From IMG/VR virus record IMGVR_UViG_3300043172_000501, positions 32,657 to 96,656 of that record: 64,000 nucleotides of DNA; one strand, 5' to 3'. This document shows positions 1 to 64,000 of this stretch, piece by piece. A program made the position numbers and the translations under genes. Numbering within the stretch: the stretch's first letter is position 1; each line of letters starts with the position of its first letter. Under the pieces are notes generated by a model. The model was not told the DNA's origin. It was given only the letters and a program-made list of their open reading frames with translations, and did not search any database. Source of the DNA: a virus.

Positions 1-2
1 AA

Positions 3-821
3 GACAATGATACAGTTTTAATGTTAGATGGCTGGAATCCATCAGTCACAGCACTTGCCTACGCTAGGGCTGTAAGTGGAATAAACTTTAAAATAGTTTT
101 AGCTCTACATGCAGGAACATGGGACATTCACGATCATCTATCAAGATGTGGAATGAGAAACTGGGCACAATATAATGAACTAGGTTGGCTACTCGCTTGT
201 GACTCAGTAATAGTTGCCACAGAATTTCATCGTGATTTAATAATGGATACAGTTGAACTCGTAGCAAGAACCTGGAGCCAGCAAAAAACAGTAAGAAATA
301 AGATCCATGTGACAGGATTCCCATTAGAATTGGGAGAATTAAACGGCTATCAAGTCCCATGGGATAAAAAAAAGAATCAGGTTGTTTTTCCGCATAGAAT
401 AGCACCAGAAAAAGCACCAGAAATATTTGAAGAAGTAAAAGCAATATATGAAAAGATGTATCCAGAGGACAAACTTAAATGGGTAAGAACTCAAGATGTA
501 TTAAAATCACTGACAGGACCAGTTAAACCACAGTTCTATAAAACATTAGCCGAGAGCAAAGTTGCGTTCTCTTCTGCTTTACAAGAAACATGGGGGATTG
601 CCCAACTAGAAGCATGGTATCTCACGGCATCTCCAGTGGTACCTGATAGACTATCCTATAGAGAACTGTACCCAGCTGATACTAAATATGATGACTTAGA
701 AACAGCAGCTAATATGATACATGAAATAACATACGGAAAAAGTCCTATCCCATTTGAACCAACCACAGACCCACGAAACGTATGGCCTGATATAATTAAA
801 ATATTAAAAGGTGATGCATGA
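3..821 (+). CDS. Glycosyltransferase-like protein, 5' end outside window
   Basis: The frame is open to the left edge (six more codons precede the first ATG at 21), so the gene probably starts upstream and 272 residues are visible. The pattern fits the C-terminal half of a GT-B glycosyltransferase: a sugar-nucleotide domain entry around VVFPHRIAPEKAPEIF and a later acidic stretch, ALQETWGIAQLEAW, followed by SPVVPDRLSYRELYP, which resembles the donor-binding EX7E region of GT4-type enzymes. It overlaps the next gene by 4 bases (ATGA), so the two are translationally coupled. Acting next to a DpdA-like enzyme, it could glycosylate a modified DNA base; that is inference. A glycosyltransferase for a surface polymer is the alternative. 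Confidence 0.6.
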   Translation, partial: DNDTVLMLDGWNPSVTALAYARAVSGINFKIVLALHAGTWDIHDHLSRCGMRNWAQYNELGWLLACDSVIVATEFHRDLIMDTVELVARTWSQQKTVRNKIHVTGFPLELGELNGYQVPWDKKKNQVVFPHRIAPEKAPEIFEEVKAIYEKMYPEDKLKWVRTQDVLKSLTGPVKPQFYKTLAESKVAFSSALQETWGIAQLEAWYLTASPVVPDRLSYRELYPADTKYDDLETAANMIHEITYGKSPIPFEPTTDPRNVWPDIIKILKGDA

Positions 822-1831
822 AAATTTATTTTGCTGGAGTAGAAGACCTTGACGACAAGACGAGAGCAGTCAACGATGCTAAAGCAAAAAATGTTTTCGT
901 ATCGTATTACAACTTGACAGAATCATCAAACGCTGCTGCGCAAAAACAACTTTTATATGTCCATAAAAAATTAGGCATCAGGTCAATCATTGATTGTGGA
1001 GCGTTTACGTTTATGCACCTACATAAGAAAGTACAATCAGGCTCCGCCATCGCTGGAGATTCTTCTGAGGCTAAAAAGATTGCTGGGCAAGGAAGTAAAG
1101 TACTACAACTAGAAGCATATCTAAGAAACTACATTTCATGGCTTGAAAAAAACTGGTCACTGATTACATATTTTATTGAGTTAGATATGCAAAGAATGAT
1201 CGGGATAGAGCAAGTAAGAGAATGGCGAAAAATATTCCAGAAACGTGGATTAGGAAGAAAAATGTGGTTAGTGCACCACAGTGGAGACTCCTGGGAAGAT
1301 TTCGTTCGTATAATTGATGAAAGCAAAGTTGAAAATGGCGGGTCAGGCATGTGCGCGATTGAAGGAAAGAATATGAGCAAACCAGAAGGTTTCGATTATT
1401 ATCGATTTGCCAAATACGCTTATGACAACAGAGTAGCAATTCACGCCTTCGCATCGACTAGAGCAGACTTCCTTTCGCAAATACCTGTTACGTCGTCAGA
1501 CTCCACATCTTGGTTACAAGGAACACAATATGGAACAACGGTTGTGTTCGACCCTATACGTGGCGGAGTTATCAGCGGTTCGTATAATACAGCTAAGTCA
1601 GTTAGAGGGAAAAATAAGATTTCTATAATTTCAAACGCCTGGACAAAGTTGATGGCACTTGATGTAACAAATGATGAGAGACTGACCGCAGTTGAAGGCA
1701 ATTTAGTTGAAGCAATAAAAGCGTTCGTCAAGATGGAAGATCATCTAACACAAATGTGGGAAGAAAAAGGTTTTTTCTGGCATGAAGTAGAACGTCAGAA
1801 CGCAGAAAAGATAAGGAAGCTGTATGGCTAA
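818..1831 (+). CDS. dpdA: DpdA-like DNA transglycosylase (TGT superfamily)
   Basis: This 337-residue protein looks like a phage member of the tRNA-guanine transglycosylase superfamily, whose DpdA branch exchanges guanine in DNA for a 7-deazaguanine base. Visible signatures are DCGAF at 59-63 (substrate pocket, compare SGGF/SGAF), IELD with Asp123, a late IHAFASTRADFLSQIP stretch at 208-223, and SSDSTSW at 226-232, where Asp228 would be the nucleophile. The zinc-binding cysteine cluster of bacterial TGT is not evident. It is coupled to the glycosyltransferase before it and overlaps the ParB-like gene after it by 8 bases. Queuosine-precursor genes (folE, queD, queE, queC) are not in the window, so the modified base is unknown. 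Confidence 0.68.
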   Translation: MKIYFAGVEDLDDKTRAVNDAKAKNVFVSYYNLTESSNAAAQKQLLYVHKKLGIRSIIDCGAFTFMHLHKKVQSGSAIAGDSSEAKKIAGQGSKVLQLEAYLRNYISWLEKNWSLITYFIELDMQRMIGIEQVREWRKIFQKRGLGRKMWLVHHSGDSWEDFVRIIDESKVENGGSGMCAIEGKNMSKPEGFDYYRFAKYAYDNRVAIHAFASTRADFLSQIPVTSSDSTSWLQGTQYGTTVVFDPIRGGVISGSYNTAKSVRGKNKISIISNAWTKLMALDVTNDERLTAVEGNLVEAIKAFVKMEDHLTQMWEEKGFFWHEVERQNAEKIRKLYG

Positions 1832-2645
1832 AACACAAAAAAGAAAACAAGTTAGAAAGACGAAAAAAGTCGGTACTAAAGCTAAAAGAACTAAAGGCTT
1901 CGGCATGAAGCACAGAGGCGACCGCATCACTATTAAAACAGATGAACTTTCTGAAAATCCTTGGAACCCTAATGAACAAGATGATGATATGAAAAAGAGA
2001 ACTGGAGCATCACTTCATAAGTTCGGCATCGTATCTGAAGTTCTAGTGCGAGAGATAGGCCCCGACAATAAAGAGAAAGAAGGACTAGCCGAAGAAAAAG
2101 GCTACCAAGTTATTGATGGTGAACACAGATGGAGAGAATGTGTAAAGTCTAAGATCCCCAGGATAGAAGTTAGAAACTTAGGAGTTATTTCTGACTACGA
2201 AGCCATGAAGATGACACCAACAATGAATGACTTAAGTGGAGATCCAGAGCCGATAGCTTTAGCCGAGTTGATGGCTGAACTAGATAAAGATGGCAAACGA
2301 GAAGACATGGAAGATGTTTTCCCTTACTCCGCAAAAGAAATCGACGGAATGATCAAGTTGACTGACATCGACAAGTACTTCTTGAGCCCTTCCAGTAAAC
2401 GTCTAAATGAAAAGACCAGATCACAAGACGGCGTCCCATTCAAAGCAGGAAACAGAAAAGCCAAATTACCAATTCCATTAGGCAGTCAATTTATTAAATT
2501 GTATGAAAACATTGCCGGTGAAGTTATGACCATGGACCCCGTGGCAGTAATAGATAGAATGGCACAACTATTATTAGGCGCCATGAAACAGGCGACAGCT
2601 GATGAAGCCCTTGAGTTGATTGAGGAGAATGAAGATGGCAACTAA
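1824..2645 (+). CDS. ParB/Srx-fold protein, copy 1
   Basis: The 273-residue protein begins with a Lys/Arg-rich tail (residues 1-35) that probably binds nucleic acid. A ParB/sulfiredoxin-like domain follows, with ENPWNPN at 44-50 and the diagnostic VIDGEHRW at 96-103. The rest is helical and acidic. It is paralogous to the next gene along its length. In bacterial Dpd islands a ParB-related protein (DpdB) works with DpdA to insert the deazaguanine base, so a helper role here is plausible given the overlap with the DpdA-like gene. A nuclease or CTP-dependent DNA-binding role cannot be excluded. Confidence 0.7.
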   Translation: MAKTQKRKQVRKTKKVGTKAKRTKGFGMKHRGDRITIKTDELSENPWNPNEQDDDMKKRTGASLHKFGIVSEVLVREIGPDNKEKEGLAEEKGYQVIDGEHRWRECVKSKIPRIEVRNLGVISDYEAMKMTPTMNDLSGDPEPIALAELMAELDKDGKREDMEDVFPYSAKEIDGMIKLTDIDKYFLSPSSKRLNEKTRSQDGVPFKAGNRKAKLPIPLGSQFIKLYENIAGEVMTMDPVAVIDRMAQLLLGAMKQATADEALELIEENEDGN

Positions 2646-3366
2646 ATTAAAAGAAGGATGGTTCGGAGCTAAATCGAGAGGCAAAAGAACATCCGCACCA
2701 ATTCATGAGCTGAAGCCAAATCCTTGGAACCCTAATAAACAATCAGCTATGGTGGCATCACGTATGGGCGTGTCCATGAGTAAATTCGGAATAATCAAAG
2801 AACTTTTAGTACGACAGATCGGACCCAATAATAAAGAAGGTTTCGGGAAAGCAAAGATAGCTGCTTACCAAATTGTTGACGGTGAACATAGATGGAAAGA
2901 AATCCAGAGCGCAGGACTATCAACAGTCGAAATAAGGGATTTAGGCATTATGGCAGATTACGAAGCTAAAGAATTAACAGTAGTAATGAATGAGCTTAGT
3001 GGAGATCCTAATCCGATAAAACTGTCCTCGCTAATATCTGAACTAGAAAAAGCAGGACTACGTGAAGACTTTGAAGAGATTGCCCCTTATACCACTGAAG
3101 AAGTCGACACCTTACTAAAAATTCAAGATATAGAAGATTCTGAACTTTTCGGAGGAGAAGATAAAAAATCAAAAAAAGATAATAAAAAAGATGAAGCTTA
3201 TACTTTTCAAATCGGACCACACAGGGGAATACTTCCACAAGATGTTGCCGAGAAATTTGAAACAGTAATGACAAAAGTTGCTGAAAAGCTTGCCACTACT
3301 GACACTGTGGTGATTGTATCAGCAATTAGTAAGATACTTGAGACTATGCAATCCGTTAAAAGATAA
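2635..3366 (+). CDS. ParB/Srx-fold protein, copy 2
   Basis: A 243-residue tandem paralogue of the previous gene, with the same PNPWNPN (29-34) and VDGEHRW (81-87) motifs and a matching NELSGDP stretch. The ATG at 2635 is chosen because AGGAG at 2623-2627 sits about 7 bases upstream; the longer TTG-initiated frame at 2620 would begin on top of that ribosome site. The start lies inside the end of copy 1 (11-base overlap). Its N-terminal basic tail is shorter than that of copy 1, and it has a Lys-rich stretch near residues 175-190. It closes the possible modification operon; the promoter at 3411 follows. Confidence 0.68.
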   Translation: MATKLKEGWFGAKSRGKRTSAPIHELKPNPWNPNKQSAMVASRMGVSMSKFGIIKELLVRQIGPNNKEGFGKAKIAAYQIVDGEHRWKEIQSAGLSTVEIRDLGIMADYEAKELTVVMNELSGDPNPIKLSSLISELEKAGLREDFEEIAPYTTEEVDTLLKIQDIEDSELFGGEDKKSKKDNKKDEAYTFQIGPHRGILPQDVAEKFETVMTKVAEKLATTDTVVIVSAISKILETMQSVKR

Positions 3367-3390
3367 CAAAATACTATCTCTCTACTCACA

Positions 3391-3444
3391 CCTGTCCAGC
3401 ATCTTATTTCTTGAAATGAACCATATATACCTTTATAATAAAGG
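3391..3444 (+). promoter_or_regulatory. Promoter module A (conserved upstream box, -35/-10, palindromic -10)
   Basis: TTGAAA at 3411-3416 and TATAAT at 3434-3439 are separated by exactly 17 bases. CCTGTCCAG at 3391-3399 lies 11 bases before the -35 box, and the -10 box is embedded in CCTTTATAATAAAGG (3430-3444), which has six-base inverted arms. The same three elements with identical spacing recur at 15954-16007, so this is a shared promoter/operator module. It drives the gene at 3489. Confidence 0.75.
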
Positions 3445-3488
3445 GACAGATAAGACACACTATCACTAGGGCTTAGAGGTTTGAATCT

Positions 3489-4220
3489 ATGACAAAGAAA
3501 CAGTATTTAATAAATGAAGAAACTTTCCAAGAGTGGGAAATAAACACAAGAAAACTCCGCACACTAATTAGTTGCATGTTAGTTGCAATTCCACAATTAA
3601 GAATAAAATTCAAAGATGAAGTTAAAATCTGGAAGATAACGCCTAGAATAAACAGGAAATCACACACCACGTTTCGCAATACAATTTATTATTCTAGTAG
3701 ACAACGTGCCATAGAAAATCAAGATTTATTCTTTAAGGTTTTATGTCATGAGTTCATACATCTACTGCAAAGAAAAGCGTTTGGGGGTTTCTTCCATTTC
3801 ATTCGCTACACAGATCCTCAAGTAACATCAATGATAGTACCAGCTATATTTGGAACAGCGATGATAGTAGGAGGAGACACAGTAACTGGGTTACTATTTT
3901 ACGGCTTAACATTATTTCTTATAGCGCCATGGCAATCCCAGTCAAGAGCAGAGATGGAGTGCGAAGCTTATACTATGAATCTAGCTATTGAACAGTGGAA
4001 GTATGGAGAAATAAGACAAAAGAAGAAAGACGAAGTAATTAAGAGTCTAACGAGCCCACTGTATTACTTTATGATATGGAATAAATCCACTGCAGAAAAA
4101 TTAGTAGATAAAATGGTAGAATCAGTTCAAGACTGTCAAAAAAATAAACCTGATTGTTTTAAAATATCAAAAGCTTTTAATATCGTATTCAATATTATAG
4201 AAGAAGAAAAAAATAAGTGA
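3489..4220 (+). CDS. Membrane-associated HEXXH metallopeptidase-like protein
   Basis: This 243-residue protein has HEFIH at 87-91, the zinc-binding HEXXH signature of zincin peptidases, and a downstream acidic AEMECEAY stretch (154-161) that could supply the third ligand. Between them lies a hydrophobic region (about 114-148) long enough for one or two membrane passes. The start has AGAGG upstream and follows promoter module A directly. It stands as a single gene between the modification locus and SSB. The substrate is unknown; an action on the host envelope or on host membrane proteins early in infection is speculative. Confidence 0.55.
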   Translation: MTKKQYLINEETFQEWEINTRKLRTLISCMLVAIPQLRIKFKDEVKIWKITPRINRKSHTTFRNTIYYSSRQRAIENQDLFFKVLCHEFIHLLQRKAFGGFFHFIRYTDPQVTSMIVPAIFGTAMIVGGDTVTGLLFYGLTLFLIAPWQSQSRAEMECEAYTMNLAIEQWKYGEIRQKKKDEVIKSLTSPLYYFMIWNKSTAEKLVDKMVESVQDCQKNKPDCFKISKAFNIVFNIIEEEKNK

Positions 4221-4277
4221 ACAGCCAATGAAGGCTGACAACTATATCTAGCCCAGAACTAGAAGAAGGAGATGCTA

Positions 4278-4796
4278 ATGTCATCTGAAGCGAAAGTAAT
4301 CTTAATAGGAAACTTAGGAAAAGATCCTGAAATGAAAACAACACAAAATGGAACTGCAAAATGCAATTTCAGTGTGGCAACAAGTCGCAAATGGAAATCT
4401 AAAGACGGAACACCACAAGAAAAAACCCTATGGCACAGAGTTATCGTCTGGGGAAAACAGGCAGAAAATTGTGCGAAATATTTATCCAAAGGTAGCAAGG
4501 TCTATATTGATGGTGAGATGGACCAACTGAACTGGGAAGACAAGAAAACAGGCGAACAAAAGTCGATGCAAGAAATAATCGGACATCGTGTCGTTTTTCT
4601 CTCAACAAAAAGAGAGAGCCAAGGGCAAAACCAGAACAACAACCAGCAGAATAACCAACAGAATAACCAACAGAACAACCAGAAGCATAGCAAGAATCTC
4701 CCGCAAAATAATTCTGGCAACCAAGGCACCTACCAAGGAAACGACGACCGAGGAGGCGGACAAGACTTTGGTAACGATGATGATATTCCGTTTTAA
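4278..4796 (+). CDS. ssb: Single-stranded DNA-binding protein
   Basis: A bacterial-type SSB of 172 residues. The N-terminal OB fold shows the family pattern VILIGNLGKDPE, then FSVATSRKW, LWHRVIVWGKQAE and LSKGSKVYIDGE. A Gln/Asn-rich linker (repeated NNQQ units, about 117-140) follows, and the protein ends in the acidic DDDIPF tip that recruits replication and repair partners. The ATG at 4278 is preferred over the one at 4272 because AAGGAG ends at 4271, leaving a normal 6-base spacer. It coats single-stranded DNA during phage replication. This is one of the few replication genes visible in the window. Confidence 0.95.
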   Translation: MSSEAKVILIGNLGKDPEMKTTQNGTAKCNFSVATSRKWKSKDGTPQEKTLWHRVIVWGKQAENCAKYLSKGSKVYIDGEMDQLNWEDKKTGEQKSMQEIIGHRVVFLSTKRESQGQNQNNNQQNNQQNNQQNNQKHSKNLPQNNSGNQGTYQGNDDRGGGQDFGNDDDIPF

Positions 4797-4899
4797 CCAG
4801 TAAACCTTTATTGATAAAACTTTTTAGTGACATAGACAGCCCGAAGTGTTACAGTTCTAAGATTAAAACGCACAAACAATCTAGCTATTTAGAGGAAAC

Positions 4900-5124
4900 A
4901 TGACCAATAGAATAATCAAAGTTAAAAGTGACCCTGCTCGCTTCAGAAGGACTAAGGTTTTCGTACACGAAATCATAAGCATATCAAAAGATGTGTCTAC
5001 TTGTGCTGACGTAATAAGAAAATTCCCTAAATTAACAACCAGTGATCTACGAGCTGCCTATGCCTACTATTTCTTCAATAAAGAAGAAGTAGACCAAAAT
5101 ATAAAAAAAGAAAGTGTAAAATAA
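4900..5124 (+). CDS. DUF433-like small protein
   Basis: Seventy-four residues. The stretch VIRKFPKLTTSDLRAAYAYY matches the end of the DUF433 winged-helix family (the usual form is yP.Lt.edI.aAl.yy), a family that includes antitoxin-like proteins. The start has AGAGG upstream. No toxin partner is adjacent; the next gene, 3 bases on, is a methyltransferase. DNA binding is plausible but not shown. Confidence 0.5.
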   Translation: MTNRIIKVKSDPARFRRTKVFVHEIISISKDVSTCADVIRKFPKLTTSDLRAAYAYYFFNKEEVDQNIKKESVK

Positions 5125-5127
5125 GCT

Positions 5128-5793
5128 ATGGACAAAACGTTCAAGTTAACAAACCCACTGCCAGAAGCTCAAGGCAAAGCTGAAAATGATCACTGGCCCA
5201 CGCCACCACTTCTTGCAAAACAAGCATTATCTTTTGCAATAAATCTTTTACCAAATCCCAGTGTGCCTATTTCCATATTAGAACCAGGTGCTGGCGACCG
5301 GGCTCCATTTCTAACTGCCGCAACTGATAGTTCAAGTTTACTATTCACAGCGAGAGGAATAGAATATCGAGACGTTGAAGTTCCTGAACATTTAAACGGT
5401 AAAACTATTTGGCATAAGAACTGTGATTATTTAAAGTGGAGTATTGATAATCAAAAACGCCCAGATCTAATAATCACAAATCCGCCGTTTAGCCTGGCAC
5501 AAGAGTTCATTGAGCATTCTATTGATATGGTTAAGCCAGATGGAATAGTCGTAATGTTATTACAAACAGGATTCGAAGGCTCAGTTAAGAGGCGAGAGTT
5601 TTGGGGACAGAACAAACCCTTTAAAAGATTACTAGTAAGACCTCGCCCTTCATTTGGTGGCGGTTCTGATAGTAGAGAATACGGAATATATTTCTGGGCA
5701 GGAAGAACGCTTGACACTTTCCTACATCAAACTGGTAGAAACCATTGTGATATGGATTTCATTGATAACGATGGACCATGGAGTAAATTATGA
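5128..5793 (+). CDS. DNA N6-adenine methyltransferase-like protein
   Basis: This 221-residue class I SAM-dependent enzyme has an HWPTP entry motif (22-26) seen in phage Dam-like proteins, motif I LEPGAG at 51-56 for S-adenosylmethionine, and catalytic motif IV NPPF at 118-121, the form used for N6-adenine. It likely methylates adenines in phage DNA, giving protection from host restriction, although some relatives are inactive or act on other substrates. It overlaps the next gene by 4 bases. No cognate restriction endonuclease is next to it, so it looks like an orphan methylase. Confidence 0.8.
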   Translation: MDKTFKLTNPLPEAQGKAENDHWPTPPLLAKQALSFAINLLPNPSVPISILEPGAGDRAPFLTAATDSSSLLFTARGIEYRDVEVPEHLNGKTIWHKNCDYLKWSIDNQKRPDLIITNPPFSLAQEFIEHSIDMVKPDGIVVMLLQTGFEGSVKRREFWGQNKPFKRLLVRPRPSFGGGSDSREYGIYFWAGRTLDTFLHQTGRNHCDMDFIDNDGPWSKL

Positions 5794-6011
5794 CAAACCC
5801 AATATGTGTAAAATGTAGAAGACATATGGATTGCATCGAGAATAGTGCAATCGTAAGATGGAGAAAAGTCTGGAGTAAAAGAGTTGATTTGTATAAATGT
5901 TCTGAGTGTAAAGCTCAAATTGCCATACTTCCTATAAAAGGGACAGGATTTGAAGATAGGGCAACACCACCAGCATCAGCAAATAAAGTAGTAGAAATGA
6001 TAGAAGGCTGA
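5790..6011 (+). CDS. Small zinc-ribbon protein
   Basis: Seventy-three residues with two CxxC-type knuckles: CVKC near residues 6-9 and CSEC near 37-40, a typical zinc-ribbon arrangement. The rest is not recognisable. The start overlaps the methyltransferase stop (ATGA). Function unknown; similar small zinc proteins recur in this accessory region. Confidence 0.6.
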   Translation: MTNPICVKCRRHMDCIENSAIVRWRKVWSKRVDLYKCSECKAQIAILPIKGTGFEDRATPPASANKVVEMIEG

Positions 6012-6033
6012 ACACGCACAGTCAGGAGAATAC

Positions 6034-6558
6034 ATGGGGAAACGCAAAAACATCAAAGACCGACTGTTATCAAAAATAAAAATTGATAAGAAGACAGACT
6101 GCTGGATTTGGCAAGGAGCCCAAAAAGGCAGAGGTTACGGGGCAGTACATTACAATAAAAAACTCAGGCGAGCACATAGGGTTTCTTTTGAAGTATTCGT
6201 TGGGGAAATAAAAAAAGGGAAAATACTATTACACAGTTGTAACAACCCTCTTTGCATTAACCCTAAACACTTGAGTCCAGGAACTCATCAAGAAAACACT
6301 AAGCAAATGATTGAAGAAGGTAGAGCTAATCCACCTAAAGGCGAGAAACATTACGCTGCAAAATTAAATAAGAAAGATGTAGCAGAAATAAAAAGTCTAA
6401 TCGAAGAAACGAACCTCAGCAACGCAAAAATAGCAGAACGGTTCAATGTTGATCGGAGAAGTATTTGGGGAATACGATTAGGAAAAACTTGGAAACATAT
6501 AAAATATATTCCAAAAAAAGGTCAATTAAATCTTTTCAAAATGGCAGGAGTAAACTGA
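6034..6558 (+). CDS. HNH homing endonuclease
   Basis: A free-standing HNH nuclease of 174 residues. The N-terminal CWIWQGAQ...GYG and AHRVSFEVFVG segments lead to HSCNNPLCINPKHLSPGTHQEN, the beta-beta-alpha metal core with its conserved Asn and His. A C-terminal helix-turn-helix-like part (ISERF-type pattern, AKIAERFNVDRRSIWGI) probably recognises DNA. AGGAG lies upstream of the ATG. Such genes are mobile elements in phage genomes that spread by cutting unoccupied sites. It is inserted between two small genes and overlaps the next start by one base. Confidence 0.9.
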   Translation: MGKRKNIKDRLLSKIKIDKKTDCWIWQGAQKGRGYGAVHYNKKLRRAHRVSFEVFVGEIKKGKILLHSCNNPLCINPKHLSPGTHQENTKQMIEEGRANPPKGEKHYAAKLNKKDVAEIKSLIEETNLSNAKIAERFNVDRRSIWGIRLGKTWKHIKYIPKKGQLNLFKMAGVN

Positions 6559-6755
6559 TGTCACTATCACTAGGACAAGCTAAATGCACAAAAGAATTTC
6601 CAAGCGGATTAGCAATAAGTGTAACTACTGAAGAACATGGGGTATTATCGATCCCTAATTCAGGAGTACATGACGATTCAGACGTTTGGAAATTAAGACA
6701 AGAAGGCGATTTGATTATCAAAGATTGGTTCGCAGAAAAAAAGGGGTTCCTATGA
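6558..6755 (+). CDS. Small conserved phage protein
   Basis: Sixty-five residues starting at the TGATG junction with the HNH gene; a longer frame from 6465 would lie inside that gene and is rejected. The sequence has VHDDSDVWKLRQEGDLIIKD and ends WFAEKKG, a pattern I recall from many small phage proteins of unknown role. No signal peptide or zinc motif is seen. Confidence 0.6.
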   Translation: MSLSLGQAKCTKEFPSGLAISVTTEEHGVLSIPNSGVHDDSDVWKLRQEGDLIIKDWFAEKKGFL

Positions 6756-7150
6756 AACAAGAGGAAAAAAACCAATTAACGTTAGATGCTGCAAATGAGA
6801 TGTCTAACAAGATGAAACCAGCAACAGCACCTGATGCCAGGTATCATAGTATTCATGAAATGGCACAACATATGATTGAAGGAGATTATCCCAAGGTAAC
6901 AAGGGCGATAATGAAAGGCTTGATGTGTCAAGTTCAAACAATATCAGAAGCAGAAGGTAACAACTTAGATATCATCACTAACGAAAACGTCATAAATTAT
7001 GACAAGTCGATTAACATACCCGAGTTTAATACACTTGAAGAAGAGTTAGCTGATAACATTATCCGCACGATGAACTACGCACAGAGCAAACACTTAAGAT
7101 TGCCAGAAGTTCTTCTCGCTAAAATAGAATACAAACAAAAAAACATCTAA
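6752..7150 (+). CDS. MazG-like protein (possible nucleotide pyrophosphohydrolase)
   Basis: The protein has 132 residues when started at ATG 6752, which has AGGGG upstream and overlaps the previous stop (ATGA). The C-terminal part, EEELADNIIRTMNYA followed by a final LAKIEYKQKN, matches the second half of MazG/all-alpha NTP pyrophosphatases (ExxD then a helix ending KxxYN). The first EExxE helix is not obvious in the N-terminal half, so activity is uncertain. Phage MazG-like enzymes adjust nucleotide or ppGpp pools. Confidence 0.45.
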   Translation: MKQEEKNQLTLDAANEMSNKMKPATAPDARYHSIHEMAQHMIEGDYPKVTRAIMKGLMCQVQTISEAEGNNLDIITNENVINYDKSINIPEFNTLEEELADNIIRTMNYAQSKHLRLPEVLLAKIEYKQKNI

Positions 7151-7169
7151 CAAAATAATGGGGATCATT

Positions 7170-7427
7170 GTGAGAAAGTACAAAGTAGAATTTGAAATGG
7201 TTGTTGACCCTAAAGCATCAGATAAAGATGTCAAAGAGTTCATACATTACAGAATAGGAAGTCGTTTCCAGATGCATATGGATAACACTCTAGTAGGAAA
7301 AGAAATAGAACCGTACCCAGGGACAGTAAAGATAACACCAGTACCAGATTACGCAGAACATAGAAATGGACCAGGTAAAGTAGGACCAGGTAGAGTTATT
7401 ATTGAAAAGAAGGCAAATCATGGATGA
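7170..7427 (+). CDS. Hypothetical protein
   Basis: Eighty-five residues from GTG 7170, preferred because GGGG at 7160-7163 gives a ribosome site 6 bases upstream; an ATG at 7158 lacks one. The protein begins RKYKVEFEMVVDPKAS and ends in a Gly/Pro-rich, then basic tail. No recognised domain. It overlaps the next gene by 8 bases. Confidence 0.5.
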   Translation: MRKYKVEFEMVVDPKASDKDVKEFIHYRIGSRFQMHMDNTLVGKEIEPYPGTVKITPVPDYAEHRNGPGKVGPGRVIIEKKANHG

Positions 7428-7755
7428 TATTTATAAAGTATGGGTTCAAGTTCAACGAATAAATGATGATAAAAAGATTTATGAGAATACAAGAATGCCG
7501 GACGAAGCAGGGGAGTTCACTAACATAGAAGAAGCAGAAGATTTTGCTGATTCAGTCCTTCAAGCATCTACCGTATTACACGCTGTTAAATCTAGAACAG
7601 AAGAGAGAATAATTGGCAAAATTGAAAAAGTAGGAGATGTAGTTCATACTTTTTTAAAAAAACATGTAGATAACGGAACACTGAGATCATTTGTAGAAGG
7701 CAAATGTGAAAAAGAAAAATGCACATGTGCAAACAAAGAAACAACACCAGCGTAA
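7420..7755 (+). CDS. Hypothetical acidic protein with C-terminal cysteines
   Basis: One hundred and eleven residues from ATG 7420, with GAAGG 6-7 bases upstream; the TTG at 7402 is an unlikely start. Mostly alpha-helical and acidic, with a Cys-Lys-rich end (CEKEKCTCANK). No family is recognised. Confidence 0.55.
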   Translation: MDDIYKVWVQVQRINDDKKIYENTRMPDEAGEFTNIEEAEDFADSVLQASTVLHAVKSRTEERIIGKIEKVGDVVHTFLKKHVDNGTLRSFVEGKCEKEKCTCANKETTPA

Positions 7756-7799
7756 TTGAAGGGATATTAAACACCTTCAAAGGTGCCAAGGTGATCAGT

Positions 7800-8324
7800 G
7801 TGACTATAGATAAAAAAAGAATAGAAAAAGGCATGAAACCAGAGTCACTAGCTAAAGCTATCAATAAAACAGGAGACAATTGTTACGTGACAGATAGCGG
7901 AAACATTCAAATGCTTGAGAAGGTCACTTGCCCCTACTGCGACAAGCCATCAAAAATGGCAAAAGGGGACGAAGTATACCCAGACCGTAAAGATTTGAGC
8001 GACCTGTGGTTCTGGTTATGCAAACCGTGTGAAGCATGGGTAGGTTGTCACAAACAGCGTGGCAGGAAAGCCCTTGGTAGGCTCGCTAACAAAGAGCTTA
8101 GAGAAGCCAAAAGAAGAGCCCACTTAGCATTTGATCCATTATGGGAAAAGAAAATCAAGAAGACTAGATGTTCTAAAAGTGTCGCAAGAAAAGCTGGATA
8201 CAAATGGCTCGCTGGCGCATTACAAATTGACGTTAAAAAATGTCACATAGGCGAGTTCAATATCAAACAGTGCGAAGCAGTAGTAAAAATATGCTGGAAG
8301 ATTAGGAGTAGATGGAATGATTGA
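7800..8324 (+). CDS. DUF3268-like zinc-finger protein
   Basis: The body shows CPYCDKPS, then LWFWLCKPCEAWVGCHK, LGRLANKELREAK and AHLAFDPLW, which is the order seen in the DUF3268 zinc-finger family of phage proteins. GTG 7800 is chosen because AAGGTGATC, a good anti-SD match, lies directly upstream; the frame is also open to an ATG at 7719 inside the previous gene, without a ribosome site. The C-terminus (about 60 residues) is basic and Cys-containing. Function unknown; two CxxC pairs should bind one zinc. Confidence 0.7.
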   Translation: MTIDKKRIEKGMKPESLAKAINKTGDNCYVTDSGNIQMLEKVTCPYCDKPSKMAKGDEVYPDRKDLSDLWFWLCKPCEAWVGCHKQRGRKALGRLANKELREAKRRAHLAFDPLWEKKIKKTRCSKSVARKAGYKWLAGALQIDVKKCHIGEFNIKQCEAVVKICWKIRSRWND

Positions 8325-8463
8325 ATTTATTGTAGCTCTGCCATTTGCAATATGGCTAATACTTTACATTATCGGAATATACCTCTTCGTTAAAGCAGAT
8401 GGTCCAATGACAACAGCAGTCAAAAAAGATATTGAGAAAGCAAAAGCAAAAAATGAGGAATAG
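8317..8463 (+). CDS. Small single-pass membrane protein
   Basis: A 48-residue ORF with AGGAG upstream. Residues 1-27 form one hydrophobic segment (MIEFIVALPFAIWLILYIIG...), followed by a charged tail rich in Lys, Asp and Glu. It overlaps the preceding gene by 8 bases and the following one by 11. Function unknown; a small inner-membrane effector or lysis accessory would be possible. Confidence 0.6.
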   Translation: MIEFIVALPFAIWLILYIIGIYLFVKADGPMTTAVKKDIEKAKAKNEE

Positions 8464-8860
8464 AATACTCCAGCAGAAGGCAGAGTTCATTGAATTAGCA
8501 ATGTATGATTCTCTTACTGGGCAAGTCTGTAAGGTCCGAGCTTTAGGGATATTGATGTCAGAGTTCTGGGCAATAACTGAATCACCAAATAGAAAAGACA
8601 AAGGCAAATTTGGTTTAACCCATATACCGACAGGGTTAGAAGTGGCGAAGTCGACCACTCGTGATATTTTAGAACTATTCTGGAGAAGTTTACCTGATAA
8701 AGTAATAAATAACATCAACACAAAATGCCCTAAAGAAGTCAGAGACTCAGAACTTAAAAAGTATTTAGACCAAATAGGGTTACTAAAAGCTAGAGATGAA
8801 GATGAAGGTCACGTTAAAGCAAGCGAAGAGTGGTACAGGAAAAATATAGTTAACGAATAA
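8453..8860 (+). CDS. Hypothetical protein
   Basis: One hundred and thirty-five residues from ATG 8453, inside the end of the membrane-protein gene; a TTG at 8432 gives a longer but less likely form. The sequence contains SEFWAITESPNRKDKGKFGL and an acidic C-terminus. No domain recognised. Confidence 0.55.
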   Translation: MRNRILQQKAEFIELAMYDSLTGQVCKVRALGILMSEFWAITESPNRKDKGKFGLTHIPTGLEVAKSTTRDILELFWRSLPDKVINNINTKCPKEVRDSELKKYLDQIGLLKARDEDEGHVKASEEWYRKNIVNE

Positions 8861-8881
8861 ACACAAAAAAAAGGCAGACCA

Positions 8882-9127
8882 ATGAAATCAAAAGATTACA
8901 TGAAAGTCCTAGAGAGTTTAGGATTTGAAACAACAGTGGCAATCACTATTTGGCAAGTGGGCGATGTCCTCGGACAAGCTGAGAATGTCGGCATAAATTG
9001 TTCTAAAGAAGAAGCTGAAGAAATACTTAGAGAGATGTCCAGGACATTTGACGCAACAATAGGAATGAACTGGGATGTTATAGATTCATTGCTCGATAAT
9101 CTTGACAATGAGAGACGTAAACAATGA
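8882..9127 (+). CDS. Hypothetical small acidic protein
   Basis: Eighty-one residues, mostly alpha-helical by composition (EEAEEILREMSRTF), with an AAGG site before the ATG. It overlaps the next gene by 4 bases (ATGA). No domain recognised. Confidence 0.55.
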   Translation: MKSKDYMKVLESLGFETTVAITIWQVGDVLGQAENVGINCSKEEAEEILREMSRTFDATIGMNWDVIDSLLDNLDNERRKQ

Positions 9128-9372
9128 AGTACGCATTCAACTCGACAGACAGGAAAGTCCTTGCTTTTAGTGATACCTATGAGCGTAAATGGTTTTGTGA
9201 GAAATTCACAGAGTTTGAACCGGTAAATAAATTCGATTTAGATTGTTATCATGGCTTCAAGCCAAAAGAATTAGAAGCATTGCCTCTTTACAGTAGTGAA
9301 GTATCAATAAAAGTTAACGAGTTGATGGCAGAAATTAAACTAATAACAGGCAAAGAGGTTATATTAAGATGA
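9124..9372 (+). CDS. Hypothetical protein
   Basis: Eighty-two residues, beginning MKYAFNSTDRKVLAF and ending VNELMAEIKLITGKEV. It is coupled to both neighbours by ATGA overlaps. No family recognised. Confidence 0.55.
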   Translation: MKYAFNSTDRKVLAFSDTYERKWFCEKFTEFEPVNKFDLDCYHGFKPKELEALPLYSSEVSIKVNELMAEIKLITGKEVILR

Positions 9373-9548
9373 AAGAGCTACTTTGGAGAATTGAATATGC
9401 CATTCGTGCCATCTGGACAATACGTTCATGGGGATGGAATTCTATACCACGAGGATGGGAGATGGCAAACGCTCTAACATGGAAAGAGATCCGAGAAGGA
9501 GGAGATAATCCGAAAGATGCCCTACGAGAAGAGCTATCAGTATGGTAA
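9369..9548 (+). CDS. Small Trp-rich hypothetical protein
   Basis: Fifty-nine residues starting at the ATGA overlap with the previous gene. It contains seven tryptophans (for example IWTIRSWGW and PRGWEM) and a charged C-terminal half. No domain recognised; the overlap and continuous frame support it as a gene. Confidence 0.5.
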   Translation: MKELLWRIEYAIRAIWTIRSWGWNSIPRGWEMANALTWKEIREGGDNPKDALREELSVW

Positions 9549-9589
9549 CCTTTAAACAACATAAAAAGACTACAAGATGGAGACAGTAA

Positions 9590-9820
9590 ATGAATGAACC
9601 ACAAAAAGAACAATCAAAAGTTTCGACAGGTAGTGCTTATTTCGTAAGTTATCAACGAGCAATTGACTATTACGAAACACAAGGCATAGAGATTAAAGAA
9701 GTCAGGTTAAAAATTGCTGCAGGAGAAATACATATCGGAGCTCCTAAATTAGAACCTGGGCAAGAGTCAGTATTAGACCTCAAAGGCCGTTATCTAATCC
9801 AGGATAGTAATGATTTCTAA
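9590..9820 (+). CDS. Hypothetical protein
   Basis: Seventy-six residues. The C-terminal half (IHIGAPKLEPGQESVLDLKGRY) looks like a small beta structure. It overlaps the following zinc protein by 11 bases. No family recognised. Confidence 0.5.
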   Translation: MNEPQKEQSKVSTGSAYFVSYQRAIDYYETQGIEIKEVRLKIAAGEIHIGAPKLEPGQESVLDLKGRYLIQDSNDF

Positions 9821-10091
9821 ATATACCAGGGAAGAATGTGTTCATTGCGGAGAGCCAGGACCAGATTACGATGAGGAATTATGTCTTATGTGCTGGGAAA
9901 AATATACAGGGGAACAATTCTGCAGAACCGTCCTTAACTTCCAACCAATGGAAGAGTTCTGGGTTTGGGATAAAAGAATCAAAGAAGAAGAAGCAGAAAA
10001 TTTGCGGATTAAAGCCTTCAATCAAAATCAATTGCTCTTGCCATATATCAGAGGTAAAGGGTTAGAATTGTTAATAAATAAACATTTGTAG
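9810..10091 (+). CDS. Small zinc-binding protein
   Basis: Ninety-three residues. The N-terminal CVHCGEPG and CLMCWEKY pairs form a CxxC-CxxC zinc knuckle (residues about 10-29). The remainder is charged and helical. AGGA lies 5 bases before the ATG. Function unknown. Confidence 0.55.
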   Translation: MISKYTREECVHCGEPGPDYDEELCLMCWEKYTGEQFCRTVLNFQPMEEFWVWDKRIKEEEAENLRIKAFNQNQLLLPYIRGKGLELLINKHL

Positions 10092-10143
10092 TCAGGTCTG
10101 ACTGCAATCATATATCTGGCTGAGAAAGCGAAAGGATGTTACT

Positions 10144-10170
10144 ATGAATAGTAAAATTAGAACACCATGA
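10144..10170 (+). CDS. Eight-codon ORF upstream of the next gene (possible leader)
   Basis: AAAGGA precedes an ATG, and the eight-residue frame MNSKIRTP stops in an ATGA overlap with the gene at 10167. A short translated leader would couple initiation of that gene. Upstream at 10090-10103 is AGTCAG-GT-CTGACT, a short inverted repeat. The ORF is short enough to occur by chance. Confidence 0.3.
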   Translation: MNSKIRTP

Positions 10171-10394
10171 GTTGGGGCGAGAGAAGCTGTATCCGGCTAC
10201 ACGACAAGGATAGAACGTGCAAAGTAGAAATGGGAAGATGCAACGTTAATTGCCCTCTTTATATCTGGGATAAAAAAACCACACCAGATAGTTCTAAGTG
10301 GGCGCCAGAAGATAAAGTAAAAAACTTAAGAGCATTAAATGCTCCAACAACAAACCAGAAGAAACGCGCAAGAAGAAAGAGGAAGTCAAAATGA
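10167..10394 (+). CDS. Hypothetical Cys-containing basic protein
   Basis: Seventy-five residues with four cysteines in the first half (CIRLHDKDRTC and CNVNCPLY) and a very basic C-terminus (KKRARRKRKSK), which suggests nucleic acid binding. It overlaps the next gene by 4 bases. No family recognised. Confidence 0.55.
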   Translation: MSWGERSCIRLHDKDRTCKVEMGRCNVNCPLYIWDKKTTPDSSKWAPEDKVKNLRALNAPTTNQKKRARRKRKSK

Positions 10395-10783
10395 GCGATA
10401 AGACAATAAAAGAAACAACACTTTTAAAAGACTTAGAAGCCATGGGAGCAGAATCATTAAATCCTGAAAGCTACGGCGAATTAATAACGATAATAGAAGA
10501 GCTAAAGCAGGCTCGTCATCTTGACTTGAAAGTATATTTCAATGAATCAGAATACTTTATTGCTACCAGCGTTGAAGAAGCAACAGGTCTTTGTATTATA
10601 TCATTCGGAAGTGATTATCACACTGAAGACAATTGCCCATTTAAAGCACTTCCTCCGGAACATAAAATGGGAATAATGGTTAAAGACGGAAAAGTTTCAG
10701 ATGGCGGTACCAATACTGAAAAGACCTGTGCCGAATGGATTAAGTTCCATGGACCAGGTTACTTAGCATCAGTGGAGTTCTAG
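10391..10783 (+). CDS. Hypothetical protein
   Basis: One hundred and thirty residues with an acidic helical N-terminus, then a mixed region (CIISFGSDYHTEDNCPFKAL). The stop overlaps the GTG start of the next gene by one base. No domain recognised. Confidence 0.55.
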   Translation: MSDKTIKETTLLKDLEAMGAESLNPESYGELITIIEELKQARHLDLKVYFNESEYFIATSVEEATGLCIISFGSDYHTEDNCPFKALPPEHKMGIMVKDGKVSDGGTNTEKTCAEWIKFHGPGYLASVEF

Positions 10784-11202
10784 TGGAGCAACTAGAAAAC
10801 ATAGGACGAGGTAACGACTTTCCCCAAGAACTAATAGATCTCGGGAGAGATTTCATAGAAGACGGCAAATGGTCAGAATATTTTCAAAAGAGAAACGATT
10901 CAGCAATGTTTGATTATTACAACGACAGATACCACACAAAAAAAGCAGAATACAAAGAGAGAAGCCAAATGAGAACATTAACAAAAGAAGATTTTATCGC
11001 CGTTGACGAAGGACCTTGTTATGAAGACACTGAAATCTTTGTGAATGAAATAACAGACCACGGGGAATGGCAAATAAAATCTGATTTTTCGGGCAATCTT
11101 TTTTATTCAATCAAGCAAGATGACTTTATCAGTGAGAAACCATTAGGAATACAAATCCTAAAACTAAAAGCTATACCTAAGCTAGGAGGAACTAAAAAAT
11201 GA
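10783..11202 (+). CDS. Hypothetical protein
   Basis: One hundred and thirty-nine residues if started at GTG 10783, which overlaps the previous stop; an internal ATG at about residue 63 (MRTLTKEDF) is an alternative start. The C-terminal half looks like a small beta domain (FIAVDEGPCYEDTEIFVNEI). No family recognised. Confidence 0.5.
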   Translation: MEQLENIGRGNDFPQELIDLGRDFIEDGKWSEYFQKRNDSAMFDYYNDRYHTKKAEYKERSQMRTLTKEDFIAVDEGPCYEDTEIFVNEITDHGEWQIKSDFSGNLFYSIKQDDFISEKPLGIQILKLKAIPKLGGTKK

Positions 11203-11699
11203 AATCATTTATAAAATATTTATCAGAACTATCATGGGTAGGTTGGCTCAACATGATTTTAATTCAGTGGTTCTTTATACGAATAGCTTATCATATTGAT
11301 GAAGAAGGTGGCAGAAAGTATGATTTCTTTATCATAGGGCTAGTAATTCCACTGACAGGCTGGTGGTCAGACTACATTAAACTAAGACTTCCTTGGGGAG
11401 AAGAGTCAAGATCAAAATCAGAAGCAATAAATCTAGTAATAAAAGAACGAGAACATCAAATAGAAAAAGGGTGGTCACGTGTTCATGACGAACAGCACCA
11501 TTTTGGGGAACTTTCTGTTAGGTCTGCGGAATTGGCAGTTGAATTCACAGACGAAAGAGTTAGCAGTAATTATCACAGTTCTGACGCATGGGGACTAGTA
11601 GCTAAACACAAAGATAACAGGGTTAAATCGCTGACAATAGCTGCAGCACTTTTAATTGCAGAGCTTGAAAGAGAATTGTCACGTGAGGATTCTAAATGA
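11199..11699 (+). CDS. Membrane-anchored protein with phage ERExQxEKGW motif
   Basis: The 166-residue protein has two hydrophobic stretches near the N-terminus (about 12-31 and 43-60) joined by a charged loop. The rest contains EREHQIEKGWSRVHDEQHH, then FGEL, and ends AAALLIAELERE, a pattern found in many small phage proteins of unknown function. Here that module is fused to a membrane anchor. It overlaps both neighbours by 4 bases. Confidence 0.55.
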   Translation: MKSFIKYLSELSWVGWLNMILIQWFFIRIAYHIDEEGGRKYDFFIIGLVIPLTGWWSDYIKLRLPWGEESRSKSEAINLVIKEREHQIEKGWSRVHDEQHHFGELSVRSAELAVEFTDERVSSNYHSSDAWGLVAKHKDNRVKSLTIAAALLIAELERELSREDSK

Positions 11700-11995
11700 T
11701 TACTTTATTACTGTCGATATTAACAGGAGTACTCGGTTACATTTCATCGGAGATAATAAAAAAGAAATTTCCCTGGGGGAATAAGTCGAAAGACATTAAG
11801 TATAAAGATGGGGATGTACTAATAGTCCAAGATAAAGACGACAACCCCTATGTGTATTCAGGGTTTGCAAAAAAAGGTGTACTCTATACATTTTTTGACA
11901 ATGAAAAGAAAGTAGTATTTAGTCGTGCCGAAGGGTTACAATATGTAACAATTCTCCGCAATACAGGCTATAATGTTTTTGAGGAACACAAATGA
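11696..11995 (+). CDS. Small membrane-anchored protein
   Basis: Ninety-nine residues. An N-terminal hydrophobic helix (MITLLLSILTGVLGYISSEI) is followed by KKKFPWGNKSKD, a basic flank that shares PWG with the preceding membrane protein, and then a small beta-rich part. No family recognised. Confidence 0.5.
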   Translation: MITLLLSILTGVLGYISSEIIKKKFPWGNKSKDIKYKDGDVLIVQDKDDNPYVYSGFAKKGVLYTFFDNEKKVVFSRAEGLQYVTILRNTGYNVFEEHK

Positions 11996-12111
11996 TAAGA
12001 TTTAAGTTTGTAGCAATAGACCACAGGTTTAAGATAATTGACAGATTTAGATTAGCGATGCTTGATTATCAAATGCGTAAAGTTACCCAGTACATAATTG
12101 AAACGTACTAG
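11992..12111 (+). CDS. Small basic hypothetical protein
   Basis: A 39-residue ORF coupled by an ATGA overlap to the preceding gene. The sequence is basic and aromatic (MIRFKFVAIDHRFKIIDRF). Support comes only from coupling and position. Confidence 0.35.
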   Translation: MIRFKFVAIDHRFKIIDRFRLAMLDYQMRKVTQYIIETY

Positions 12112-12121
12112 AAAGGTCAAA

Positions 12122-12328
12122 ATGAATCATAAGGTTAGAGCTAATCGTAAGCGGAAAAAGAAGCTAGGTGTAATGATAGATTCAAGGCAACTAGAAAAAA
12201 CGATGCGCGATAATAACTTAATGATGACACTGAGCTTCGTAGCAAAGATGACAGGATTACCGAGAGAACTAGTATTTAGAATATATAAGCTTGGAAAAGA
12301 GATGGGTTTAATAGAAAGGTCACAATGA
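12122..12328 (+). CDS. Small basic HTH-like protein
   Basis: Sixty-eight residues from ATG 12122 with AAAGG upstream. A Lys/Arg-rich start is followed by a stretch resembling a helix-turn-helix (FVAKMTGLPRELVFRIYKLG). A DNA-binding regulator is possible. It overlaps the next gene by 4 bases. Confidence 0.5.
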   Translation: MNHKVRANRKRKKKLGVMIDSRQLEKTMRDNNLMMTLSFVAKMTGLPRELVFRIYKLGKEMGLIERSQ

Positions 12329-12624
12329 GCGTTTTACACTTAACACTTAAAAAGAAGTGGTTTGATATGATTCTATCAGGCATCAAGTTTGAAGAGTACC
12401 GGGAGATAAAACCTTACTGGACAAAAAGACTCGAAGGAAAGAAGTTTGGATTTATCAAGTTCACCAACGGATACGGAGACAAACGCCCAGCTTTCTATAT
12501 TAAATACAATGGGTACAAAAAGACCAGAGGATTGCCAGAGTGGGGAGCAGAACCAGGAAAGATTTATTACGTTATTTGTTTTGGAAGAATATTAAGAACA
12601 GAAAACATTACGGAGGTTAAATGA
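12325..12624 (+). CDS. ASCH/PUA-like domain protein
   Basis: Ninety-nine residues. LHLTLKKKWFDMILSG followed by KFEEYREIKPYWTKRL is the entry pattern of phage ASCH-domain proteins, a PUA-related RNA-binding fold. Such proteins may bind RNA or modified nucleosides; the exact role is unknown. AAAGG precedes the ATG. Confidence 0.6.
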   Translation: MSVLHLTLKKKWFDMILSGIKFEEYREIKPYWTKRLEGKKFGFIKFTNGYGDKRPAFYIKYNGYKKTRGLPEWGAEPGKIYYVICFGRILRTENITEVK

Positions 12625-12965
12625 CTAAAGAAGAATACGAAAACCAATTAAAACAAAACGCTAAACAGCATGTATTAGCAGACCAGAAAGCTTTAAGGGA
12701 TTATTTAAATTCTATTCATACTGTCTACGCACCAGGAACTATCCTTCAGGATACTAACATGGAAGTTTTCGGGAGAGTAATTAAGCATCAATACTCCATC
12801 GGTTTCTTTAGTCGAAGCCCAGTTATCATTTACAGATGTAGACAGTTAACCAAAAATCTAAAAAATCGGGTTAACTATGAAGAAGTGCATATCAGTACTG
12901 ATGACCTTAAATTGATTGAAGAAGACGAGAGTACCAAAGAGGCAACAAATGAAAACAGAATTTGA
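12621..12965 (+). CDS. Hypothetical protein
   Basis: One hundred and fourteen residues with GGAGG upstream of the ATG (translation well supported). A helical N-terminus is followed by a beta-rich middle (FGRVIKHQYSIGFFSRSPVII) and an acidic tail. No family recognised. It overlaps the next gene by 17 bases. Confidence 0.55.
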   Translation: MTKEEYENQLKQNAKQHVLADQKALRDYLNSIHTVYAPGTILQDTNMEVFGRVIKHQYSIGFFSRSPVIIYRCRQLTKNLKNRVNYEEVHISTDDLKLIEEDESTKEATNENRI

Positions 12966-13149
12966 CAGAATAACCGATACAGGGTTCGCAATGACTTTTC
13001 AGGGTTGCAGATATGTAATCCCTTTTAATGGTCAAGTTTTTACAAAAGACGGAGAAGTAACAGATAGAAGAACGCTTTCAACATTAAAAGAAGAGATAAA
13101 AAAGCAGGCTGAGTTAATCCTTGCTATAACTAATAATATCACAGAATAA
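12949..13149 (+). CDS. Hypothetical small protein
   Basis: Sixty-six residues from ATG 12949, with AGAGG upstream; the longer TTG form at 12916 is unlikely. Beta-like N-terminal half, helical end. No family recognised. Confidence 0.5.
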   Translation: MKTEFDRITDTGFAMTFQGCRYVIPFNGQVFTKDGEVTDRRTLSTLKEEIKKQAELILAITNNITE

Positions 13150-13162
13150 AAAAGGGGACAAA

Positions 13163-13543
13163 ATGACCGATGTAACAACCAAAACAAAAGAAACGAGAGA
13201 AGAAGTGAATCAAGTTTTCTATCTTCGCGAAGAGGCTAAACGTTTATCTCATCTAATTGCTGAACAATCCGAAACCATAAAAGATTTAAAGAGTGAGAAG
13301 TTCAAACGTTTTAATAATGAAGAATGCTGGATGTATCAAGATGACGAGGATGATAAATTAGAAGAACTTGTTTGCCCAGTAGTAATTAGTGCCACTGATT
13401 TGATTGCACTAATCAACAAAGGTAAAGAAGTTGATAAAAAGTTAGAGAACCACAAACATATGACCGTAGGATTATGGACTACAGACAAGCCAGATATGAT
13501 TCCTGCTGACATTAAAGAGAAATACTTTTGGGAAATTAAATAA
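13163..13543 (+). CDS. Hypothetical coiled-coil protein
   Basis: One hundred and twenty-six residues, with GGGGA upstream of the ATG. Residues about 15-50 are likely coiled coil (LREEAKRLSHLIAEQSETI), followed by an acidic patch. No domain recognised. Confidence 0.5.
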   Translation: MTDVTTKTKETREEVNQVFYLREEAKRLSHLIAEQSETIKDLKSEKFKRFNNEECWMYQDDEDDKLEELVCPVVISATDLIALINKGKEVDKKLENHKHMTVGLWTTDKPDMIPADIKEKYFWEIK

Positions 13544-13564
13544 TCAGGAAAGACCAGGTAAAGT

Positions 13565-13879
13565 ATGGAAATTGATGAAGAAGAAGACAATATTGTCCGC
13601 CCCAAATTTGGCAAAATAGCTTTAGAGATAACTAAACGTCCAGTAGGGGCATGTCATCATTCAAGAATTACCGTAAACCCCGAACTAAGAAAAATTGAAT
13701 GTTCTGAATGTTCTGAAATATTAGACCCTATCCATGTTATTTTAGAATACGCCAAGAAAGAACGCAGGTTCCAATTTAGAAGAGACGTAATGAGTAATCT
13801 TGAAAAGAGTATAAAAGCACTTAAAGAAGAAGAAAAAAAAGTTAAATCAAGACTAAGATACCAGAAGAACAAGAGGTAA
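13565..13879 (+). CDS. Small zinc-binding protein with coiled-coil tail
   Basis: One hundred and four residues. CHHSRITV...CSEC followed by LDPIHVILEYAKKE is a pattern seen in phage zinc-binding proteins; the C-terminal third is a charged helix (LEKSIKALKEEEKKV). The start has an AGGTAAAG-type site, a form that recurs before several genes here. Confidence 0.55.
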   Translation: MEIDEEEDNIVRPKFGKIALEITKRPVGACHHSRITVNPELRKIECSECSEILDPIHVILEYAKKERRFQFRRDVMSNLEKSIKALKEEEKKVKSRLRYQKNKR

Positions 13880-13882
13880 AGT

Positions 13883-14140
13883 ATGAGATTAGAATCAGAA
13901 TTTGAAATCGGTGACGTGGTTAAAGCAAATCATCCGTTCCTTAATGCCGATGAATACATGGTAACAGCCTTTCAGTACTCACATGAAAAGTGGGGTTTCC
14001 TAGGAACCAGCGCTAATACCTTCTATTACTCACTTTATCCTATCAGCGGAGATGGCGGAAGTGGAGGGACAGTGGAGAGTAATCTAAAATTCATTAGAAA
14101 AGGCACAGAAGAAGAACAAAGCTGGGTAAGTAGACTATAA
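13883..14140 (+). CDS. Hypothetical protein
   Basis: Eighty-five residues beginning MRLESEFEIGDVVKANHPF, like a small SH3/KOW-type beta barrel start, with a Gly/Ser-rich loop (GDGGSGGTVES). The same GAGGTAAAG ribosome site precedes it. Function unknown. Confidence 0.5.
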   Translation: MRLESEFEIGDVVKANHPFLNADEYMVTAFQYSHEKWGFLGTSANTFYYSLYPISGDGGSGGTVESNLKFIRKGTEEEQSWVSRL

Positions 14141-14161
14141 CCAGAACAGACGAGGTAAAGA

Positions 14162-14464
14162 ATGACAAAGGTAAAGATAGAAATAGATGTCGAGTTTGAA
14201 ATAGGAGAAACAGCCTTTTTCGCAAATGAGAATAATATAACAATGGAAGAAGAAGTTATAGAAAAAGTCATAACGGACATTTGGGTTAAAAAGGATATAG
14301 GACTAGACTCAATCGAAGTAACATATTTCTTTGAACCATGTGAAAGTGCTTACGGAAATACTACACAGTCACATGCCTACAGGACGAGGGAATTAGCACA
14401 ACAATCACTTGATGATGGAAGCGCATGGGGACAAGGAGCAGACGAGGTAACTGATGGCAACTAA
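14162..14464 (+). CDS. Hypothetical acidic protein
   Basis: One hundred residues. FEIGETAFFANENN recalls small barrel domains, and the protein ends EVTDGN, the same six residues as the next protein. The GAGGTAAAG ribosome site is repeated again. No family assigned. Confidence 0.5.
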   Translation: MTKVKIEIDVEFEIGETAFFANENNITMEEEVIEKVITDIWVKKDIGLDSIEVTYFFEPCESAYGNTTQSHAYRTRELAQQSLDDGSAWGQGADEVTDGN

Positions 14465-14876
14465 AGAAATAAAAGAAAAATGGGCATATAGTGACGACGG
14501 GGAATTATTCAGCAATCAGTGTGACTCAAAAGAAGAAGCGATAGAAGAGTTAAAAGCTGAAGATTACGAACATGGTTATGTGGCGAGAGTTGTAGGAATA
14601 AGTCGTGAAGACCTAATTGATAATTCATTGGACATCAATTCACTATTTGAAAACATGCAAGAACAGCTTTACGATATTGCAGGAGAAGCTGCCGAGTGTT
14701 TCGATTATTCCCCGTGTTGGAACAGAGAAAAAAGAACAGAAGCAGAAAACAAGCTACAAGCAGACCTGACAAAACTAATCTATGAATTTATGAAAGAACA
14801 AGAAATAGAACTAAACTGTTACAGGGTTGCAGACGTTGAACCAGTAGACATGGGTGAGGTAACTGATGGTAACTAA
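14454..14876 (+). CDS. Hypothetical acidic protein
   Basis: One hundred and forty residues, helical and acidic, with EVTDGN at the C-terminus as in its upstream neighbour. It starts in the end of that gene (11-base overlap) and itself overlaps the next by 11 bases, with nearly identical junction DNA. No domain recognised. Confidence 0.5.
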   Translation: MATKEIKEKWAYSDDGELFSNQCDSKEEAIEELKAEDYEHGYVARVVGISREDLIDNSLDINSLFENMQEQLYDIAGEAAECFDYSPCWNREKRTEAENKLQADLTKLIYEFMKEQEIELNCYRVADVEPVDMGEVTDGN

Positions 14877-15579
14877 AAAGAAATCAGTATCAAAAAAGAA
14901 GCCCAAGAAACGTGGCGCACCATCCAGACCAACAGGAAGAGCCCCAGCAAATAAGACAATTGCTCCTGCTACTGATAAGATATTCAAAGAGAAAGTTGCT
15001 AAAGAAAAGAAGAAGGAAGAAAATCGCAAGGCGAAAGGTTTAGGTCCTACAAAAGAGATCCCGGGCATGATCTCAATAGAGAAGTACAATGCGATGTATC
15101 AAGCATATACTGAACGGCAATCCATAAGCCATGTAGCGAAAGTGTGCTCAGTCAACGCGACTACAGCAAAGAAGTATGTTGAGAAAGGCGACCCCAAGAG
15201 AAACCTGCGACCGTTGAAAGACCGATACTCATCAGTGATAGTGAATGCTCAACAAAAACAAGACTATACACTCGCAACATTAAGAGGAGAAGTTCTTGCA
15301 GCATCCCGTGTATTCCTCCACAGGGTCGCCATGAGAATCAAAACACTTGACCCTGATGACTTGAGCCCCGACGCAATCGGGAAGCATTTAAAGGACATTC
15401 AGGTGACAGCAGAGAGATGCTTAGGAGTATCTGATGCTACGATAACCGTCAAACAAGAGAGTAGATATGCTGATTGGTCAGAGGAAGAATTACTTAATTT
15501 CTTTAAAACCGGCGTTACACCTGAACATGACAGGTCAGTGGCTCCTATCTCATCGGCTCAGATGTCATCGAAGGAGTAG
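14866..15579 (+). CDS. HTH DNA-binding protein, candidate small terminase subunit
   Basis: The 237-residue protein has a Lys/Arg-rich N-terminus (1-70), a helix-turn-helix (about 70-105; QAYTERQSISHVAKVCSVN then ATTAKKYVEKGDP), and a helical C-terminal part ending AERCLGVSDATITV, similar in layout to phage small terminase subunits, which bind packaging sites and load the large subunit. The large terminase lies about 9 kb downstream, which is unusual, and no other small-subunit candidate is obvious. A transcription regulator is the alternative. Confidence 0.45.
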   Translation: MVTKKKSVSKKKPKKRGAPSRPTGRAPANKTIAPATDKIFKEKVAKEKKKEENRKAKGLGPTKEIPGMISIEKYNAMYQAYTERQSISHVAKVCSVNATTAKKYVEKGDPKRNLRPLKDRYSSVIVNAQQKQDYTLATLRGEVLAASRVFLHRVAMRIKTLDPDDLSPDAIGKHLKDIQVTAERCLGVSDATITVKQESRYADWSEEELLNFFKTGVTPEHDRSVAPISSAQMSSKE

Positions 15580-15581
15580 AT

Positions 15582-15869
15582 ATGATTAAGATATATTGCG
15601 ATGTAGAAAAAGGAAAAGGATTATCAATACTCAAGAAGCTTGAAGAAGCCAGTGCAGTAAAAACAACTAATGGTTACATGCCGACGAGCCTTACAGTGGC
15701 TTCATACATGACAAGTATTTGCTTTGAAGATAGGGCAGACGGTTTTGGTTCTAGAATGGGCTGGGCAGATCATGACAGTAAATATTTTAAACAGAATAAA
15801 TATACGAAGGTTACACCAGAAGAGCTGGCTACCATTGCATCAATTGCTTGTCCGGTCACTAAAACCTAA
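15582..15869 (+). CDS. Hypothetical protein
   Basis: Ninety-five residues with GGAG upstream of the ATG. No domain recognised; the middle (ASYMTSICFEDRADGFGSRM) is not repetitive. Its stop lies at the first of the AACCGTT repeats, closing the accessory block before the non-coding control region. Confidence 0.5.
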   Translation: MIKIYCDVEKGKGLSILKKLEEASAVKTTNGYMPTSLTVASYMTSICFEDRADGFGSRMGWADHDSKYFKQNKYTKVTPEELATIASIACPVTKT

Positions 15870-15932
15870 CCGTTACCTAAACCGTTTACTTTTTAAAGGG
15901 TAATAAAAAAACAAACCGTTACCCTAACCGTT
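15868..15932 (+). repeat. Two pairs of AACCGTT direct repeats
   Basis: AACCGTT occurs at 15868, 15880, 15914 and 15926. Each pair has a 12-base period and the pairs start 46 bases apart; flanks are similar (CTAACCGTTACC, TAAACCGTTTAC, CAAACCGTTACC, CTAACCGTTAAA). The array lies just upstream of promoter module B. It could be an operator or an iteron-like origin element. Confidence 0.6.
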
Positions 15933-15953
15933 AAAACTAATTCCCTAATCAGT

Positions 15954-16007
15954 CCTGTCCAGAAACAAATTACTTGAATTAAACCCTACTAGCCTTTATA
16001 ATAAAGG
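15954..16007 (+). promoter_or_regulatory. Promoter module B, second copy of the 3391 module
   Basis: CCTGTCCAG at 15954-15962, 11 bases, TTGAAT at 15974-15979, 17 bases, then TATAAT at 15997-16002 inside CCTTTATAATAAAGG (15993-16007). Boxes and spacings are the same as in module A. It should transcribe the six-codon ORF, the tRNA-like element and the genes from 16175. This and the flanking repeats are the main content of the 305-base gap between genes. Confidence 0.75.
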
Positions 16008-16056
16008 TAGAGATTAGATACAGATTAGAACAGACCATTAACCAAAGGAGTACATT

Positions 16057-16077
16057 ATGTACAGATTGACCACCTAA
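16057..16077 (+). CDS. Six-codon ORF with ideal ribosome site (possible minigene)
   Basis: AAAGGAG at 16044-16050 is followed, 6 bases on, by ATG and the frame MYRLTT ending TAA. The stop codon shares its last base with the tRNA-like stem that follows. The strong promoter and ribosome site make translation likely if the region is transcribed. It could be a leader peptide or a translation-titrating minigene. Confidence 0.4.
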   Translation: MYRLTT

Positions 16078-16120
16078 AGCGGTTTGGTAACTAGTGAGGG
16101 TTCAATTCCTTCACCGCTTA
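16077..16120 (+). ncRNA. tRNA-like minihelix (acceptor plus T-arm)
   Basis: AAGCGGT (16077-16083) pairs perfectly with ACCGCTT (16113-16119), and GAGGG-TTCAATT-CCTTC (16096-16112) forms a T-arm with a near-consensus GGTTCAATTCC. Only 12 bases, including a D-loop-like TTGGTAA, connect the two, so there is no D stem or anticodon arm, and no CCA is encoded. It may be a tRNA remnant, a tRNA mimic or an attachment-site fragment. Confidence 0.4.
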
Positions 16121-16174
16121 TTGAGCAGATAATTAAACAGTTCACCCGCCCGTGGGGAGAGTTAAGAAAGGCTA

Positions 16175-16549
16175 ATGATTATGGGGAGTAAGAAAATAGA
16201 GAAAACGAAATATTATCCATTCGATAACGAGAAGCACTTAGTCGACTGTCGTTATATGGAAGTCAAAACTAATTCCGACGCACTAATGAAGACTATGGCT
16301 AAGTGGCATCCTCTTGCAAAAGACAGAGGCTATGGCTCATGTGGCTGTTGCAAACGATGGAAAAGGCCGATGATTAGCCAGTTAATTCGGTGTAACAAGT
16401 GCCCCATTGTGATAATTGAAAACGGTATCAGATCAACATGCCACGACAGTGTACACCCATATCAAATATGGATTAGAATAGTAGAAAAAGAGAACGAATG
16501 CGAAGACAAGATATTTAACCTAGCTCTAACCGCCTGGGAGAAATTATAA
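16175..16549 (+). CDS. Hypothetical Cys-rich protein
   Basis: One hundred and twenty-four residues (ATG 16181 is an alternative start). CGCCKRW and CNKCP lie about 20 residues apart and could bind zinc; a further Cys-His pair follows (STCHDSVH). The stop overlaps the next ATG. Function unknown. Confidence 0.55.
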   Translation: MIMGSKKIEKTKYYPFDNEKHLVDCRYMEVKTNSDALMKTMAKWHPLAKDRGYGSCGCCKRWKRPMISQLIRCNKCPIVIIENGIRSTCHDSVHPYQIWIRIVEKENECEDKIFNLALTAWEKL

Positions 16550-16704
16550 TGAGATCTGAAAAAAAACCAGTACCAAAAAGAACAAGGTTCCTAAGCTTGA
16601 AGATTCCAGACCGCAACCAGCCTGAGTTCTATGATGAGATGGTTAAACTATTTCTCGTTGTCGAGTTTACGATATTTGTCATAACGCTCATTTCACATTT
16701 ATAA
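16549..16704 (+). CDS. Small C-terminal membrane-anchored protein
   Basis: A 51-residue ORF starting in the previous stop (TAATG). The N-terminal half is basic (EKKPVPKRTRFLSLK), and the last 19 residues form a membrane helix (LFLVVEFTIFVITLISHL). No family recognised. Confidence 0.5.
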   Translation: MRSEKKPVPKRTRFLSLKIPDRNQPEFYDEMVKLFLVVEFTIFVITLISHL

Positions 16705-16713
16705 GGAAACACC

Positions 16714-17142
16714 ATGAGTATAGATAAAGAAGTACTAGCATCAATTAAAAAAGACGGCTTTCATGTTAAGTGTGACAAAGAGAACAACACGCCAGAAGAC
16801 CAGGCAGAAGGAAGAATAATTGCAGAAGTGATAATGCCTCTAAAACCTAATGATAATTACGTCAAAGAGTTCTGGATACGATGGAAACATGATAACGACC
16901 CTGAGTATCTAGGACCAACAGCAGAGAATATTGAAAAAGCTTTTGAGATGTTCTGCCATTATGTAATACCTGCCAGTACCCATGGGATAATGGTCGCTTT
17001 GTCACGAGCGCCTCAAGAAGGACCACTTCTTACAATGGCAAAGAGGGCTATCAAAAAGATAATTTCTAAAAGACCTCTCGGGGCTGTTATCGGTGGCTCT
17101 GAATACGCGAGAGATCTAATCAAAAGATTTATAGGAGAATAA
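16714..17142 (+). CDS. Hypothetical protein
   Basis: One hundred and forty-two residues with AAGGA upstream. Mixed alpha/beta composition with a basic C-terminal part (KRAIKKIISKRPLG). No family recognised. Confidence 0.5.
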   Translation: MSIDKEVLASIKKDGFHVKCDKENNTPEDQAEGRIIAEVIMPLKPNDNYVKEFWIRWKHDNDPEYLGPTAENIEKAFEMFCHYVIPASTHGIMVALSRAPQEGPLLTMAKRAIKKIISKRPLGAVIGGSEYARDLIKRFIGE

Positions 17143-17144
17143 TC

Positions 17145-17300
17145 ATGGAACTATTTATCGGGTTAGTAGTGGGCTTATTCTGTGGCAGCATTCTCGTCAA
17201 CATGTCGTGGAAGGCTACAATAAAATTCAACGCCGAGACTAACTGCGATTTATTAGTCGACGGGGAAAAATATAAAGTTAAGCTCAAGGAGAAGTACTGA
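17145..17300 (+). CDS. Small membrane protein
   Basis: A 51-residue ORF with AGGAG upstream. Residues 1-20 are a membrane helix (MELFIGLVVGLFCGSILVNM), followed by a polar domain. Two such one-pass proteins flank the gene at 16714. Function unknown. Confidence 0.55.
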   Translation: MELFIGLVVGLFCGSILVNMSWKATIKFNAETNCDLLVDGEKYKVKLKEKY

Positions 17301-17302
17301 TT

Positions 17303-17518
17303 ATGACTAAAAGAAACTTTGACATAAAAAAGATTCAGAAGAAATCAGTCAAGACTGTCTGGAACCTAATGATAAGACAAATACAATATCAGCACAAAGG
17401 GATCTATATATATTACAGAGGTCATCTATTGCGTACAACAAAAAGAAGATCCCTTAGGATAATCTGTGAAGAAGAAAACTTAGTAACAGTAAAACAAATA
17501 CTGGAGGCAATCAGATGA
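17303..17518 (+). CDS. Hypothetical small basic protein
   Basis: Seventy-one residues, strongly basic, with a Tyr-rich middle (YQHKGIYIYYRGHLL). It overlaps the lipoprotein gene by 4 bases (ATGA). No family recognised. Confidence 0.5.
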   Translation: MTKRNFDIKKIQKKSVKTVWNLMIRQIQYQHKGIYIYYRGHLLRTTKRRSLRIICEEENLVTVKQILEAIR

Positions 17519-18426
17519 AATACATTACACTCATCCTAATCATTTTAACTCTTGGCTGCTCTGGAGAGATGAGCCGAAGATATGTAGAGGTATCATATGG
17601 AACAGAACAGAGCGGAGACACAGGCACGAGCACTGGAGAAAATGAGATTAGAAGAGAGTGCGAAATCAATGGGCAGTGCGATACAAGAGGGCTTAGTTCC
17701 GATGGAGGACATAGTGGCCTGGATACTTCTACAGACACAGTCGCTGGTTCCAGTGACACAGGAACATCGTCAGAAATTGACAGCGGAACTTCAGGAATGG
17801 ATAATGGCGGAAGCGACTCAGGCTGTTATGACGAAACTGGAGAACTTCCATGTGGATATGATGACACCGGAGAAGATACCAGTATCATGGACAGTGAAAC
17901 CGGAACAGAATCCGACACCGAAGCCGATACTGATTGGCAACATACCGACACAGCAACCGAACATGTCGACACCGAAGCCAATGACACGGACACAAACCAT
18001 GACACCGAGAATGATACGGAAAGCGAAACAGAAACAGGAAGCGAAGTCGCCGATGGAACTGACAGTGGATGGGGAACTGATTGGGACAGTGACACTTCCA
18101 TGGGAGAAGACACAGAAGTAATAACTTTACTATGGGATGCTGATGCTCATCTTCTTGTCACATGGACAGAAGGCTTAAACGCTTGCGCTCTCGTTGGCTG
18201 GCGATTACCCACTATTGAAGAGGCTCAATCTATTCTGATGTCACCAACAGGTAATGGTTGCTGGTGGGATGAATCAATCTTTGGAGATTTGTGTTATGAA
18301 ATCTGGACACGAAATCCTGCAATCCCTCCACCTTATAATCAGCAGACAGTAAACTTTGTCTCAGGTGAGAGTCGATACCATCCATACACAAAACAAAAAT
18401 ACGCACTCTGTGTGCTTTCAGTCTGA
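17515..18426 (+). CDS. Phage-encoded lipoprotein with Asp/Thr/Ser-rich linker and DUF1566-like domain
   Basis: The 303-residue protein starts with a hydrophobic signal ending in TLGC (Cys15), a lipobox-like lipidation site. Residues about 30-200 are a low-complexity Asp/Thr/Ser/Gly/Glu linker. The C-terminal ~100 residues contain GWRLPTIEEAQSIL and several cysteines and end YALCVLSV, as in DUF1566/Lcl-type surface domains. It is probably exported and membrane-anchored, perhaps altering the cell surface of an infected or lysogenic host; that is inference. An ORF in another frame (17597-18121) covers almost exactly the linker, so the linker DNA may be dual-coding. GGAGG precedes the ATG. Confidence 0.65.
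   Translation: MKYITLILIILTLGCSGEMSRRYVEVSYGTEQSGDTGTSTGENEIRRECEINGQCDTRGLSSDGGHSGLDTSTDTVAGSSDTGTSSEIDSGTSGMDNGGSDSGCYDETGELPCGYDDTGEDTSIMDSETGTESDTEADTDWQHTDTATEHVDTEANDTDTNHDTENDTESETETGSEVADGTDSGWGTDWDSDTSMGEDTEVITLLWDADAHLLVTWTEGLNACALVGWRLPTIEEAQSILMSPTGNGCWWDESIFGDLCYEIWTRNPAIPPPYNQQTVNFVSGESRYHPYTKQKYALCVLSV
17597..18121 (+). CDS. ORF overlapping the lipoprotein linker in another frame, paralogous to the 18663 gene
   Basis: This 174-codon frame has its own AGAGG ribosome site. Residues 11-41 align without gaps to residues 13-43 of the protein at 18663, with 15 identities in 31 (shared LEES.KS..AI..GLV..E..VA), and similarity continues to about residue 75 (L..W....AT). That conservation means this frame is, or was, a gene. 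Its second half is Pro/Thr/Lys-rich and may only be a shadow of the lipoprotein linker. Either two proteins are made from this DNA or one frame is a relic. Confidence 0.5.
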   Translation: MEQNRAETQARALEKMRLEESAKSMGSAIQEGLVPMEDIVAWILLQTQSLVPVTQEHRQKLTAELQEWIMAEATQAVMTKLENFHVDMMTPEKIPVSWTVKPEQNPTPKPILIGNIPTQQPNMSTPKPMTRTQTMTPRMIRKAKQKQEAKSPMELTVDGELIGTVTLPWEKTQK

Positions 18427-18438
18427 GGAATAATCAAA

Positions 18439-18657
18439 ATGAAACGACAAGATATTTTAAAGAATATATGTTTCTGGGATATGCGAAACCCCGAATGTGC
18501 ACAATTACACGGTTCTCAATTGCCCGATTCTAAATCTGAAGAAGAAGGTTGTCAATGTGGAAATTGTGCCGATGGCAAGACTAAACTCGCCCTCGCAATG
18601 CTAGATATGTCAGAAATGGTCTGCCGCACAAACTGTTTACTAAGAATGAGAGAATAG
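18439..18657 (+). CDS. Small Cys-rich protein
   Basis: Seventy-two residues with eight cysteines, including CQCGNC. GAGGA lies upstream of the ATG. It may bind metal. No family recognised; it sits between the two paralogous genes. Confidence 0.5.
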   Translation: MKRQDILKNICFWDMRNPECAQLHGSQLPDSKSEEEGCQCGNCADGKTKLALAMLDMSEMVCRTNCLLRMRE

Positions 18658-18662
18658 ATACA

Positions 18663-19208
18663 ATGAGCGATACGCCAAACAAATGGGGACAACAATCAAA
18701 AGAGATTGAACGTCTAAAATTAGAAGAGAGTTCTAAGTCCGTGGCTGGAGCTATCACACAAGGGCTCGTCACATTAGAAGAGGTCGTGGCTCGTGTAGCA
18801 GAACTAGTATTAAAACCGATAGCTCATGAGGAAACATTATCAATAATTACTAGAAGACTGACAGCGTGGACAGTGGAGCAGGCTACTCATAAATTATTAG
18901 AATCAGAAGTCTGGCCCCCACCAACCGATAGAGAAACTGATTACGCAGCGCATGTCGAAGAGTTAGGTAACAGTGTGAGATCTAGCCTTGGTATAGATCC
19001 ATCTTTATTAGGGCAATCATCAAACAGAGAAGAGTTTGAACCAGGAGAGCTAGTGTATTACCATCCGATAGCTGGTGAAAAAGAATATAAGAAACGCCCA
19101 GGAGTCATAATTAACTCAAGAGGTTCAGATATGTCTTATCGAGTAAGATTTAGAAATGAAAAAGAAAAAATAACCAATGACCTATTTTTGTCAAAGAGGT
19201 CATCATGA
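18663..19208 (+). CDS. Two-domain protein: paralogous N-domain plus SH3/KOW-like C-domain
   Basis: One hundred and eighty-one residues. The helical N-domain (about 10-80) is paralogous to the overlapping ORF at 17597. The C-domain (about 122-178; PGELVYYHPIAG ... RPGVIINSRG ... LFLSKR) resembles a small SH3-like barrel and is paralogous to the end of the next protein. It overlaps that gene by 4 bases. The function of either module is unknown. Confidence 0.55.
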   Translation: MSDTPNKWGQQSKEIERLKLEESSKSVAGAITQGLVTLEEVVARVAELVLKPIAHEETLSIITRRLTAWTVEQATHKLLESEVWPPPTDRETDYAAHVEELGNSVRSSLGIDPSLLGQSSNREEFEPGELVYYHPIAGEKEYKKRPGVIINSRGSDMSYRVRFRNEKEKITNDLFLSKRSS

Positions 19209-19867
19209 CAAGAGCAAAAGAACAAGCTAAGATGATTCAACAGATAGAGCGAGAAGCCAGGCGAGAGGTAGAATACAAGAAAGGAGATCCTGTTCTCTAT
19301 ATGCCTGAACACGCAAGAGCTATGTACCTTGATGAAGATTGCAAGAAAGGGATTGTGTCTAGTGTTAATAAGAAGTGGGTATTCGTAAAATATGATTGTG
19401 CAGATTGCACGATGGTAACAGGCGACGAACCCTATACTGCACAGGCGACTGACAGAGCCGACTTAAGACTGATTAGAGATAAGACCTTAGCAGAACGATT
19501 AAAAGACCAACAGACTACCATATTGAAGCAGACAGTGGACATGATGGAAGAAGGCATGTTCCTTGACGGGGAAGTGGTTTACTACAGAATAGAAAAAAGC
19601 TTTAGCAACAAACCATCTAACACCAACATGAGGGGTGTCATCAACGGCAGTGGGCAAGGCGACTACTATCAAGTGCTGATGGATAGAGATAACAAGAACA
19701 GAACAGTCCATAAGAGTTATCTTAGCAGAAAGAATGAGACACCAGAAGAGATTGAAGCACAGAAGAGACGGAACAGTGAAGCGCTACACGTCAGAATGCG
19801 ACAACGGGTGATAGATCATCCGTATTCAAAATTCATAAAGAAGAGAGAAAGTAAACCAATGTTTTAA
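19205..19867 (+). CDS. Protein with two SH3/KOW-like modules
   Basis: Two hundred and twenty residues. Module 1 (about 23-95) begins YKKGDPVLYMPEHAR and contains KKGIVSSVNKKWVFVKY. Module 2 (about 118-175) begins DGEVVYYRIEK, contains MRGVINGSGQG, ends SYLSRK, and matches the C-domain of the preceding protein. Helical basic segments flank them. Such barrels often bind nucleic acid or peptides. Confidence 0.5.
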   Translation: MTRAKEQAKMIQQIEREARREVEYKKGDPVLYMPEHARAMYLDEDCKKGIVSSVNKKWVFVKYDCADCTMVTGDEPYTAQATDRADLRLIRDKTLAERLKDQQTTILKQTVDMMEEGMFLDGEVVYYRIEKSFSNKPSNTNMRGVINGSGQGDYYQVLMDRDNKNRTVHKSYLSRKNETPEEIEAQKRRNSEALHVRMRQRVIDHPYSKFIKKRESKPMF

Positions 19868-19880
19868 GAAAGGAAATGAT

Positions 19881-20390
19881 ATGAACAAGACAGCACCAAA
19901 CCTAGACGGCGTAACACCATCAGCAATTATTGCAGGCCAAGCTATTCAACAAATGTTAGCTGACAGCTCAGGCGGATGTACACCAGGTGAGATATTAAAG
20001 ATGGCTGACACACCAGAACAAGAAATCAGATTAGGCTTTTTGGTTAGTGATGAGAACAAACCAGAAGGTTGGAAAAGAAAATTGTGCTTGCCTGATGGGG
20101 CACTCTTTGAAGATAAGAAAGGCAGGCGAGTTATTGTGTCCGTTATGACATACAGTGATTGTCGACTATGGATACATGCGAGCATCAGCCATACCAAATC
20201 CAATAAACTACCACACTACAACGAGATAGCGATGCTGAAGAAGTATTGGATAGGAGAAGATTACAAGGCTATCATGGTATTTCCTGAAAAGAAGTATCAT
20301 GTCAATATCAATCAGAATGTCTTACATTTATTCTCATGCCTTATGGAGAATCCACTACCAGAATTTTCCATGGGAACAGGTAGTATTTAA
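19881..20390 (+). CDS. DUF7694-like protein
   Basis: The 169-residue protein has the pattern CRLWIHASISH, then KYWIGEDYKAIMVFPEKK, YHVNI and VLHLFSCL, which I recognise from phage proteins of the DUF7694 type. AAAGGAAA precedes the ATG. Function unknown. It is the last gene before the promoter-terminator unit at 20404. Confidence 0.55.
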   Translation: MNKTAPNLDGVTPSAIIAGQAIQQMLADSSGGCTPGEILKMADTPEQEIRLGFLVSDENKPEGWKRKLCLPDGALFEDKKGRRVIVSVMTYSDCRLWIHASISHTKSNKLPHYNEIAMLKKYWIGEDYKAIMVFPEKKYHVNINQNVLHLFSCLMENPLPEFSMGTGSI

Positions 20391-20403
20391 TTTTAAAAAG
20401 AAC

Positions 20404-20432
20404 TTGATTAGTAAAGTGGTACCATGTATAGT
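20404..20432 (+). promoter_or_regulatory. Promoter of small RNA unit 1
   Basis: TTGATT at 20404-20409 and TATAGT at 20427-20432 are 17 bases apart. The predicted start near 20439 lies only about 70 bases before an intrinsic terminator. Confidence 0.55.
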
Positions 20433-20438
20433 AAAGCC

Positions 20439-20507
20439 TGCTTTCCTAACCGTCGCTTATGGTACTGAACCCCCCACCGATAATAAGCGATGGTTAGGTT
20501 TTTTTTT
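20439..20507 (+). ncRNA. Candidate small RNA 1
   Basis: Transcription from the promoter at 20404 would end at the terminator at 20445-20507, giving an RNA of roughly 70 bases that is almost entirely one long hairpin. Its 22-base loop contains six consecutive C. No ORF of note is inside. The alternative is an ordinary terminator with a chance promoter. Confidence 0.45.
20445..20507 (+). terminator. Intrinsic terminator
   Basis: CCTAACCGTCGCTTAT (20445-20460) pairs with ATAAGCGATGGTTAGG (20483-20498) over 16 positions, with one G-U wobble. Nine T residues follow (20499-20507). Transcripts from 16 kb should end here unless antitermination operates. Confidence 0.85.
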
Positions 20508-20529
20508 GAATAACAAAAGGACACACGCA

Positions 20530-21129
20530 ATGAGCAGTAGAAAACACAAATCAACAAGAGACAAACGACGAGCCAAGAGTATCGCTAAGACAACAGCAGA
20601 GCGAAAGAACATGGCTAATCTATCACTAGACCAACGCCGAATAATGGAGGTGAGAAATCAGAAGAGATCTTTAGCCAAGGAGATATTTGAGATAATCCAG
20701 GCGAGAGTCTTGAAGAAAGTATCAGCAGAACTTTACAGTGGATTAGTCGAATACGGGATGCTTGTGCCAGTAAGCCAAGATGCTGCAGAAACAATTAAGT
20801 CCATGGTAATGAAAACTATGAAACCATTGAACGACATCCCCGTGAAAGAACAGACGCCAACAATAATTAGTGAAGCAAGCTCTATACTACAAGAACTCCA
20901 CACAGGTTTTATCGATGCTGGCTTATTGAAATTTGAACCGCCGAACCTTATGCAGAGAGCACCTGACGCAAGAAAATATATGAATGGAGACATTGAAGCT
21001 GTGGACAAAGTGAACGATATGGACCACACTCTAATCACTCAATATGTTAAAGAACAGATGAAACGAATGAAGAAGTCGGTACCAGGAATGCAAAAACTCT
21101 TAGTAGAACTGAAAGAAGAAGCTGCATGA
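20530..21129 (+). CDS. Hypothetical basic/helical protein
   Basis: One hundred and ninety-nine residues from ATG 20530 (AAAGG upstream), after the terminator; a longer frame from 20299 would run through the terminator and is rejected. The N-terminus is very basic (SSRKHKSTRDKRRAKS), the rest helical, ending with charged helices. It overlaps the next gene by 4 bases. No family recognised. Confidence 0.55.
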   Translation: MSSRKHKSTRDKRRAKSIAKTTAERKNMANLSLDQRRIMEVRNQKRSLAKEIFEIIQARVLKKVSAELYSGLVEYGMLVPVSQDAAETIKSMVMKTMKPLNDIPVKEQTPTIISEASSILQELHTGFIDAGLLKFEPPNLMQRAPDARKYMNGDIEAVDKVNDMDHTLITQYVKEQMKRMKKSVPGMQKLLVELKEEAA

Positions 21130-21407
21130 AAAAGATGAAATGGAAAAGAGTTATTGTCCCCTTTGATTTCAACAGCGATTACGTAACAAAAGATGGCGAC
21201 TCTACTTTTCAGATATTACGGAACAGAAAGACTAGTCGAGTCCAACTATTCATATGGCGAGAGCACAGGGAAGAAGTATCGGAGAAACATAATTACTTGC
21301 CATCAGTGAAGTTCGCTAAAGCCTTTGCTGAGACTAGGCGAGAGAAATTAGAAAAAGTATCATGGCGAGGTAACGCCAGATTAGTCGACAACGAAAACAT
21401 ATGGTAA
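21126..21407 (+). CDS. Hypothetical protein
   Basis: Ninety-three residues, basic, starting MKKMKWKRVIVPFDF. It is coupled to the preceding gene (ATGA). No family recognised. Confidence 0.5.
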   Translation: MKKMKWKRVIVPFDFNSDYVTKDGDSTFQILRNRKTSRVQLFIWREHREEVSEKHNYLPSVKFAKAFAETRREKLEKVSWRGNARLVDNENIW

Positions 21408-21417
21408 GGAGAAACCA

Positions 21418-21690
21418 ATGAAAAAAGAAATCAAATTAGGGTTCAAAGTAAAAGATGAGATTACAGGATTCGAAGGGATTGTAATCGGAATAACTGACTG
21501 GATGTACAGTTGTAAAAGAATAGGAGTACGTGCCACTCTTTTAGTAGAAGGCAAACCTATAGAGGACCAGTGGTTTGATGTACAACAGATGATAATAACA
21601 GAAGAGACTAAGCCATTGATAAGTGAAGATAGTGACGCGACAAAACCAGGCGGAAATAAAAACGGGCCAGGGAGATTAAATCATGGATAA
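21418..21690 (+). CDS. Small beta-barrel (KOW-like) phage protein
   Basis: Ninety residues. LGFKVKDEITGFEGIVIGIT, then WMYSCKRIGV and QWFDVQQM, is a layout found in small phage proteins with a KOW/SH3-like barrel. The tail is Gly/Asn/Pro-rich. AAGGAG lies upstream. Function unknown. Confidence 0.55.
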   Translation: MKKEIKLGFKVKDEITGFEGIVIGITDWMYSCKRIGVRATLLVEGKPIEDQWFDVQQMIITEETKPLISEDSDATKPGGNKNGPGRLNHG

Positions 21691-22051
21691 ACAAAAACAA
21701 AAGCCCATACGAGTGATGGGTATCTATCCAGAAATGAAATTAGTACCAAAGAAGAAAGATAGTAATCTAATTGCTGTTGATGTTCAGATGGAAGGCAGAT
21801 GTCTTATCACGAGTCCAGAAATCGAAGGACTAGGCGAAACTCCTGCAGAACAGTACTGTGAAGCAATGAATACTATCGCCCTTGCACTGGTTAACTTATC
21901 CGTGTTCAGCGGTAAGACTCTACTCAACACTGCTGCCGAATTAACATCAAGACTGAGTCATATTGATACTTACGCCCAACAAGCTGAGACAGCACCAGAA
22001 CCAGAAAATAAACCAACAGGACCAAGATTAGTTGCAGATGATAAAAGTTAA
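21683..22051 (+). CDS. Hypothetical protein
   Basis: One hundred and twenty-two residues. The middle is helical and Ala/Leu-rich (NTIALALVNLSVFSG), followed by a Pro/Glu linker end. It overlaps both neighbours. No domain recognised. Confidence 0.5.
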   Translation: MDKQKQKPIRVMGIYPEMKLVPKKKDSNLIAVDVQMEGRCLITSPEIEGLGETPAEQYCEAMNTIALALVNLSVFSGKTLLNTAAELTSRLSHIDTYAQQAETAPEPENKPTGPRLVADDKS

Positions 22052-22340
22052 ACTGATAGAGCGTGAGAGCAACTACAGCAACAATACATATTTCATACTG
22101 ATAGTACCATGTTTCATCTGTGGAGCTGACGCTGAAGGACGAGTGGCAGCATCAAAGAGTGTTGAAGAGTTTAGTAAGAACGCTGCTTTAAAATGGAAAG
22201 ACCAGATCGAGAAAGGGCAAGCAACATTGAAATGCCCAGAGTGTCATAGGCAACAGCTCAAAGATAATGAAACTAACGCCGACAGACGACGAGCAGAAGT
22301 CCTATCTCAAAACAAAATAGTGACAAACCGTACCGGATGA
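22038..22340 (+). CDS. Small zinc-ribbon protein
   Basis: One hundred residues from ATG 22038. CFICGADA and, about 40 residues later, CPECHRQQ form a zinc ribbon. The tail is charged. Its stop overlaps the -35 to -10 spacer of the promoter at 22320. Confidence 0.55.
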   Translation: MIKVKLIERESNYSNNTYFILIVPCFICGADAEGRVAASKSVEEFSKNAALKWKDQIEKGQATLKCPECHRQQLKDNETNADRRRAEVLSQNKIVTNRTG

Positions 22341-22347
22341 GTATAAT
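22320..22347 (+). promoter_or_regulatory. Promoter of small RNA unit 2
   Basis: GTGACA at 22320-22325 and a perfect TATAAT at 22342-22347 are 16 bases apart. The predicted start, near 22354, is about 75 bases before an intrinsic terminator. Confidence 0.5.
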
Positions 22348-22353
22348 AAATCT

Positions 22354-22428
22354 TTAAGACTTCAATGCGTGTAGTCTTTTGTGCCTGATTCTTTAGTGTT
22401 TCCCCATGCTAAAGAATCAGGTTTTTTT
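22354..22428 (+). ncRNA. Candidate small RNA 2
   Basis: The predicted RNA has two hairpins: AAGACT...AGTCTT (22356-22361 with 22373-22378) and the 13-bp terminator stem. The terminator loop contains CCCC. The unit has the same promoter, ~70-base body and C-rich-loop terminator plan as candidate 1, about 1.9 kb upstream. The alternative is read-through control of the following genes. Confidence 0.45.
22384..22428 (+). terminator. Intrinsic terminator
   Basis: CCTGATTCTTTAG (22384-22396) pairs perfectly with CTAAAGAATCAGG (22409-22421) around a 12-base loop, followed by seven T (22422-22428). Confidence 0.88.
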
Positions 22429-22439
22429 CGGAGAATATT

Positions 22440-22760
22440 ATGGCTAAGTTCCACAAATATAAACATTCTGAAACCCAACGAGGATATCTATTCCATTGCC
22501 CAGGCTGTAAAGATAGTTTCGGACACTTTGTATTAACAACAGGCAAAGGTCCTATCTGGGAAGTATCTAAAGTAGTAGACGACAAACCGACCGTTATGCC
22601 CAGTATAAGAGTGCGAAGCAGAAACGCTGAAGGTGAAACAATATGCCATTCATTTATAAAAGATGGTAAGATTCAATTCTTAAATGATTGCACACATGAG
22701 CTTGCAGGGCAGACAGTAGAACTGCCTGACTTCAAAGGTAACGATGGCGAAGTTTCATAA
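22440..22760 (+). CDS. DUF6527-like zinc protein, copy 1
   Basis: One hundred and six residues. FHCPGCKDS, KPTVMPSI, CHSFIKDGKIQFLNDCTH and LAGQTVELPD match the DUF6527 family common in phages (sometimes misannotated as ammonia monooxygenase). The Cys/His residues probably bind zinc. GGAG lies upstream, just after the terminator. The next gene is a tandem paralogue. Confidence 0.7.
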   Translation: MAKFHKYKHSETQRGYLFHCPGCKDSFGHFVLTTGKGPIWEVSKVVDDKPTVMPSIRVRSRNAEGETICHSFIKDGKIQFLNDCTHELAGQTVELPDFKGNDGEVS

Positions 22761-23046
22761 GTATACAGACATCTACAAAGACGAACACCATATGTTTCAT
22801 TGCCCAGGCTGTCAGAGCGCTCATTCAATCAGAACAAGTGGAACAGTACACCCACTGTGGAAAGTAACCGGCACTAAAGAAGACAAACCGACTGTTACGC
22901 CATCTATACATTGTAAATCAGAATCGAGAAAAGGAACCCAGTATATCTGTCATTCATTTGTAAGAGAAGGTAAGATCCAGTTTCTGAATGATTGTACACA
23001 TGAACTCGCAGGGCAGACAGTAGAACTGCCTGACTTTGATGAATAA
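22744..23046 (+). CDS. DUF6527-like zinc protein, copy 2
   Basis: One hundred residues with the same motif order as copy 1 (MAKFHKY, FHCPGCQS, KPTVTPSI, CHSF, IQFLNDCTHELAGQTVELPD). The C-terminal parts are almost identical and the N-terminal parts have diverged. It starts 17 bases inside the end of copy 1. This is a recent tandem duplication; function unknown. Confidence 0.7.
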   Translation: MAKFHKYTDIYKDEHHMFHCPGCQSAHSIRTSGTVHPLWKVTGTKEDKPTVTPSIHCKSESRKGTQYICHSFVREGKIQFLNDCTHELAGQTVELPDFDE

Positions 23047-23051
23047 CAAAT

Positions 23052-23067
23052 GGCCTAATAATAGGCC
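23052..23067 (+). other. Short hairpin between genes
   Basis: GGCCTA-ATAA-TAGGCC gives a 6-bp stem with a tetraloop. No T-tract follows, so it is not a standard terminator; it may protect mRNA ends or be processed. Confidence 0.35.
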
Positions 23068-23088
23068 CAACAACATAAGGAGAGAAGT

Positions 23089-23436
23089 ATGAAATTTCTA
23101 ACAATTCTTTTGTTAGTATTAGTCTCTTTCTTGCTATTATCATTAACGGTAGTAGCACATGAAAGTGACAGCGCTAATGAAGGGAAAATTTCACAGGTGA
23201 GTCCAGATATTAACAGTATCCAGACTGCCGAACAGTACAAACAGATTGTTGTACAGATTGCACCCGCAGCTGATGTCCCGCATAATCGTTTTATTATATG
23301 TGAGCAGGGCCAGCAAGCCGATAACCTTGATTTAAGACCATTAGGCAAACATGAATCACACTATACGGAACCGGTTGACTGGTCTGTGCTTCCGTGGAAA
23401 GGTTTAAGAGGAATTAGTTCGACTTACCACATTTGA
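23089..23436 (+). CDS. Exported protein with signal peptide
   Basis: One hundred and fifteen residues with a clear signal peptide: basic MK, hydrophobic core LTILLLVLVSFLLLSLTVV and a likely AHA-type cleavage near residue 24. The mature part has no recognised domain. AAGGAGAG lies upstream. Periplasmic or surface location is likely; a lysis or exclusion role is possible but unsupported. Confidence 0.55.
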   Translation: MKFLTILLLVLVSFLLLSLTVVAHESDSANEGKISQVSPDINSIQTAEQYKQIVVQIAPAADVPHNRFIICEQGQQADNLDLRPLGKHESHYTEPVDWSVLPWKGLRGISSTYHI

Positions 23437-23549
23437 CTTGTGCAACAACTCAAGGCGAGAGTAGCAGAATCTTAGTTCCATACTAACCACTAGTATCAAG
23501 ACAAAACAAACTACCTGAAATAATTATCGTAAATAGATTAACTGATAAG

Positions 23550-23579
23550 TTGACAAGCGTACACTTTTACCTGTATCTT
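23550..23579 (+). promoter_or_regulatory. Late-block promoter upstream of the RuvC-terminase cluster
   Basis: TTGACA at 23550-23555 and TATCTT at 23574-23579 with an 18-base spacer. The spacer contains one arm of an inverted repeat. It lies in the 208-base gap before the resolvase gene and probably starts the late operon. The rest of that gap holds no recognised feature. Confidence 0.6.
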
Positions 23580-23623
23580 AATTCCCGAACTTGATCTATA
23601 AACCTGTACATGTTAAAGTGTAC
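23559..23623 (+). promoter_or_regulatory. Inverted repeat, candidate operator
   Basis: GTACACTTT (23559-23567) and AAAGTGTAC (23615-23623) are perfect inverted nine-base arms. One lies between -35 and -10 and the other downstream of the start site. A regulator bound to both could loop or block the promoter. ACCTGTA occurs next to both arms as well. Confidence 0.55.
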
Positions 23624-23644
23624 TTATAACTTGAAGGAACCAAC

Positions 23645-24112
23645 ATGGGGAATGCAGTGTTAGGAATAGACCCAGGGGCAACATCAGGATGGGCAATCGT
23701 AAGTATATCAGCCAATCCTAAATTGCTCCGACATGGAATATTTAAGTTTAAAGATGACGCAAGTACAGTCAGGGAATTAACACTGGCACTCGATGGCCTA
23801 GAAGATACGGTTATCAAAACGTTCATTGAAAACCAGTTCGTCTCTAAGAACATTCAGTCCACAATGAAGATTTGTAAGAAAGCTGGACGATGGGAAGAAG
23901 CTTCTATCTACCACGGGATTGATGTTGAGTATATTTACCCCGCTACCTGGCAGAGTAAAGAACTGAATGGACACAAAAGAGCGACACTGAAGAAAGCGAG
24001 TATAGCGAAGTGCAAAGGGATATGGAACGTAAACCTCAAGGAAGATACAGCCGACGCCTCATTGATAGGTCGATATGCTGCCTTGCGCCAGTTCTTTATA
24101 CCCGGGCAATAG
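23645..24112 (+). CDS. RuvC-like Holliday junction resolvase
   Basis: One hundred and fifty-five residues with an RNase H fold. LGIDPGATSGWA carries catalytic Asp9, FIENQ carries Glu62, and EDTADASLIG near the end supplies Asp134 and Asp137, the RuvC acidic tetrad. It probably resolves branched replication intermediates before DNA packaging, as its position before the terminase suggests. AAGGA lies upstream. Confidence 0.85.
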   Translation: MGNAVLGIDPGATSGWAIVSISANPKLLRHGIFKFKDDASTVRELTLALDGLEDTVIKTFIENQFVSKNIQSTMKICKKAGRWEEASIYHGIDVEYIYPATWQSKELNGHKRATLKKASIAKCKGIWNVNLKEDTADASLIGRYAALRQFFIPGQ

Positions 24113-24113
24113 T

Positions 24114-24569
24114 ATGGGCAGAGGGGTTCAATACTTTGGTCTTACACTTCAGAAAATTTGTAGGTTAGCATTATGTCAAAAGAGCGAAACAGATCACAGC
24201 GAAAGAATAATAGAACGAGACGATGTGATCGATGTGTTAGAAATAGAAGAGGCACAAGCCAGCAGATTTATAAGAGAGATGACACGCCGAGGTCTGATGG
24301 TATGTATCTACAAACCAAAACGCAGAGAAGGTCAAGGTCAGAAAAGCAAATACAAATTAACCAGGAAGTGGCAACGAATTGCCTACATCCTAGACAAAAA
24401 CGGAATTTTACCCGGCACATGCCAAGCAGAATGTTGCGAAGAAAGAGCCGAACCAGTAAGATTCAGATTAAAATTCTTTTGCAAATACCATCTAATGAAT
24501 ATCGGATGCGCTTTTTGCCCGAGAGAACGAACAGACAAATGCGCCAGATGCGCTGAGAGGAAGAATTAG
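24114..24569 (+). CDS. wHTH/zinc DNA-binding-like protein
   Basis: One hundred and fifty-one residues from ATG 24114, 2 bases after the resolvase stop. Residues about 35-70 (DVIDVLEIEEAQASRFIREM) look like a winged helix. The C-terminus is cysteine-rich (CQAECCEE, CKYH, CAFCP, CARC) and should bind one or two zinc ions. It could be a late regulator or packaging accessory factor. Confidence 0.5.
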   Translation: MGRGVQYFGLTLQKICRLALCQKSETDHSERIIERDDVIDVLEIEEAQASRFIREMTRRGLMVCIYKPKRREGQGQKSKYKLTRKWQRIAYILDKNGILPGTCQAECCEERAEPVRFRLKFFCKYHLMNIGCAFCPRERTDKCARCAERKN

Positions 24570-24579
24570 GAGGGACAAA

Positions 24580-24822
24580 ATGAAAGTAGATTGCCCAATT
24601 TGTAACAGTGAGATGACCGTAAGAGATACCAGCGATTCGCTGAATAAAACAGTCTATCTAACAGCCAAATGTAATTGTTCAAAAACAATTGAAGCGGTAG
24701 GCAGAACTGCGCCAGAAGCTCTAAGTGATCTTATGAGACAAGCTCAGACGTCTAACTCCAGTCCTCTTAAAATGACCTATACGGGGCGTATTCAAAACGC
24801 CCACTACTCTTACCCGGGATAA
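24580..24822 (+). CDS. Small zinc-ribbon protein
   Basis: Eighty residues. CPICNSEM and, later, CNCSKTI form a zinc ribbon, like Ogr/Delta-type small zinc proteins in outline, though too different to assign. A strong AGGAGG site precedes the ATG. The position just before the terminase suggests a late-gene activator; that is inference. Confidence 0.5.
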   Translation: MKVDCPICNSEMTVRDTSDSLNKTVYLTAKCNCSKTIEAVGRTAPEALSDLMRQAQTSNSSPLKMTYTGRIQNAHYSYPG

Positions 24823-24832
24823 AAAGAAAACG

Positions 24833-26452
24833 ATGGCTACCACTAAAGAGATTGAAAAACTCGGTAAAGATAGAGTCCACACAAGATGGCATGCCACTAA
24901 AAAACATTTGATGACCCCCGACGACCTAGTAGGTCCTGACCAGGTAGAACCAGAAAAAAGAAAACGTGAACTACAGTTTAGAATGCAAGCTCTGCAAGAA
25001 TTGCAACTAAGAAAAGCCCGGAGAAGTTTCCCAGCGTTTATGGAATATTGTTTCGTCGACCCAGGGACAGGTAAAGCATTCGGGCAACAATGGTTCCATG
25101 ATGAATGGTCAGACGCGATGGATACTGAAAATCGTTTGATTATTTGCGCCCCTCGTGACCATGGCAAAACCTCACAAATAATTGGACGAGTAATTTATGA
25201 ATTAGGAAGAGATCCTAACTTGAGAATAAAGATTGCCTGTGCGTCTGATGGTAGAGCAAAAGAGAGACTGTTTGAGGTAAGTCAAAATATCCTATACAAC
25301 GCAAGGGTAAAAGAAGTCTTTCCTCACATGGAGCCAGACCCCGACGCTCAGTGGAATGTTCATAAGGTCCACGTTAGAAGAGATGCAAAACATCGTGACG
25401 CTTCAATCGAAGCTCTAGGAATTACTTCGACAGCAACCGGTGGTAGATGTGACCTACTGATAGCAGACGATGTAGTAGACAGAAGAAATGCTTTATCATT
25501 TCCTGCCCTACGAGAACAAATTAAAATGGCATGGTTAGCTGACTGGACAAACCTACTTGAGCCAGATTCTAAAGTTTGGGCAATCTGTACACTATGGCAT
25601 AAAGATGATTTGAACCACATGTTGATGGACAACCCAGCCTACACTACTCTGTTCTACGCCATCCCACCAGATTTCGGGAGCATGTGGACTGACAAATGGC
25701 CCGAGCATGAATTAAGAATGAGGCATAGGGAAATTGGTACCGTCGAGTTCAACAGGGGATTTCGTAATCAAGCAGTTGATACTGAGTCCCAGATGGTTCA
25801 AGAGTCATGGCTACATTACAAAGATTTGAATACCGACCCTGAGTTTAATGAACGGTTACCATTTATGGAATTTTTCACGAGCTATGATACAGCAGGCAGT
25901 CCGACCGGTTCAGCAAGTCAAGATTATTCATCAGCCTGTATCATCGCAGTGGATATTGAACGCAAGAAAATATATGTGGTAGATGCTTGGCACCAAAGAC
26001 TGACAATTAAAAAAATGGCATCGATAGTGAAGAAAGAAGCTGCAAAGTATTTTCCATTCAGGATACTGATTGAAAAGATTGGACAATCATCACTAGATGA
26101 ATGGGTATTGAATGATTATCCAGAACTAACAGGCACAGTCGAAGTAACAAAACCGAGGGTCAATAAAGCCATACGACTATTAGCAGTTACGCCCTTGTTA
26201 GAAATGGGCAATGTTATATTTGATAAACATCTGGACCCTAATAATTCACAATGGGAACCAGGCAGAGGATCTTTGATTCTTGAGCTAATGGACTTCCCTT
26301 TTTCAAAGCATGATGATATGGTTGATGCATTCTCGCAAGCATTAGATGGAGCCCGGAGATACTTTCTTGACGCTTGGGCATCTAAAGGCGAAAATGAAGT
26401 TGATATTTCTGTTGGTTTAGCAGAAGCAGATGACAGTCCATATTTATTTTAG
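24833..26452 (+). CDS. terL: Terminase large subunit
   Basis: The 539-residue packaging motor has Walker A APRDHGKT at 106-113, Walker B LLIADD at 208-213, a coupling CTLWH motif (252-256), and an RNase H-like nuclease domain with SYDTAGSPTG (Asp352) and KHDDMVDA (Asp494/495). It cuts concatemeric DNA and drives it into the prohead through the portal, whose gene is about 1.1 kb downstream. Length and order of motifs are normal. Confidence 0.95.
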   Translation: MATTKEIEKLGKDRVHTRWHATKKHLMTPDDLVGPDQVEPEKRKRELQFRMQALQELQLRKARRSFPAFMEYCFVDPGTGKAFGQQWFHDEWSDAMDTENRLIICAPRDHGKTSQIIGRVIYELGRDPNLRIKIACASDGRAKERLFEVSQNILYNARVKEVFPHMEPDPDAQWNVHKVHVRRDAKHRDASIEALGITSTATGGRCDLLIADDVVDRRNALSFPALREQIKMAWLADWTNLLEPDSKVWAICTLWHKDDLNHMLMDNPAYTTLFYAIPPDFGSMWTDKWPEHELRMRHREIGTVEFNRGFRNQAVDTESQMVQESWLHYKDLNTDPEFNERLPFMEFFTSYDTAGSPTGSASQDYSSACIIAVDIERKKIYVVDAWHQRLTIKKMASIVKKEAAKYFPFRILIEKIGQSSLDEWVLNDYPELTGTVEVTKPRVNKAIRLLAVTPLLEMGNVIFDKHLDPNNSQWEPGRGSLILELMDFPFSKHDDMVDAFSQALDGARRYFLDAWASKGENEVDISVGLAEADDSPYLF

Positions 26453-26459
26453 GAGAAAC

Positions 26460-26879
26460 ATGGAAGTTTATATCGCACTACAAGAGAACAATATCTACGC
26501 TTATGACAAAGAATGGATTAAAGTATTTCCTTTATTTCTACCTGTCCATTTATTCGGTGGAACCGAAATGATAATCGTCGATAAAGAATGCGAAGTAGTT
26601 GACAGCGGAATACTCGTTCGAATGCACAGTCCTTACTATCCACCAATGACTTGCCTTGTCACAACCAACACTTTAGCATCATTAGAAAAAAGAAAATCAA
26701 CCGTAGAAAAAATAACCAGGGATAAATCTCAAGTGTGTACGCACTCGATAGACGGGGCAGAACATAGGCGAAACACATGCCCATCCTGCTTTCAGTTTCT
26801 CTGGACTAAAAAAGCAAAACAGGCAAACATCAAACATGAATGTCTACAGGTAAAAGGAAAACCACTATGGATGAAATAA
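26460..26879 (+). CDS. Hypothetical Cys-containing protein
   Basis: One hundred and thirty-nine residues from ATG 26460 (AGGAG upstream). An N-terminal beta-rich part is followed by THSIDGAEHRRNTCPSCFQF, a possible zinc site. It sits between terminase and portal and overlaps the next gene by 13 bases. Function unknown. Confidence 0.5.
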   Translation: MEVYIALQENNIYAYDKEWIKVFPLFLPVHLFGGTEMIIVDKECEVVDSGILVRMHSPYYPPMTCLVTTNTLASLEKRKSTVEKITRDKSQVCTHSIDGAEHRRNTCPSCFQFLWTKKAKQANIKHECLQVKGKPLWMK

Positions 26880-27283
26880 AATCAAATGCACCACGCTTAA
26901 GACTGAAGGCAGATATTGACTTTACTAAAGCTAATCCTCTCTGCATGAAATGTAGAGGGACTGGAATGTCAGGGCATAAAAAAATCGACAACCCAGAAAG
27001 TCCAAGCGAGAAGGTAGATATACCAATTATCTGTACTTGCTTGACTAGATCAGGTGGCGTTAAAGAAGATGCTATGGATAGAATTATGAAAGAAGTTGAT
27101 GAGCAACTTGACACAGGAATGTTTGCTGGACAACTAGCCAAAGATATTCAGAACCTACCAGCCGACGCAAGAGTTAAAGCAATCAACTCATTGAATGAAC
27201 AATTAAAAGATACAAAAAAAGAACCAAGAGTTTTAAAAGCAATACAAGAAACTTTAGATATCTTGAAAAAGGAGAGTAACTAA
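26867..27283 (+). CDS. Hypothetical protein with zinc-type cysteines
   Basis: One hundred and thirty-eight residues from ATG 26867 (AAAGGA upstream; ATG 26840 is an alternative). CMKCRGTGMSG, like a DnaJ zinc repeat, and CTCL follow near the N-terminus; the C-terminal half is helical. Packaging-region context; function unknown. Confidence 0.5.
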   Translation: MDEIKSNAPRLRLKADIDFTKANPLCMKCRGTGMSGHKKIDNPESPSEKVDIPIICTCLTRSGGVKEDAMDRIMKEVDEQLDTGMFAGQLAKDIQNLPADARVKAINSLNEQLKDTKKEPRVLKAIQETLDILKKESN

Positions 27284-27597
27284 TGTCATCATTTCCAGAA
27301 AATAAAATTGTCGAATTACCACAAGAAGTATTAGGTACAGTAGACACAGGCATAGTCCCTATTGACTTAAACCAAATGTCAGATAAAGGCTTTGAATATT
27401 TCAAAGGAACCGGCGCCGCATTTACCGCTACACTTCAAGGATCAGTTGCCGGCAAAGTTTGGACAGAGATCGATGATCTTACTTCTACAGCTCAAGGAGC
27501 AATTCCCGCACAATACAATTACGCCCGTGTTAATATCACAGTGGCTGATCTTCTAGGAACTGACACTACATTATATGTTTGTGGCAAGGTTCTATAA
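27283..27597 (+). CDS. Hypothetical small structural-like protein
   Basis: One hundred and four residues with beta-rich composition (FTATLQGSVAGKVW ... YARVNITVADLLG). AAGGAGAG precedes it. It lies directly before the portal gene and overlaps it by one base. A minor head protein is plausible. Confidence 0.45.
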   Translation: MSSFPENKIVELPQEVLGTVDTGIVPIDLNQMSDKGFEYFKGTGAAFTATLQGSVAGKVWTEIDDLTSTAQGAIPAQYNYARVNITVADLLGTDTTLYVCGKVL

Positions 27598-29690
27598 TGC
27601 CCGCTAAAAAAAAGGCTACCAAAGAGGTAGAAATAAAGTTTGGTAAAGAGTCTATTCCCGACCAGGTTAATAAAGAATTACCCGTGGCAACAAGTGTAAT
27701 GAAACTCATGGCAAAAGGACGAGCCCTAGCCGGTGACGAGGTTGAAGAATCCCAAGCCCTGGGTAGCCTAGCTCAAGCGAATGAGCAATGGGGAAAGCTC
27801 GGAGCAGTCGTTCCACCCTATGACCCTGAGTCATTATTGAATTACATTGAACTTACTCCACACCTTCAGCCTTGCATTGAATCTATGTCACAAAATATTG
27901 ACGGCTACGGATACCAACCAGTATTAGTTGAACCATGGATGGACAATATAGAAACGACCGACGCAGAGAAAGCTATTGCAGAAGCTCTATTCATTGAAGA
28001 TTGGGTATCATCAGAAGAAGAAGCTCTCACTGCAGAAACTGAAGTCGAAGAATTAAAATCAGAAATTGCCCAGTTAAAGAAGGCTAAGAAGCCACGGAAG
28101 TTATCTCAAGCTGTTGCAAGATTAAAAGAATTAGAAGATCAACTTGCTGAACCTAAGCCAGAACCACCTAGTCCTGTATCGCCAGAAGACTTAGAGGAGG
28201 ACATGGACGATGAAGAGGAAAACGAGATTGATGCGGAATACAGGCAACGTGTGGCAGAAGAGCAAGAAAAACTTACGACACAAATCAAGCGAGAGAGATT
28301 CATGTTCGATGCCTGGTTTAAAAACTGTTGTTCAGAATCATCATTCACTAAGCTGCGAAAAAATATGCGAGAAGACTACGAAGCACATGGATGGGGATGC
28401 ATCGAGTTCAGACGTGACGGCTACGGAAGATTGAAAAGACTTAGTTATGTTCCAGCATACACAGTCCGTCCAATGCAATCAGAAGGCGAAGTGGTCGAAG
28501 TAGCAGAAGATGACGCCATCACACCACTATCAGAAAACAGAGAAGTAATAGTCAAACGACGCTTCAGGATTTTCGTTCAGATAGTTGGCAGTAAAAAAGT
28601 TTATTACAAATCACCTGGCGACCCTCGTGTCATCTCACGCACTACCGGCAAATCTTATGACTCAGTGCAATCTCTAACACGATCTAAAGAGTCTAATAAG
28701 AACCCAGGAGAAGGTAAGAAGGCTGTACCAGCTAATGAATTACTCTGGATAGCACAACACGATCCAAAGACACCCTGTCCACCACCAAGATGGATTGGAA
28801 ATCTCTTGGCAGTGCTAGGCGTTAGAGAAGCCGACGAAACTAATTATTTCTATCTTGCAGATAACGCTATTCCTTCAGGGATTTTATTTGTCCATGGCGG
28901 AACAGTTCCCAAGGCTACTAAAGAACGATTAGAAAAAAGAATCAAGCATGAGATAGGCGGAGCTGAGAACTCAGGAAAGATACTGATAGTAGAAGCTAAA
29001 CCGGGCGGGACATCTAATCCAAACGAAAAGACCATGCAACCGTCCTTAACTTTTCAATCATTGAGAGACACTGGAAACAGTGATGCACTCTTCACTGAAT
29101 ACGATAAAAGAAGTGCAGACCGTATAGGGGCATCATTCAGATTACCACCAATGCTTAGAGGTTACACCCCGTCATCAATGAACAGAGCTACAGCCCTTGC
29201 GTCTCTTGGGTTTGCCGAGCAACAAGTATTTGAACCAGAACGACAAGACTTTGATTGGCTTATGAATAAATATGTACTGCCAGAAATCAATATAAAACTT
29301 TGGAAATTTCAGTCCAATTCACCACCAACACGCTCCGCAGAAGACATCGGAAAACTTGTTCAAGCAACAGCTCCTCAAGGCGGTTTAATACCAGCTGAAA
29401 TAAGAGAACTACTTGCAGATGTTCTAAACAGACCACTCAAAACTATCAATGAGCCGTGGACACAACAACCAATGCCATTGACATTATCTGGCGGAGGCGG
29501 GGCTGTCCCAGGGGCTGGTGGAGACGCAGACATAAATGAGAGGCTTCTAGCTATTGAAAATACAATTGCCCAAGTGGTCACTGAAGAACTAAGACAAGCT
29601 GGGCTTGACCTAGAAGTAACAACAGGATTTGTAGACTCAGGAGATGCCGATTTCGGTAGTGACGGTGATGACAATGAAGAAAAAAGTTGA
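27597..29690 (+). CDS. Portal protein
   Basis: The 697-residue protein starts in the TAATG overlap. It has a phage portal core (LTPHLQPCIESMSQNIDGYG near 80, WGCIEFRRDGYGRL near 270, RIGASFRLPPMLRGYTP near 510). A highly charged coiled-coil insertion (about 145-235; EVEELKSEIAQLKKAKK) lengthens it beyond typical PBSX-type portals. It forms the dodecameric ring at the packaging vertex. It is followed by small genes and the MuF protein, as in many phages. Confidence 0.88.
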   Translation: MPAKKKATKEVEIKFGKESIPDQVNKELPVATSVMKLMAKGRALAGDEVEESQALGSLAQANEQWGKLGAVVPPYDPESLLNYIELTPHLQPCIESMSQNIDGYGYQPVLVEPWMDNIETTDAEKAIAEALFIEDWVSSEEEALTAETEVEELKSEIAQLKKAKKPRKLSQAVARLKELEDQLAEPKPEPPSPVSPEDLEEDMDDEEENEIDAEYRQRVAEEQEKLTTQIKRERFMFDAWFKNCCSESSFTKLRKNMREDYEAHGWGCIEFRRDGYGRLKRLSYVPAYTVRPMQSEGEVVEVAEDDAITPLSENREVIVKRRFRIFVQIVGSKKVYYKSPGDPRVISRTTGKSYDSVQSLTRSKESNKNPGEGKKAVPANELLWIAQHDPKTPCPPPRWIGNLLAVLGVREADETNYFYLADNAIPSGILFVHGGTVPKATKERLEKRIKHEIGGAENSGKILIVEAKPGGTSNPNEKTMQPSLTFQSLRDTGNSDALFTEYDKRSADRIGASFRLPPMLRGYTPSSMNRATALASLGFAEQQVFEPERQDFDWLMNKYVLPEINIKLWKFQSNSPPTRSAEDIGKLVQATAPQGGLIPAEIRELLADVLNRPLKTINEPWTQQPMPLTLSGGGGAVPGAGGDADINERLLAIENTIAQVVTEELRQAGLDLEVTTGFVDSGDADFGSDGDDNEEKS

Positions 29691-29880
29691 ACAACCTAGA
29701 CCACAATTAGGACAAACATGGATACTAAAGAGAGACGAGTGGAGTCCATTTGAAGAAGTCGTGGTTGATAAAGTTGGATTATTCGGAGATGTATTCGCCA
29801 AGAATAAAAACGGAACACAAGTATGCATGACACAAAACAATTTCACCAACGAGTATCGTCCGAAAGGAAAAGATGACTGA
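29674..29880 (+). CDS. Hypothetical small protein
   Basis: Sixty-eight residues from ATG 29674 inside the end of the portal gene. The sequence QLGQTWILKRDEWSPFEEV and following beta strands look like a small barrel. It overlaps the next gene by 8 bases. Function unknown. Confidence 0.45.
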   Translation: MKKKVEQPRPQLGQTWILKRDEWSPFEEVVVDKVGLFGDVFAKNKNGTQVCMTQNNFTNEYRPKGKDD

Positions 29881-30262
29881 TAAATGGTATGAAGGACCGT
29901 GGAAAGTAATACCCGAAACATCTATGACACAGAGGGCAAGACTTAAACCCGGCGAGATAATGAAACATAAATCAGGGACAGTCCTACTCAATTGTCCAGC
30001 GTGTAACTCATTACAATTCGCCAAAGCCTCAGTCATTAGTTCTGACATCTTGCCATCATTAGACAGGGCGATTCAATGTGGATCTGGCTTTTGTAAACGA
30101 TGTGGTGTATGGTTCAGAATAATAGATGGTAAAACTATTGAACAAGAAAAGCAAAACCCTAAAACTATACCACTACCAAAGATATTAGTTGACGCAGGCG
30201 TTACAAAACAAAAGAGTCTAGCTGAAGAGATACGCAAAATAAGAAAACAACGAGGAGAATAA
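29873..30262 (+). CDS. Zinc-ribbon protein
   Basis: One hundred and twenty-nine residues. LNCPACNS and GFCKRCGVWF are two zinc-ribbon halves about 35 residues apart. A basic helical end follows. AAAGGAAA is upstream. Lies between the portal and MuF genes; function unknown. Confidence 0.5.
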   Translation: MTDKWYEGPWKVIPETSMTQRARLKPGEIMKHKSGTVLLNCPACNSLQFAKASVISSDILPSLDRAIQCGSGFCKRCGVWFRIIDGKTIEQEKQNPKTIPLPKILVDAGVTKQKSLAEEIRKIRKQRGE

Positions 30263-30263
30263 A

Positions 30264-33200
30264 TTGCTGCTACCATGTTCCGCTAAAGAAGATGGTTATG
30301 CTTCACTATTTCCACATGTAGATTTTGGAAATGATTTAGCATTAGCCTTATATCGAGTAGGGATAAGAGCCAGTCACTCACCCGTGGCAGTCTCAGGATA
30401 CGGAATGATTATTGTTAACTCTCGTGAGTGTAAGATGCTCACATCCTACTCAATAAATGGCGCACGAATAGAAGCAATCAAAACATCAGGAGGCAAACCG
30501 TTCGTTTTAACACGGGCGATTGCAAGAGGAAAAGTGACACTACATGAGAGATTAGAAAGTGTACACTTCGTCTCATTATCAGTCCTTAATAAATTAGATG
30601 AGGTAAAACTGATTGCACCAAACGGCGTATTACTCGAAAAAGCAAAAGATATTTTTGATAAAAAAGACATCAGGACAATCTCAAATACACTCGCCGGCAG
30701 ACTACGTGGAGTAGATAAGAAGTTCATAAAACCTCACATGGACAAACTACTTAAACAACTAGTTGACGAGCCCTGGGAGAATCTGAATAAAAAAGATAGA
30801 GCCAAGGTATTTAAAAAACTAAATACACGAATGAAAGCCCTTGCTACTGAAAAGCTTTTGCCTATGTGGGAAAAAGAATTAAAAACCACAGTAGAAGTCG
30901 TCGGCAATAAAACTAAAAAACAAGTAACAGATAAGTTTTTCCCACGCATAGGCACATCTTTTGACAGGGACGAAAAGAAAGCTCTTCAACAAATCGGTAC
31001 ACAACAAGGATGGTTTTTACGAGGCGCACAAGGTGAAGTATCCCAACGCATCACTAACAAAGGGCGCAAGATAGTTGAAGATGGACTATCAATGGGACTA
31101 GGTAGAAAAGAAATCGGCAAAAGATTAAAAGATAATTTGCCAACTATGTGGGATAAATATGGAGACAACTACGCCAATGTAGTCGCATCTAACGCTGTGG
31201 TACGTGCTAGGTCGTTCTCTCAGCTTTCTACCTATCAAGATGCCGGCATTGAACTGATGGAAGTTATCGCCATCCTAGACGAGCGAACAAGTGATGTTTG
31301 CAGATACATGGATGGTCAAGTAATCAGCGTGAATGAGAGTATGAATATCGCAACTGAAGCTGCGAATATCGCTGAACCAAAAGACATAGGAAAAGTATCT
31401 CCATTTATGTCAGTTAAAAATACTCCTGCAGGAAAAATATTAACAACCGGTACCGGTACAGAAGTCGCAGAAATGACACGTTCCGGCAAAGGCGCAGTAA
31501 ATGATCGTGGAGGTTTTAGTGGATTTAAGATGGGAAATCAACTGCCACAACAAGCTAAGATAGGCGCTCCACCATATCATCACAACTGTAGAAGTTTAAC
31601 TGTTCCAAGGGTTGAGTCTTTTCAGATACCGTCGAGTTATCAAGTCAGAACAGCATCAACCCCTATTCCAAAAATTCAATCATTCAAAGAGATGCCTCAA
31701 AGGACTATGGTACAATACACAGAACCATCTAAAACAAAGCCTCAAGTTCAAGGGACAGAGCCAGCACTAGATAGCTACGCAATACCAGAAGCATTCACGT
31801 CTGAACCAGGGAAAAGAGCCAGGGATTCAGCAAAGAAGCCGAACGCAGAATATGGATTCAGGGTATGGAGAGAAGACAGTCAGAGTAGTATTTTCAATGA
31901 TCAAACTAAATATAAAACTATCAAGAAGCCAAAGACTTTAGGTCAAGAGACAGGATACAATGATCCCAAACTGTTTGAACCTATTGAAAAACAAAATGGT
32001 CTAGTTGAAGTCATCACCGAGAGTGAAGATTTCCTCACTGATAGCAAGAGCCTAGCATCTCTTGTTTCTAATAAAGGCGCATTAAACAAGAACAGCTTAG
32101 TTCAAGTGACAGATAAGAATAATAAGAAAGTCTATGTCAGAATGGACATGGAGAATATAACTGACGCAGATAAAAACTTTTTAGACTTCGCCGGAACAAA
32201 ATTAAAAGAAGGCAGTATGACCAAGAAAGATTTTGCTGCTTTAGAAAAAAGAGGGAAGAAAAACGGCTGGCTCAAGACTGGCGACAAGCTTGAAGATGTG
32301 GCAAAATCCATAACAGATCGTGTCAGCACAAAGTCGAAAAAAATAAATAAGCCCAAGAGAATAAAACCCAAAGTCGAGCCAGCATCAGAGCCTGAAGACG
32401 AGATAGAGAAGCCAAAAGAAAAAGCAAAGCCGATTCCACCACCAGAAAATAACAGTAAAGCAGTGCTGTCTCCAAGGTCGCTACGAAAAGCGAAACTCAA
32501 ATCTAGTGATATAGCTGAAGAAGGTAGAACATCAGTAGAGAACCGCATATTAGCAGCACAAAGAACAGTAAATAATAAGAGTCCAGTTGGATTCTACCGA
32601 ACAGTACAAACTGACTCTGAAGGAAAAACCATCAACAAGAGTTCATGGGGTAAGAATACAGGAACTGCGTCTCAGGATTTCTACGGCAAACCCACTGTTA
32701 TACCGGACCTAAGCGCAATACCACTGACAGACAAAGACAATATTGTACATCTTAACATCGGAGACAATATAGAAAAGCCAGGAGACTTAGACATTATGAG
32801 CACTAGTAAGATAAAATTGCAAAGTGCAGTAGAAGGAATTATAAATTCAGAAAAAGATAGGAATACAAAAAAGCACACACAACGTGATTACATTGTCCAC
32901 GCTAACAACGGGCGTACAGTTGTTGTCAGAGTAGATACTAAAATAATAAACAAGATGGACAAAAAAGAATTACGCAGAGCGTCAACGGCTATTTTCAATC
33001 AAAAAGAAGAGAGTGTTACAGACGAACAGTTAAAGAAATTCGGCTTCAACGTTACAGATGACTTTTCAAAGATGTATGATACTTTTGAAAAAGACTACTC
33101 AAAACAAGGACTACTAGTAGGCGTCCCAATAAAAGAACAAACGATTAAGAGAGTTGCTGCTATGCGAGAAGAGATAGATAGCCGTGTCGCAAAGATAATA

Positions 33201-34019
33201 AAAGAAAAACCAAAAAAAGAACGTTACGCAAAACGTGAAGTAATGAGGCAGATATTACAAGAAAACAGAGCGACAGGGAAACCTACTGATAATATGGCTA
33301 AAAAACCGACACTAGGGAGCGACGCCAAAGCTATGGACTTAGCTTACGGCAATATGAGCCAAGCATCATTGACAGCTCTGAATACAAAGAAGCTCCCTAA
33401 ATATAAACAGACCAAAGAAGGAGTTTCATATTACAGAGAAGACAAAGTGGCTGTTTATATAGACAGTAACCGTAATGCTCAGTTAATTGGCAGTACCTGG
33501 AGTGAAGGTGAAGCAGGCGAAGGAAAAGAAATAAAACAATTCGAAGACGCCTTTGATGTTCTAAGGCACGAGTATCAACATCACTTTGATTCAGTAGGTT
33601 TAAACGGAGCTGCAGCAAAAGCTACTAGGAACAATAATTTCAAAGCAGGGGCCATTGATCTCGTTACCAGGCACGATACAGATCCACCAAACACACAAGT
33701 CTTTATACCGATAAAAACAAACACTAGGTATTCAGGCGTTTCTTACGGGTCAACAGCAGAATACAAAAAACTAAAAGGGAAATATAAATCAGCAGAAGAA
33801 TGGGAAAAGCTCGTAGAAGAAATAGAATCAAAAAGTACAGCAACCAGTGGGACTGAGTTTTTTGCCATGGGTGCGACTGCTATAACGCCCAACGGTAAAA
33901 TGTCACGGAAAGAATTTCTAAACAACGCATCAGTTACAGCAGTTGACGCCTATGACGATTGCCCAGACCAGATAGCAGGATACCTACAATCATTAGCCGG
34001 GGCATTTGTCCCGTTTTAG
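30264..34019 (+). CDS. MuF-type head morphogenesis protein fused to a C-terminal zincin-like domain
   Basis: A 1251-residue protein starting at TTG 30264 with GAGGAG 6 bases upstream. The first half contains the SPP1 gp7/Mu F-like minor head domain: DERTSDVC at 339-346 and YHHNCRSL at 438-445, the usual Cys-containing pair. A long charged linker follows (about 460-1080). The C-terminus has HEYQH at 1102-1106 and TEFFA with Glu1198, the zinc ligand set of a metallopeptidase. It is far longer than ordinary MuF proteins. Some phages carry MuF proteins with C-terminal toxin or enzyme domains that may be injected with DNA; this is a candidate. Alternatively the peptidase acts in head maturation. 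Confidence 0.75.
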   Translation: MLLPCSAKEDGYASLFPHVDFGNDLALALYRVGIRASHSPVAVSGYGMIIVNSRECKMLTSYSINGARIEAIKTSGGKPFVLTRAIARGKVTLHERLESVHFVSLSVLNKLDEVKLIAPNGVLLEKAKDIFDKKDIRTISNTLAGRLRGVDKKFIKPHMDKLLKQLVDEPWENLNKKDRAKVFKKLNTRMKALATEKLLPMWEKELKTTVEVVGNKTKKQVTDKFFPRIGTSFDRDEKKALQQIGTQQGWFLRGAQGEVSQRITNKGRKIVEDGLSMGLGRKEIGKRLKDNLPTMWDKYGDNYANVVASNAVVRARSFSQLSTYQDAGIELMEVIAILDERTSDVCRYMDGQVISVNESMNIATEAANIAEPKDIGKVSPFMSVKNTPAGKILTTGTGTEVAEMTRSGKGAVNDRGGFSGFKMGNQLPQQAKIGAPPYHHNCRSLTVPRVESFQIPSSYQVRTASTPIPKIQSFKEMPQRTMVQYTEPSKTKPQVQGTEPALDSYAIPEAFTSEPGKRARDSAKKPNAEYGFRVWREDSQSSIFNDQTKYKTIKKPKTLGQETGYNDPKLFEPIEKQNGLVEVITESEDFLTDSKSLASLVSNKGALNKNSLVQVTDKNNKKVYVRMDMENITDADKNFLDFAGTKLKEGSMTKKDFAALEKRGKKNGWLKTGDKLEDVAKSITDRVSTKSKKINKPKRIKPKVEPASEPEDEIEKPKEKAKPIPPPENNSKAVLSPRSLRKAKLKSSDIAEEGRTSVENRILAAQRTVNNKSPVGFYRTVQTDSEGKTINKSSWGKNTGTASQDFYGKPTVIPDLSAIPLTDKDNIVHLNIGDNIEKPGDLDIMSTSKIKLQSAVEGIINSEKDRNTKKHTQRDYIVHANNGRTVVVRVDTKIINKMDKKELRRASTAIFNQKEESVTDEQLKKFGFNVTDDFSKMYDTFEKDYSKQGLLVGVPIKEQTIKRVAAMREEIDSRVAKIIKEKPKKERYAKREVMRQILQENRATGKPTDNMAKKPTLGSDAKAMDLAYGNMSQASLTALNTKKLPKYKQTKEGVSYYREDKVAVYIDSNRNAQLIGSTWSEGEAGEGKEIKQFEDAFDVLRHEYQHHFDSVGLNGAAAKATRNNNFKAGAIDLVTRHDTDPPNTQVFIPIKTNTRYSGVSYGSTAEYKKLKGKYKSAEEWEKLVEEIESKSTATSGTEFFAMGATAITPNGKMSRKEFLNNASVTAVDAYDDCPDQIAGYLQSLAGAFVPF

Positions 34020-34033
34020 AAGAAAGGAACCAG

Positions 34034-34528
34034 ATGCTAAAAATCAAAATAGCTGTAACAGGAACCTGCTCAATTACTTATATGAGCACAACAAGTCCAA
34101 TAGAAGTAAAAAGAATAGCAACTGTCAAAACTACAGAAGCAAAAACCTCTTTTATTTCGTTTGACAAATCACTAACAAAAGAAGAACGCAAAGAAGCTAA
34201 AAATAAATTAACCACAGTCAAAGAGATCATTATGTCTACTGATAGAGTCTATCATGATTCAAACAGTAATAAGTCTATTCCATTTAAAGAGGCTTATGGT
34301 ACATATAATTCATTGAGAGACTACCTGCCAGCAGTCGGTTTAAGTCTAGATGAAAGCGAGTCAGAGATAAAAGATAATACAGATTTGTTTGGCCCAGTTA
34401 TACGCGATAAAGAATTCATAATAGTAGAAGAGGAGAACGAAAGAGCAACACAAGAGTGGCACGAAGTAATATATTGGGAAGATGAAGAAGCATCAGAACA
34501 AAAGTTTGACAGTCTACAACAAGGTTAG
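34034..34528 (+). CDS. Hypothetical protein
   Basis: One hundred and sixty-four residues from ATG 34034 (AAAGGAA upstream); the frame extends back into the MuF gene but without a better start. Acidic, with no recognised domain. If the zincin domain is a toxin, this gene is in the place where an immunity or inhibitor protein would be; that is speculation. Confidence 0.5.
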   Translation: MLKIKIAVTGTCSITYMSTTSPIEVKRIATVKTTEAKTSFISFDKSLTKEERKEAKNKLTTVKEIIMSTDRVYHDSNSNKSIPFKEAYGTYNSLRDYLPAVGLSLDESESEIKDNTDLFGPVIRDKEFIIVEEENERATQEWHEVIYWEDEEASEQKFDSLQQG

Positions 34529-34541
34529 GTAAAGTGAATAT

Positions 34542-34904
34542 ATGGTTGCAATAATAATACCCAAGTCCCCAGGAGCAATTGACAGACCGTTTTCGGATTT
34601 GGTAACTAAACCAGAGGATCTTAAAAAGGTAATTCGGACTATGACAAACGCCCTAGCACTATCATTCGATCAAGATGAGAAGGACCATGGCGTAGGTTTC
34701 CGTTTAAAAATACAAACACAGCAAGAGGTAAAACGACGGACAGACATACTTGGTCGTTGGTTTAGAGTACTACGTGGGGACTGCGGATTAGGACTTATCA
34801 GATGTTTAGATGAGTTGCCCAAAGCCCTAAGAAAAGAAATCAACGGAGAGGAATATACGCCTCCAGAAAAAAGCCGGCTGTGGACGCCGGAGGGAGCTAG
34901 ATGA
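34542..34904 (+). CDS. Hypothetical protein
   Basis: One hundred and twenty residues, mixed, with a basic helical middle. It overlaps the next gene by 4 bases. Head-region context only. Confidence 0.45.
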   Translation: MVAIIIPKSPGAIDRPFSDLVTKPEDLKKVIRTMTNALALSFDQDEKDHGVGFRLKIQTQQEVKRRTDILGRWFRVLRGDCGLGLIRCLDELPKALRKEINGEEYTPPEKSRLWTPEGAR

Positions 34905-35917
34905 TTATGACAAAGTTACAAGAAGCTATGAAACAACAAAGCGCATTAACTGCAAAGTTACTTGCTGGTACAATTACAGACGACGAAAAAGCAACACTTA
35001 CTAAACTTACCAAGGCTATTGAGAAATCGAACGCCCCACAAGCTGCACAAACAATCAAAACATCGCCCAGAATTGTAACACTCAAAGAATTTAAAGAGCA
35101 AACTGAATTGCTAATGGCAGGAGATCCTACGCCAGAACAACTCGCACTTGCCAAGAGAAATATCCAAGCAGTGAAAGACCAAGGCGTAACAGACGCAGAA
35201 GGTCAAGTAGCAGTTGAAATAATTCTCAATGATGAAGCAGAAGAAAATACTATAGATAGTCTTTTTGAGAAAATAGAAGCTCTCCAAGCCGAAGTTACAA
35301 CTCTTAAAGAAAAAGGTTTCGACGGCAGAACCACTACCGGTGTGACAGGAGATTCAGACGATGAACCAGAAGGCGACGATGAATCAAATAAGCCCGAAGG
35401 CGATGATTCTGAAAAAAATGATGATATGCCTGTTACTACTTCTACAGCAATAGAAGCTTTGACAGCTATTATCAATCGCTACACAGAAATCAAAACCATG
35501 ATTGAAACTAACAAAGATTTCTCAGCTGATGACCTTTATAAAATGTGGCCCGGTTGGGAACTTCGCGACGCAGCTGAAAACGCTACCGCCGTCCTAGCTA
35601 AACTTGAAGCTCTTAAAGAGCTTGCCCTACTTGTACAACCTAAACTTGAAGCGCTTCACAAAGCAACCGGTGACGAGCCAAACGCTAATGAAGACGAACC
35701 AGAAGCCAACGAGCCTGAAGGTGACAAACCTGAAGGGGACAAATCTGAAACCGACAAGCCAGAAGATGATAAGCCTGAAGAAACTGAAGAAGAAAAAACG
35801 AAGCGAGAAAAAACTGAAAAACAGAACGATGGTTGGCTAGGCGGAATCGATATGGCCCCCGAGTCTGAAGGCGGAAACGCTGATTTCCAGACGCTTAGAA
35901 AAAACAGGAAGAACTAG
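34901..35917 (+). CDS. Acidic low-complexity protein, possible scaffold
   Basis: The 338-residue protein has helical N-terminal (1-140) and middle parts and two very acidic repeat regions (about 150-180, and 255-310 built on EPEGDKPE-like units). GGAGG lies 7 bases before the ATG. Acidic, helical proteins just before the protease and capsid genes are often scaffolds, but no family match is visible. Confidence 0.45.
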   Translation: MIMTKLQEAMKQQSALTAKLLAGTITDDEKATLTKLTKAIEKSNAPQAAQTIKTSPRIVTLKEFKEQTELLMAGDPTPEQLALAKRNIQAVKDQGVTDAEGQVAVEIILNDEAEENTIDSLFEKIEALQAEVTTLKEKGFDGRTTTGVTGDSDDEPEGDDESNKPEGDDSEKNDDMPVTTSTAIEALTAIINRYTEIKTMIETNKDFSADDLYKMWPGWELRDAAENATAVLAKLEALKELALLVQPKLEALHKATGDEPNANEDEPEANEPEGDKPEGDKSETDKPEDDKPEETEEEKTKREKTEKQNDGWLGGIDMAPESEGGNADFQTLRKNRKN

Positions 35918-35929
35918 CGGAGGCACGTT

Positions 35930-36961
35930 GTGACTACAAAAATAGGCATAGGAATTTTTAAAGCTATCGACAAACCAATTGGTTTTTTTGAGTGTGACTC
36001 TAAATCAGTCATCAAAGCTCTGACAGAAGGCGTCAGTAAAATAATTCCAAATCATACATTAGAAGATCCCACTGAAGACGGAATCAAAGCGAAGAAAGTT
36101 GGAGAAATTCGATTAGTAATCGTTGAAGATGAGTCTGAATATTTACTGAAAACTTCAACAACAGTTAAAGTAGATAGAACGCCAGAAGGCGAAGCAGGCA
36201 CCTGGGATATTCAATCAGTGATCTTTTCTAAAGCTGATTTCGACTTAGCCGAATGCAAAACATTTCTTACAGAAAAAGATGGTGTCGGTGACCATGGCTC
36301 AGATGAGACAGACACCGCCTACATTTTCAGACAGTACGAGCCTAAGCATTTCTCTGAGTTTAAAACAATTACTCTTGCACCAGGTGTTAGTGCTGTGAAC
36401 GGTAAGATTGCTGGCGAAGTTGAAGTAGATGAAGACGAAGCCGAAAAAGCAATGACTAGCTCAATAGAAGTTCATGAAGCTATAAAAACTCTTAACAAGA
36501 AAATAGGTAAGACATTAAAAATGATACCTGGTTCTTGTACGATAAATAAAACAGAAGACGAAGAGTCAGATGATGTCGTAGAAGAACGCCTAGTAATGTC
36601 CTTAGTATTAGAGCCTAATGATGGCAATGATGGAGCGCCATTAAAACCTGATACACAAGATGACATTTATTCAGCAGACAGTGTTCGCAAGACTGCTCAC
36701 GGCTGGATGGAGAATTATGGCGCAGTGGATTTTATGCACAACTGGAAAGCTATCGGCAAAGACGGCGTGAGGATACTAGAATCTTTTGTCGCTCCAGTCG
36801 ATTTCGAGCTAGGTGGATATAGTGTAATAAAAGGAACATGGATGCTTGCTCTACGAATCGCTAATGATGATTTGTGGGAGGCTGTTAAAAACGGTGATAT
36901 AGGGGCTTATTCGATAGGCGGAACAGCAACTAGAACACCAATTGGAGAAGAAAATGCCTAA
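35930..36961 (+). CDS. XkdF-like prohead protease
   Basis: The 343-residue protein starts at GTG with GGAGG upstream. The C-terminal ~130 residues (LVLEPND, DSVRKTAHGWMENYGAVDFMH, ILESFVAPVDFELGG, GTWMLALRIANDDLWEAV, GDIGAYSIGG) closely follow the XkdF putative serine protease family, which trims scaffold and capsid during maturation. The N-terminal half is unrecognised and acidic. It overlaps the next gene by 8 bases. Confidence 0.8.
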   Translation: MTTKIGIGIFKAIDKPIGFFECDSKSVIKALTEGVSKIIPNHTLEDPTEDGIKAKKVGEIRLVIVEDESEYLLKTSTTVKVDRTPEGEAGTWDIQSVIFSKADFDLAECKTFLTEKDGVGDHGSDETDTAYIFRQYEPKHFSEFKTITLAPGVSAVNGKIAGEVEVDEDEAEKAMTSSIEVHEAIKTLNKKIGKTLKMIPGSCTINKTEDEESDDVVEERLVMSLVLEPNDGNDGAPLKPDTQDDIYSADSVRKTAHGWMENYGAVDFMHNWKAIGKDGVRILESFVAPVDFELGGYSVIKGTWMLALRIANDDLWEAVKNGDIGAYSIGGTATRTPIGEENA

Positions 36962-37580
36962 AAAACAAACTAAAAAAGGTGACAACCACGAACTAACAGA
37001 CATCGACACACAGTTTGTCTCCTTAGTTACAGCCGGTGCAAATCGTCAAAGTAATTTCATGGTCGTTAAAACCGATAAGCCAGATGAAGAAAAAAATAAA
37101 CAAGATGTAGAGCCGTCTGATTCCGATACAACCAAAGATGACGCCGACAACTCAGATAGTACCGATATGAGTGACTGGTTAGAATCAACTGGGACCGCTG
37201 TGGACACTGCGATGCTCGATGCCGAGTTTGAACAGACCCTTGCAGATGTTGAAGAAGAAGACAAACCCGACACTAGTTCAAAAGACGCAGGAGAAGAAAT
37301 AGTAGAACCTCCCGCAGTAGAAAAAGCCCAGAAAACCGATGAAGAGATAACGAAGGCACTTGCCAAAGCAGAAAAAGCTGAAGCAGAAGCCGTCGAACTT
37401 CGCAAAGAACTACAAACAGAAAAGCTAAAAGTTGCAAAAGTGCGACAGTCAAGTATAGGCGGTTCATCCGCTCTACTAACAGGCGAAGTAGGTTCCGCAG
37501 TTAAAGGCGACAAGCAAGACGTTACCGAAAATCGAGTAGAATGGGCTTCTGGGCAGGACCTCACGTCCTCAACAGAATAA
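36954..37580 (+). CDS. Acidic helical protein, possible scaffold
   Basis: Two hundred and eight residues from ATG 36954 (GGAG upstream). FVSLVTAGANRQSNFMVVK near the start resembles a segment seen in XkdF-type proteins; then an acidic, disordered region and a coiled coil (ALAKAEKAEAEAVELRKELQ). It lies between protease and capsid genes, the usual scaffold position. Function inferred from position and composition only. Confidence 0.5.
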   Translation: MPKKQTKKGDNHELTDIDTQFVSLVTAGANRQSNFMVVKTDKPDEEKNKQDVEPSDSDTTKDDADNSDSTDMSDWLESTGTAVDTAMLDAEFEQTLADVEEEDKPDTSSKDAGEEIVEPPAVEKAQKTDEEITKALAKAEKAEAEAVELRKELQTEKLKVAKVRQSSIGGSSALLTGEVGSAVKGDKQDVTENRVEWASGQDLTSSTE

Positions 37581-37638
37581 CGACAGTATAGAAAAACAAA
37601 ATTATTAAATTAACACTTTCCAATTGGAGGAAAAAAAA

Positions 37639-38577
37639 ATGACAACTGCAAACCAGACAATTATGCAAAAAGCAGATATGCAAGTAGCTGACCTTATTTC
37701 AGATGGTGGTTATTTACAAGACGAACAAGCAAACAAATTTGTTGTTGATCTTATTAAAGATTCAGTAATGATGAAAATGGTTGATGTACGAGGCCTCAAG
37801 TCTCATACACAAATCATTGATAAAGTTGGTATCAACGGTCGTGTATTGCGTCCAGGTACTTCTGGTAAAGCTCTTGCTGCCGGAGACAGAGTTCAACCTG
37901 ATACAGATCAAATAGAGCTAAACACTCACTTGCTAAAAGGCGAGATTCGTCTTAACGACGAAGTGTTAGAAGACAATATCGAAGGCGGTACTTTTAAATC
38001 TACTGTCATGTCAATGATGTCTGAGCATGTTGCTCTTGACATGGACGACCTATTAGTAAACGGCGACACCACTTCAACTGACCCACTATTAGCAATCCTT
38101 GATGGTATGCTTGTGGGAGCTACTTCACATATCGTGAACGGCGGAACTCAGCCTATCTCTAAATCAATGTTGAAAGCTGCAGTAAAAGCAATGCCTTCAC
38201 AATACAACAGAGCTAAAGCGAAACAACGCTTCTTAACATCAGAAGATGCTGAAGTTGATTATCGTGATTACCTTTCAGATCGCGCAACTGTTCTTGGCGA
38301 CAAGTTCATGCAAGATGATGCTCCTATTCGTTATGCAAATCGTCCAATTATGGGAATTCCAGTTTTCCCTGACAATTTAGGTGGAGGAAACGACTCAACA
38401 AACATCTTGTTAACAGATCCTAAAAATGCTCGCTGGGGTGTTTGGAGAAAAGTTAGAGTTGAAACTGACCGTGACATCACTACTGGTGAGTGGATTATGG
38501 TTATAACTGTACGTTGCGGATTTGTCTGGAAAGAAGAAGACGCAGTCGTAAAAGTTACTAACGTTAAAACTCAATAA
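37639..38577 (+). CDS. Major capsid protein (HK97 fold)
   Basis: The 312-residue protein starts at ATG 37639 behind a strong GGAGG and A-tract. Its pattern fits XkdG/HK97-like capsids: IIDKVGINGRVLRPGTSGKA, LKGEIRLNDEVLEDNIEG, and a C-terminal domain with MGIPVFPDN and DPKNARWGVWRKVRVETDR. It is the shell subunit. An intrinsic terminator follows immediately. Its codons are more T-ending than neighbours, as expected for high expression. Confidence 0.88.
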   Translation: MTTANQTIMQKADMQVADLISDGGYLQDEQANKFVVDLIKDSVMMKMVDVRGLKSHTQIIDKVGINGRVLRPGTSGKALAAGDRVQPDTDQIELNTHLLKGEIRLNDEVLEDNIEGGTFKSTVMSMMSEHVALDMDDLLVNGDTTSTDPLLAILDGMLVGATSHIVNGGTQPISKSMLKAAVKAMPSQYNRAKAKQRFLTSEDAEVDYRDYLSDRATVLGDKFMQDDAPIRYANRPIMGIPVFPDNLGGGNDSTNILLTDPKNARWGVWRKVRVETDRDITTGEWIMVITVRCGFVWKEEDAVVKVTNVKTQ

Positions 38578-38590
38578 TAGTCTGTAATTC

Positions 38591-38624
38591 GGGCTAGTGA
38601 GAACTAGCCCTGGTTGCTTTTTTT
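38591..38624 (+). terminator. Intrinsic terminator after the capsid gene
   Basis: GGGCTAGT-GAGA-ACTAGCCC (38591-38610) is a perfect 8-bp stem with a GNRA-type loop; seven T occur at 38618-38624 after a short spacer. Confidence 0.75.
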
Positions 38625-38651
38625 ATAACCTATAGACATAAGGAGAAACCA

Positions 38652-39101
38652 ATGACTATAGTACTCATAAGTTCAGACCATTTTTTTGGTAATCGCAACT
38701 TGACACCTTTGCCAGCGACGACTGAGCGTGACTTAGCACGACTACTCGCAGAGATTCAAACTGCATCCAATACTAACGAAGCAGCTGTTGCCCTAGTAAC
38801 CAATACTAGAGATACAATTACTAATGCTGATTCACCATACACAGTGCCAACAGGAATAAATCTTGTAGGCGTCGACTGTTCTGGCGGAGCTGTAGAAGTT
38901 GATTTACCCGCAGCTGCTGACTACGATGAAGGACAAACAATCATCATAAAAGATGAGAGTGGAGACGCTAACACTAATAATATTACAGCTGACGGCGACG
39001 GCGCAGAAGAAATTGACGGAGCCACAACAAAAGTCTTAGCAACCGCCAGCGGAAGTATGCAATTCTACAGTAACGGGGTAGATGCCTGGTTTTCAATTTA
39101 A
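38652..39101 (+). CDS. Candidate head decoration/minor structural protein
   Basis: The 149-residue protein has a C-terminal beta region of the type YTVPTGINLVGVDCSGGAV, LPAAADYDEGQTIIIKDESG, NNITADG, found in phage decoration and fibre proteins. AAGGAGA is upstream. It follows the capsid gene. Confidence 0.5.
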   Translation: MTIVLISSDHFFGNRNLTPLPATTERDLARLLAEIQTASNTNEAAVALVTNTRDTITNADSPYTVPTGINLVGVDCSGGAVEVDLPAAADYDEGQTIIIKDESGDANTNNITADGDGAEEIDGATTKVLATASGSMQFYSNGVDAWFSI

Positions 39102-39163
39102 TAATTAACTAGAAACAAAAACATTTTATATGCTAACGTAAGTTAACATTAGGAGAAATTATC

Positions 39164-39523
39164 ATGACAATAGAAAACGTATTAATTAAAGTTATCCGCC
39201 AAGTTGGAGTAGACGGAGCACAAGACATTCGCATGTCTTTTGACGGCGACGACGCCTACGTTGCAGGCGGAACAGCAGACTTTACTGAAGTAGTAAAAGA
39301 CGCTATCGAAGCTGCAGCCGTAGCAGCTTCTGACTCAAATATCCGTGGCGGACAACCAAACCTAGAAGTAGTAGAAGTTATCTCTGCTGACTGTGGTATT
39401 TATCTCGCCAAATATGACCAAACAAACGACAAGTTAAAAGCTGTTGTTGGTTCAACCGGCGTAGAAAATGCTACCGGTGACATCAGCGGAGTTACTTTTA
39501 ACGTAACAGTTCTTTGCAAATAA
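39164..39523 (+). CDS. Small structural-like protein
   Basis: One hundred and nineteen residues, Ala/Val/Gly-rich with alternating beta strands (GISGVTFNVTVLCK-like end). TAGGAGA is upstream. Located between the capsid-linked genes and a terminator; decoration protein possible. Confidence 0.4.
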   Translation: MTIENVLIKVIRQVGVDGAQDIRMSFDGDDAYVAGGTADFTEVVKDAIEAAAVAASDSNIRGGQPNLEVVEVISADCGIYLAKYDQTNDKLKAVVGSTGVENATGDISGVTFNVTVLCK

Positions 39524-39540
39524 TTTGCAAGTAAAACTTT

Positions 39541-39590
39541 ACAGATACCCAAGGATAAGTCGTGGAGCTTGTTCTTGGGCTTCTGTTTTT
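39541..39590 (+). terminator. Intrinsic terminator
   Basis: ACAGA (39541-39545) and CCCAAG (39548-39553) pair with CTTGGG (39574-39579) and TCTGT (39582-39586) around a two-base internal loop; T residues run 39586-39590. Confidence 0.65.
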
Positions 39591-39607
39591 AAAGGAAGGT
39601 AAAGGAA

Positions 39608-40219
39608 ATGATTACTGCAGTAAGATTAAGAGAAAGAAACAAAAAAAAGAATTTTAACATGCGCTCGTACACCGCTGCGAACGGAACAGTCTTCAAATCA
39701 GGCGTTATGGGAATTCCATCTACCTGGAAGATTGCTAAAAACACTAAAGACTTAAATGAGCTAAATGAAATACCCCAGTTTGAGCGTATGGATTTTGAAG
39801 ACATTGAAGAGCTAGAAGAGTACGTACAAGAAGAGATGGAAGCTTCAGCACGATTAGGCAAACCAGCCGTCCGGGCAAAAATTGAAGGCTTCATTCCAAA
39901 GTCTAGTCCTGCTCCAAAAAGAGATCTATCAGTCCTCCAACCTCCCAAAGAAGAAGACACTGAAGACACACGAGATGACACAAAACCACCCACAGAAGCC
40001 GATTCTACTCCAGCTGATACCATTGACACCACTAATGAGGGAGACTCCTCAGATCCTGAAGTTACTGCCAGCCTCGCTGATAACACTGAAGGCGAAAAAG
40101 AGTCAGATGAGATAATCGCCACAAGAAAAATATTAGCAAGCGGTATCGAACGAGGACTGTCCAGCTCTTATTTAAAAAGATTTGAAAATAGGTTAGAAAA
40201 ACTTTTAGCAGGGAACTAG
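39608..40219 (+). CDS. Hypothetical acidic head-region protein
   Basis: Two hundred and three residues. A basic start, then an acidic linker rich in Asp, Thr and Pro (about 110-165) and a short basic helical end. AAGGAAGGTAAAGGAA precedes the ATG. The C-terminal EIIATRKILASGIERG helix may bind a partner. No family assigned. Confidence 0.45.
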   Translation: MITAVRLRERNKKKNFNMRSYTAANGTVFKSGVMGIPSTWKIAKNTKDLNELNEIPQFERMDFEDIEELEEYVQEEMEASARLGKPAVRAKIEGFIPKSSPAPKRDLSVLQPPKEEDTEDTRDDTKPPTEADSTPADTIDTTNEGDSSDPEVTASLADNTEGEKESDEIIATRKILASGIERGLSSSYLKRFENRLEKLLAGN

Positions 40220-40247
40220 ATTCACTGCAGTCAGGTAAAGGAAGAAC

Positions 40248-40529
40248 ATGGAAGAAAAAGCTCGTACTGCACGACACAGGGAAACTGGAGACTTAGCATT
40301 CGCAGCATATGCTCATTTAAAAGGTTTGCGAATCGTAAAAGCCGAAGAGTTTCAAAGAGGAAAAGCGAATGAATATCGTTTTACATTTGATGACCCACCC
40401 ACAGTCAAAGACCCAAACGGGCTTTGGGATGAACTCTTTATCAAATATGCAAACAGCGAATCATCCGCATACGACTCGTCAGTTAGAACTCTCAAGAAAT
40501 TATGCAAGCGAAACAAGCGACGCAATTAG
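40248..40529 (+). CDS. DUF5659-like protein
   Basis: Ninety-three residues. TGDLAFAAYAHLKGLRIVKAEE followed by YRFTFDDP matches the outline of the small DUF5659 phage family, found in head-tail regions. AAAGGAAG precedes the ATG. Role unknown. Confidence 0.55.
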   Translation: MEEKARTARHRETGDLAFAAYAHLKGLRIVKAEEFQRGKANEYRFTFDDPPTVKDPNGLWDELFIKYANSESSAYDSSVRTLKKLCKRNKRRN

Positions 40530-40544
40530 ATAAAGGAGTCCTCG

Positions 40545-41570
40545 GTGGCAATTATTCAACTACAATGGAACGTACCAAACTTGAGTACATTACTTGCTGA
40601 CGGATATGATCAACAAAAAATAGAAGTTGAAAATACTCCGACAGTCTGGACTGAAGCCACTAGGTCAACTACTCGCCTACCACTAGTAGAAAATGTCGAA
40701 GATTATTTATGGGAAACACCGTCAGATGTTACACTCAATTTCAGAGCTGTTCCCTATAACTCAAGCACAGACACAGATGGCACAGCGATCAGTATATCCA
40801 ACAAGAAAGTCAGAGGCTACTGCACAGTAGAAGAAATCAGGGCAGAAGGTTGGGATAATGTAACGTTATTTCCTGACTCAAAAATTCAAGCTAAAATTGA
40901 TTACGCCACATCTATGATAGATAGAATTTGTGGACAAAGATTTGATGCGTATTACGGAGTACAAACAGTAGATATAAAACGCGCATACCCTGAAGTCCAC
41001 TTAGATATACCGATAGCTGCTCTTTTGAAAGTTGAAGAAGTTCAAATTTCTAGTTCTCAAAGCGATATCGACCTATCTAGTATTATTGTTTATAATCGCC
41101 ATCTAACAGAAGGTTTAATAAATCCAGACGATAGACGGAACCCAATGATAGCCTACGGACAAGGAGGCACGTCAAGTTCCAGAAAGCTCTATGGTTCAGG
41201 AAGATTTCTACGAGGCAATCAAGTTATTAAACTTTTCGGCATTTGGGGATTTACTGAATTAGGAACAACAGGGCAAGCAGGCGAAACTGAATTAGATAGT
41301 CAGATACCATTAAGTTATGGTTCTACTCCAGCAGAAATAAACAGGGCTGCTATGCTTTTAACAACTGCTTATATGCCAACATTATCCGATGGCGGAGCAC
41401 AAGAAGCTGTTGATTCAAGTCGTATCATTGAAGAAAAAACCCGTGACCAATCTTATAAGCTCGACAAAGGAAGTGTCACTGAGGATTCAGCCTACGGATT
41501 CACAGGCATACAAGAAGTAGACACTATTTTAATGCGATATTGTGGACCGGCTAGTGTAGGCGGTGTCTGA
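40545..41570 (+). CDS. Head-tail connector-like protein
   Basis: Three hundred and forty-one residues starting at GTG with AAGGAG upstream. The segment EIRAEGWDNVTLFPDSKIQAK, then IDRICGQRFDA, is typical of phage connector/gp6-like adaptor proteins, which dock under the portal. An extra N-terminal beta region (1-85) is fused. It is followed by head-closure genes in the usual order. Confidence 0.65.
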   Translation: MAIIQLQWNVPNLSTLLADGYDQQKIEVENTPTVWTEATRSTTRLPLVENVEDYLWETPSDVTLNFRAVPYNSSTDTDGTAISISNKKVRGYCTVEEIRAEGWDNVTLFPDSKIQAKIDYATSMIDRICGQRFDAYYGVQTVDIKRAYPEVHLDIPIAALLKVEEVQISSSQSDIDLSSIIVYNRHLTEGLINPDDRRNPMIAYGQGGTSSSRKLYGSGRFLRGNQVIKLFGIWGFTELGTTGQAGETELDSQIPLSYGSTPAEINRAAMLLTTAYMPTLSDGGAQEAVDSSRIIEEKTRDQSYKLDKGSVTEDSAYGFTGIQEVDTILMRYCGPASVGGV

Positions 41571-42076
41571 TGCGAGGAAGACTTATCCAAAAATTTGTTT
41601 GTGTTCTGAGGAGGCTAGATCCTTTAGCAACTTCAGAAGTCACAGATGGCGGATATGATGAAGAGTTTGGAGAAGCCATTCAAGTAGATAATGATACTGA
41701 ATTAGGTGAAAGCTCCAGGAGAGAACAAACAGCAATTAGATTAAAATGCCAATTAGACCGTGATCAAGACTTCAATCATTTCGCCATGACAAGAGGCGGA
41801 CAACAAGAAACCGGAAGAATTGTTTTACTTTTACATATGCCAGAGTTAGAGAGTAAAGGTCTAATTACAAGTGAAGGAAAACCAGCCATCTTCCCAGGAG
41901 ACAGGATTCAGGCTATTGAAACCATCAAAGGGACAGAAGTTTTATCATTCACAGAACCAGAAATGTTTGTATTAACAGCAGAACCACAAGGCTACGGATT
42001 AAACATGTTTAAAGAGCCTAAAATAAATCTCATTGAACTTGTTTGTAGTCCCAAACAAGAGAGCCAGAGTGTGTAA
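41570..42076 (+). CDS. Head-closure-like protein
   Basis: One hundred and sixty-eight residues. RREQTAIRLKCQLDRDQDF and FPGDRIQAI recall XkdH-type head-closure proteins, small beta barrels. It overlaps the connector stop and shares one base with the next gene. Assignment rests mainly on order. Confidence 0.5.
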   Translation: MRGRLIQKFVCVLRRLDPLATSEVTDGGYDEEFGEAIQVDNDTELGESSRREQTAIRLKCQLDRDQDFNHFAMTRGGQQETGRIVLLLHMPELESKGLITSEGKPAIFPGDRIQAIETIKGTEVLSFTEPEMFVLTAEPQGYGLNMFKEPKINLIELVCSPKQESQSV

Positions 42077-42678
42077 TGGGAATAATGCAATTAAAAACAA
42101 AGATGGTTGGAGCAGCAAAACTATCCAATAAAATAAACGCCTGGAAAGCTAAACTACCAGGCGCTTTAGATCGTAATCTTAAAAGACAAGCACTTCGTTT
42201 ATCTACACTCGTAGTAAAAGGAATACGCTCAGGCGCACCTGGCGGAAAAGAATTTGAACCACTTGCAGAATCTACAATTATGATGAAAGGTTCATCTAAA
42301 CCACTCATTGATAATGGAGATTTATTAGGTTCAATCGGTATTGAAAGCCTAGGGAAAAATGACGGATATTTCGTGGGCGTTAGTCGAAAAGCAGTTGATG
42401 AAGACGGCAACACCATAGCGAATATTGCAGAGATTATGGAGACAGGAACAGACCCTTATACAATACCAGTTACAAAAGCTATGCGTGGATTTATGATGGG
42501 CATGGCAGGCAAAGGAAAAGTTTCTAAAAGTATGGCGATAGGAATAATGACAAAAAGTGTAATAGAACATCCAGGAATACCAGCACGTCCTTTCATGACT
42601 CCATCATTTGAAGAATGGCAAAAAGATGCCGAACGACAATTCATGGATGGCATGAGAAGCGCTCTAGGGGTTAAATAG
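42076..42678 (+). CDS. Neck/tail completion protein (HK97 gp10-like)
   Basis: Two hundred residues. A KINAWKAKLPGALDRNLKRQ start and a GIPARPFMTPSFEEW end are typical of the HK97 gp10/minor tail Z-type family, which joins head and tail. The middle TIMMKGSSKPLIDNGDLLGSI also fits. Confidence 0.7.
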   Translation: MGIMQLKTKMVGAAKLSNKINAWKAKLPGALDRNLKRQALRLSTLVVKGIRSGAPGGKEFEPLAESTIMMKGSSKPLIDNGDLLGSIGIESLGKNDGYFVGVSRKAVDEDGNTIANIAEIMETGTDPYTIPVTKAMRGFMMGMAGKGKVSKSMAIGIMTKSVIEHPGIPARPFMTPSFEEWQKDAERQFMDGMRSALGVK

Positions 42679-42679
42679 A

Positions 42680-43600
42680 ATGTCAGTACCAACCATAACA
42701 AGTCTTAGCCCAATTTCCGGCTTAACAAAAGGTCGCAACATAGTCATCATAACCGGCACAAGCTTTAGACTACCAGACCCACCACCAGCAGAAGGAAAAA
42801 CTGACGGGGCATTACCGCTATCAGTGAAGGTTTATTTTGAAGGTGTCGAATGCGAATACGCAGAAGCCAGTGAATCAACAAAAATATATTGTCGAGTTCC
42901 ACAATGGGCAGGGCAATACACTTCCATGCCTTTCAATCTTGATGTAAAAGTAGAGAACGTAGACGCTTCAGGAACACTGATACCAGGAGAGACTGTTACG
43001 ACTGTTGGAGCATATCAAATGAAAAGAGCTAACCTCGCAGACGAGTCCTCTATACAAGGTGTTATCAGGGAACTGATACGTATATTCAGAAGGCATCTTT
43101 TAGAAAATACGCATTTCAGTATGAGCCGAGATTACGAAGGAATTCAATTAGATTTTGAACGTGATAAGCCAGATTTACCTGTTTGTTATTTGGCTCGTCC
43201 AAGATTTCCAGTAAATAGATTAAATAGCTGTAACAGACAAGATTATGTGGAAAGCGATCAACCTGACGAGTGGACAAGAAAAAAAGAACCAATAGTTACA
43301 GACTTCGCTTTTGAAATTATAATAGTAGCTGACAACCAGAAACATATGAATAGCCTGAATCAGTCATTATTATTATTATTCAGGGATGTCACAGAAGTAA
43401 AATATAATAACAAAGAATACGAACTAAGAATGCCATTTAATAATTATCCAGTTGGTGTCACAATACCTAATATGCAAAATATTTTAAGCTTACGTGCAGG
43501 TTGTTTGATCAAAGGTGTGCAAGTAGACGATACTGATGGTACTATAATTGAAAGAGGCTGGGATACTACAGAAGTCGACACAGAAACACAGAAGAAGTAA
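42680..43600 (+). CDS. IPT/TIG-domain tail-terminator-like protein
   Basis: Three hundred and six residues. The N-terminus (PTITSLSPISGLTKGRNIVIITGTSF, shortened here) is an IPT/TIG immunoglobulin-like domain; a helical region (GVIRELIRIFRRHLLE) begins the C-terminal domain, which has the size and place of a tail terminator. An Ig-like domain fused to a neck protein may face the outside of the virion. Confidence 0.55.
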   Translation: MSVPTITSLSPISGLTKGRNIVIITGTSFRLPDPPPAEGKTDGALPLSVKVYFEGVECEYAEASESTKIYCRVPQWAGQYTSMPFNLDVKVENVDASGTLIPGETVTTVGAYQMKRANLADESSIQGVIRELIRIFRRHLLENTHFSMSRDYEGIQLDFERDKPDLPVCYLARPRFPVNRLNSCNRQDYVESDQPDEWTRKKEPIVTDFAFEIIIVADNQKHMNSLNQSLLLLFRDVTEVKYNNKEYELRMPFNNYPVGVTIPNMQNILSLRAGCLIKGVQVDDTDGTIIERGWDTTEVDTETQKK

Positions 43601-43624
43601 GAGCTATGCCAATAAGGAATAAAA

Positions 43625-44017
43625 ATGAAAACTAAAAGATTAGTAACACTCATAAATATAGACAAGAACCCTGTTGGACCAGTGATAGTAACGTATTCAG
43701 ACTCAAAAGGTAAGAACAAATACATTGAAATTTTTAAAGGAATACCAATTCCAGGCTTGCCAGAGAGCATATTAAAGTGTGAAGAAGTTAAAACCGCAGT
43801 TAAGAAAAAACGTCTTAAAACTATCACATCAAAGAAAATAACTATCGTCGAAAAGACGGAAGAAAAAAATAGCGACCAAGAAAAAAAAGATTCAGGTGCG
43901 CCATCAGGCAAAAAAACAGGTAAAGAAGAGAAAAAAGTACAGGACAAAAATTTAACGCCTAAGCCTAGCTCCAAGAAAAAGAAGCAAAGCAAAAGCACCA
44001 AACGTAAAAACAAATAA
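43625..44017 (+). CDS. Lys-rich hypothetical protein
   Basis: One hundred and thirty residues. A short structured N-terminal part (VTLINIDKNPVGPVIV) is followed by a very Lys/Ser-rich disordered tail. It sits before the sheath gene. Similar small proteins occur before sheath genes in myophages; role unknown. Confidence 0.45.
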   Translation: MKTKRLVTLINIDKNPVGPVIVTYSDSKGKNKYIEIFKGIPIPGLPESILKCEEVKTAVKKKRLKTITSKKITIVEKTEEKNSDQEKKDSGAPSGKKTGKEEKKVQDKNLTPKPSSKKKKQSKSTKRKNK

Positions 44018-44052
44018 ACGTCACAATCGTTTTATTAACGGAGGAAAATAAT

Positions 44053-46320
44053 ATGGCATCAACTGAGCTTTTAGCAAGCAAAGTGGTAATTCTTGAAGAA
44101 GAGCCTAGCATTCCGTCTATATCTGCTCTGCCTAGTGCAGTGGCATTAGCTCTTGGTATTACTGAACGAGGACCAATTGCAGATAAGACCTTGATTACTT
44201 CTTTTGAAGAGTATACCGAAATATTCGGCGGATTTACAGCAAACGGACAAGTTGCCATTGCTGCTTACGGCTTCTTTCTAGTCGGCGGTAGTTTTATGTG
44301 GGTGAGTCGTACCGTTCACTTTACTAACAATACAGATCCAAACACATCAACCGCTGTTAAAGGTAATGTAATGTTACAAAACAGTGGAACCGCAGATAGC
44401 CCCGCACTAGTAGGACCAGGTACAGAAGTTGAACCCTTTGTCTCAGATCCCAACGTACCACTTTTAGTCGGCATCGACGGAGGCGGACCAACTTCCTGTA
44501 TTCCAACAGCAGTAGAAGCTTCGCTGACAACAGTAGTCTCAGGATTCCCACTAGTGGTATCAGGGACAAACCTCACTATGGGGATTACGATTGACGGAGC
44601 AAACGGCGGGAACGAGCAATCTCTTAGTATCGCAATAGGATCTCACACCGTTGAACAACTAGCACAAATAATTAACGAACAATTACTAGGTATATCTGCA
44701 TCCGTAGATACCGGGCAAGTTAAAGTCATTACTGATATTCTTGGAACAGATGCTGGCATTCAAGTTACAGACGAAGGAACCGGGAACGCCGATTTGAATT
44801 TTCCAACAGCTAAAAGCTCTGGAACTGGAAATGTCGGAAATGTTCGTCAGATAACTGCTTTAGAAATTAAGACTATTGTAGAAGCAGCTGAACCAGGAGC
44901 TATTGTTACTATCAATATTGATGGTTCTGTTTCTGTATCGACAGTTGACACAGGAGGAAGTGCAACAATTCAAATCACGAATAATCCACTGTCAGACGCT
45001 TTAGGATTAGACAATGATTTACACACCGGCGCAACCGCAACAGCAGAAAATACCTTGAATCTTATTGGCAAAACAGCCGGCGCATACACAGATAACATTA
45101 CATCCGCTATTCAAAACGCAACAAGTGGTGACGCCTCTGAATTTAATATGCAGATCATCGTCAACGGCGTAGTGAAAGAAGTTTTCGCAAACCTTACGAT
45201 GGATAATGAAGCATTAAATTTTATTGAAACCGTTGTTAACAATGCCGGAGTCGGCAGTAAATTGATTCAAGCTGTAGACCAAGGGCTCGCATATTCCGCA
45301 CTTCTTAAACGTCCTGCGACAGGAACAAGCTCCGCGATGACTGGCGGAGACGACGGACTAGTAGGAATCGTTGACGCAGATTATATCGGCAACTCAGCAG
45401 GCCCGACCGGACTGTATTGTTTCGACACTGTGCAGACTGGACGAATACTGATTGTACCTGGTCAAACATCTGCCGGTGTTCAAATCGGCATGATTGATTA
45501 CGCAGAATCTTGGAGAAACGGAACAATGTTCTGTATCCTAGATTGTCCACTCGGATATACCGCAGCTCAAATGGTCGCCTGGTTAGCATCACAAGGACTT
45601 GAAGAGCGAACAGAATTTGCAGCTGTTTACTGGCCTCGCATTAGAATCGTAAATCCAAACACAACAGTTTTCGGTACCGGCGCATCTATCGTAGTTCCAT
45701 ATTCCGGCTTCATTGCTGGAAAATACGCTTCCAACGACCAGAAGTTAGGCGGAGTGTATGAATCACCAGCAGGCGTTGGTGGCGGTTGGGGAATTATTCC
45801 AGGTGTTATCGGCGTAGAAGATGATCCTGGCGGTAGTGAAGAACATGAAGTTTTAGATGAGAAAAAACGTGATTTAATTTATCCTAAAAGGATTAACCCT
45901 ATCACACGTCTACCCGGAACTGCATGGCACATTGACGGCGGACGCACACTGAAGTCGACAGGAAACTTTCCTAACATCGGCGAGAGACGTGGTGTTATTT
46001 TTATCGAAACAACCTTACAACAAGGCATGATTATTCTGAAGCACCGCTTCAATAACAGAGAAAATCGCCAAAAAGCGAAACGTATTATCACTCAGTTTTT
46101 AGTGCGTGAAATGAACAAAGATGCTTTTAGAACAAGAAACCCAGCAACTGCATTCTTCGTAGATGTCAGCAATAAGCTTAACCCCTTAACAGAACAGCTT
46201 GCCGGCAAAATGAAAATCCGTATCGGACTCGCAACAAATAAACCAACAGAGTGGATTATAATTTTAGTCACTCAAGACACACGCCAACTCGCTGAAGAAT
46301 TAGCAACAGCAGGGGCATAA
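44053..46320 (+). CDS. Tail sheath protein
   Basis: The 755-residue protein has an N-terminus of contractile sheath type (PSALPSAVALALGITERGP, then KTLITSFEEYTEIFGGF, GFFLVGGSFMWVSR) and a C-terminal core with GTAWHIDGGRTL, INERRGVIFIE-like and FRTRNPATAFFVD-like parts. Long beta-rich insertions in the middle (about 110-430) make it larger than many sheaths. GGAGG lies upstream. It forms the outer contractile tube. Confidence 0.92.
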   Translation: MASTELLASKVVILEEEPSIPSISALPSAVALALGITERGPIADKTLITSFEEYTEIFGGFTANGQVAIAAYGFFLVGGSFMWVSRTVHFTNNTDPNTSTAVKGNVMLQNSGTADSPALVGPGTEVEPFVSDPNVPLLVGIDGGGPTSCIPTAVEASLTTVVSGFPLVVSGTNLTMGITIDGANGGNEQSLSIAIGSHTVEQLAQIINEQLLGISASVDTGQVKVITDILGTDAGIQVTDEGTGNADLNFPTAKSSGTGNVGNVRQITALEIKTIVEAAEPGAIVTINIDGSVSVSTVDTGGSATIQITNNPLSDALGLDNDLHTGATATAENTLNLIGKTAGAYTDNITSAIQNATSGDASEFNMQIIVNGVVKEVFANLTMDNEALNFIETVVNNAGVGSKLIQAVDQGLAYSALLKRPATGTSSAMTGGDDGLVGIVDADYIGNSAGPTGLYCFDTVQTGRILIVPGQTSAGVQIGMIDYAESWRNGTMFCILDCPLGYTAAQMVAWLASQGLEERTEFAAVYWPRIRIVNPNTTVFGTGASIVVPYSGFIAGKYASNDQKLGGVYESPAGVGGGWGIIPGVIGVEDDPGGSEEHEVLDEKKRDLIYPKRINPITRLPGTAWHIDGGRTLKSTGNFPNIGERRGVIFIETTLQQGMIILKHRFNNRENRQKAKRIITQFLVREMNKDAFRTRNPATAFFVDVSNKLNPLTEQLAGKMKIRIGLATNKPTEWIIILVTQDTRQLAEELATAGA

Positions 46321-46330
46321 GGAGACGACT

Positions 46331-46786
46331 ATGGGACAACCAGTAATGTGGTATGATAAATTTAAGTTTGTGATCGAAATAGACGGCATCGTAAGAGCTG
46401 CTTTCCAAACTTGCTCAGAATTAACAGCGGAAGCTGCAAATATTGAGTATAAAGAAGGCGGGAGATTACATCCTCATAATTCACCCGGAACAGTAACGTT
46501 TCCTGAACTAACCATGACTCGTGGCGTTGCAGATGATTTTGATCTGTACAACTGGTTCAAAGACACATATGATGCAGGAGCCGGCACAGGATTAGACACG
46601 CCAGACATCTATCGTACATTCGATATCGTCCAGCTAAATCGCAAAGGCGAAGAAGTTGAAAGATACACAATCTACGATGCGTATTGCAGAGCTTACTCAG
46701 CAGGAGACTGGGATAATGATGCAGACGAAAAAAGGATTGAAACTGTAACAGTTCAACCCGACCGTTGGGAAAGAGTTCCTGCTTAA
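46331..46786 (+). CDS. Tail tube protein
   Basis: One hundred and fifty-one residues. KFKFVIEIDGIVRAAFQTCSEL, then the GTVTFPELTMTRGVADDFDLYNWF segment (quoted in part), match the T4 gp19-like tail-tube family. GGAG lies upstream. It is paired with the sheath gene in the standard order. Confidence 0.9.
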   Translation: MGQPVMWYDKFKFVIEIDGIVRAAFQTCSELTAEAANIEYKEGGRLHPHNSPGTVTFPELTMTRGVADDFDLYNWFKDTYDAGAGTGLDTPDIYRTFDIVQLNRKGEEVERYTIYDAYCRAYSAGDWDNDADEKRIETVTVQPDRWERVPA

Positions 46787-46809
46787 TCGCCAACTAAGTA
46801 AGAAGTATT

Positions 46810-46836
46810 GTTCCAGGGGCATGTGGCTCCTGGAAC
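46810..46836 (+). other. Hairpin between tube and chaperone genes
   Basis: GTTCCAGG (46810-46817) pairs with CCTGGAAC (46829-46836), extendable by about three pairs. There is no T-tract, so it is probably an mRNA stability or processing element between a highly expressed tube gene and a low-expressed chaperone gene. Confidence 0.5.
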
Positions 46837-46885
46837 TTAGGTAAAGGCAAACAACAGAAACAGTAACAGAAATAGGAGTAGTTCT

Positions 46886-47689
46886 ATGCGTCAAGAAACT
46901 TTCAAATTAACATCAGGTTTACAAGTCGAACTTCGACAACTTAAATTAGCTGAGGAGAATATCCTTGCTAACGCACGTAAATCTAAAAGAAGCCAAATGA
47001 ATAAAGTGCTGTCTCAAGTGCTAAGTAAATGCACTGTGTCAACAGTTGATTCAGGACCATACAATTTTACAGGAGACGTACCGTGGGACAAAGTCCTTTC
47101 CGGCGACAAGGTTGATGCGATGTTAAGTCTTCGCAAAATTTCTTACAAAGATGGCGATAAACTTTTCGTGCCAGATGTTTTCTGCCCAAGCTGTCGTAGT
47201 AGATTCGCTTGGGAAGTAGACCTAGAAGAAGATTTAAGTTATCAGAAGCTACCAGAAGAATCCTTTGAAAAACTAAAGAATGGCACACCATTTGAAGTGG
47301 ATATTTCAGGACACAAAGTATTGTTTGAACTGACTTCAGGCGAACAAGAAGCAAGGTACGAGAAATTAAAAAAACAGAACCCAAACAGGGAAATGTCAGC
47401 TGGGCTTCGTTCAAGGATTATCGACGTGGTACCTCCTTCAGGAGATAAACTTGCCCGGAAAGACATCATGAACTGGTTAGACGGGAACAGTGGAGACTTT
47501 GACGGATTAACGTCAGACGACGGTGAAGAGCTGAGAGACGCAATGGACTCAGTGGACGCTGGCGTAGATTTAGAGGTCGAAGCTTTATGCTCTGACTGCG
47601 GAGGGCCGGTCACATTTGATCTCCCTTTCTCCTACGTGTTCCTACCTGGCAAAGGAATCAAGAAACGGAAAGTACAGCGCCGTGGGTAG
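46886..47689 (+). CDS. Tail assembly chaperone/gp26-like baseplate protein
   Basis: Two hundred and sixty-seven residues. FCPSCRSRF and CSDCGGPV form a zinc site, and the layout (LTSGLQVELRQL, then VPDVFCPSC, and VTFDLPFSYVFLPG) resembles the T4-type baseplate/assembly chaperone family. It lies before the tape measure gene. The -1 frame stays open beyond its stop, suggesting an extended second product. Confidence 0.65.
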   Translation: MRQETFKLTSGLQVELRQLKLAEENILANARKSKRSQMNKVLSQVLSKCTVSTVDSGPYNFTGDVPWDKVLSGDKVDAMLSLRKISYKDGDKLFVPDVFCPSCRSRFAWEVDLEEDLSYQKLPEESFEKLKNGTPFEVDISGHKVLFELTSGEQEARYEKLKKQNPNREMSAGLRSRIIDVVPPSGDKLARKDIMNWLDGNSGDFDGLTSDDGEELRDAMDSVDAGVDLEVEALCSDCGGPVTFDLPFSYVFLPGKGIKKRKVQRRG

Positions 47690-47895
47690 GACTGTTACAG
47701 TCATTATCCCTAGACGATATTCGTACGATTCGCTTTGAGCTTTCTTGGCAACCTATATTCGGGGGGAATATGAGAGGCCTGGGTTACTTTGATATATTAG
47801 AACTGCCCATGGAAGAAGTTACAGAAATTTTAGAATGGGCATCTAAAAGACGGCACCAAGAAGTTAAAGCCGCTTTTGGAAAAAAAGGGAAGTAA
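47620..47895 (+). CDS. -1 frame extension of the chaperone (programmed frameshift candidate)
   Basis: The -1 frame is open from 47620 to the stop at 47893-47895, past the chaperone stop at 47687. It contains a family-like sequence, SLSLDDIRTIRFEL, then MRGLGYFDILELPMEEVTEIL and a charged helical end, but lacks a start codon before ATG 47770. Canonical slippery heptamer C CCT TTC lies at 47623-47629, in the correct register. A -1 shift would make a fused long chaperone as in G/GT systems. Independent initiation at 47770 after GGGGGG is the alternative. Confidence 0.5.
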   Translation, partial: SPFLLRVPTWQRNQETESTAPWVGLLQSLSLDDIRTIRFELSWQPIFGGNMRGLGYFDILELPMEEVTEILEWASKRRHQEVKAAFGKKGK

Positions 47896-47896
47896 C

Positions 47897-50410
47897 ATGG
47901 CTCTTAACAAATTCGGAATGGGTTTCGTACTATCAGCCCAAGACACCGCATCCAAAGTATTTAATAAAGTCGGTGGTGGCTTTAATAAAATGACAGGCGG
48001 TATCGAGCGTGATGCCAGACGCCAACAAAATGCGATGGCCAACATCGCTGTTGGCGGTTCCATGCTCCTCTTTAGTAAGAGTGTTTTCGACGGATTCAAC
48101 AATGCACTAAAAATGTCCAAAGAGCTAAACACTGCTCTTGCCGAAGTATCAACACTGACAGACGAGGCTTCCTTTGCGATGTCTGACATGGCGAAAATAA
48201 CTTCAGAAGCTGCTTCAAAATATGGTGAAGACCAAGTAAAACAAACCCAAGCTTTGTATTCAATTATTTCCGCTGGATTCGGCGAAGCAGAACAAGCTGC
48301 GAATCTATTAAGTGCTGCTAACGAGATGGCAGTAGCCGGTGTTAGTGATGTAGCAACGTCAGTCGACGGACTCACTAATATGATGAACAACTTTAGAGAC
48401 AAATCGGCAAACGCGATTTCAGATGAGATGTTCACAGCGGTCAAAGCAGGCAAAACGACCATTGACGAATTAGCAGGATCAGTCGGTAAACTCGCACCAC
48501 TTTGGGAATCTCTCGGAGGCTCATCAGCTTCCATGCTCGGGGCTATTGCTACAGTTACCACAAAAGGTATCGTCACCACTGAAGCCATATCAGGATTAAA
48601 AGCTGCACTCCAAGGGGTAATGAAACCAACAGGCGACGCTGTGAAAGAAGCTAAACGTTTAGGTGTAGAATTTAACGTTGCTGCACTTAAATCGAAAGGC
48701 TTAGTGGAAGTTTTAAACGATGTAACAGGTTCCGCAAAATTTAACGATGAAACTTTTACAAAACTATTCGGTTCAGTAGAAGGTCTTAATGCTGCTCTAG
48801 CTCTCGCATCTCAAGACGGGGCGAAGTACGCAGAGATCATGGATATGATGAAAAATAGTTCTGGTGCGACAGCAGAAGCTTTTCGCAAGATGACAAATTC
48901 ACTAGCTTTCCAAGACAAGAGGTTTAAAACTATTACTGACAATATTCAAAGAATTTTCGGCGAATCACTAGAAAGAATTTTATTGCCATTTGCCAAAGGG
49001 CTCGTAAGAGTCGCTGAAGGTTTTGAGAAATGGATGAAGAGTTTGCCACCTGAAGCAATTGACACGCTAACCTCTGTCGTTTCTGTTATCGCAGCAGTGG
49101 TAGGACTAGTGGGAGGCTTATTAGTCTTAAAAGGGACATTAGGGCTTCTAGGGATATCCTTTTCTGGGCTAGTCTCAACGATGAGTTCTATTTTAATTGG
49201 AGGGCCAGCTATCATAATTCTTTTCGGTGGATTAGCAGTCGCAACTTACGCAGCTTATAAAGCTTTTCAAAGGAATACTGGCAGTATAGCTTGGAGTTGG
49301 CAAGAGATGGTAAGTAAAATAAAGATTGCCTGGCGAGCCCTAGTATCTATTATTAAAAATGAACAGTTCAGTGAAGAACTACAATCAGAATTAAACAAGG
49401 CAGGCAATGAAGGATTAGGTCAATTTATAGAAGGGATGGCTAATTTTATTGTAAAGATAAAACATTTCTGGAGAGGCTTAAAAGCAGGATTCGATGAAGG
49501 CATAAATCGACTAGTAGATTCAGACGCTTTCAAAAGATTAAGAGAATCGTTCGGAGGAGTTTTTGATTTATTCACAAACGGGCCGATGGATGCGTCTCAA
49601 AATCAACTAGAAGAGTGGGCAAACAAAGGTGTCGAAGCTGGATTAAAAATAGCGAAATTAGGAGAGATGATTTTTGATGCTACTTCCAGTGCAATTGAAT
49701 TCGGGAAACGTTTCACTAAAGCCATGTCTAGTGTGACAGCCGAAGATATAAATCAAGGAATCAATACTACTATTGAGATCTTCAAAGACTTGGTTACAAT
49801 TCTACAGTTCACTGCAACAGTGATGGGATTCATCGTAGATGTAGCCAAAGTTCTAGTGAACTCAATACAAGTGGTTGGAGCAGTTATAGGCGAAACTCTT
49901 GCCAATTGGCTTTCAAACCTCGGACACTTAGGAGACGCCGTGATGGCACTGATAGACGGGGATTTCAAAGGAGCCTCAGCTGCTGCAAGTCAATTCGACA
50001 TGAAAAAGATGTTACCAGGAGGCATTGCTTTTTCCGTAGCAGAAGTTTTAATGGATGAAAATTCAGAAACAACAAAACGATCTGGAGATTTGATTCGTAA
50101 TTTCGATCCTGAAAGTACAGTCGGATTAGGTGAAGAGATAAAAGCTCAACAAGTTTCAGACCTTCAAGTACTCCAAGCTGATTCTGTCGATATGATTAAA
50201 AACGCTCGTTTAAAAGGCGAATCTGATAAAGAACAAGTAGAACTATTACGACAAGTAAATGTAATGCTAGAACAACTAGTTGGAAAACCACAACCACCAG
50301 TTAATGTCCTACTCAACACAAAAAATGTAAGTAGCATCTTAGAAAAGCACCTTGAGTCAGAATCAGATCGTGACTTAGATGGATACACTCCAGTGCACCC
50401 ATTTGGTTAA
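47897..50410 (+). CDS. Tail tape measure protein
   Basis: The 837-residue protein from ATG 47897 (GGGAAG upstream) has a TP901-type tape measure core: LSAQDTASKVFNKVGGGF, AMANIAVGGSMLLFS, TSEAASKYGEDQVKQTQAL, DEMFTAVKAGKTTIDELAGS. A hydrophobic region (about 392-450) could enter the membrane during injection. Length predicts a moderately long tail. The C-terminus has a coiled coil. It starts one base after the stop of the chaperone extension. Confidence 0.92.
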   Translation: MALNKFGMGFVLSAQDTASKVFNKVGGGFNKMTGGIERDARRQQNAMANIAVGGSMLLFSKSVFDGFNNALKMSKELNTALAEVSTLTDEASFAMSDMAKITSEAASKYGEDQVKQTQALYSIISAGFGEAEQAANLLSAANEMAVAGVSDVATSVDGLTNMMNNFRDKSANAISDEMFTAVKAGKTTIDELAGSVGKLAPLWESLGGSSASMLGAIATVTTKGIVTTEAISGLKAALQGVMKPTGDAVKEAKRLGVEFNVAALKSKGLVEVLNDVTGSAKFNDETFTKLFGSVEGLNAALALASQDGAKYAEIMDMMKNSSGATAEAFRKMTNSLAFQDKRFKTITDNIQRIFGESLERILLPFAKGLVRVAEGFEKWMKSLPPEAIDTLTSVVSVIAAVVGLVGGLLVLKGTLGLLGISFSGLVSTMSSILIGGPAIIILFGGLAVATYAAYKAFQRNTGSIAWSWQEMVSKIKIAWRALVSIIKNEQFSEELQSELNKAGNEGLGQFIEGMANFIVKIKHFWRGLKAGFDEGINRLVDSDAFKRLRESFGGVFDLFTNGPMDASQNQLEEWANKGVEAGLKIAKLGEMIFDATSSAIEFGKRFTKAMSSVTAEDINQGINTTIEIFKDLVTILQFTATVMGFIVDVAKVLVNSIQVVGAVIGETLANWLSNLGHLGDAVMALIDGDFKGASAAASQFDMKKMLPGGIAFSVAEVLMDENSETTKRSGDLIRNFDPESTVGLGEEIKAQQVSDLQVLQADSVDMIKNARLKGESDKEQVELLRQVNVMLEQLVGKPQPPVNVLLNTKNVSSILEKHLESESDRDLDGYTPVHPFG

Positions 50411-50424
50411 TAAGGAGAAATGTC

Positions 50425-51099
50425 ATGGCAAGTAATAGACCATCAGGAGAGTCAAATTTGGGAGATTCAGCAGGTCGCAGACAAAGCGATTTTGCTCGTG
50501 GAAGCATATATAATCCTGAGTTACCGGAAGATTCTCAAAATTTGACGTTTTTCTTTAAGCCAGAACCAATTAGAGAACAGCTACAAGCCAACTACGATAA
50601 GATGTCAGTAATCGGCATGTCGCATCAATACCAGAGTTATAGTTTTACTAATAATATGGCTATACAATTCGACTTGTACATGAATAGTCTTATGATGACT
50701 AAAGAAGGATTTAAAGGCGGAACAAATAGAAGTATCAACAGAAATACAACAGGCGAAAACAATGAAGTAGAGACTTCACAACAGACCGTCACAGGAGCAT
50801 CAGCAGAAATTGAATGGTCGAGGAGATATTTAGAAGCTCTACTAGTTCCACCGGTAAATTTCACAGGATTGATTGGCTCTTCACCTCCCGCTGTGATACT
50901 TTCTTTACCAGGCATCGTTACTATCAGATGCAGATTGATGCAACTATCAGTTGAATTTGTATCGATGGATATTCATAACAATATCAAAGAGCTTAAGATG
51001 AAAGTCAAGTTCGAAGAAGCCCCACTGAATAGGATAACTATGCAAGACGTGTTAGAAAATGGTTCATTCAGAACATGGGGCGGAGGGGGAAGTTACTGA
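50425..51099 (+). CDS. Baseplate/tail hub-region protein
   Basis: Two hundred and twenty-four residues. LTFFFKPEPIREQLQANYDKM and QYQSYSFTNNM recall proteins that lie between the tape measure and LysM protein in contractile phages. AAGGAGA lies upstream. It shares a TGATG junction with the LysM gene. No definite family. Confidence 0.5.
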   Translation: MASNRPSGESNLGDSAGRRQSDFARGSIYNPELPEDSQNLTFFFKPEPIREQLQANYDKMSVIGMSHQYQSYSFTNNMAIQFDLYMNSLMMTKEGFKGGTNRSINRNTTGENNEVETSQQTVTGASAEIEWSRRYLEALLVPPVNFTGLIGSSPPAVILSLPGIVTIRCRLMQLSVEFVSMDIHNNIKELKMKVKFEEAPLNRITMQDVLENGSFRTWGGGGSY

Positions 51100-51431
51100 T
51101 GTTTCAATACAGTCGATATTCATTTTGTATAGCCAGAAAAGATGATCAAAATAATTTATGGCTTGATGAGCGGGAGCCTTTTAGATTTAGTGAACAGCCA
51201 GACAATCGTTTTCATGTAGTAAAAGACGGAGACACTTTATGGGGACTCGCTCATATGTATTTCGGTGGGTTCTCTCGGCCTTCTGGACTATGGTGGATTA
51301 TCGCCGAGTTCCAACAACAACCAATAGTAGATCCAACTATCAAACTTTACGAAGGACAAGTTATAGCAATACCGTCTGAACGAGTTGTACGTACACTTAT
51401 TTTTGACCCACAGAGGAGACAGTTTCACTAA
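51099..51431 (+). CDS. LysM-domain baseplate protein
   Basis: One hundred and ten residues from ATG 51099 in the TGATG overlap (GGAGGGGGAAG upstream). Residues about 38-93 (FHVVKDGDTLWGLAHMYF ... YEGQVIAIPS) are a LysM domain. Small LysM proteins of this kind are part of the tail hub, holding the tape measure or contacting peptidoglycan. Confidence 0.8.
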   Translation: MFQYSRYSFCIARKDDQNNLWLDEREPFRFSEQPDNRFHVVKDGDTLWGLAHMYFGGFSRPSGLWWIIAEFQQQPIVDPTIKLYEGQVIAIPSERVVRTLIFDPQRRQFH

Positions 51432-52796
51432 ATGCCATACGGAAACCCAGTCGTAGCGGTGAGGTTGCTAGATTTTGATTCTGGTGACGAGTTTACTTTT
51501 GGCGGTAAAAACGACCAGTTATTAGAATACGTTATGGAACGTATTATGTCTTTTCAGTTTTCAGATCATGATAGAAAAAAAGACCAGTTAGAAATGACTT
51601 TCAGGAATGATGACTATAAGATGCTTGATGATCCTATTTTCGTCAAAGGTCAAAAATTAGAAGTTACATGGGGATGGAAAAACAATACATCAGCACCACG
51701 CAGGATGATTGTAAAAAAAGTAGAAGGTGGCACAATAATAACAGTCACTTGTCATTGCCCAGTTTCATTGCTTGATACAAAAAAACGTTCCAGATTTTTA
51801 GAAGGAGCGACAGACTCTGAGTTCGTAAGAATGATAGCTGATGAATACGGGTACAAAAGCCACCTGTCAATTATAGAAGATACTGAGACACGGAGAGATA
51901 TTACACAAGGCAGATGGATGACCGACGCAAAGATGTGTCAAAGACTTGCCAGCAGGAATGGTTTTAAATTCTACATCGACGCAACAGGTTTTCACTGGCA
52001 TCGGCAAGACAATAGTAAGATACCGTTTAGGGAATATATCTACAAGACTGACTGGCACGAAGGTGCGATAATAGCACCACCAGAATTTGAAGCAAACTTG
52101 AGCAAAGGTATCGCAAAAGTGCGAGTCCTAGCACAAGATCCAATATTGAAGTCACCAGTAGATGAAGCCATCGGCATTGATGACGAAATTGATGTCAGTT
52201 TAGGAAGCGAAGATGAACTATTTGACCCGGACGATCCTGACATCGGATTAAGAGGTTTCAGGATAAGTGAAGAAGAAGTCATAGCTGGTGGTTCCTTGAC
52301 CGCAGAAGAAGCAAGAACAATAGCAGATGGTAGATATCGTGATACAGCACAAAAGAGATACAAATGCACATTGACAATAATAGGAGACCCCGCTTTAGGA
52401 GCTAAAATACTAATCGGACTCTATGGCGTAGCAGAGACTTTCAACGGGCTATATTACGTCAAAGAAGTCGTTTCACAAATAAGCTCTGGCAAATTTATAA
52501 TGACACTATCACTAGTCAAAGACGCATTAAGTGAAGTAAAAGCTGCGAAGAAAAAGAAACGTAGAAACAATAAGAATAATAAGAAAAAGATTAAAGAAGA
52601 AACAGGGGAATATAAAAATGTGTTAATAGCAATGGTCGACGGCGAAGGTCAGACAGTGCCAGCGTGGAAGTTTATTGACCCACAAGGAGACACTGTTGCA
52701 ACATCACAGTTAACTGAGGAACAATATTTAGCATTGCCAGAACGTTCTAAAAAAGAATTATTTGAGCAGGGTGTGTCAACATACCCAGATAGGTAA
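51432..52796 (+). CDS. Baseplate hub protein (gp27/gpD-like)
   Basis: Four hundred and fifty-four residues. The late-control-D/VgrG-like outline is visible: MSFQFSDHDRKKDQLEMTF, GQKLEVTWGWK, EFVRMIADEYG, and MCQRLASRNGFKFYID. A Lys/Asn-rich C-terminal stretch (about 370-390) precedes an unassigned end. It forms the trimeric hub that carries the spike. It begins right after the LysM stop. Confidence 0.8.
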   Translation: MPYGNPVVAVRLLDFDSGDEFTFGGKNDQLLEYVMERIMSFQFSDHDRKKDQLEMTFRNDDYKMLDDPIFVKGQKLEVTWGWKNNTSAPRRMIVKKVEGGTIITVTCHCPVSLLDTKKRSRFLEGATDSEFVRMIADEYGYKSHLSIIEDTETRRDITQGRWMTDAKMCQRLASRNGFKFYIDATGFHWHRQDNSKIPFREYIYKTDWHEGAIIAPPEFEANLSKGIAKVRVLAQDPILKSPVDEAIGIDDEIDVSLGSEDELFDPDDPDIGLRGFRISEEEVIAGGSLTAEEARTIADGRYRDTAQKRYKCTLTIIGDPALGAKILIGLYGVAETFNGLYYVKEVVSQISSGKFIMTLSLVKDALSEVKAAKKKKRRNNKNNKKKIKEETGEYKNVLIAMVDGEGQTVPAWKFIDPQGDTVATSQLTEEQYLALPERSKKELFEQGVSTYPDR

Positions 52797-52799
52797 AGA

Positions 52800-53387
52800 A
52801 TGAGTGAAGGGTTATTTGGAATTTATAGTGGGACAATTACGTATCGTGATGACAACGAAGGACTTGGACGTGTAAAAGTTCAGATCCCAGGCATATTTTC
52901 TCCCGGCAGATCTAATGAGGGCCCCTGGTGCTTTCCAAGAGGTGGAGGAAGTAAGAATTGGGGAAAAAATGATGTTCCACCACTAGGGTCAGATGTTTTA
53001 ATCCAATTCATTAACGGTAATATAGACCGTCCGATTTATGAACCAGCATGGCACGGCAAACCCTTGAATAAAGAGACTAATCAGCAAGAGTCAGAAGTTT
53101 TTCCTGAATTTGAGCATCCAGATGTTCATGTTTTCGGAAGAGGTTGGCTAAGATTAGTTATTGATGATCGTGAAGGACAACGAGTAGCCAGATTAAAAGC
53201 TGTTAAAGAAATAGACGGCAAAGAAGAGGACGTGGTTTGGATTGAGTTCAACTATGAAGACAACGCTCTCCAGTTTCACGGGGTCAGCGCTGTAGGAGTA
53301 TCAGCCGAAGCTATTATTGACATCGACGCACCCGCAGTGCAAGTTCGAGGTCGTAAAGTTGTACCGAACAATAAACCAATAAACTAG
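52800..53387 (+). CDS. Baseplate spike OB-fold protein (gp5/gpV-like)
   Basis: One hundred and ninety-five residues. GIYSGTITYRDDNEGLGRVKVQIPGI is the gp5/gpV OB-fold entry (cut here), followed by VPPLGSDVLIQFINGNIDRPIY and a short beta-helix-like end (IDIDAPAVQVRG). It tops the central spike that punctures the envelope. No lysozyme domain is present. An AGGTAAAG site precedes the ATG. Confidence 0.85.
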   Translation: MSEGLFGIYSGTITYRDDNEGLGRVKVQIPGIFSPGRSNEGPWCFPRGGGSKNWGKNDVPPLGSDVLIQFINGNIDRPIYEPAWHGKPLNKETNQQESEVFPEFEHPDVHVFGRGWLRLVIDDREGQRVARLKAVKEIDGKEEDVVWIEFNYEDNALQFHGVSAVGVSAEAIIDIDAPAVQVRGRKVVPNNKPIN

Positions 53388-53395
53388 GAGTAATT

Positions 53396-54172
53396 ATGTC
53401 ATTTCCACCAGAAGACCTATGTTTTGAATTACCAGAAATACCTAGTATCGATGAAGTCTGTTTACCCGGAGGAGTTTGTTTGAGTTATGTCTGGGACGGT
53501 ATAAATAAAATACCAACAGCCTCAGATATAAGCATGGATTTCTTTTCACAAATAGGACCGGCGATGGCTCCACTGAAACCAGTTTTTGATATTTTAGATA
53601 CAGTGATGTCAATTTTCAATTGTGTAAAAGCAATACCGAAGTCCATTTTAACCCTTAATCCACAAGAGTTAATTGACTGTTTCCCAGCTTTAGCAAAAGC
53701 AGTTGACCAAATTTTAAAACTCATTCCACAATTATCATTGCCAAAGATGATAAAAGCACTTTTACATAACATCGCTACACTATTGAGAGGCATCGCTTCA
53801 GATTTAAAATACATTGAATCTCAATTACAACGTATCGCAGATAACATTGATAGAGCTGCACAATTAGGCGATCATAAAATGAATGGATTTTTAGTATGCG
53901 CTCAAAATGATGTAAACGAAACAGCTCTAAGTACAGCAGAAGCTTTAAAAGGGATAGGAACCATAATTTTGATGGTTAATATTTTCATGGGACTGATAGG
54001 TGGACAAGAAGTTCCTTGTTTTGGCTCACTCATTAGTGATAATATAGGGGAAGGATTCGATGTCATGGTTGATATTTTAACAGGACTAGCTGAAGTTTTA
54101 GATGCTATGGCAGATGCGATTCCTGACCCGGACTTGATACTAACATTGGCATTAGGAAATCAGCAATGTTAA
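53396..54172 (+). CDS. Hydrophobic/helical baseplate-region protein
   Basis: The 258-residue protein is rich in Leu, Ile and Ala with many amphipathic helices and scattered cysteines. Residues about 175-205 form a hydrophobic stretch (GIGTIILMVNIFMGLIGG). AGGAG lies upstream. It lies between the spike and gp25-like genes. It might insert into the membrane or form a baseplate plug; no family match is seen. Confidence 0.45.
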   Translation: MSFPPEDLCFELPEIPSIDEVCLPGGVCLSYVWDGINKIPTASDISMDFFSQIGPAMAPLKPVFDILDTVMSIFNCVKAIPKSILTLNPQELIDCFPALAKAVDQILKLIPQLSLPKMIKALLHNIATLLRGIASDLKYIESQLQRIADNIDRAAQLGDHKMNGFLVCAQNDVNETALSTAEALKGIGTIILMVNIFMGLIGGQEVPCFGSLISDNIGEGFDVMVDILTGLAEVLDAMADAIPDPDLILTLALGNQQC

Positions 54173-54181
54173 GGTGTAATT

Positions 54182-54589
54182 ATGGCAACTAAAAACAACC
54201 CCATAGGCAGAGGAATATTATGTCCATTCATGAGAGATGGCAAAGGTGACTTCGCTAATACTGAAGGACTACCCGTTTTAAAGAGTGATATCGGAGAACT
54301 ACTCGGAATCGTTGGGCCAACAGTAACACAACCAGGAGAACTACCATGGGACGGCGGAAGAGGCAGTAGGCTTTTAGTCTTGAAACACCGTGGAATACAT
54401 TCAGAAATGGTTAGGGCGATGGCAGAACACATGTCGAGTGGAGTTATTAGAAGTTACGAAACCAGAGTCCGTGTAGGGCAGACCCGTATAGTTATAGACG
54501 GAACCGCATTACGAGTGACAGTCAGCTATATTCCACTTGGGTACGCAAACGTAGAACCACAATACGCTGAAATTTCACCGATAGGATAG
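54182..54589 (+). CDS. Baseplate wedge protein (gp25/GpW-like)
   Basis: One hundred and thirty-five residues. LPWDGGRGSRLLVLKHRG followed by ETRVRVGQTRI is the GpW/gp25 wedge core, related to the T6SS sheath initiator TssE. It nucleates sheath assembly on the baseplate. The gpJ-like partner follows. Confidence 0.88.
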   Translation: MATKNNPIGRGILCPFMRDGKGDFANTEGLPVLKSDIGELLGIVGPTVTQPGELPWDGGRGSRLLVLKHRGIHSEMVRAMAEHMSSGVIRSYETRVRVGQTRIVIDGTALRVTVSYIPLGYANVEPQYAEISPIG

Positions 54590-54598
54590 GAGCAATAA

Positions 54599-56131
54599 AT
54601 GGCACTTTTAGGACAAAGTTCAGATTATACAGATAAAGATTTTGAATCAATTAGGAAGAGAGCATTCGACCTTATCCGTTCAGTTTTCCCAACATGGACA
54701 AACGAAGCTGTAGCAAACTTCGGGAACATCTTAGTTGAAGGATATTCTTGGATTCTCGACGTATTAACATTCTATCAAGATCAACAAGCTCGTGAAGGCA
54801 GATTCCAAACTGCAGTTTTGCGTAAAAGTGTAATCGCTTTATGTAAACTTATCGGATATGAATTACCAGGGGCAAACGCTGCGACAGCTGACATCGTCAT
54901 AACCATCCAAAACGCAAACGCACTGACAGGCACAGTCGTTCCCGCATCAGTGAATACCCCAGTGGTTATTAGTACTCAAGAAATAACAGATCCTATAAAA
55001 GGAGAGATAATAAGCCCCCTACCTTTTCAGATAGATGTAGCAACAGGCTCAGGTCAATTTGTATGGGAACACAGCATCACACAACCGACCTATACACGGG
55101 CGAGTACTAGCCTTGCTGACCAATCATACCTACTACCATTCGGGCCATTCCTAGACGATTCTGAAGAGGTTTCCACAGTCAGCCAAGGTACGTTCACAAA
55201 GGTTGAATCATTCTTTAATTCAGGACCGACTGATGCTCATTACAGAATACAAGTAGACCAGAATGACAAAGCGACTGCTATTTTCGGAGACAATATAAAC
55301 GGAATTATTCCTTCAGGTACTATCAATATAAATTACCGAGCTGGTGGTGGCATCTACGGAAATGTTGAACAAAATTCACTTGTAAAAGTAGAAGGGACCT
55401 TTGTTGATTCTATCGGAAATAAAGCTTACTTAGTTGCAGAAAATACTTATCCAGCTGAAGGCGGATTGCCGAGAGAAGAAATCGGAGCCACAAAAATCAA
55501 CGCTCCAGAAAGCATCCGAGTGTTAAACCGTACAGTTGCTCGTGAAGATTACGAGATAAACGCTAAGAGAGTTTTAGGAATCGGCAGAGCCCTAATGCTG
55601 ACAAGCAATGAAGATGTCACAGTATCAGAAAATTACGGCAAGTTATACATTATCCCTTCCACTGGGGGAGTTGCGAGCCAAGCTTTACTAGATGAAGTAG
55701 AAACTATGTGCACAGTAACTTATCCTAATACAATTACGTTTCAACTTGAAGTTCTTACAGCAGTTTATCAAACCATTGATGTTCAAGCAGTAGTCTGGTT
55801 AAGACAAAACCAAACAGCATCAACAGTCAAAGATTCAATCATCGCCAACCTAGAAGATTATTTTGAACCAATGCTCGCTAGTGGAGCTCCAAATTCAAAC
55901 GTCGACTTCGGGTTCAATTACAAAGATGTTGATGGCAATCCAGCAGGAGAAATCGCTTTTTCTGACATCTTTAACGAAGTAAGAGATACAACAGGAGTTA
56001 GAAAAGTCGGAGCCGGAGATTCTGATTTCACACTCAACGGACTTCGTGATGATGTGAGTATATCAAATTGGAAATTCCCATCATTAGGACAAGTAATAAT
56101 CATTGACGGTGACACTGGCACGGAGATTTAA
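54599..56131 (+). CDS. Baseplate wedge protein (gpJ/gp6-like)
   Basis: Five hundred and ten residues. NFGNILVEGYSWILDVLTFY, ALCKLIGYELPGA, YRAGGGIYGNVEQNSLV and VLNRTVAREDYEINA form the Baseplate_J layout. Together with the gp25-like protein it builds the wedge ring. AGGAG lies upstream. The next gene is in the usual place of a tail protein or fibre connector. Confidence 0.9.
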   Translation: MALLGQSSDYTDKDFESIRKRAFDLIRSVFPTWTNEAVANFGNILVEGYSWILDVLTFYQDQQAREGRFQTAVLRKSVIALCKLIGYELPGANAATADIVITIQNANALTGTVVPASVNTPVVISTQEITDPIKGEIISPLPFQIDVATGSGQFVWEHSITQPTYTRASTSLADQSYLLPFGPFLDDSEEVSTVSQGTFTKVESFFNSGPTDAHYRIQVDQNDKATAIFGDNINGIIPSGTININYRAGGGIYGNVEQNSLVKVEGTFVDSIGNKAYLVAENTYPAEGGLPREEIGATKINAPESIRVLNRTVAREDYEINAKRVLGIGRALMLTSNEDVTVSENYGKLYIIPSTGGVASQALLDEVETMCTVTYPNTITFQLEVLTAVYQTIDVQAVVWLRQNQTASTVKDSIIANLEDYFEPMLASGAPNSNVDFGFNYKDVDGNPAGEIAFSDIFNEVRDTTGVRKVGAGDSDFTLNGLRDDVSISNWKFPSLGQVIIIDGDTGTEI

Positions 56132-56132
56132 A

Positions 56133-59100
56133 ATGCCTAATCCTTATTTACATTGGGACGTAGCTGAGAATCATAACTTGCATGTTACTGCCTCTAACGG
56201 ACCACTGATAGTAGACGAAAACAGAAACAAAAGTCTTTTAGCACAATTAGTAGCAATTCAAAGTCAAGAAGTTTTAGCTACAGATGCAACTGTAGGATAT
56301 TTCCAACAGTTTGAAGTAGTAGACGACGCTCAACCTAACACCGGGATAAAAATATCTCAGTACCAATACATGCCAGTAGGACTAAATTATTCAATAGCAA
56401 ACCCCGCTGACAGCGAACCGCAGATGCACGATTACTCTAACCCCTTCGGCTCATTAGGCTTATCTATTCCATACGGGCTAATAGGATACAGGGCTAGTTT
56501 GCGTGGATGGGTTGCTACAGCAGCTGAAAGCAATTTACAGTGCAACGTTATTGTTAAATGGGAAGACGGAAAAGGAACTAGATTATCAGGGAGTGCAAGA
56601 GGAGGATACACAGGTCACGGATTAGTTGCATATAATATGAAAGCAGATGATGCAGATTATGTTTTTATGTCAGCACACGGGAAACGTCCAACCACTGACA
56701 CAGACTGGGCAAACTCAGCAATGATGGCATCCCCAGCAGGAGTAGTTTCACTCGGAACACCTATCGTAAATAATAATGTCAGCGGAGATAAAATAAGAAT
56801 AGTTTCATCTGGCGGAGAACCTTTATGGGATATTAAAATTGATCAAGATCTTAATGATACAGACACCTGGACAAACTTATTTAATACATCACAAGATTTG
56901 ACTAGCGAACTCATAACAGCAGAAAAAAACTATTTAGCTTTAACTGCCGAGTTATTCGCAGGATCCGCACTAATACGAGACTGGGCAGAGCCACCCTTGA
57001 CAGCAGAAACTTTTTTTAACTACATAGAAGTTTCACAGTTTGAACCATGGGTTATTGATAAATCATCATGGGGATTAGAAGACTGGGACAATTACATGTC
57101 TTGGCTAACCGGTAGTACAACGAGTTATTCACTTGAAAGAAGAATGCCACAAAAAGATTTACGCCACATACCACTAGGAGAAGAAGGTTCACCAACTACA
57201 TTGAGGAAGAGTGATTCTGATTTAGGTATCTGTCTTGAGTTTAATGATAAAACATATTTGATAGCACAACCCGCCTGGGACATACCGAGTACAGCAATAC
57301 CAAGTAATCTCGTAAACATAGCTGTTTGTGATGACTCCAGTTACGGCGCAGACGCACCAATGACAGCGGTAGGTAAATTCAAATTACAGAACATGGTAAA
57401 CTGGACAGATGAAGTTGATATTCTAGGAGCCGGAGACTGGCATGCTTCAGTTCCTTCGTCAGCAAATGGCATGGGGATATTCTGGAGACAAACAGGTGGA
57501 TCCGGAGAAGGTGAACTAGTAGCGAGAGCCTGGCATTCAATTTCAAGTTCATGGAAAGAAGCTATAACGCCTTTCAACGCTGAAGATCACAACGATAAAG
57601 CTATTGAATTAGCAATGATATGGACAGGAGCGAGAGGGTCTGATGCAGACAAGTCAGACAACACTTTATCTCTTGCAATAAATTCGACTACTAAAGCATC
57701 TGTTGATTTCGGCGAAGGTCTAGCTTTAATAGGAACAGAGTTCTTTACAATTGGCAGTAAAAGATCCTTCAGTCTGACTCAAACAGGATATTCGTTTCAA
57801 GGGCTATTTCGTGAAGCAGTAGTCTTCGCTGACGCATTATCAGATGAAAGTTTATTGAGTGCTTTTAATAACACAACAACTGAGTTTATAAATCCATCTT
57901 TTGAATTACCAGACGAATCAAGAAGACCAGGTGAAGCATTAAGTTGGATTTGGGAAAGTCTTCAACAAGCAGGAGGCTGGGCAGATTTCAACGAATACGA
58001 TCAACGATTACGACAATGGGCAACAGCAACTGAAAATTTTGGAGCAGGATTCTTTTATTCACATGAATGGCGATACACAGACGAAGCAGAACGTCTATCA
58101 GCGACAGGTTTTATAGCTGGAGACGTAAATAAATCCGCATATCAAGTTAGTAATGATACGATGTGGAAACTAATAAACAACAGTCCAGCAACATGGGTAC
58201 AAGTTGAAATTAGCTCCAACGAAGCTTGGATAGATAATTTGTCAGATGTCGAGACAAACGCAACTTTATTCAATGAAGGAGTAGGAGTTTTTGAAACTAT
58301 TCAAGAACTTTTCGCAATATGGAAATGGGGAGCAATTCAAGGAACACCTTGGCTAGACAGTTATACGTTTACATCTCCTGCGACAGATAACCCACCTATA
58401 GGCTGGTCAGGATACGCCTTCGATATTGACAGTGATTTTCCTCTTACTTTAGAGCAATTTAATGAGTCATGGGGATCAGACCCGTTCACGACGAATTTCG
58501 GATGGAACGCTGTGCCAGCACAGAATGGTAAGTTCCATAGTAACGCTATTGAGTTCCCTGTAACAATTCTACCAAACAAGAACCAATTACTAGTGAAATA
58601 TACTGAAGCCAGTGAAGTTGACCGTTTCAAAATATTGACTATGACACCAGGGGAATACGCAAGCGCAACAGAACTAGCGACAATGGTTGACACTCAGTGG
58701 CAGTCTGAAATACCATCAGGAAACAATATAGAAGTTGTTCCTTGGATAAAAGAAAATGAATCAGGAATATCTTTTCAATGGGACGGAACGTCTACAACAT
58801 TAAGAGGCGTAGGATTAGGAACAGTAGAGAGAACAAAAAACAATGATGTTCGTGAAACGATCGGTTTGACAAGCCTAAGCGCAAGTACAGTTCCTTCAGA
58901 TGTTAAATTTCCAGCAGAATTTTACGCTGACGATCTACCTTCAGGCATTATAATCACTGATACATTTTTAATAGACTCATGGTCACAGTATATTTTCTTG
59001 TCAACGTCAGACCCAAACATTGCCAGTGATTTCGCAAAAGATTATACTTTATATGCTGCAACGTTTGACAGTACGACAATTTTAGAGCTTTTAACACTAG

Positions 59101-59243
59101 TCGGATGGTTCGGACCAGGTGCAGAATGGAAAGAATATTTTGATGTAGTCGATTTAACGTCTGCATTATTCGATGCTCCAGTAAATAATACTATGGAGAA
59201 ATTTTTAGATACAGAATGGCCCGAAGAGCCATTCCCTGAATAG
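56133..59243 (+). CDS. Large baseplate/tail fibre-region protein
   Basis: The 1036-residue protein from ATG 56133 (GGAG upstream) is rich in Trp, Ser, Thr and Asn, with beta-rich repeats and a LamG-like middle (about 490-600; LAINSTTKASVDFG and YSFQGLFREAVVFADALSDE). It lies between the wedge and fibre genes, so it probably connects fibres to the baseplate. I do not recognise a named family over the full length. Confidence 0.6.
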   Translation: MPNPYLHWDVAENHNLHVTASNGPLIVDENRNKSLLAQLVAIQSQEVLATDATVGYFQQFEVVDDAQPNTGIKISQYQYMPVGLNYSIANPADSEPQMHDYSNPFGSLGLSIPYGLIGYRASLRGWVATAAESNLQCNVIVKWEDGKGTRLSGSARGGYTGHGLVAYNMKADDADYVFMSAHGKRPTTDTDWANSAMMASPAGVVSLGTPIVNNNVSGDKIRIVSSGGEPLWDIKIDQDLNDTDTWTNLFNTSQDLTSELITAEKNYLALTAELFAGSALIRDWAEPPLTAETFFNYIEVSQFEPWVIDKSSWGLEDWDNYMSWLTGSTTSYSLERRMPQKDLRHIPLGEEGSPTTLRKSDSDLGICLEFNDKTYLIAQPAWDIPSTAIPSNLVNIAVCDDSSYGADAPMTAVGKFKLQNMVNWTDEVDILGAGDWHASVPSSANGMGIFWRQTGGSGEGELVARAWHSISSSWKEAITPFNAEDHNDKAIELAMIWTGARGSDADKSDNTLSLAINSTTKASVDFGEGLALIGTEFFTIGSKRSFSLTQTGYSFQGLFREAVVFADALSDESLLSAFNNTTTEFINPSFELPDESRRPGEALSWIWESLQQAGGWADFNEYDQRLRQWATATENFGAGFFYSHEWRYTDEAERLSATGFIAGDVNKSAYQVSNDTMWKLINNSPATWVQVEISSNEAWIDNLSDVETNATLFNEGVGVFETIQELFAIWKWGAIQGTPWLDSYTFTSPATDNPPIGWSGYAFDIDSDFPLTLEQFNESWGSDPFTTNFGWNAVPAQNGKFHSNAIEFPVTILPNKNQLLVKYTEASEVDRFKILTMTPGEYASATELATMVDTQWQSEIPSGNNIEVVPWIKENESGISFQWDGTSTTLRGVGLGTVERTKNNDVRETIGLTSLSASTVPSDVKFPAEFYADDLPSGIIITDTFLIDSWSQYIFLSTSDPNIASDFAKDYTLYAATFDSTTILELLTLVGWFGPGAEWKEYFDVVDLTSALFDAPVNNTMEKFLDTEWPEEPFPE

Positions 59244-59255
59244 TAGGAGGAATAA

Positions 59256-59993
59256 ATGGGACAAGCTGATTGGAACAATTTAAACGATTCAATAAGTGCC
59301 GCAAGTCTCGCCAGAGGCGTTACTGCAGGAATCCAAGGACCAGCAGGCGGAAACGGTTTCGTTTACGGATATAATTCATTAGATGGAACAGTATCAGGAG
59401 CCCATGGCAAATATGTTGATCTATCAAATTTCGCACCGACCGGCACTGGACTTTCTGTTCCAGATGGAGGTGGCTCAGTTCGTGGATGTGTTCAAAGGAC
59501 CGCATCTCCAAATAATACAGGATTTACTCCAATGTTGTTTTTCTGTGCACAAGGAGGACCACCCTCTGTAAATGACGCTGCTTACATTTTAGGATTATCA
59601 GACGCTGACCCGTATGAAATCGTATTAGCTAAAGCTCCAATAGTGTCTGGCATTGTTGATTCAGATGAGAATGTAACAATATTGAGAAGGTCTTCAGCTC
59701 AATACGCTATCGGCGATAATCTTTGGCACCACTTACGTTTAGACGCAATTGTAGAACCAAACGGCGATGTTCTTCTGAAATGTTTTAGTAATGATCTAGC
59801 ACAAAATCCAATTGGTTCTGCACCTGATTGGCAGACAATTCAAGGCATAAGTGATTTCATTGATGACGCAATACAAATCAATACCGGTTCCGCTCCTCTC
59901 TGGGGAGGATACATGGGATTTGCATTTACATTTGCCGCATCACTAAATAGGCGAGGCGCATTTGACGCATTAGAAGCATACAGGACTACTTAA
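59256..59993 (+). CDS. Tail fibre-region protein
   Basis: Two hundred and forty-five residues. A helical start is followed by GIQGPAGGNGFVYGYNSLDG and beta-rich sequence (RLDAIVEPNGDVLLKCFSND), suggesting a lectin-like sandwich. AGGAGG lies upstream. It overlaps the next gene by one base. Confidence 0.5.
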   Translation: MGQADWNNLNDSISAASLARGVTAGIQGPAGGNGFVYGYNSLDGTVSGAHGKYVDLSNFAPTGTGLSVPDGGGSVRGCVQRTASPNNTGFTPMLFFCAQGGPPSVNDAAYILGLSDADPYEIVLAKAPIVSGIVDSDENVTILRRSSAQYAIGDNLWHHLRLDAIVEPNGDVLLKCFSNDLAQNPIGSAPDWQTIQGISDFIDDAIQINTGSAPLWGGYMGFAFTFAASLNRRGAFDALEAYRTT

Positions 59994-61120
59994 TGGGTAC
60001 ATGGTTTGAAAAGCAAAGAGGTATCAATTCTGGTCGTATAACCCCTGCCATTGTTGAGCCAACTGAAGGTGATAAAGTTTTCGTCCTCGGGCAAGAAGAT
60101 CCTATTGAGCCATCAATTATCAGTATTGGTGACTATACCTCAGTGAAACAAGTTGTTGATTTAACAGGTTACGATTTCGTAAACGCTACATTCAACACAC
60201 TTGGACAGACAGCTCAAGCCATACCACTTGATACTGCTTTGTGGTCACCAGACGATGCAGAAATTATGCGTTTTGAAATGTCAGAACCAGGCACAACTTG
60301 CGCCAACTCAATAAGCGGAGGCGCTTCTATTGCTGATAGCCCGAGTGTAGGTCACTCAGTCGAAGAGTACTCAGGCGCAGATAAAATTTGTCGAGAATCA
60401 TTTGCTGCAAGTTCTCCAGGTTCAATAAGCGGAATCAATACACCAGCCATGTCTCCAAGTGCAAGCGCATCCCTACCTAAAGCAACACTTCAGTTCTGGG
60501 CAAAGATACACTGGAGTCAAATGACCTCATTCGGTCAATATGAGTACATACAGATAGGCGAATACTTTACAGGAACAGGATTCGCCCTAGCTATCATAAT
60601 AGACGGAGGCGGAGTCAAAACTTTTGATGGTGTCGGCTCGATGGGCATGGGACCGTTGACGTCTATCTTTAGCAGAACCACTGAAGTAGGCACATGGGAA
60701 ATGTTTACGTTTGTTTATGATTCTGACTTTCCATCGACAAACGGAGCGTGGAAGATTTACATAAATGATCAATACATCGGACAAGCAGATATTGTAGTTC
60801 CAGGTGATTTAGTTTTGCCAGCATTAGGCGAACTTATAAGTTTTAGCGGTTTTAGAATACCCGGAGAACTAGGACCTGTTAGGCTCTTACAAAGAGCGAT
60901 GAGCCCAATAGAAATAATGCAGTCCCACGCAGATTCAACATCAGGATCAACCTTCCAAGAAACAAAGTGGGTTCAACAAATTTTAATAAATAATGTTATC
61001 TACGCCGAACGAGAGATTATCGGCAACGAACAACGCACATGGACAGATTTTATCGCACCAGTTAGAAAGCTTGAAGGGAACCAAGAAGTTGAGTTCAAGC
61101 TTATACTTTTAGAAGCATAA
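59993..61120 (+). CDS. LamG/concanavalin-like tail protein
   Basis: Three hundred and seventy-five residues. The middle (about 160-300: KATLQFWAKIHWSQM, TWEMFTFVYDSDFPSTNG and AWKIYINDQYIGQADI) has the signature of a LamG/concanavalin-like sandwich, a carbohydrate-binding fold common in tail fibres. N-terminal part contains GDYTSVKQVVDLTGYDFVNA. Receptor binding is plausible. Confidence 0.55.
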   Translation: MGTWFEKQRGINSGRITPAIVEPTEGDKVFVLGQEDPIEPSIISIGDYTSVKQVVDLTGYDFVNATFNTLGQTAQAIPLDTALWSPDDAEIMRFEMSEPGTTCANSISGGASIADSPSVGHSVEEYSGADKICRESFAASSPGSISGINTPAMSPSASASLPKATLQFWAKIHWSQMTSFGQYEYIQIGEYFTGTGFALAIIIDGGGVKTFDGVGSMGMGPLTSIFSRTTEVGTWEMFTFVYDSDFPSTNGAWKIYINDQYIGQADIVVPGDLVLPALGELISFSGFRIPGELGPVRLLQRAMSPIEIMQSHADSTSGSTFQETKWVQQILINNVIYAEREIIGNEQRTWTDFIAPVRKLEGNQEVEFKLILLEA

Positions 61121-61130
61121 GGAGAATGAC

Positions 61131-64000
61131 ATGCCATTAACACCATTACTAGGAATCGAATACCCAGCAGAACTTGAAGATCCGTTTTGGGATACAATAT
61201 CAACTAAAACTTTTGTTGGTTTTGACTCATGGATTCAAGCTAACGCAGAAGACAAAAGCGCAGTTCTAGTTGGAGAAATAACGTTTGATTTACCCACTAA
61301 TAAATTAACATGGACAAGTCCAGTCTACATCGCAAACCCGAGGCAAGATGGAATAATTACCATAGCCCCAGGAAACATAACAATCGCTGACGGTCAATTT
61401 GCCTATGTCACAGTTTCGCAACGTCCATATCAAGCAGAGACACTAACTGTTTCAGTTGGACCCCCACCTTTAACCGGAATAAATATTATCCCTATAGCTT
61501 TTCGCAAAGGAAACGATGTCCAAATAAAAGGACAAACCGGTGGCAGTTCAACATATTCAAATATCGATTTTAGTCTACCCGCTCCAGGGTATAAAGATAT
61601 GCGTCTTGAATGGGATACAGCAAATAATTGCCCTACATTTTATAATGATATAACTGATGTTAAACACCAGATAGGACGTGAAGCGTGGGTACGTTCATAT
61701 AATAATTCAGGTATAGATATTTCAAATGGTGATGTTGTCTATATTTCAGGTTCAATTGAAATTAGTGGTGAGTGGGTACCAACAATTGCAAAAGCAAAAG
61801 CTGATGATTATGCAAAAAGCGGTGTATTAGGTGTCGCAACAACTGATATTGATGATGGTGCACAAGGTGAAGTTACTGAATTTGGCAAAGTTAATGATAT
61901 AAACACAATAAGTTTTAATAATGGTGATATTCTTTATTTAAGTACAACATTAGGTGAACTGACAAATACACGCCCAATATTTCCAGCAAAACCAATTATA
62001 ATTGGTAACTGTTTAGAATCCCACGCAACGACTGGTTCAATTCAAGTTATAATTAAAAACGATCAATATGATTATGAATTTGATGGTACAGCAATTGAAA
62101 GGCAAGATACATTTGTCATTGAAGATAGTGGCACAGTTTATGCTGAGGTTGAACTTGATGGTGGCGGTGATTTACCTGTTCAATTATTAGGGCAAGTCTA
62201 TTTAATAGATTGTACAGGTGGTGCTGGTGTTGGTGGTCGTGCACGGGTCGCACTGACAGCTGGTACTGATTCAGAATTACAATTTAATTTTGTCTATGCT
62301 GAAATTGTTGGTGGTGTGGCTACATTAAAATCAAGTGTTACAGCACCAGTTTCTAATTATGCATTTTTATCATTTGTTTCAATTTGGAGTGCTGCAAAAA
62401 CTGCGACTGATGGTGCTGCTTTACATCAACGTTCAACTGATGCAAAAGAACATAATGGCGTTGGCAGGATTGCACACATTGATGCAAAATTAAGGCAATT
62501 GGGTACAAGTTGGTCAACTGGTGTTACACCGACGGCAACCATTACAACACAAGGTGGCGCAGTTGATGATCTCAAAATTGAGACAACAATGGGTTTGGTT
62601 TGGCAGTTACACCCTCAAATATTCCCGGTAAAAGATACATCAGTTGGAGGTGTTTATGTTGCAAATGCTTCAGGGTTAGGCACATTAACCAAATATCAAA
62701 AGATAACAAATTTAAATGAATGCCTTGAAGATGTTGCTGGTAACAGCCTATCAGGTACAAGGTTTAATTTAACTTTATGGGGTGCTATAAATAAAACAAG
62801 TGGTGAATGTAAGCTTTATATCAATTTACCTTCAGGTGAATACAGTTCTGATGATGACGCCTATTATGATGTAGGTCAAACAGCAATTACATCAGTGGAA
62901 CGTGCTGTTTTTAGTACTGCATTTTTAATTGCACGTATCCCAATAAGGCATAGGACATTAAACAATGGCACTTTAAGTTTTATAAATCCAGCTGGCTTAT
63001 CTGAAATTATACCATTACTAGGTACTGTTCTCGGTGGCAGTGCATCAGGTGGCGCGGGTAGTGGAGGTGGTGCTTCAACTTTGAATCAGTTGACCGATGT
63101 GGAGATTACAGCACCTACCAGTGGTGAGATCTTAGAATACAATGGTTTGATTTGGGAGAACGTTGCCGGAGTTAATGCAACTAGTTTACAAACTGTACCT
63201 ATACCTGTACCTGCTGTTGATGAGTTAGCAAATGATACACATAATGTTTTGAAGTATTTTCAAAATCTAATTGAGTATCCAGAAGATTTAACACAGGTAG
63301 AGTGGACAAAAACTGGTGTTGCAATCAGTGGAACAACTGGTATAGTTGCTAGTGGTTCCACAACAACACAACGCATAGCAAGTGTTATTAGTTCAATGGA
63401 AATTGGTGAATTATACACCATTAGATTAAGGGTAGAAGGGGGGAATTTGGACTGGATGTCAATCTACCCACCTTATAATGTAGCATCCTCACTATGTTAT
63501 TTTGATATTACCAACAGCACCATAGGTACAACCCCAACAACAGAAAATCAAAAGATAGTTACACATGAAGGTACTATACAAGACCTGTTTGTAGAATTTA
63601 CAGCGGATGCAATAAGTAGTATTCTATATGCTAGGGTTACAGATGGGGATAATGTAACTAATGGGACAGGTGATGGATTAGCAATATCAGCAAATATATT
63701 AGAAACTCAAATTTATAAAGGCACTATTGAACAATGGGGGCAATTCCCATACCGTAACAACGGTGCAATCGCAGAACTTGGCACACAAGAATACATTCTT
63801 GAAACTGATGGAATAGCAGGTATTGAAGTATTAAAACCATTACCCCACAAATCAGATATAAACGGTAAAGTTGGTGCTTTTAAGTATTTGCAGAACTTTG
63901 TTGAAGCTAGTGAAAAAATAAATGATTTGTCAGCATGGGAACAAAGAAACTCAGTTGTATCAGATCCTAATGATTTTGTAGCTGATAGTTCAACAAGTTT
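61131..64000 (+). CDS. Tail fibre protein, 3' end outside window
   Basis: The frame from ATG 61131 (AAGGAGA upstream) is open to the window edge, giving at least 956 residues. The first ~165 residues resemble the preceding tail genes in codon style. A known fibre module follows (EAWVRSYNNSGIDISNGDVVYISG, then GVLGVATTDIDDGAQGEVTEFG and GDILYLSTTLGELTNT, partly quoted). A Gly-rich hinge (GGSASGGAGSGGG) leads to LNQLTDVEITAPTSGEILEY, another recurrent fibre repeat. Base and codon use shift toward T-ending codons from about 61.6 kb, suggesting module exchange. Confidence 0.8.
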   Translation, partial: MPLTPLLGIEYPAELEDPFWDTISTKTFVGFDSWIQANAEDKSAVLVGEITFDLPTNKLTWTSPVYIANPRQDGIITIAPGNITIADGQFAYVTVSQRPYQAETLTVSVGPPPLTGINIIPIAFRKGNDVQIKGQTGGSSTYSNIDFSLPAPGYKDMRLEWDTANNCPTFYNDITDVKHQIGREAWVRSYNNSGIDISNGDVVYISGSIEISGEWVPTIAKAKADDYAKSGVLGVATTDIDDGAQGEVTEFGKVNDINTISFNNGDILYLSTTLGELTNTRPIFPAKPIIIGNCLESHATTGSIQVIIKNDQYDYEFDGTAIERQDTFVIEDSGTVYAEVELDGGGDLPVQLLGQVYLIDCTGGAGVGGRARVALTAGTDSELQFNFVYAEIVGGVATLKSSVTAPVSNYAFLSFVSIWSAAKTATDGAALHQRSTDAKEHNGVGRIAHIDAKLRQLGTSWSTGVTPTATITTQGGAVDDLKIETTMGLVWQLHPQIFPVKDTSVGGVYVANASGLGTLTKYQKITNLNECLEDVAGNSLSGTRFNLTLWGAINKTSGECKLYINLPSGEYSSDDDAYYDVGQTAITSVERAVFSTAFLIARIPIRHRTLNNGTLSFINPAGLSEIIPLLGTVLGGSASGGAGSGGGASTLNQLTDVEITAPTSGEILEYNGLIWENVAGVNATSLQTVPIPVPAVDELANDTHNVLKYFQNLIEYPEDLTQVEWTKTGVAISGTTGIVASGSTTTQRIASVISSMEIGELYTIRLRVEGGNLDWMSIYPPYNVASSLCYFDITNSTIGTTPTTENQKIVTHEGTIQDLFVEFTADAISSILYARVTDGDNVTNGTGDGLAISANILETQIYKGTIEQWGQFPYRNNGAIAELGTQEYILETDGIAGIEVLKPLPHKSDINGKVGAFKYLQNFVEASEKINDLSAWEQRNSVVSDPNDFVADSSTS

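Follow-up and report, generated by a model that had tools for sequence, protein, structure and literature searches.

Does the DNA that encodes the linker of a phage lipoprotein also encode a second protein in another frame, and if so, which of the two frames came first? This question is raised by a gene in the 64,000-nt stretch analysed here (the window), which is part of a 96,656-base virus record. The record carries a terminase gene, the assignment of which was backed by a search, and tail-sheath-like and baseplate genes, which were assigned by sequence reading only. The features that define the locus are as follows.

17515-18426, + strand: lipoprotein gene with signal peptide, lipobox Cys (MKYITLILIILTLGC), linker, and C-terminal Lcl_C (DUF1566) domain (ORF, Pfam, relatives)
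18124-18423, + strand: lipoprotein domain Lcl_C (DUF1566), which lies beyond the overlap (Pfam match and alignment)
17587-17590, + strand: GAGG Shine-Dalgarno-like motif, 6 bases 5' of the nested ATG (sequence, background rates)
17597-18121, + strand: nested ORF of 174 codons in frame +1 relative to the lipoprotein, starting with ATG (ORF list, alignment)
17606-17830, + strand: candidate dual-coding segment proper, where the nested ORF shares homology with the N-terminal domain of the 18663 protein (homology, recoding, and divergence tests)
17831-18121, + strand: tail of the nested ORF, rich in Thr, Pro, Lys, and Gln (recoding test, +1 ORFs of relatives)

The hydrophobic leader of the lipoprotein ends in the lipobox cysteine, as read from the sequence, and relatives of the lipoprotein also show a Cys after a hydrophobic stretch. 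The linker is rich in Asp, Ser, Gly, Thr, and Glu. The match of the C-terminal domain to Lcl_C (PF07603) had an E value of 9.7e-7 and 29.5 bits (33.4 in another search), which is below the Pfam gathering cut-off of 34.9; the syntenic relative in record G025 scored 42.8 bits, above this cut-off. Judging from the domain, the lipoprotein is most likely displayed on the host envelope during infection and would bind a ligand via Lcl_C.

A nested frame in the lipoprotein linker

The earlier note had described a second plus-strand frame with its own Shine-Dalgarno (SD) sequence, ending where the DUF1566-like domain begins. Both observations were borne out: the ORF at 17597-18121 starts with ATG and follows the GAGG at 17587-17590, and its end at 18121 adjoins the Lcl_C domain, which extends from lipoprotein residue 204 (about base 18124). 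In this phage, a core SD was present before 4.5% of internal +1 ATGs, compared with 54.5% of genes. The motif lends modest support to a translation start at the nested ATG.

The length of the ORF was dropped as evidence for coding. The +1 frames of the linkers of two relatives are open for 119 and 137 codons and encode mostly low-complexity Thr/Pro/Arg sequence. Moreover, 25% of the synonymous recodings of the lipoprotein stretch under the tail were equally free of stops, so that length alone is weak evidence. No match to anything was found for the tail, that is, the remaining ~95 codons of the nested ORF. Since the +1 frame of such linkers is naturally without stops, the tail is probably a by-product of this frame. 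On the minus strand, a 95-codon ORF of Ser/Val repeats lies over the linker at window positions 17826-18113; antisense ORFs over the linkers also occur in two relatives (L004 and L107) and look like by-products of linker composition.

The homologous part of the nested ORF is related to a gene 0.8 kb downstream. The downstream genes concerned are as follows.

18663-19208, + strand: free-standing paralogue; its N-terminal domain (18678-18899) is homologous to the nested ORF and is followed by a C-terminal SH3-like segment (tblastn, alignment)
19205-19867, + strand: neighbouring gene with SH3-like segments, likely a relative of the C-terminal part of 18663 (score 57 versus 32.4 ± 5.1 in shuffles, P 0.002)
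19881-20390, + strand: DUF7694 gene, a synteny marker found downstream of the lipoprotein gene in relatives (Pfam E 7.2e-16)

The paralogy of the linker ORF with this gene had been proposed on the basis of 15 identities in 31 ungapped residues. This count is correct, and the alignment covers nested residues 4-78 and residues 6-79 of the 18663 protein, with 25 identities and 45 positives in 73 aligned codons. Its score was 109, whereas the maximum was 65 among 2000 residue shuffles and 71 among 5000 shuffles of lipoprotein codons. The paralogy thus stands for residues 4-78 and does not continue beyond residue 78, where nothing is shared. When the whole 96.7-kb record was searched with the 18663 protein by tblastn, only two places were detected, the gene itself and the nested ORF (E 3.5e-8), and phmmer gave an E value of 5.8e-8. 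The nucleotide similarity lies in the same register as the protein alignment. Beyond the homologous part, the 18663 protein continues as an SH3-like segment that is similar to the C-terminal part of 19205, a protein whose N-terminal part is common to eight other viral contigs (up to 250 kb) at 44-76% identity.

Outside this record, no relative of the domain shared by the nested ORF and 18663 was found in the related records, which were searched whole. The 18663 protein had no homologue among phage and plasmid records, nor had the joint profile of the two proteins among bacterial and archaeal genomes. Scans of viral contigs with the nested protein, the 18663 protein, and the joint profile gave none either, although these scans hinge on short conserved peptides and diverged homologues could escape them. 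The family is known from two members, both in one metagenomic record. The 20299 protein (ORF 20299-21129) was considered as a third member and rejected: the nested protein scored 47 against it (35 ± 6 shuffled, P 0.03), but the 18663 protein scored only 30 (P 0.68). Assignment of the 18663 N-terminal domain to DUF6891 (PF21831) was likewise rejected, with 16.4 bits against a gathering cut-off of 27 and no match when the own record was searched. A flagellar motor switch protein structure and weak NCBIfam matches were below the cut-offs and inconsistent between the two copies.

Residues 1-76 of the nested protein contain no Tyr, Phe, or Cys, and the same holds for the N-terminal domain of 18663 (bottom 2% of windows). 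In AlphaFold predictions from single sequences, which were of poor confidence (pLDDT 53 and 40), the nested domain had four helices and the matching part of 18663 was also helical.

Dual coding over such a linker would be workable because of the genetic code. As read from the code, the codons of Asp, Glu, Gly, Thr, Asn, and Ala and the AGY codons of Ser have a purine in the first position and never T in the second. A hydrophilic linker of Asp, Thr, Ser, Gly, and Glu would consequently be written in purine-first codons that hardly ever carry T in the second position; read one base later, it would yield codons that end in A or G and are almost never stops. The shifted codon set would favour Glu, Lys, Gln, Arg, Ala, Val, Leu, Met, and Thr, which would suit amphipathic helices. 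The linker accepts almost any hydrophilic sequence and could therefore adapt to a second protein.

Synonymous recoding tests were conducted in both directions using the phage's own codon usage. When the nested protein was fixed (79 codons), D/T/S/E/G/N made up 76% of the lipoprotein frame, compared with 51 ± 4% in the recodings, none of the 4000 reaching the observed value. The lipoprotein frame also had no stops, versus a mean of 2.6 in the 4000 recodings (P 0.05). As a control, the 18663 gene in the same test showed nothing unusual, with 43% D/T/S/E/G/N versus 41% and 5 stops. When the lipoprotein residues were fixed instead, the score of 109 between the nested frame and 18663 compared with an average of about 40 and a peak of 86-88 in 3000 recodings. 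Each frame therefore carries information that is unexplained by the other.

Taken together, we consider it probable that 17606-17830 encodes two proteins, with a nested +1 protein overprinted on an older lipoprotein linker frame. The older frame would provide the proximal linker of the phage-encoded lipoprotein; the +1 frame, with its own SD and ATG, would provide the helical N-terminal domain of a small 18663 paralogue located in the cytoplasm. We infer that both proteins are made and, more weakly, that the nested frame is the younger of the two. As its paralogy suggests, the nested product is probably a small cytoplasmic helical protein that mimics or antagonises the N-terminal domain of 18663. 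The proposal of overprinting with two co-encoded proteins, one of two offered in the earlier note, is supported by the two-way recoding, the SD, and the codon-position divergence described below. The other, in which an out-of-frame gene gave rise to a new linker, is disfavoured, since five other records have the linker without the nested domain and simulations with selection on the lipoprotein only, over at least half of the divergence, never reproduced a conserved nested protein.

Relatives of the linker and the direction of copying

Some 25 related virus contigs were obtained by a terminase search. A lipoprotein composed of leader, linker, and Lcl_C-type domain was present in five other virus records (L092, which belongs to G025, L093, L096, L099, and L107); the copies in L093 and L096 are nearly identical, so that these records count as about four independent ones. 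In L092, L093, L096, and L099, a DUF7694 gene lies downstream of the lipoprotein, as it does at 19881 in the window. The linkers of all five consist of plain Asp/Thr repeats over most of their length, and the nested domain was not found in any of them. Because the relatives have the linker without the nested domain, the linker is, as far as these sequences indicate, the older feature.

Several further observations were made on these lipoproteins. The 99.6-kb record G025 breaks in the repetitive linker, with the N-terminal part of the lipoprotein at the contig end (L085) and the Lcl_C part at the start (L084:1-433), which suggests that the genome is circular or permuted and that the assembly broke within the repeat. 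At L004:1560-2759, the same type of leader and Asp/Thr linker precedes an FGE-sulfatase domain (PF03781, E 2.5e-48) instead of Lcl_C; the C-terminal domain of the lipoprotein therefore appears to be swappable. The linkers at L099:3457-4455 and L085:12010-12600 contain an inserted stretch, DEDGDGW...CDD...EIYDPPNGIDEDCDGLTDE, that resembles Asp-rich metal-binding-type motifs. No insert of this type is present in the linker of the window.

Codon usage was compared between the frames. When ranked by synonymous codon choice among the gene windows of this phage, the lipoprotein frame (29th percentile) and 18663 (20th) were ordinary, and the nested frame was at the extreme low end (0.1 percentile). 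These values match the prediction for overprinting on an older linker, although a lasting constraint from the linker would give the same picture whichever frame came first. The Spearman codon-usage criterion (PMC3744397) gave 0.25 versus 0.31 and did not separate the two frames.

If the segment is indeed dual-coding, we lean towards the order in which the linker came first, the gene second, and the copying out third. The 18663 gene would then have arisen by copying out of the nested N-terminal domain and its joining to an SH3-like segment of the 19205 type. More specifically, and tentatively, it is possible that a gene was born on the +1 frame of the linker, that its domain escaped by duplication and was fused to the 19205-type segment to give 18663, and that the overlapping ancestor and the released copy both survive.

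The reverse direction appears somewhat unlikely. Here, the start of an 18663-like gene would have been duplicated out of frame into the linker, which was then purged of stops and made hydrophilic; both proteins would still be co-encoded, but the nested sequence would be the older one. A free-standing gene with normal codon usage does lie 0.8 kb away, and the N-terminal domain of 18663 has a -1 frame that already resembles a linker (37% D/T/S/G, in the top 1% of the phage's gene windows) and would have made a suitable insert. This linker-like -1 frame, at the 1-2% level, would fit an origin from the linker as well, but amino-acid composition explains it. However, the present N-terminal segment of 18663 has 4-5 stops in the lipoprotein frame, and its synonymous recodings average 5.5; judged from the present sequence, its insertion would therefore have truncated the lipoprotein. 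In addition, the searches found no homologue of the domain outside this record, which fits a birth at this locus better.

Divergence between the nested frame and 18663

Overprinting with two proteins, in either direction of copying, was weighed against decay of the nested frame by means of the differences between the two copies. By nested codon position 1/2/3, the nested ORF and 18663 differ at 38/25/50 sites, and 45 of the 73 aligned residues are positives (BLOSUM62), compared with 27 ± 3 when the differences were placed at random. Position 2 of the nested frame, the most conserved of the three, coincides with the synonymous third position of the lipoprotein frame; if only the linker mattered, it should therefore be the freest. 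The copies have diverged in the 3>1>2 pattern of a coding frame, and a decayed relic is therefore unlikely. Part of this coding-type signal comes from the 18663 branch, and with two sequences the branches are inseparable; likewise, because the family has only two members in one record, selection on the nested frame after the overlap arose is inseparable from selection on 18663.

According to the relic explanation, out-of-frame capture of part of an 18663-like gene supplied new linker DNA, which today is under selection solely for its linker role, with the nested frame untranslated. Such linkers are tolerant, their +1 frames remain open without selection, and the nested tail matches nothing, all of which would agree with a relic. 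We nevertheless regard it as quite unlikely, since the fewest differences fall at the very position that it leaves free, and the SD and ATG are still in the right place. No simulation with selection on the lipoprotein frame alone over at least half of the divergence reproduced a conserved nested protein: with that much of the divergence unconstrained, the 45 positives were never reached, and with 40% unconstrained they were reached in only 2% of simulations. Simulations of an early conserved phase followed by a linker-only phase fitted only if the latter covered less than about 30-40% of the divergence; the simulations thus bear on older captures, not on one recent enough to account for less than about 30% of the divergence.

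Finally, the explanation that the similarity is a composition artefact of a low-complexity region was ruled out by three kinds of shuffle and has practically no probability left: although the linker is of low complexity and its recodings keep some similarity to 18663 (mean about 40), the score of 109 lies above all 2000 residue shuffles, 5000 codon shuffles, and 3000 synonymous recodings, the record-wide E value is 3.5e-8, and the nucleotide similarity keeps the register of the protein alignment.

Significance and comparison with known systems

Overprinted genes are usually without homologues, so that the coding of the second frame is hard to show from sequence. At this locus, the free-standing paralogue in the same genome provides a test of second-frame coding, and the host gene occurs in relatives that lack the nested frame. 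Coding by the nested frame is supported because a second, non-overlapping homologous copy exists in the same genome. If confirmed, the case would make it possible to trace how a gene was born on, or nested in, a low-complexity linker and how it is connected with an independent gene. We suggest that Asp/Thr-rich linkers, a frequent feature of these phage lipoproteins, favour the emergence of new genes; if the escape by duplication were true, they would be gene nurseries, since their +1 frame is naturally open and they tolerate recoding. Annotation pipelines that discard nested ORFs would miss such genes.

DUF1566/Lcl_C proteins appear in papers on diversity-generating retroelements (PMC4159848, PMC6642488). 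The lipoprotein described here likewise ends in an Lcl_C/DUF1566 domain, and a related record has an FGE-sulfatase domain after a linker of the same type. No reverse transcriptase (PF00078) was found in this record, and unlike the retroelement cases, the present finding concerns the linker, not the Lcl_C domain.

According to a review (PMC8227390), de novo frames are most commonly shifted by +1, and disorder is frequent among overlapping proteins. The D/E pair of phiX174 (Fiddes and Godson, reviewed in PMC8227390) resembles the present case in that a gene is nested on the same strand in a shifted frame and the nested protein has no known relatives elsewhere. Unlike phiX174, the host frame here is a low-complexity linker and the record is about 97 kb rather than a compact genome; furthermore, a free-standing paralogue of the nested protein, itself a predicted product, lies in the same genome. 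The overprinted orphan genes of E. coli (PMC2268670, PMC4683798, PMC5810103) are similar in being novel frames over older genes in a prokaryotic system. They differ from the present putative case in that the latter has a second, non-overlapping copy of the domain. Among overprinted overlapping genes, this locus would be notable for its free-standing paralogue and its tolerant host frame.
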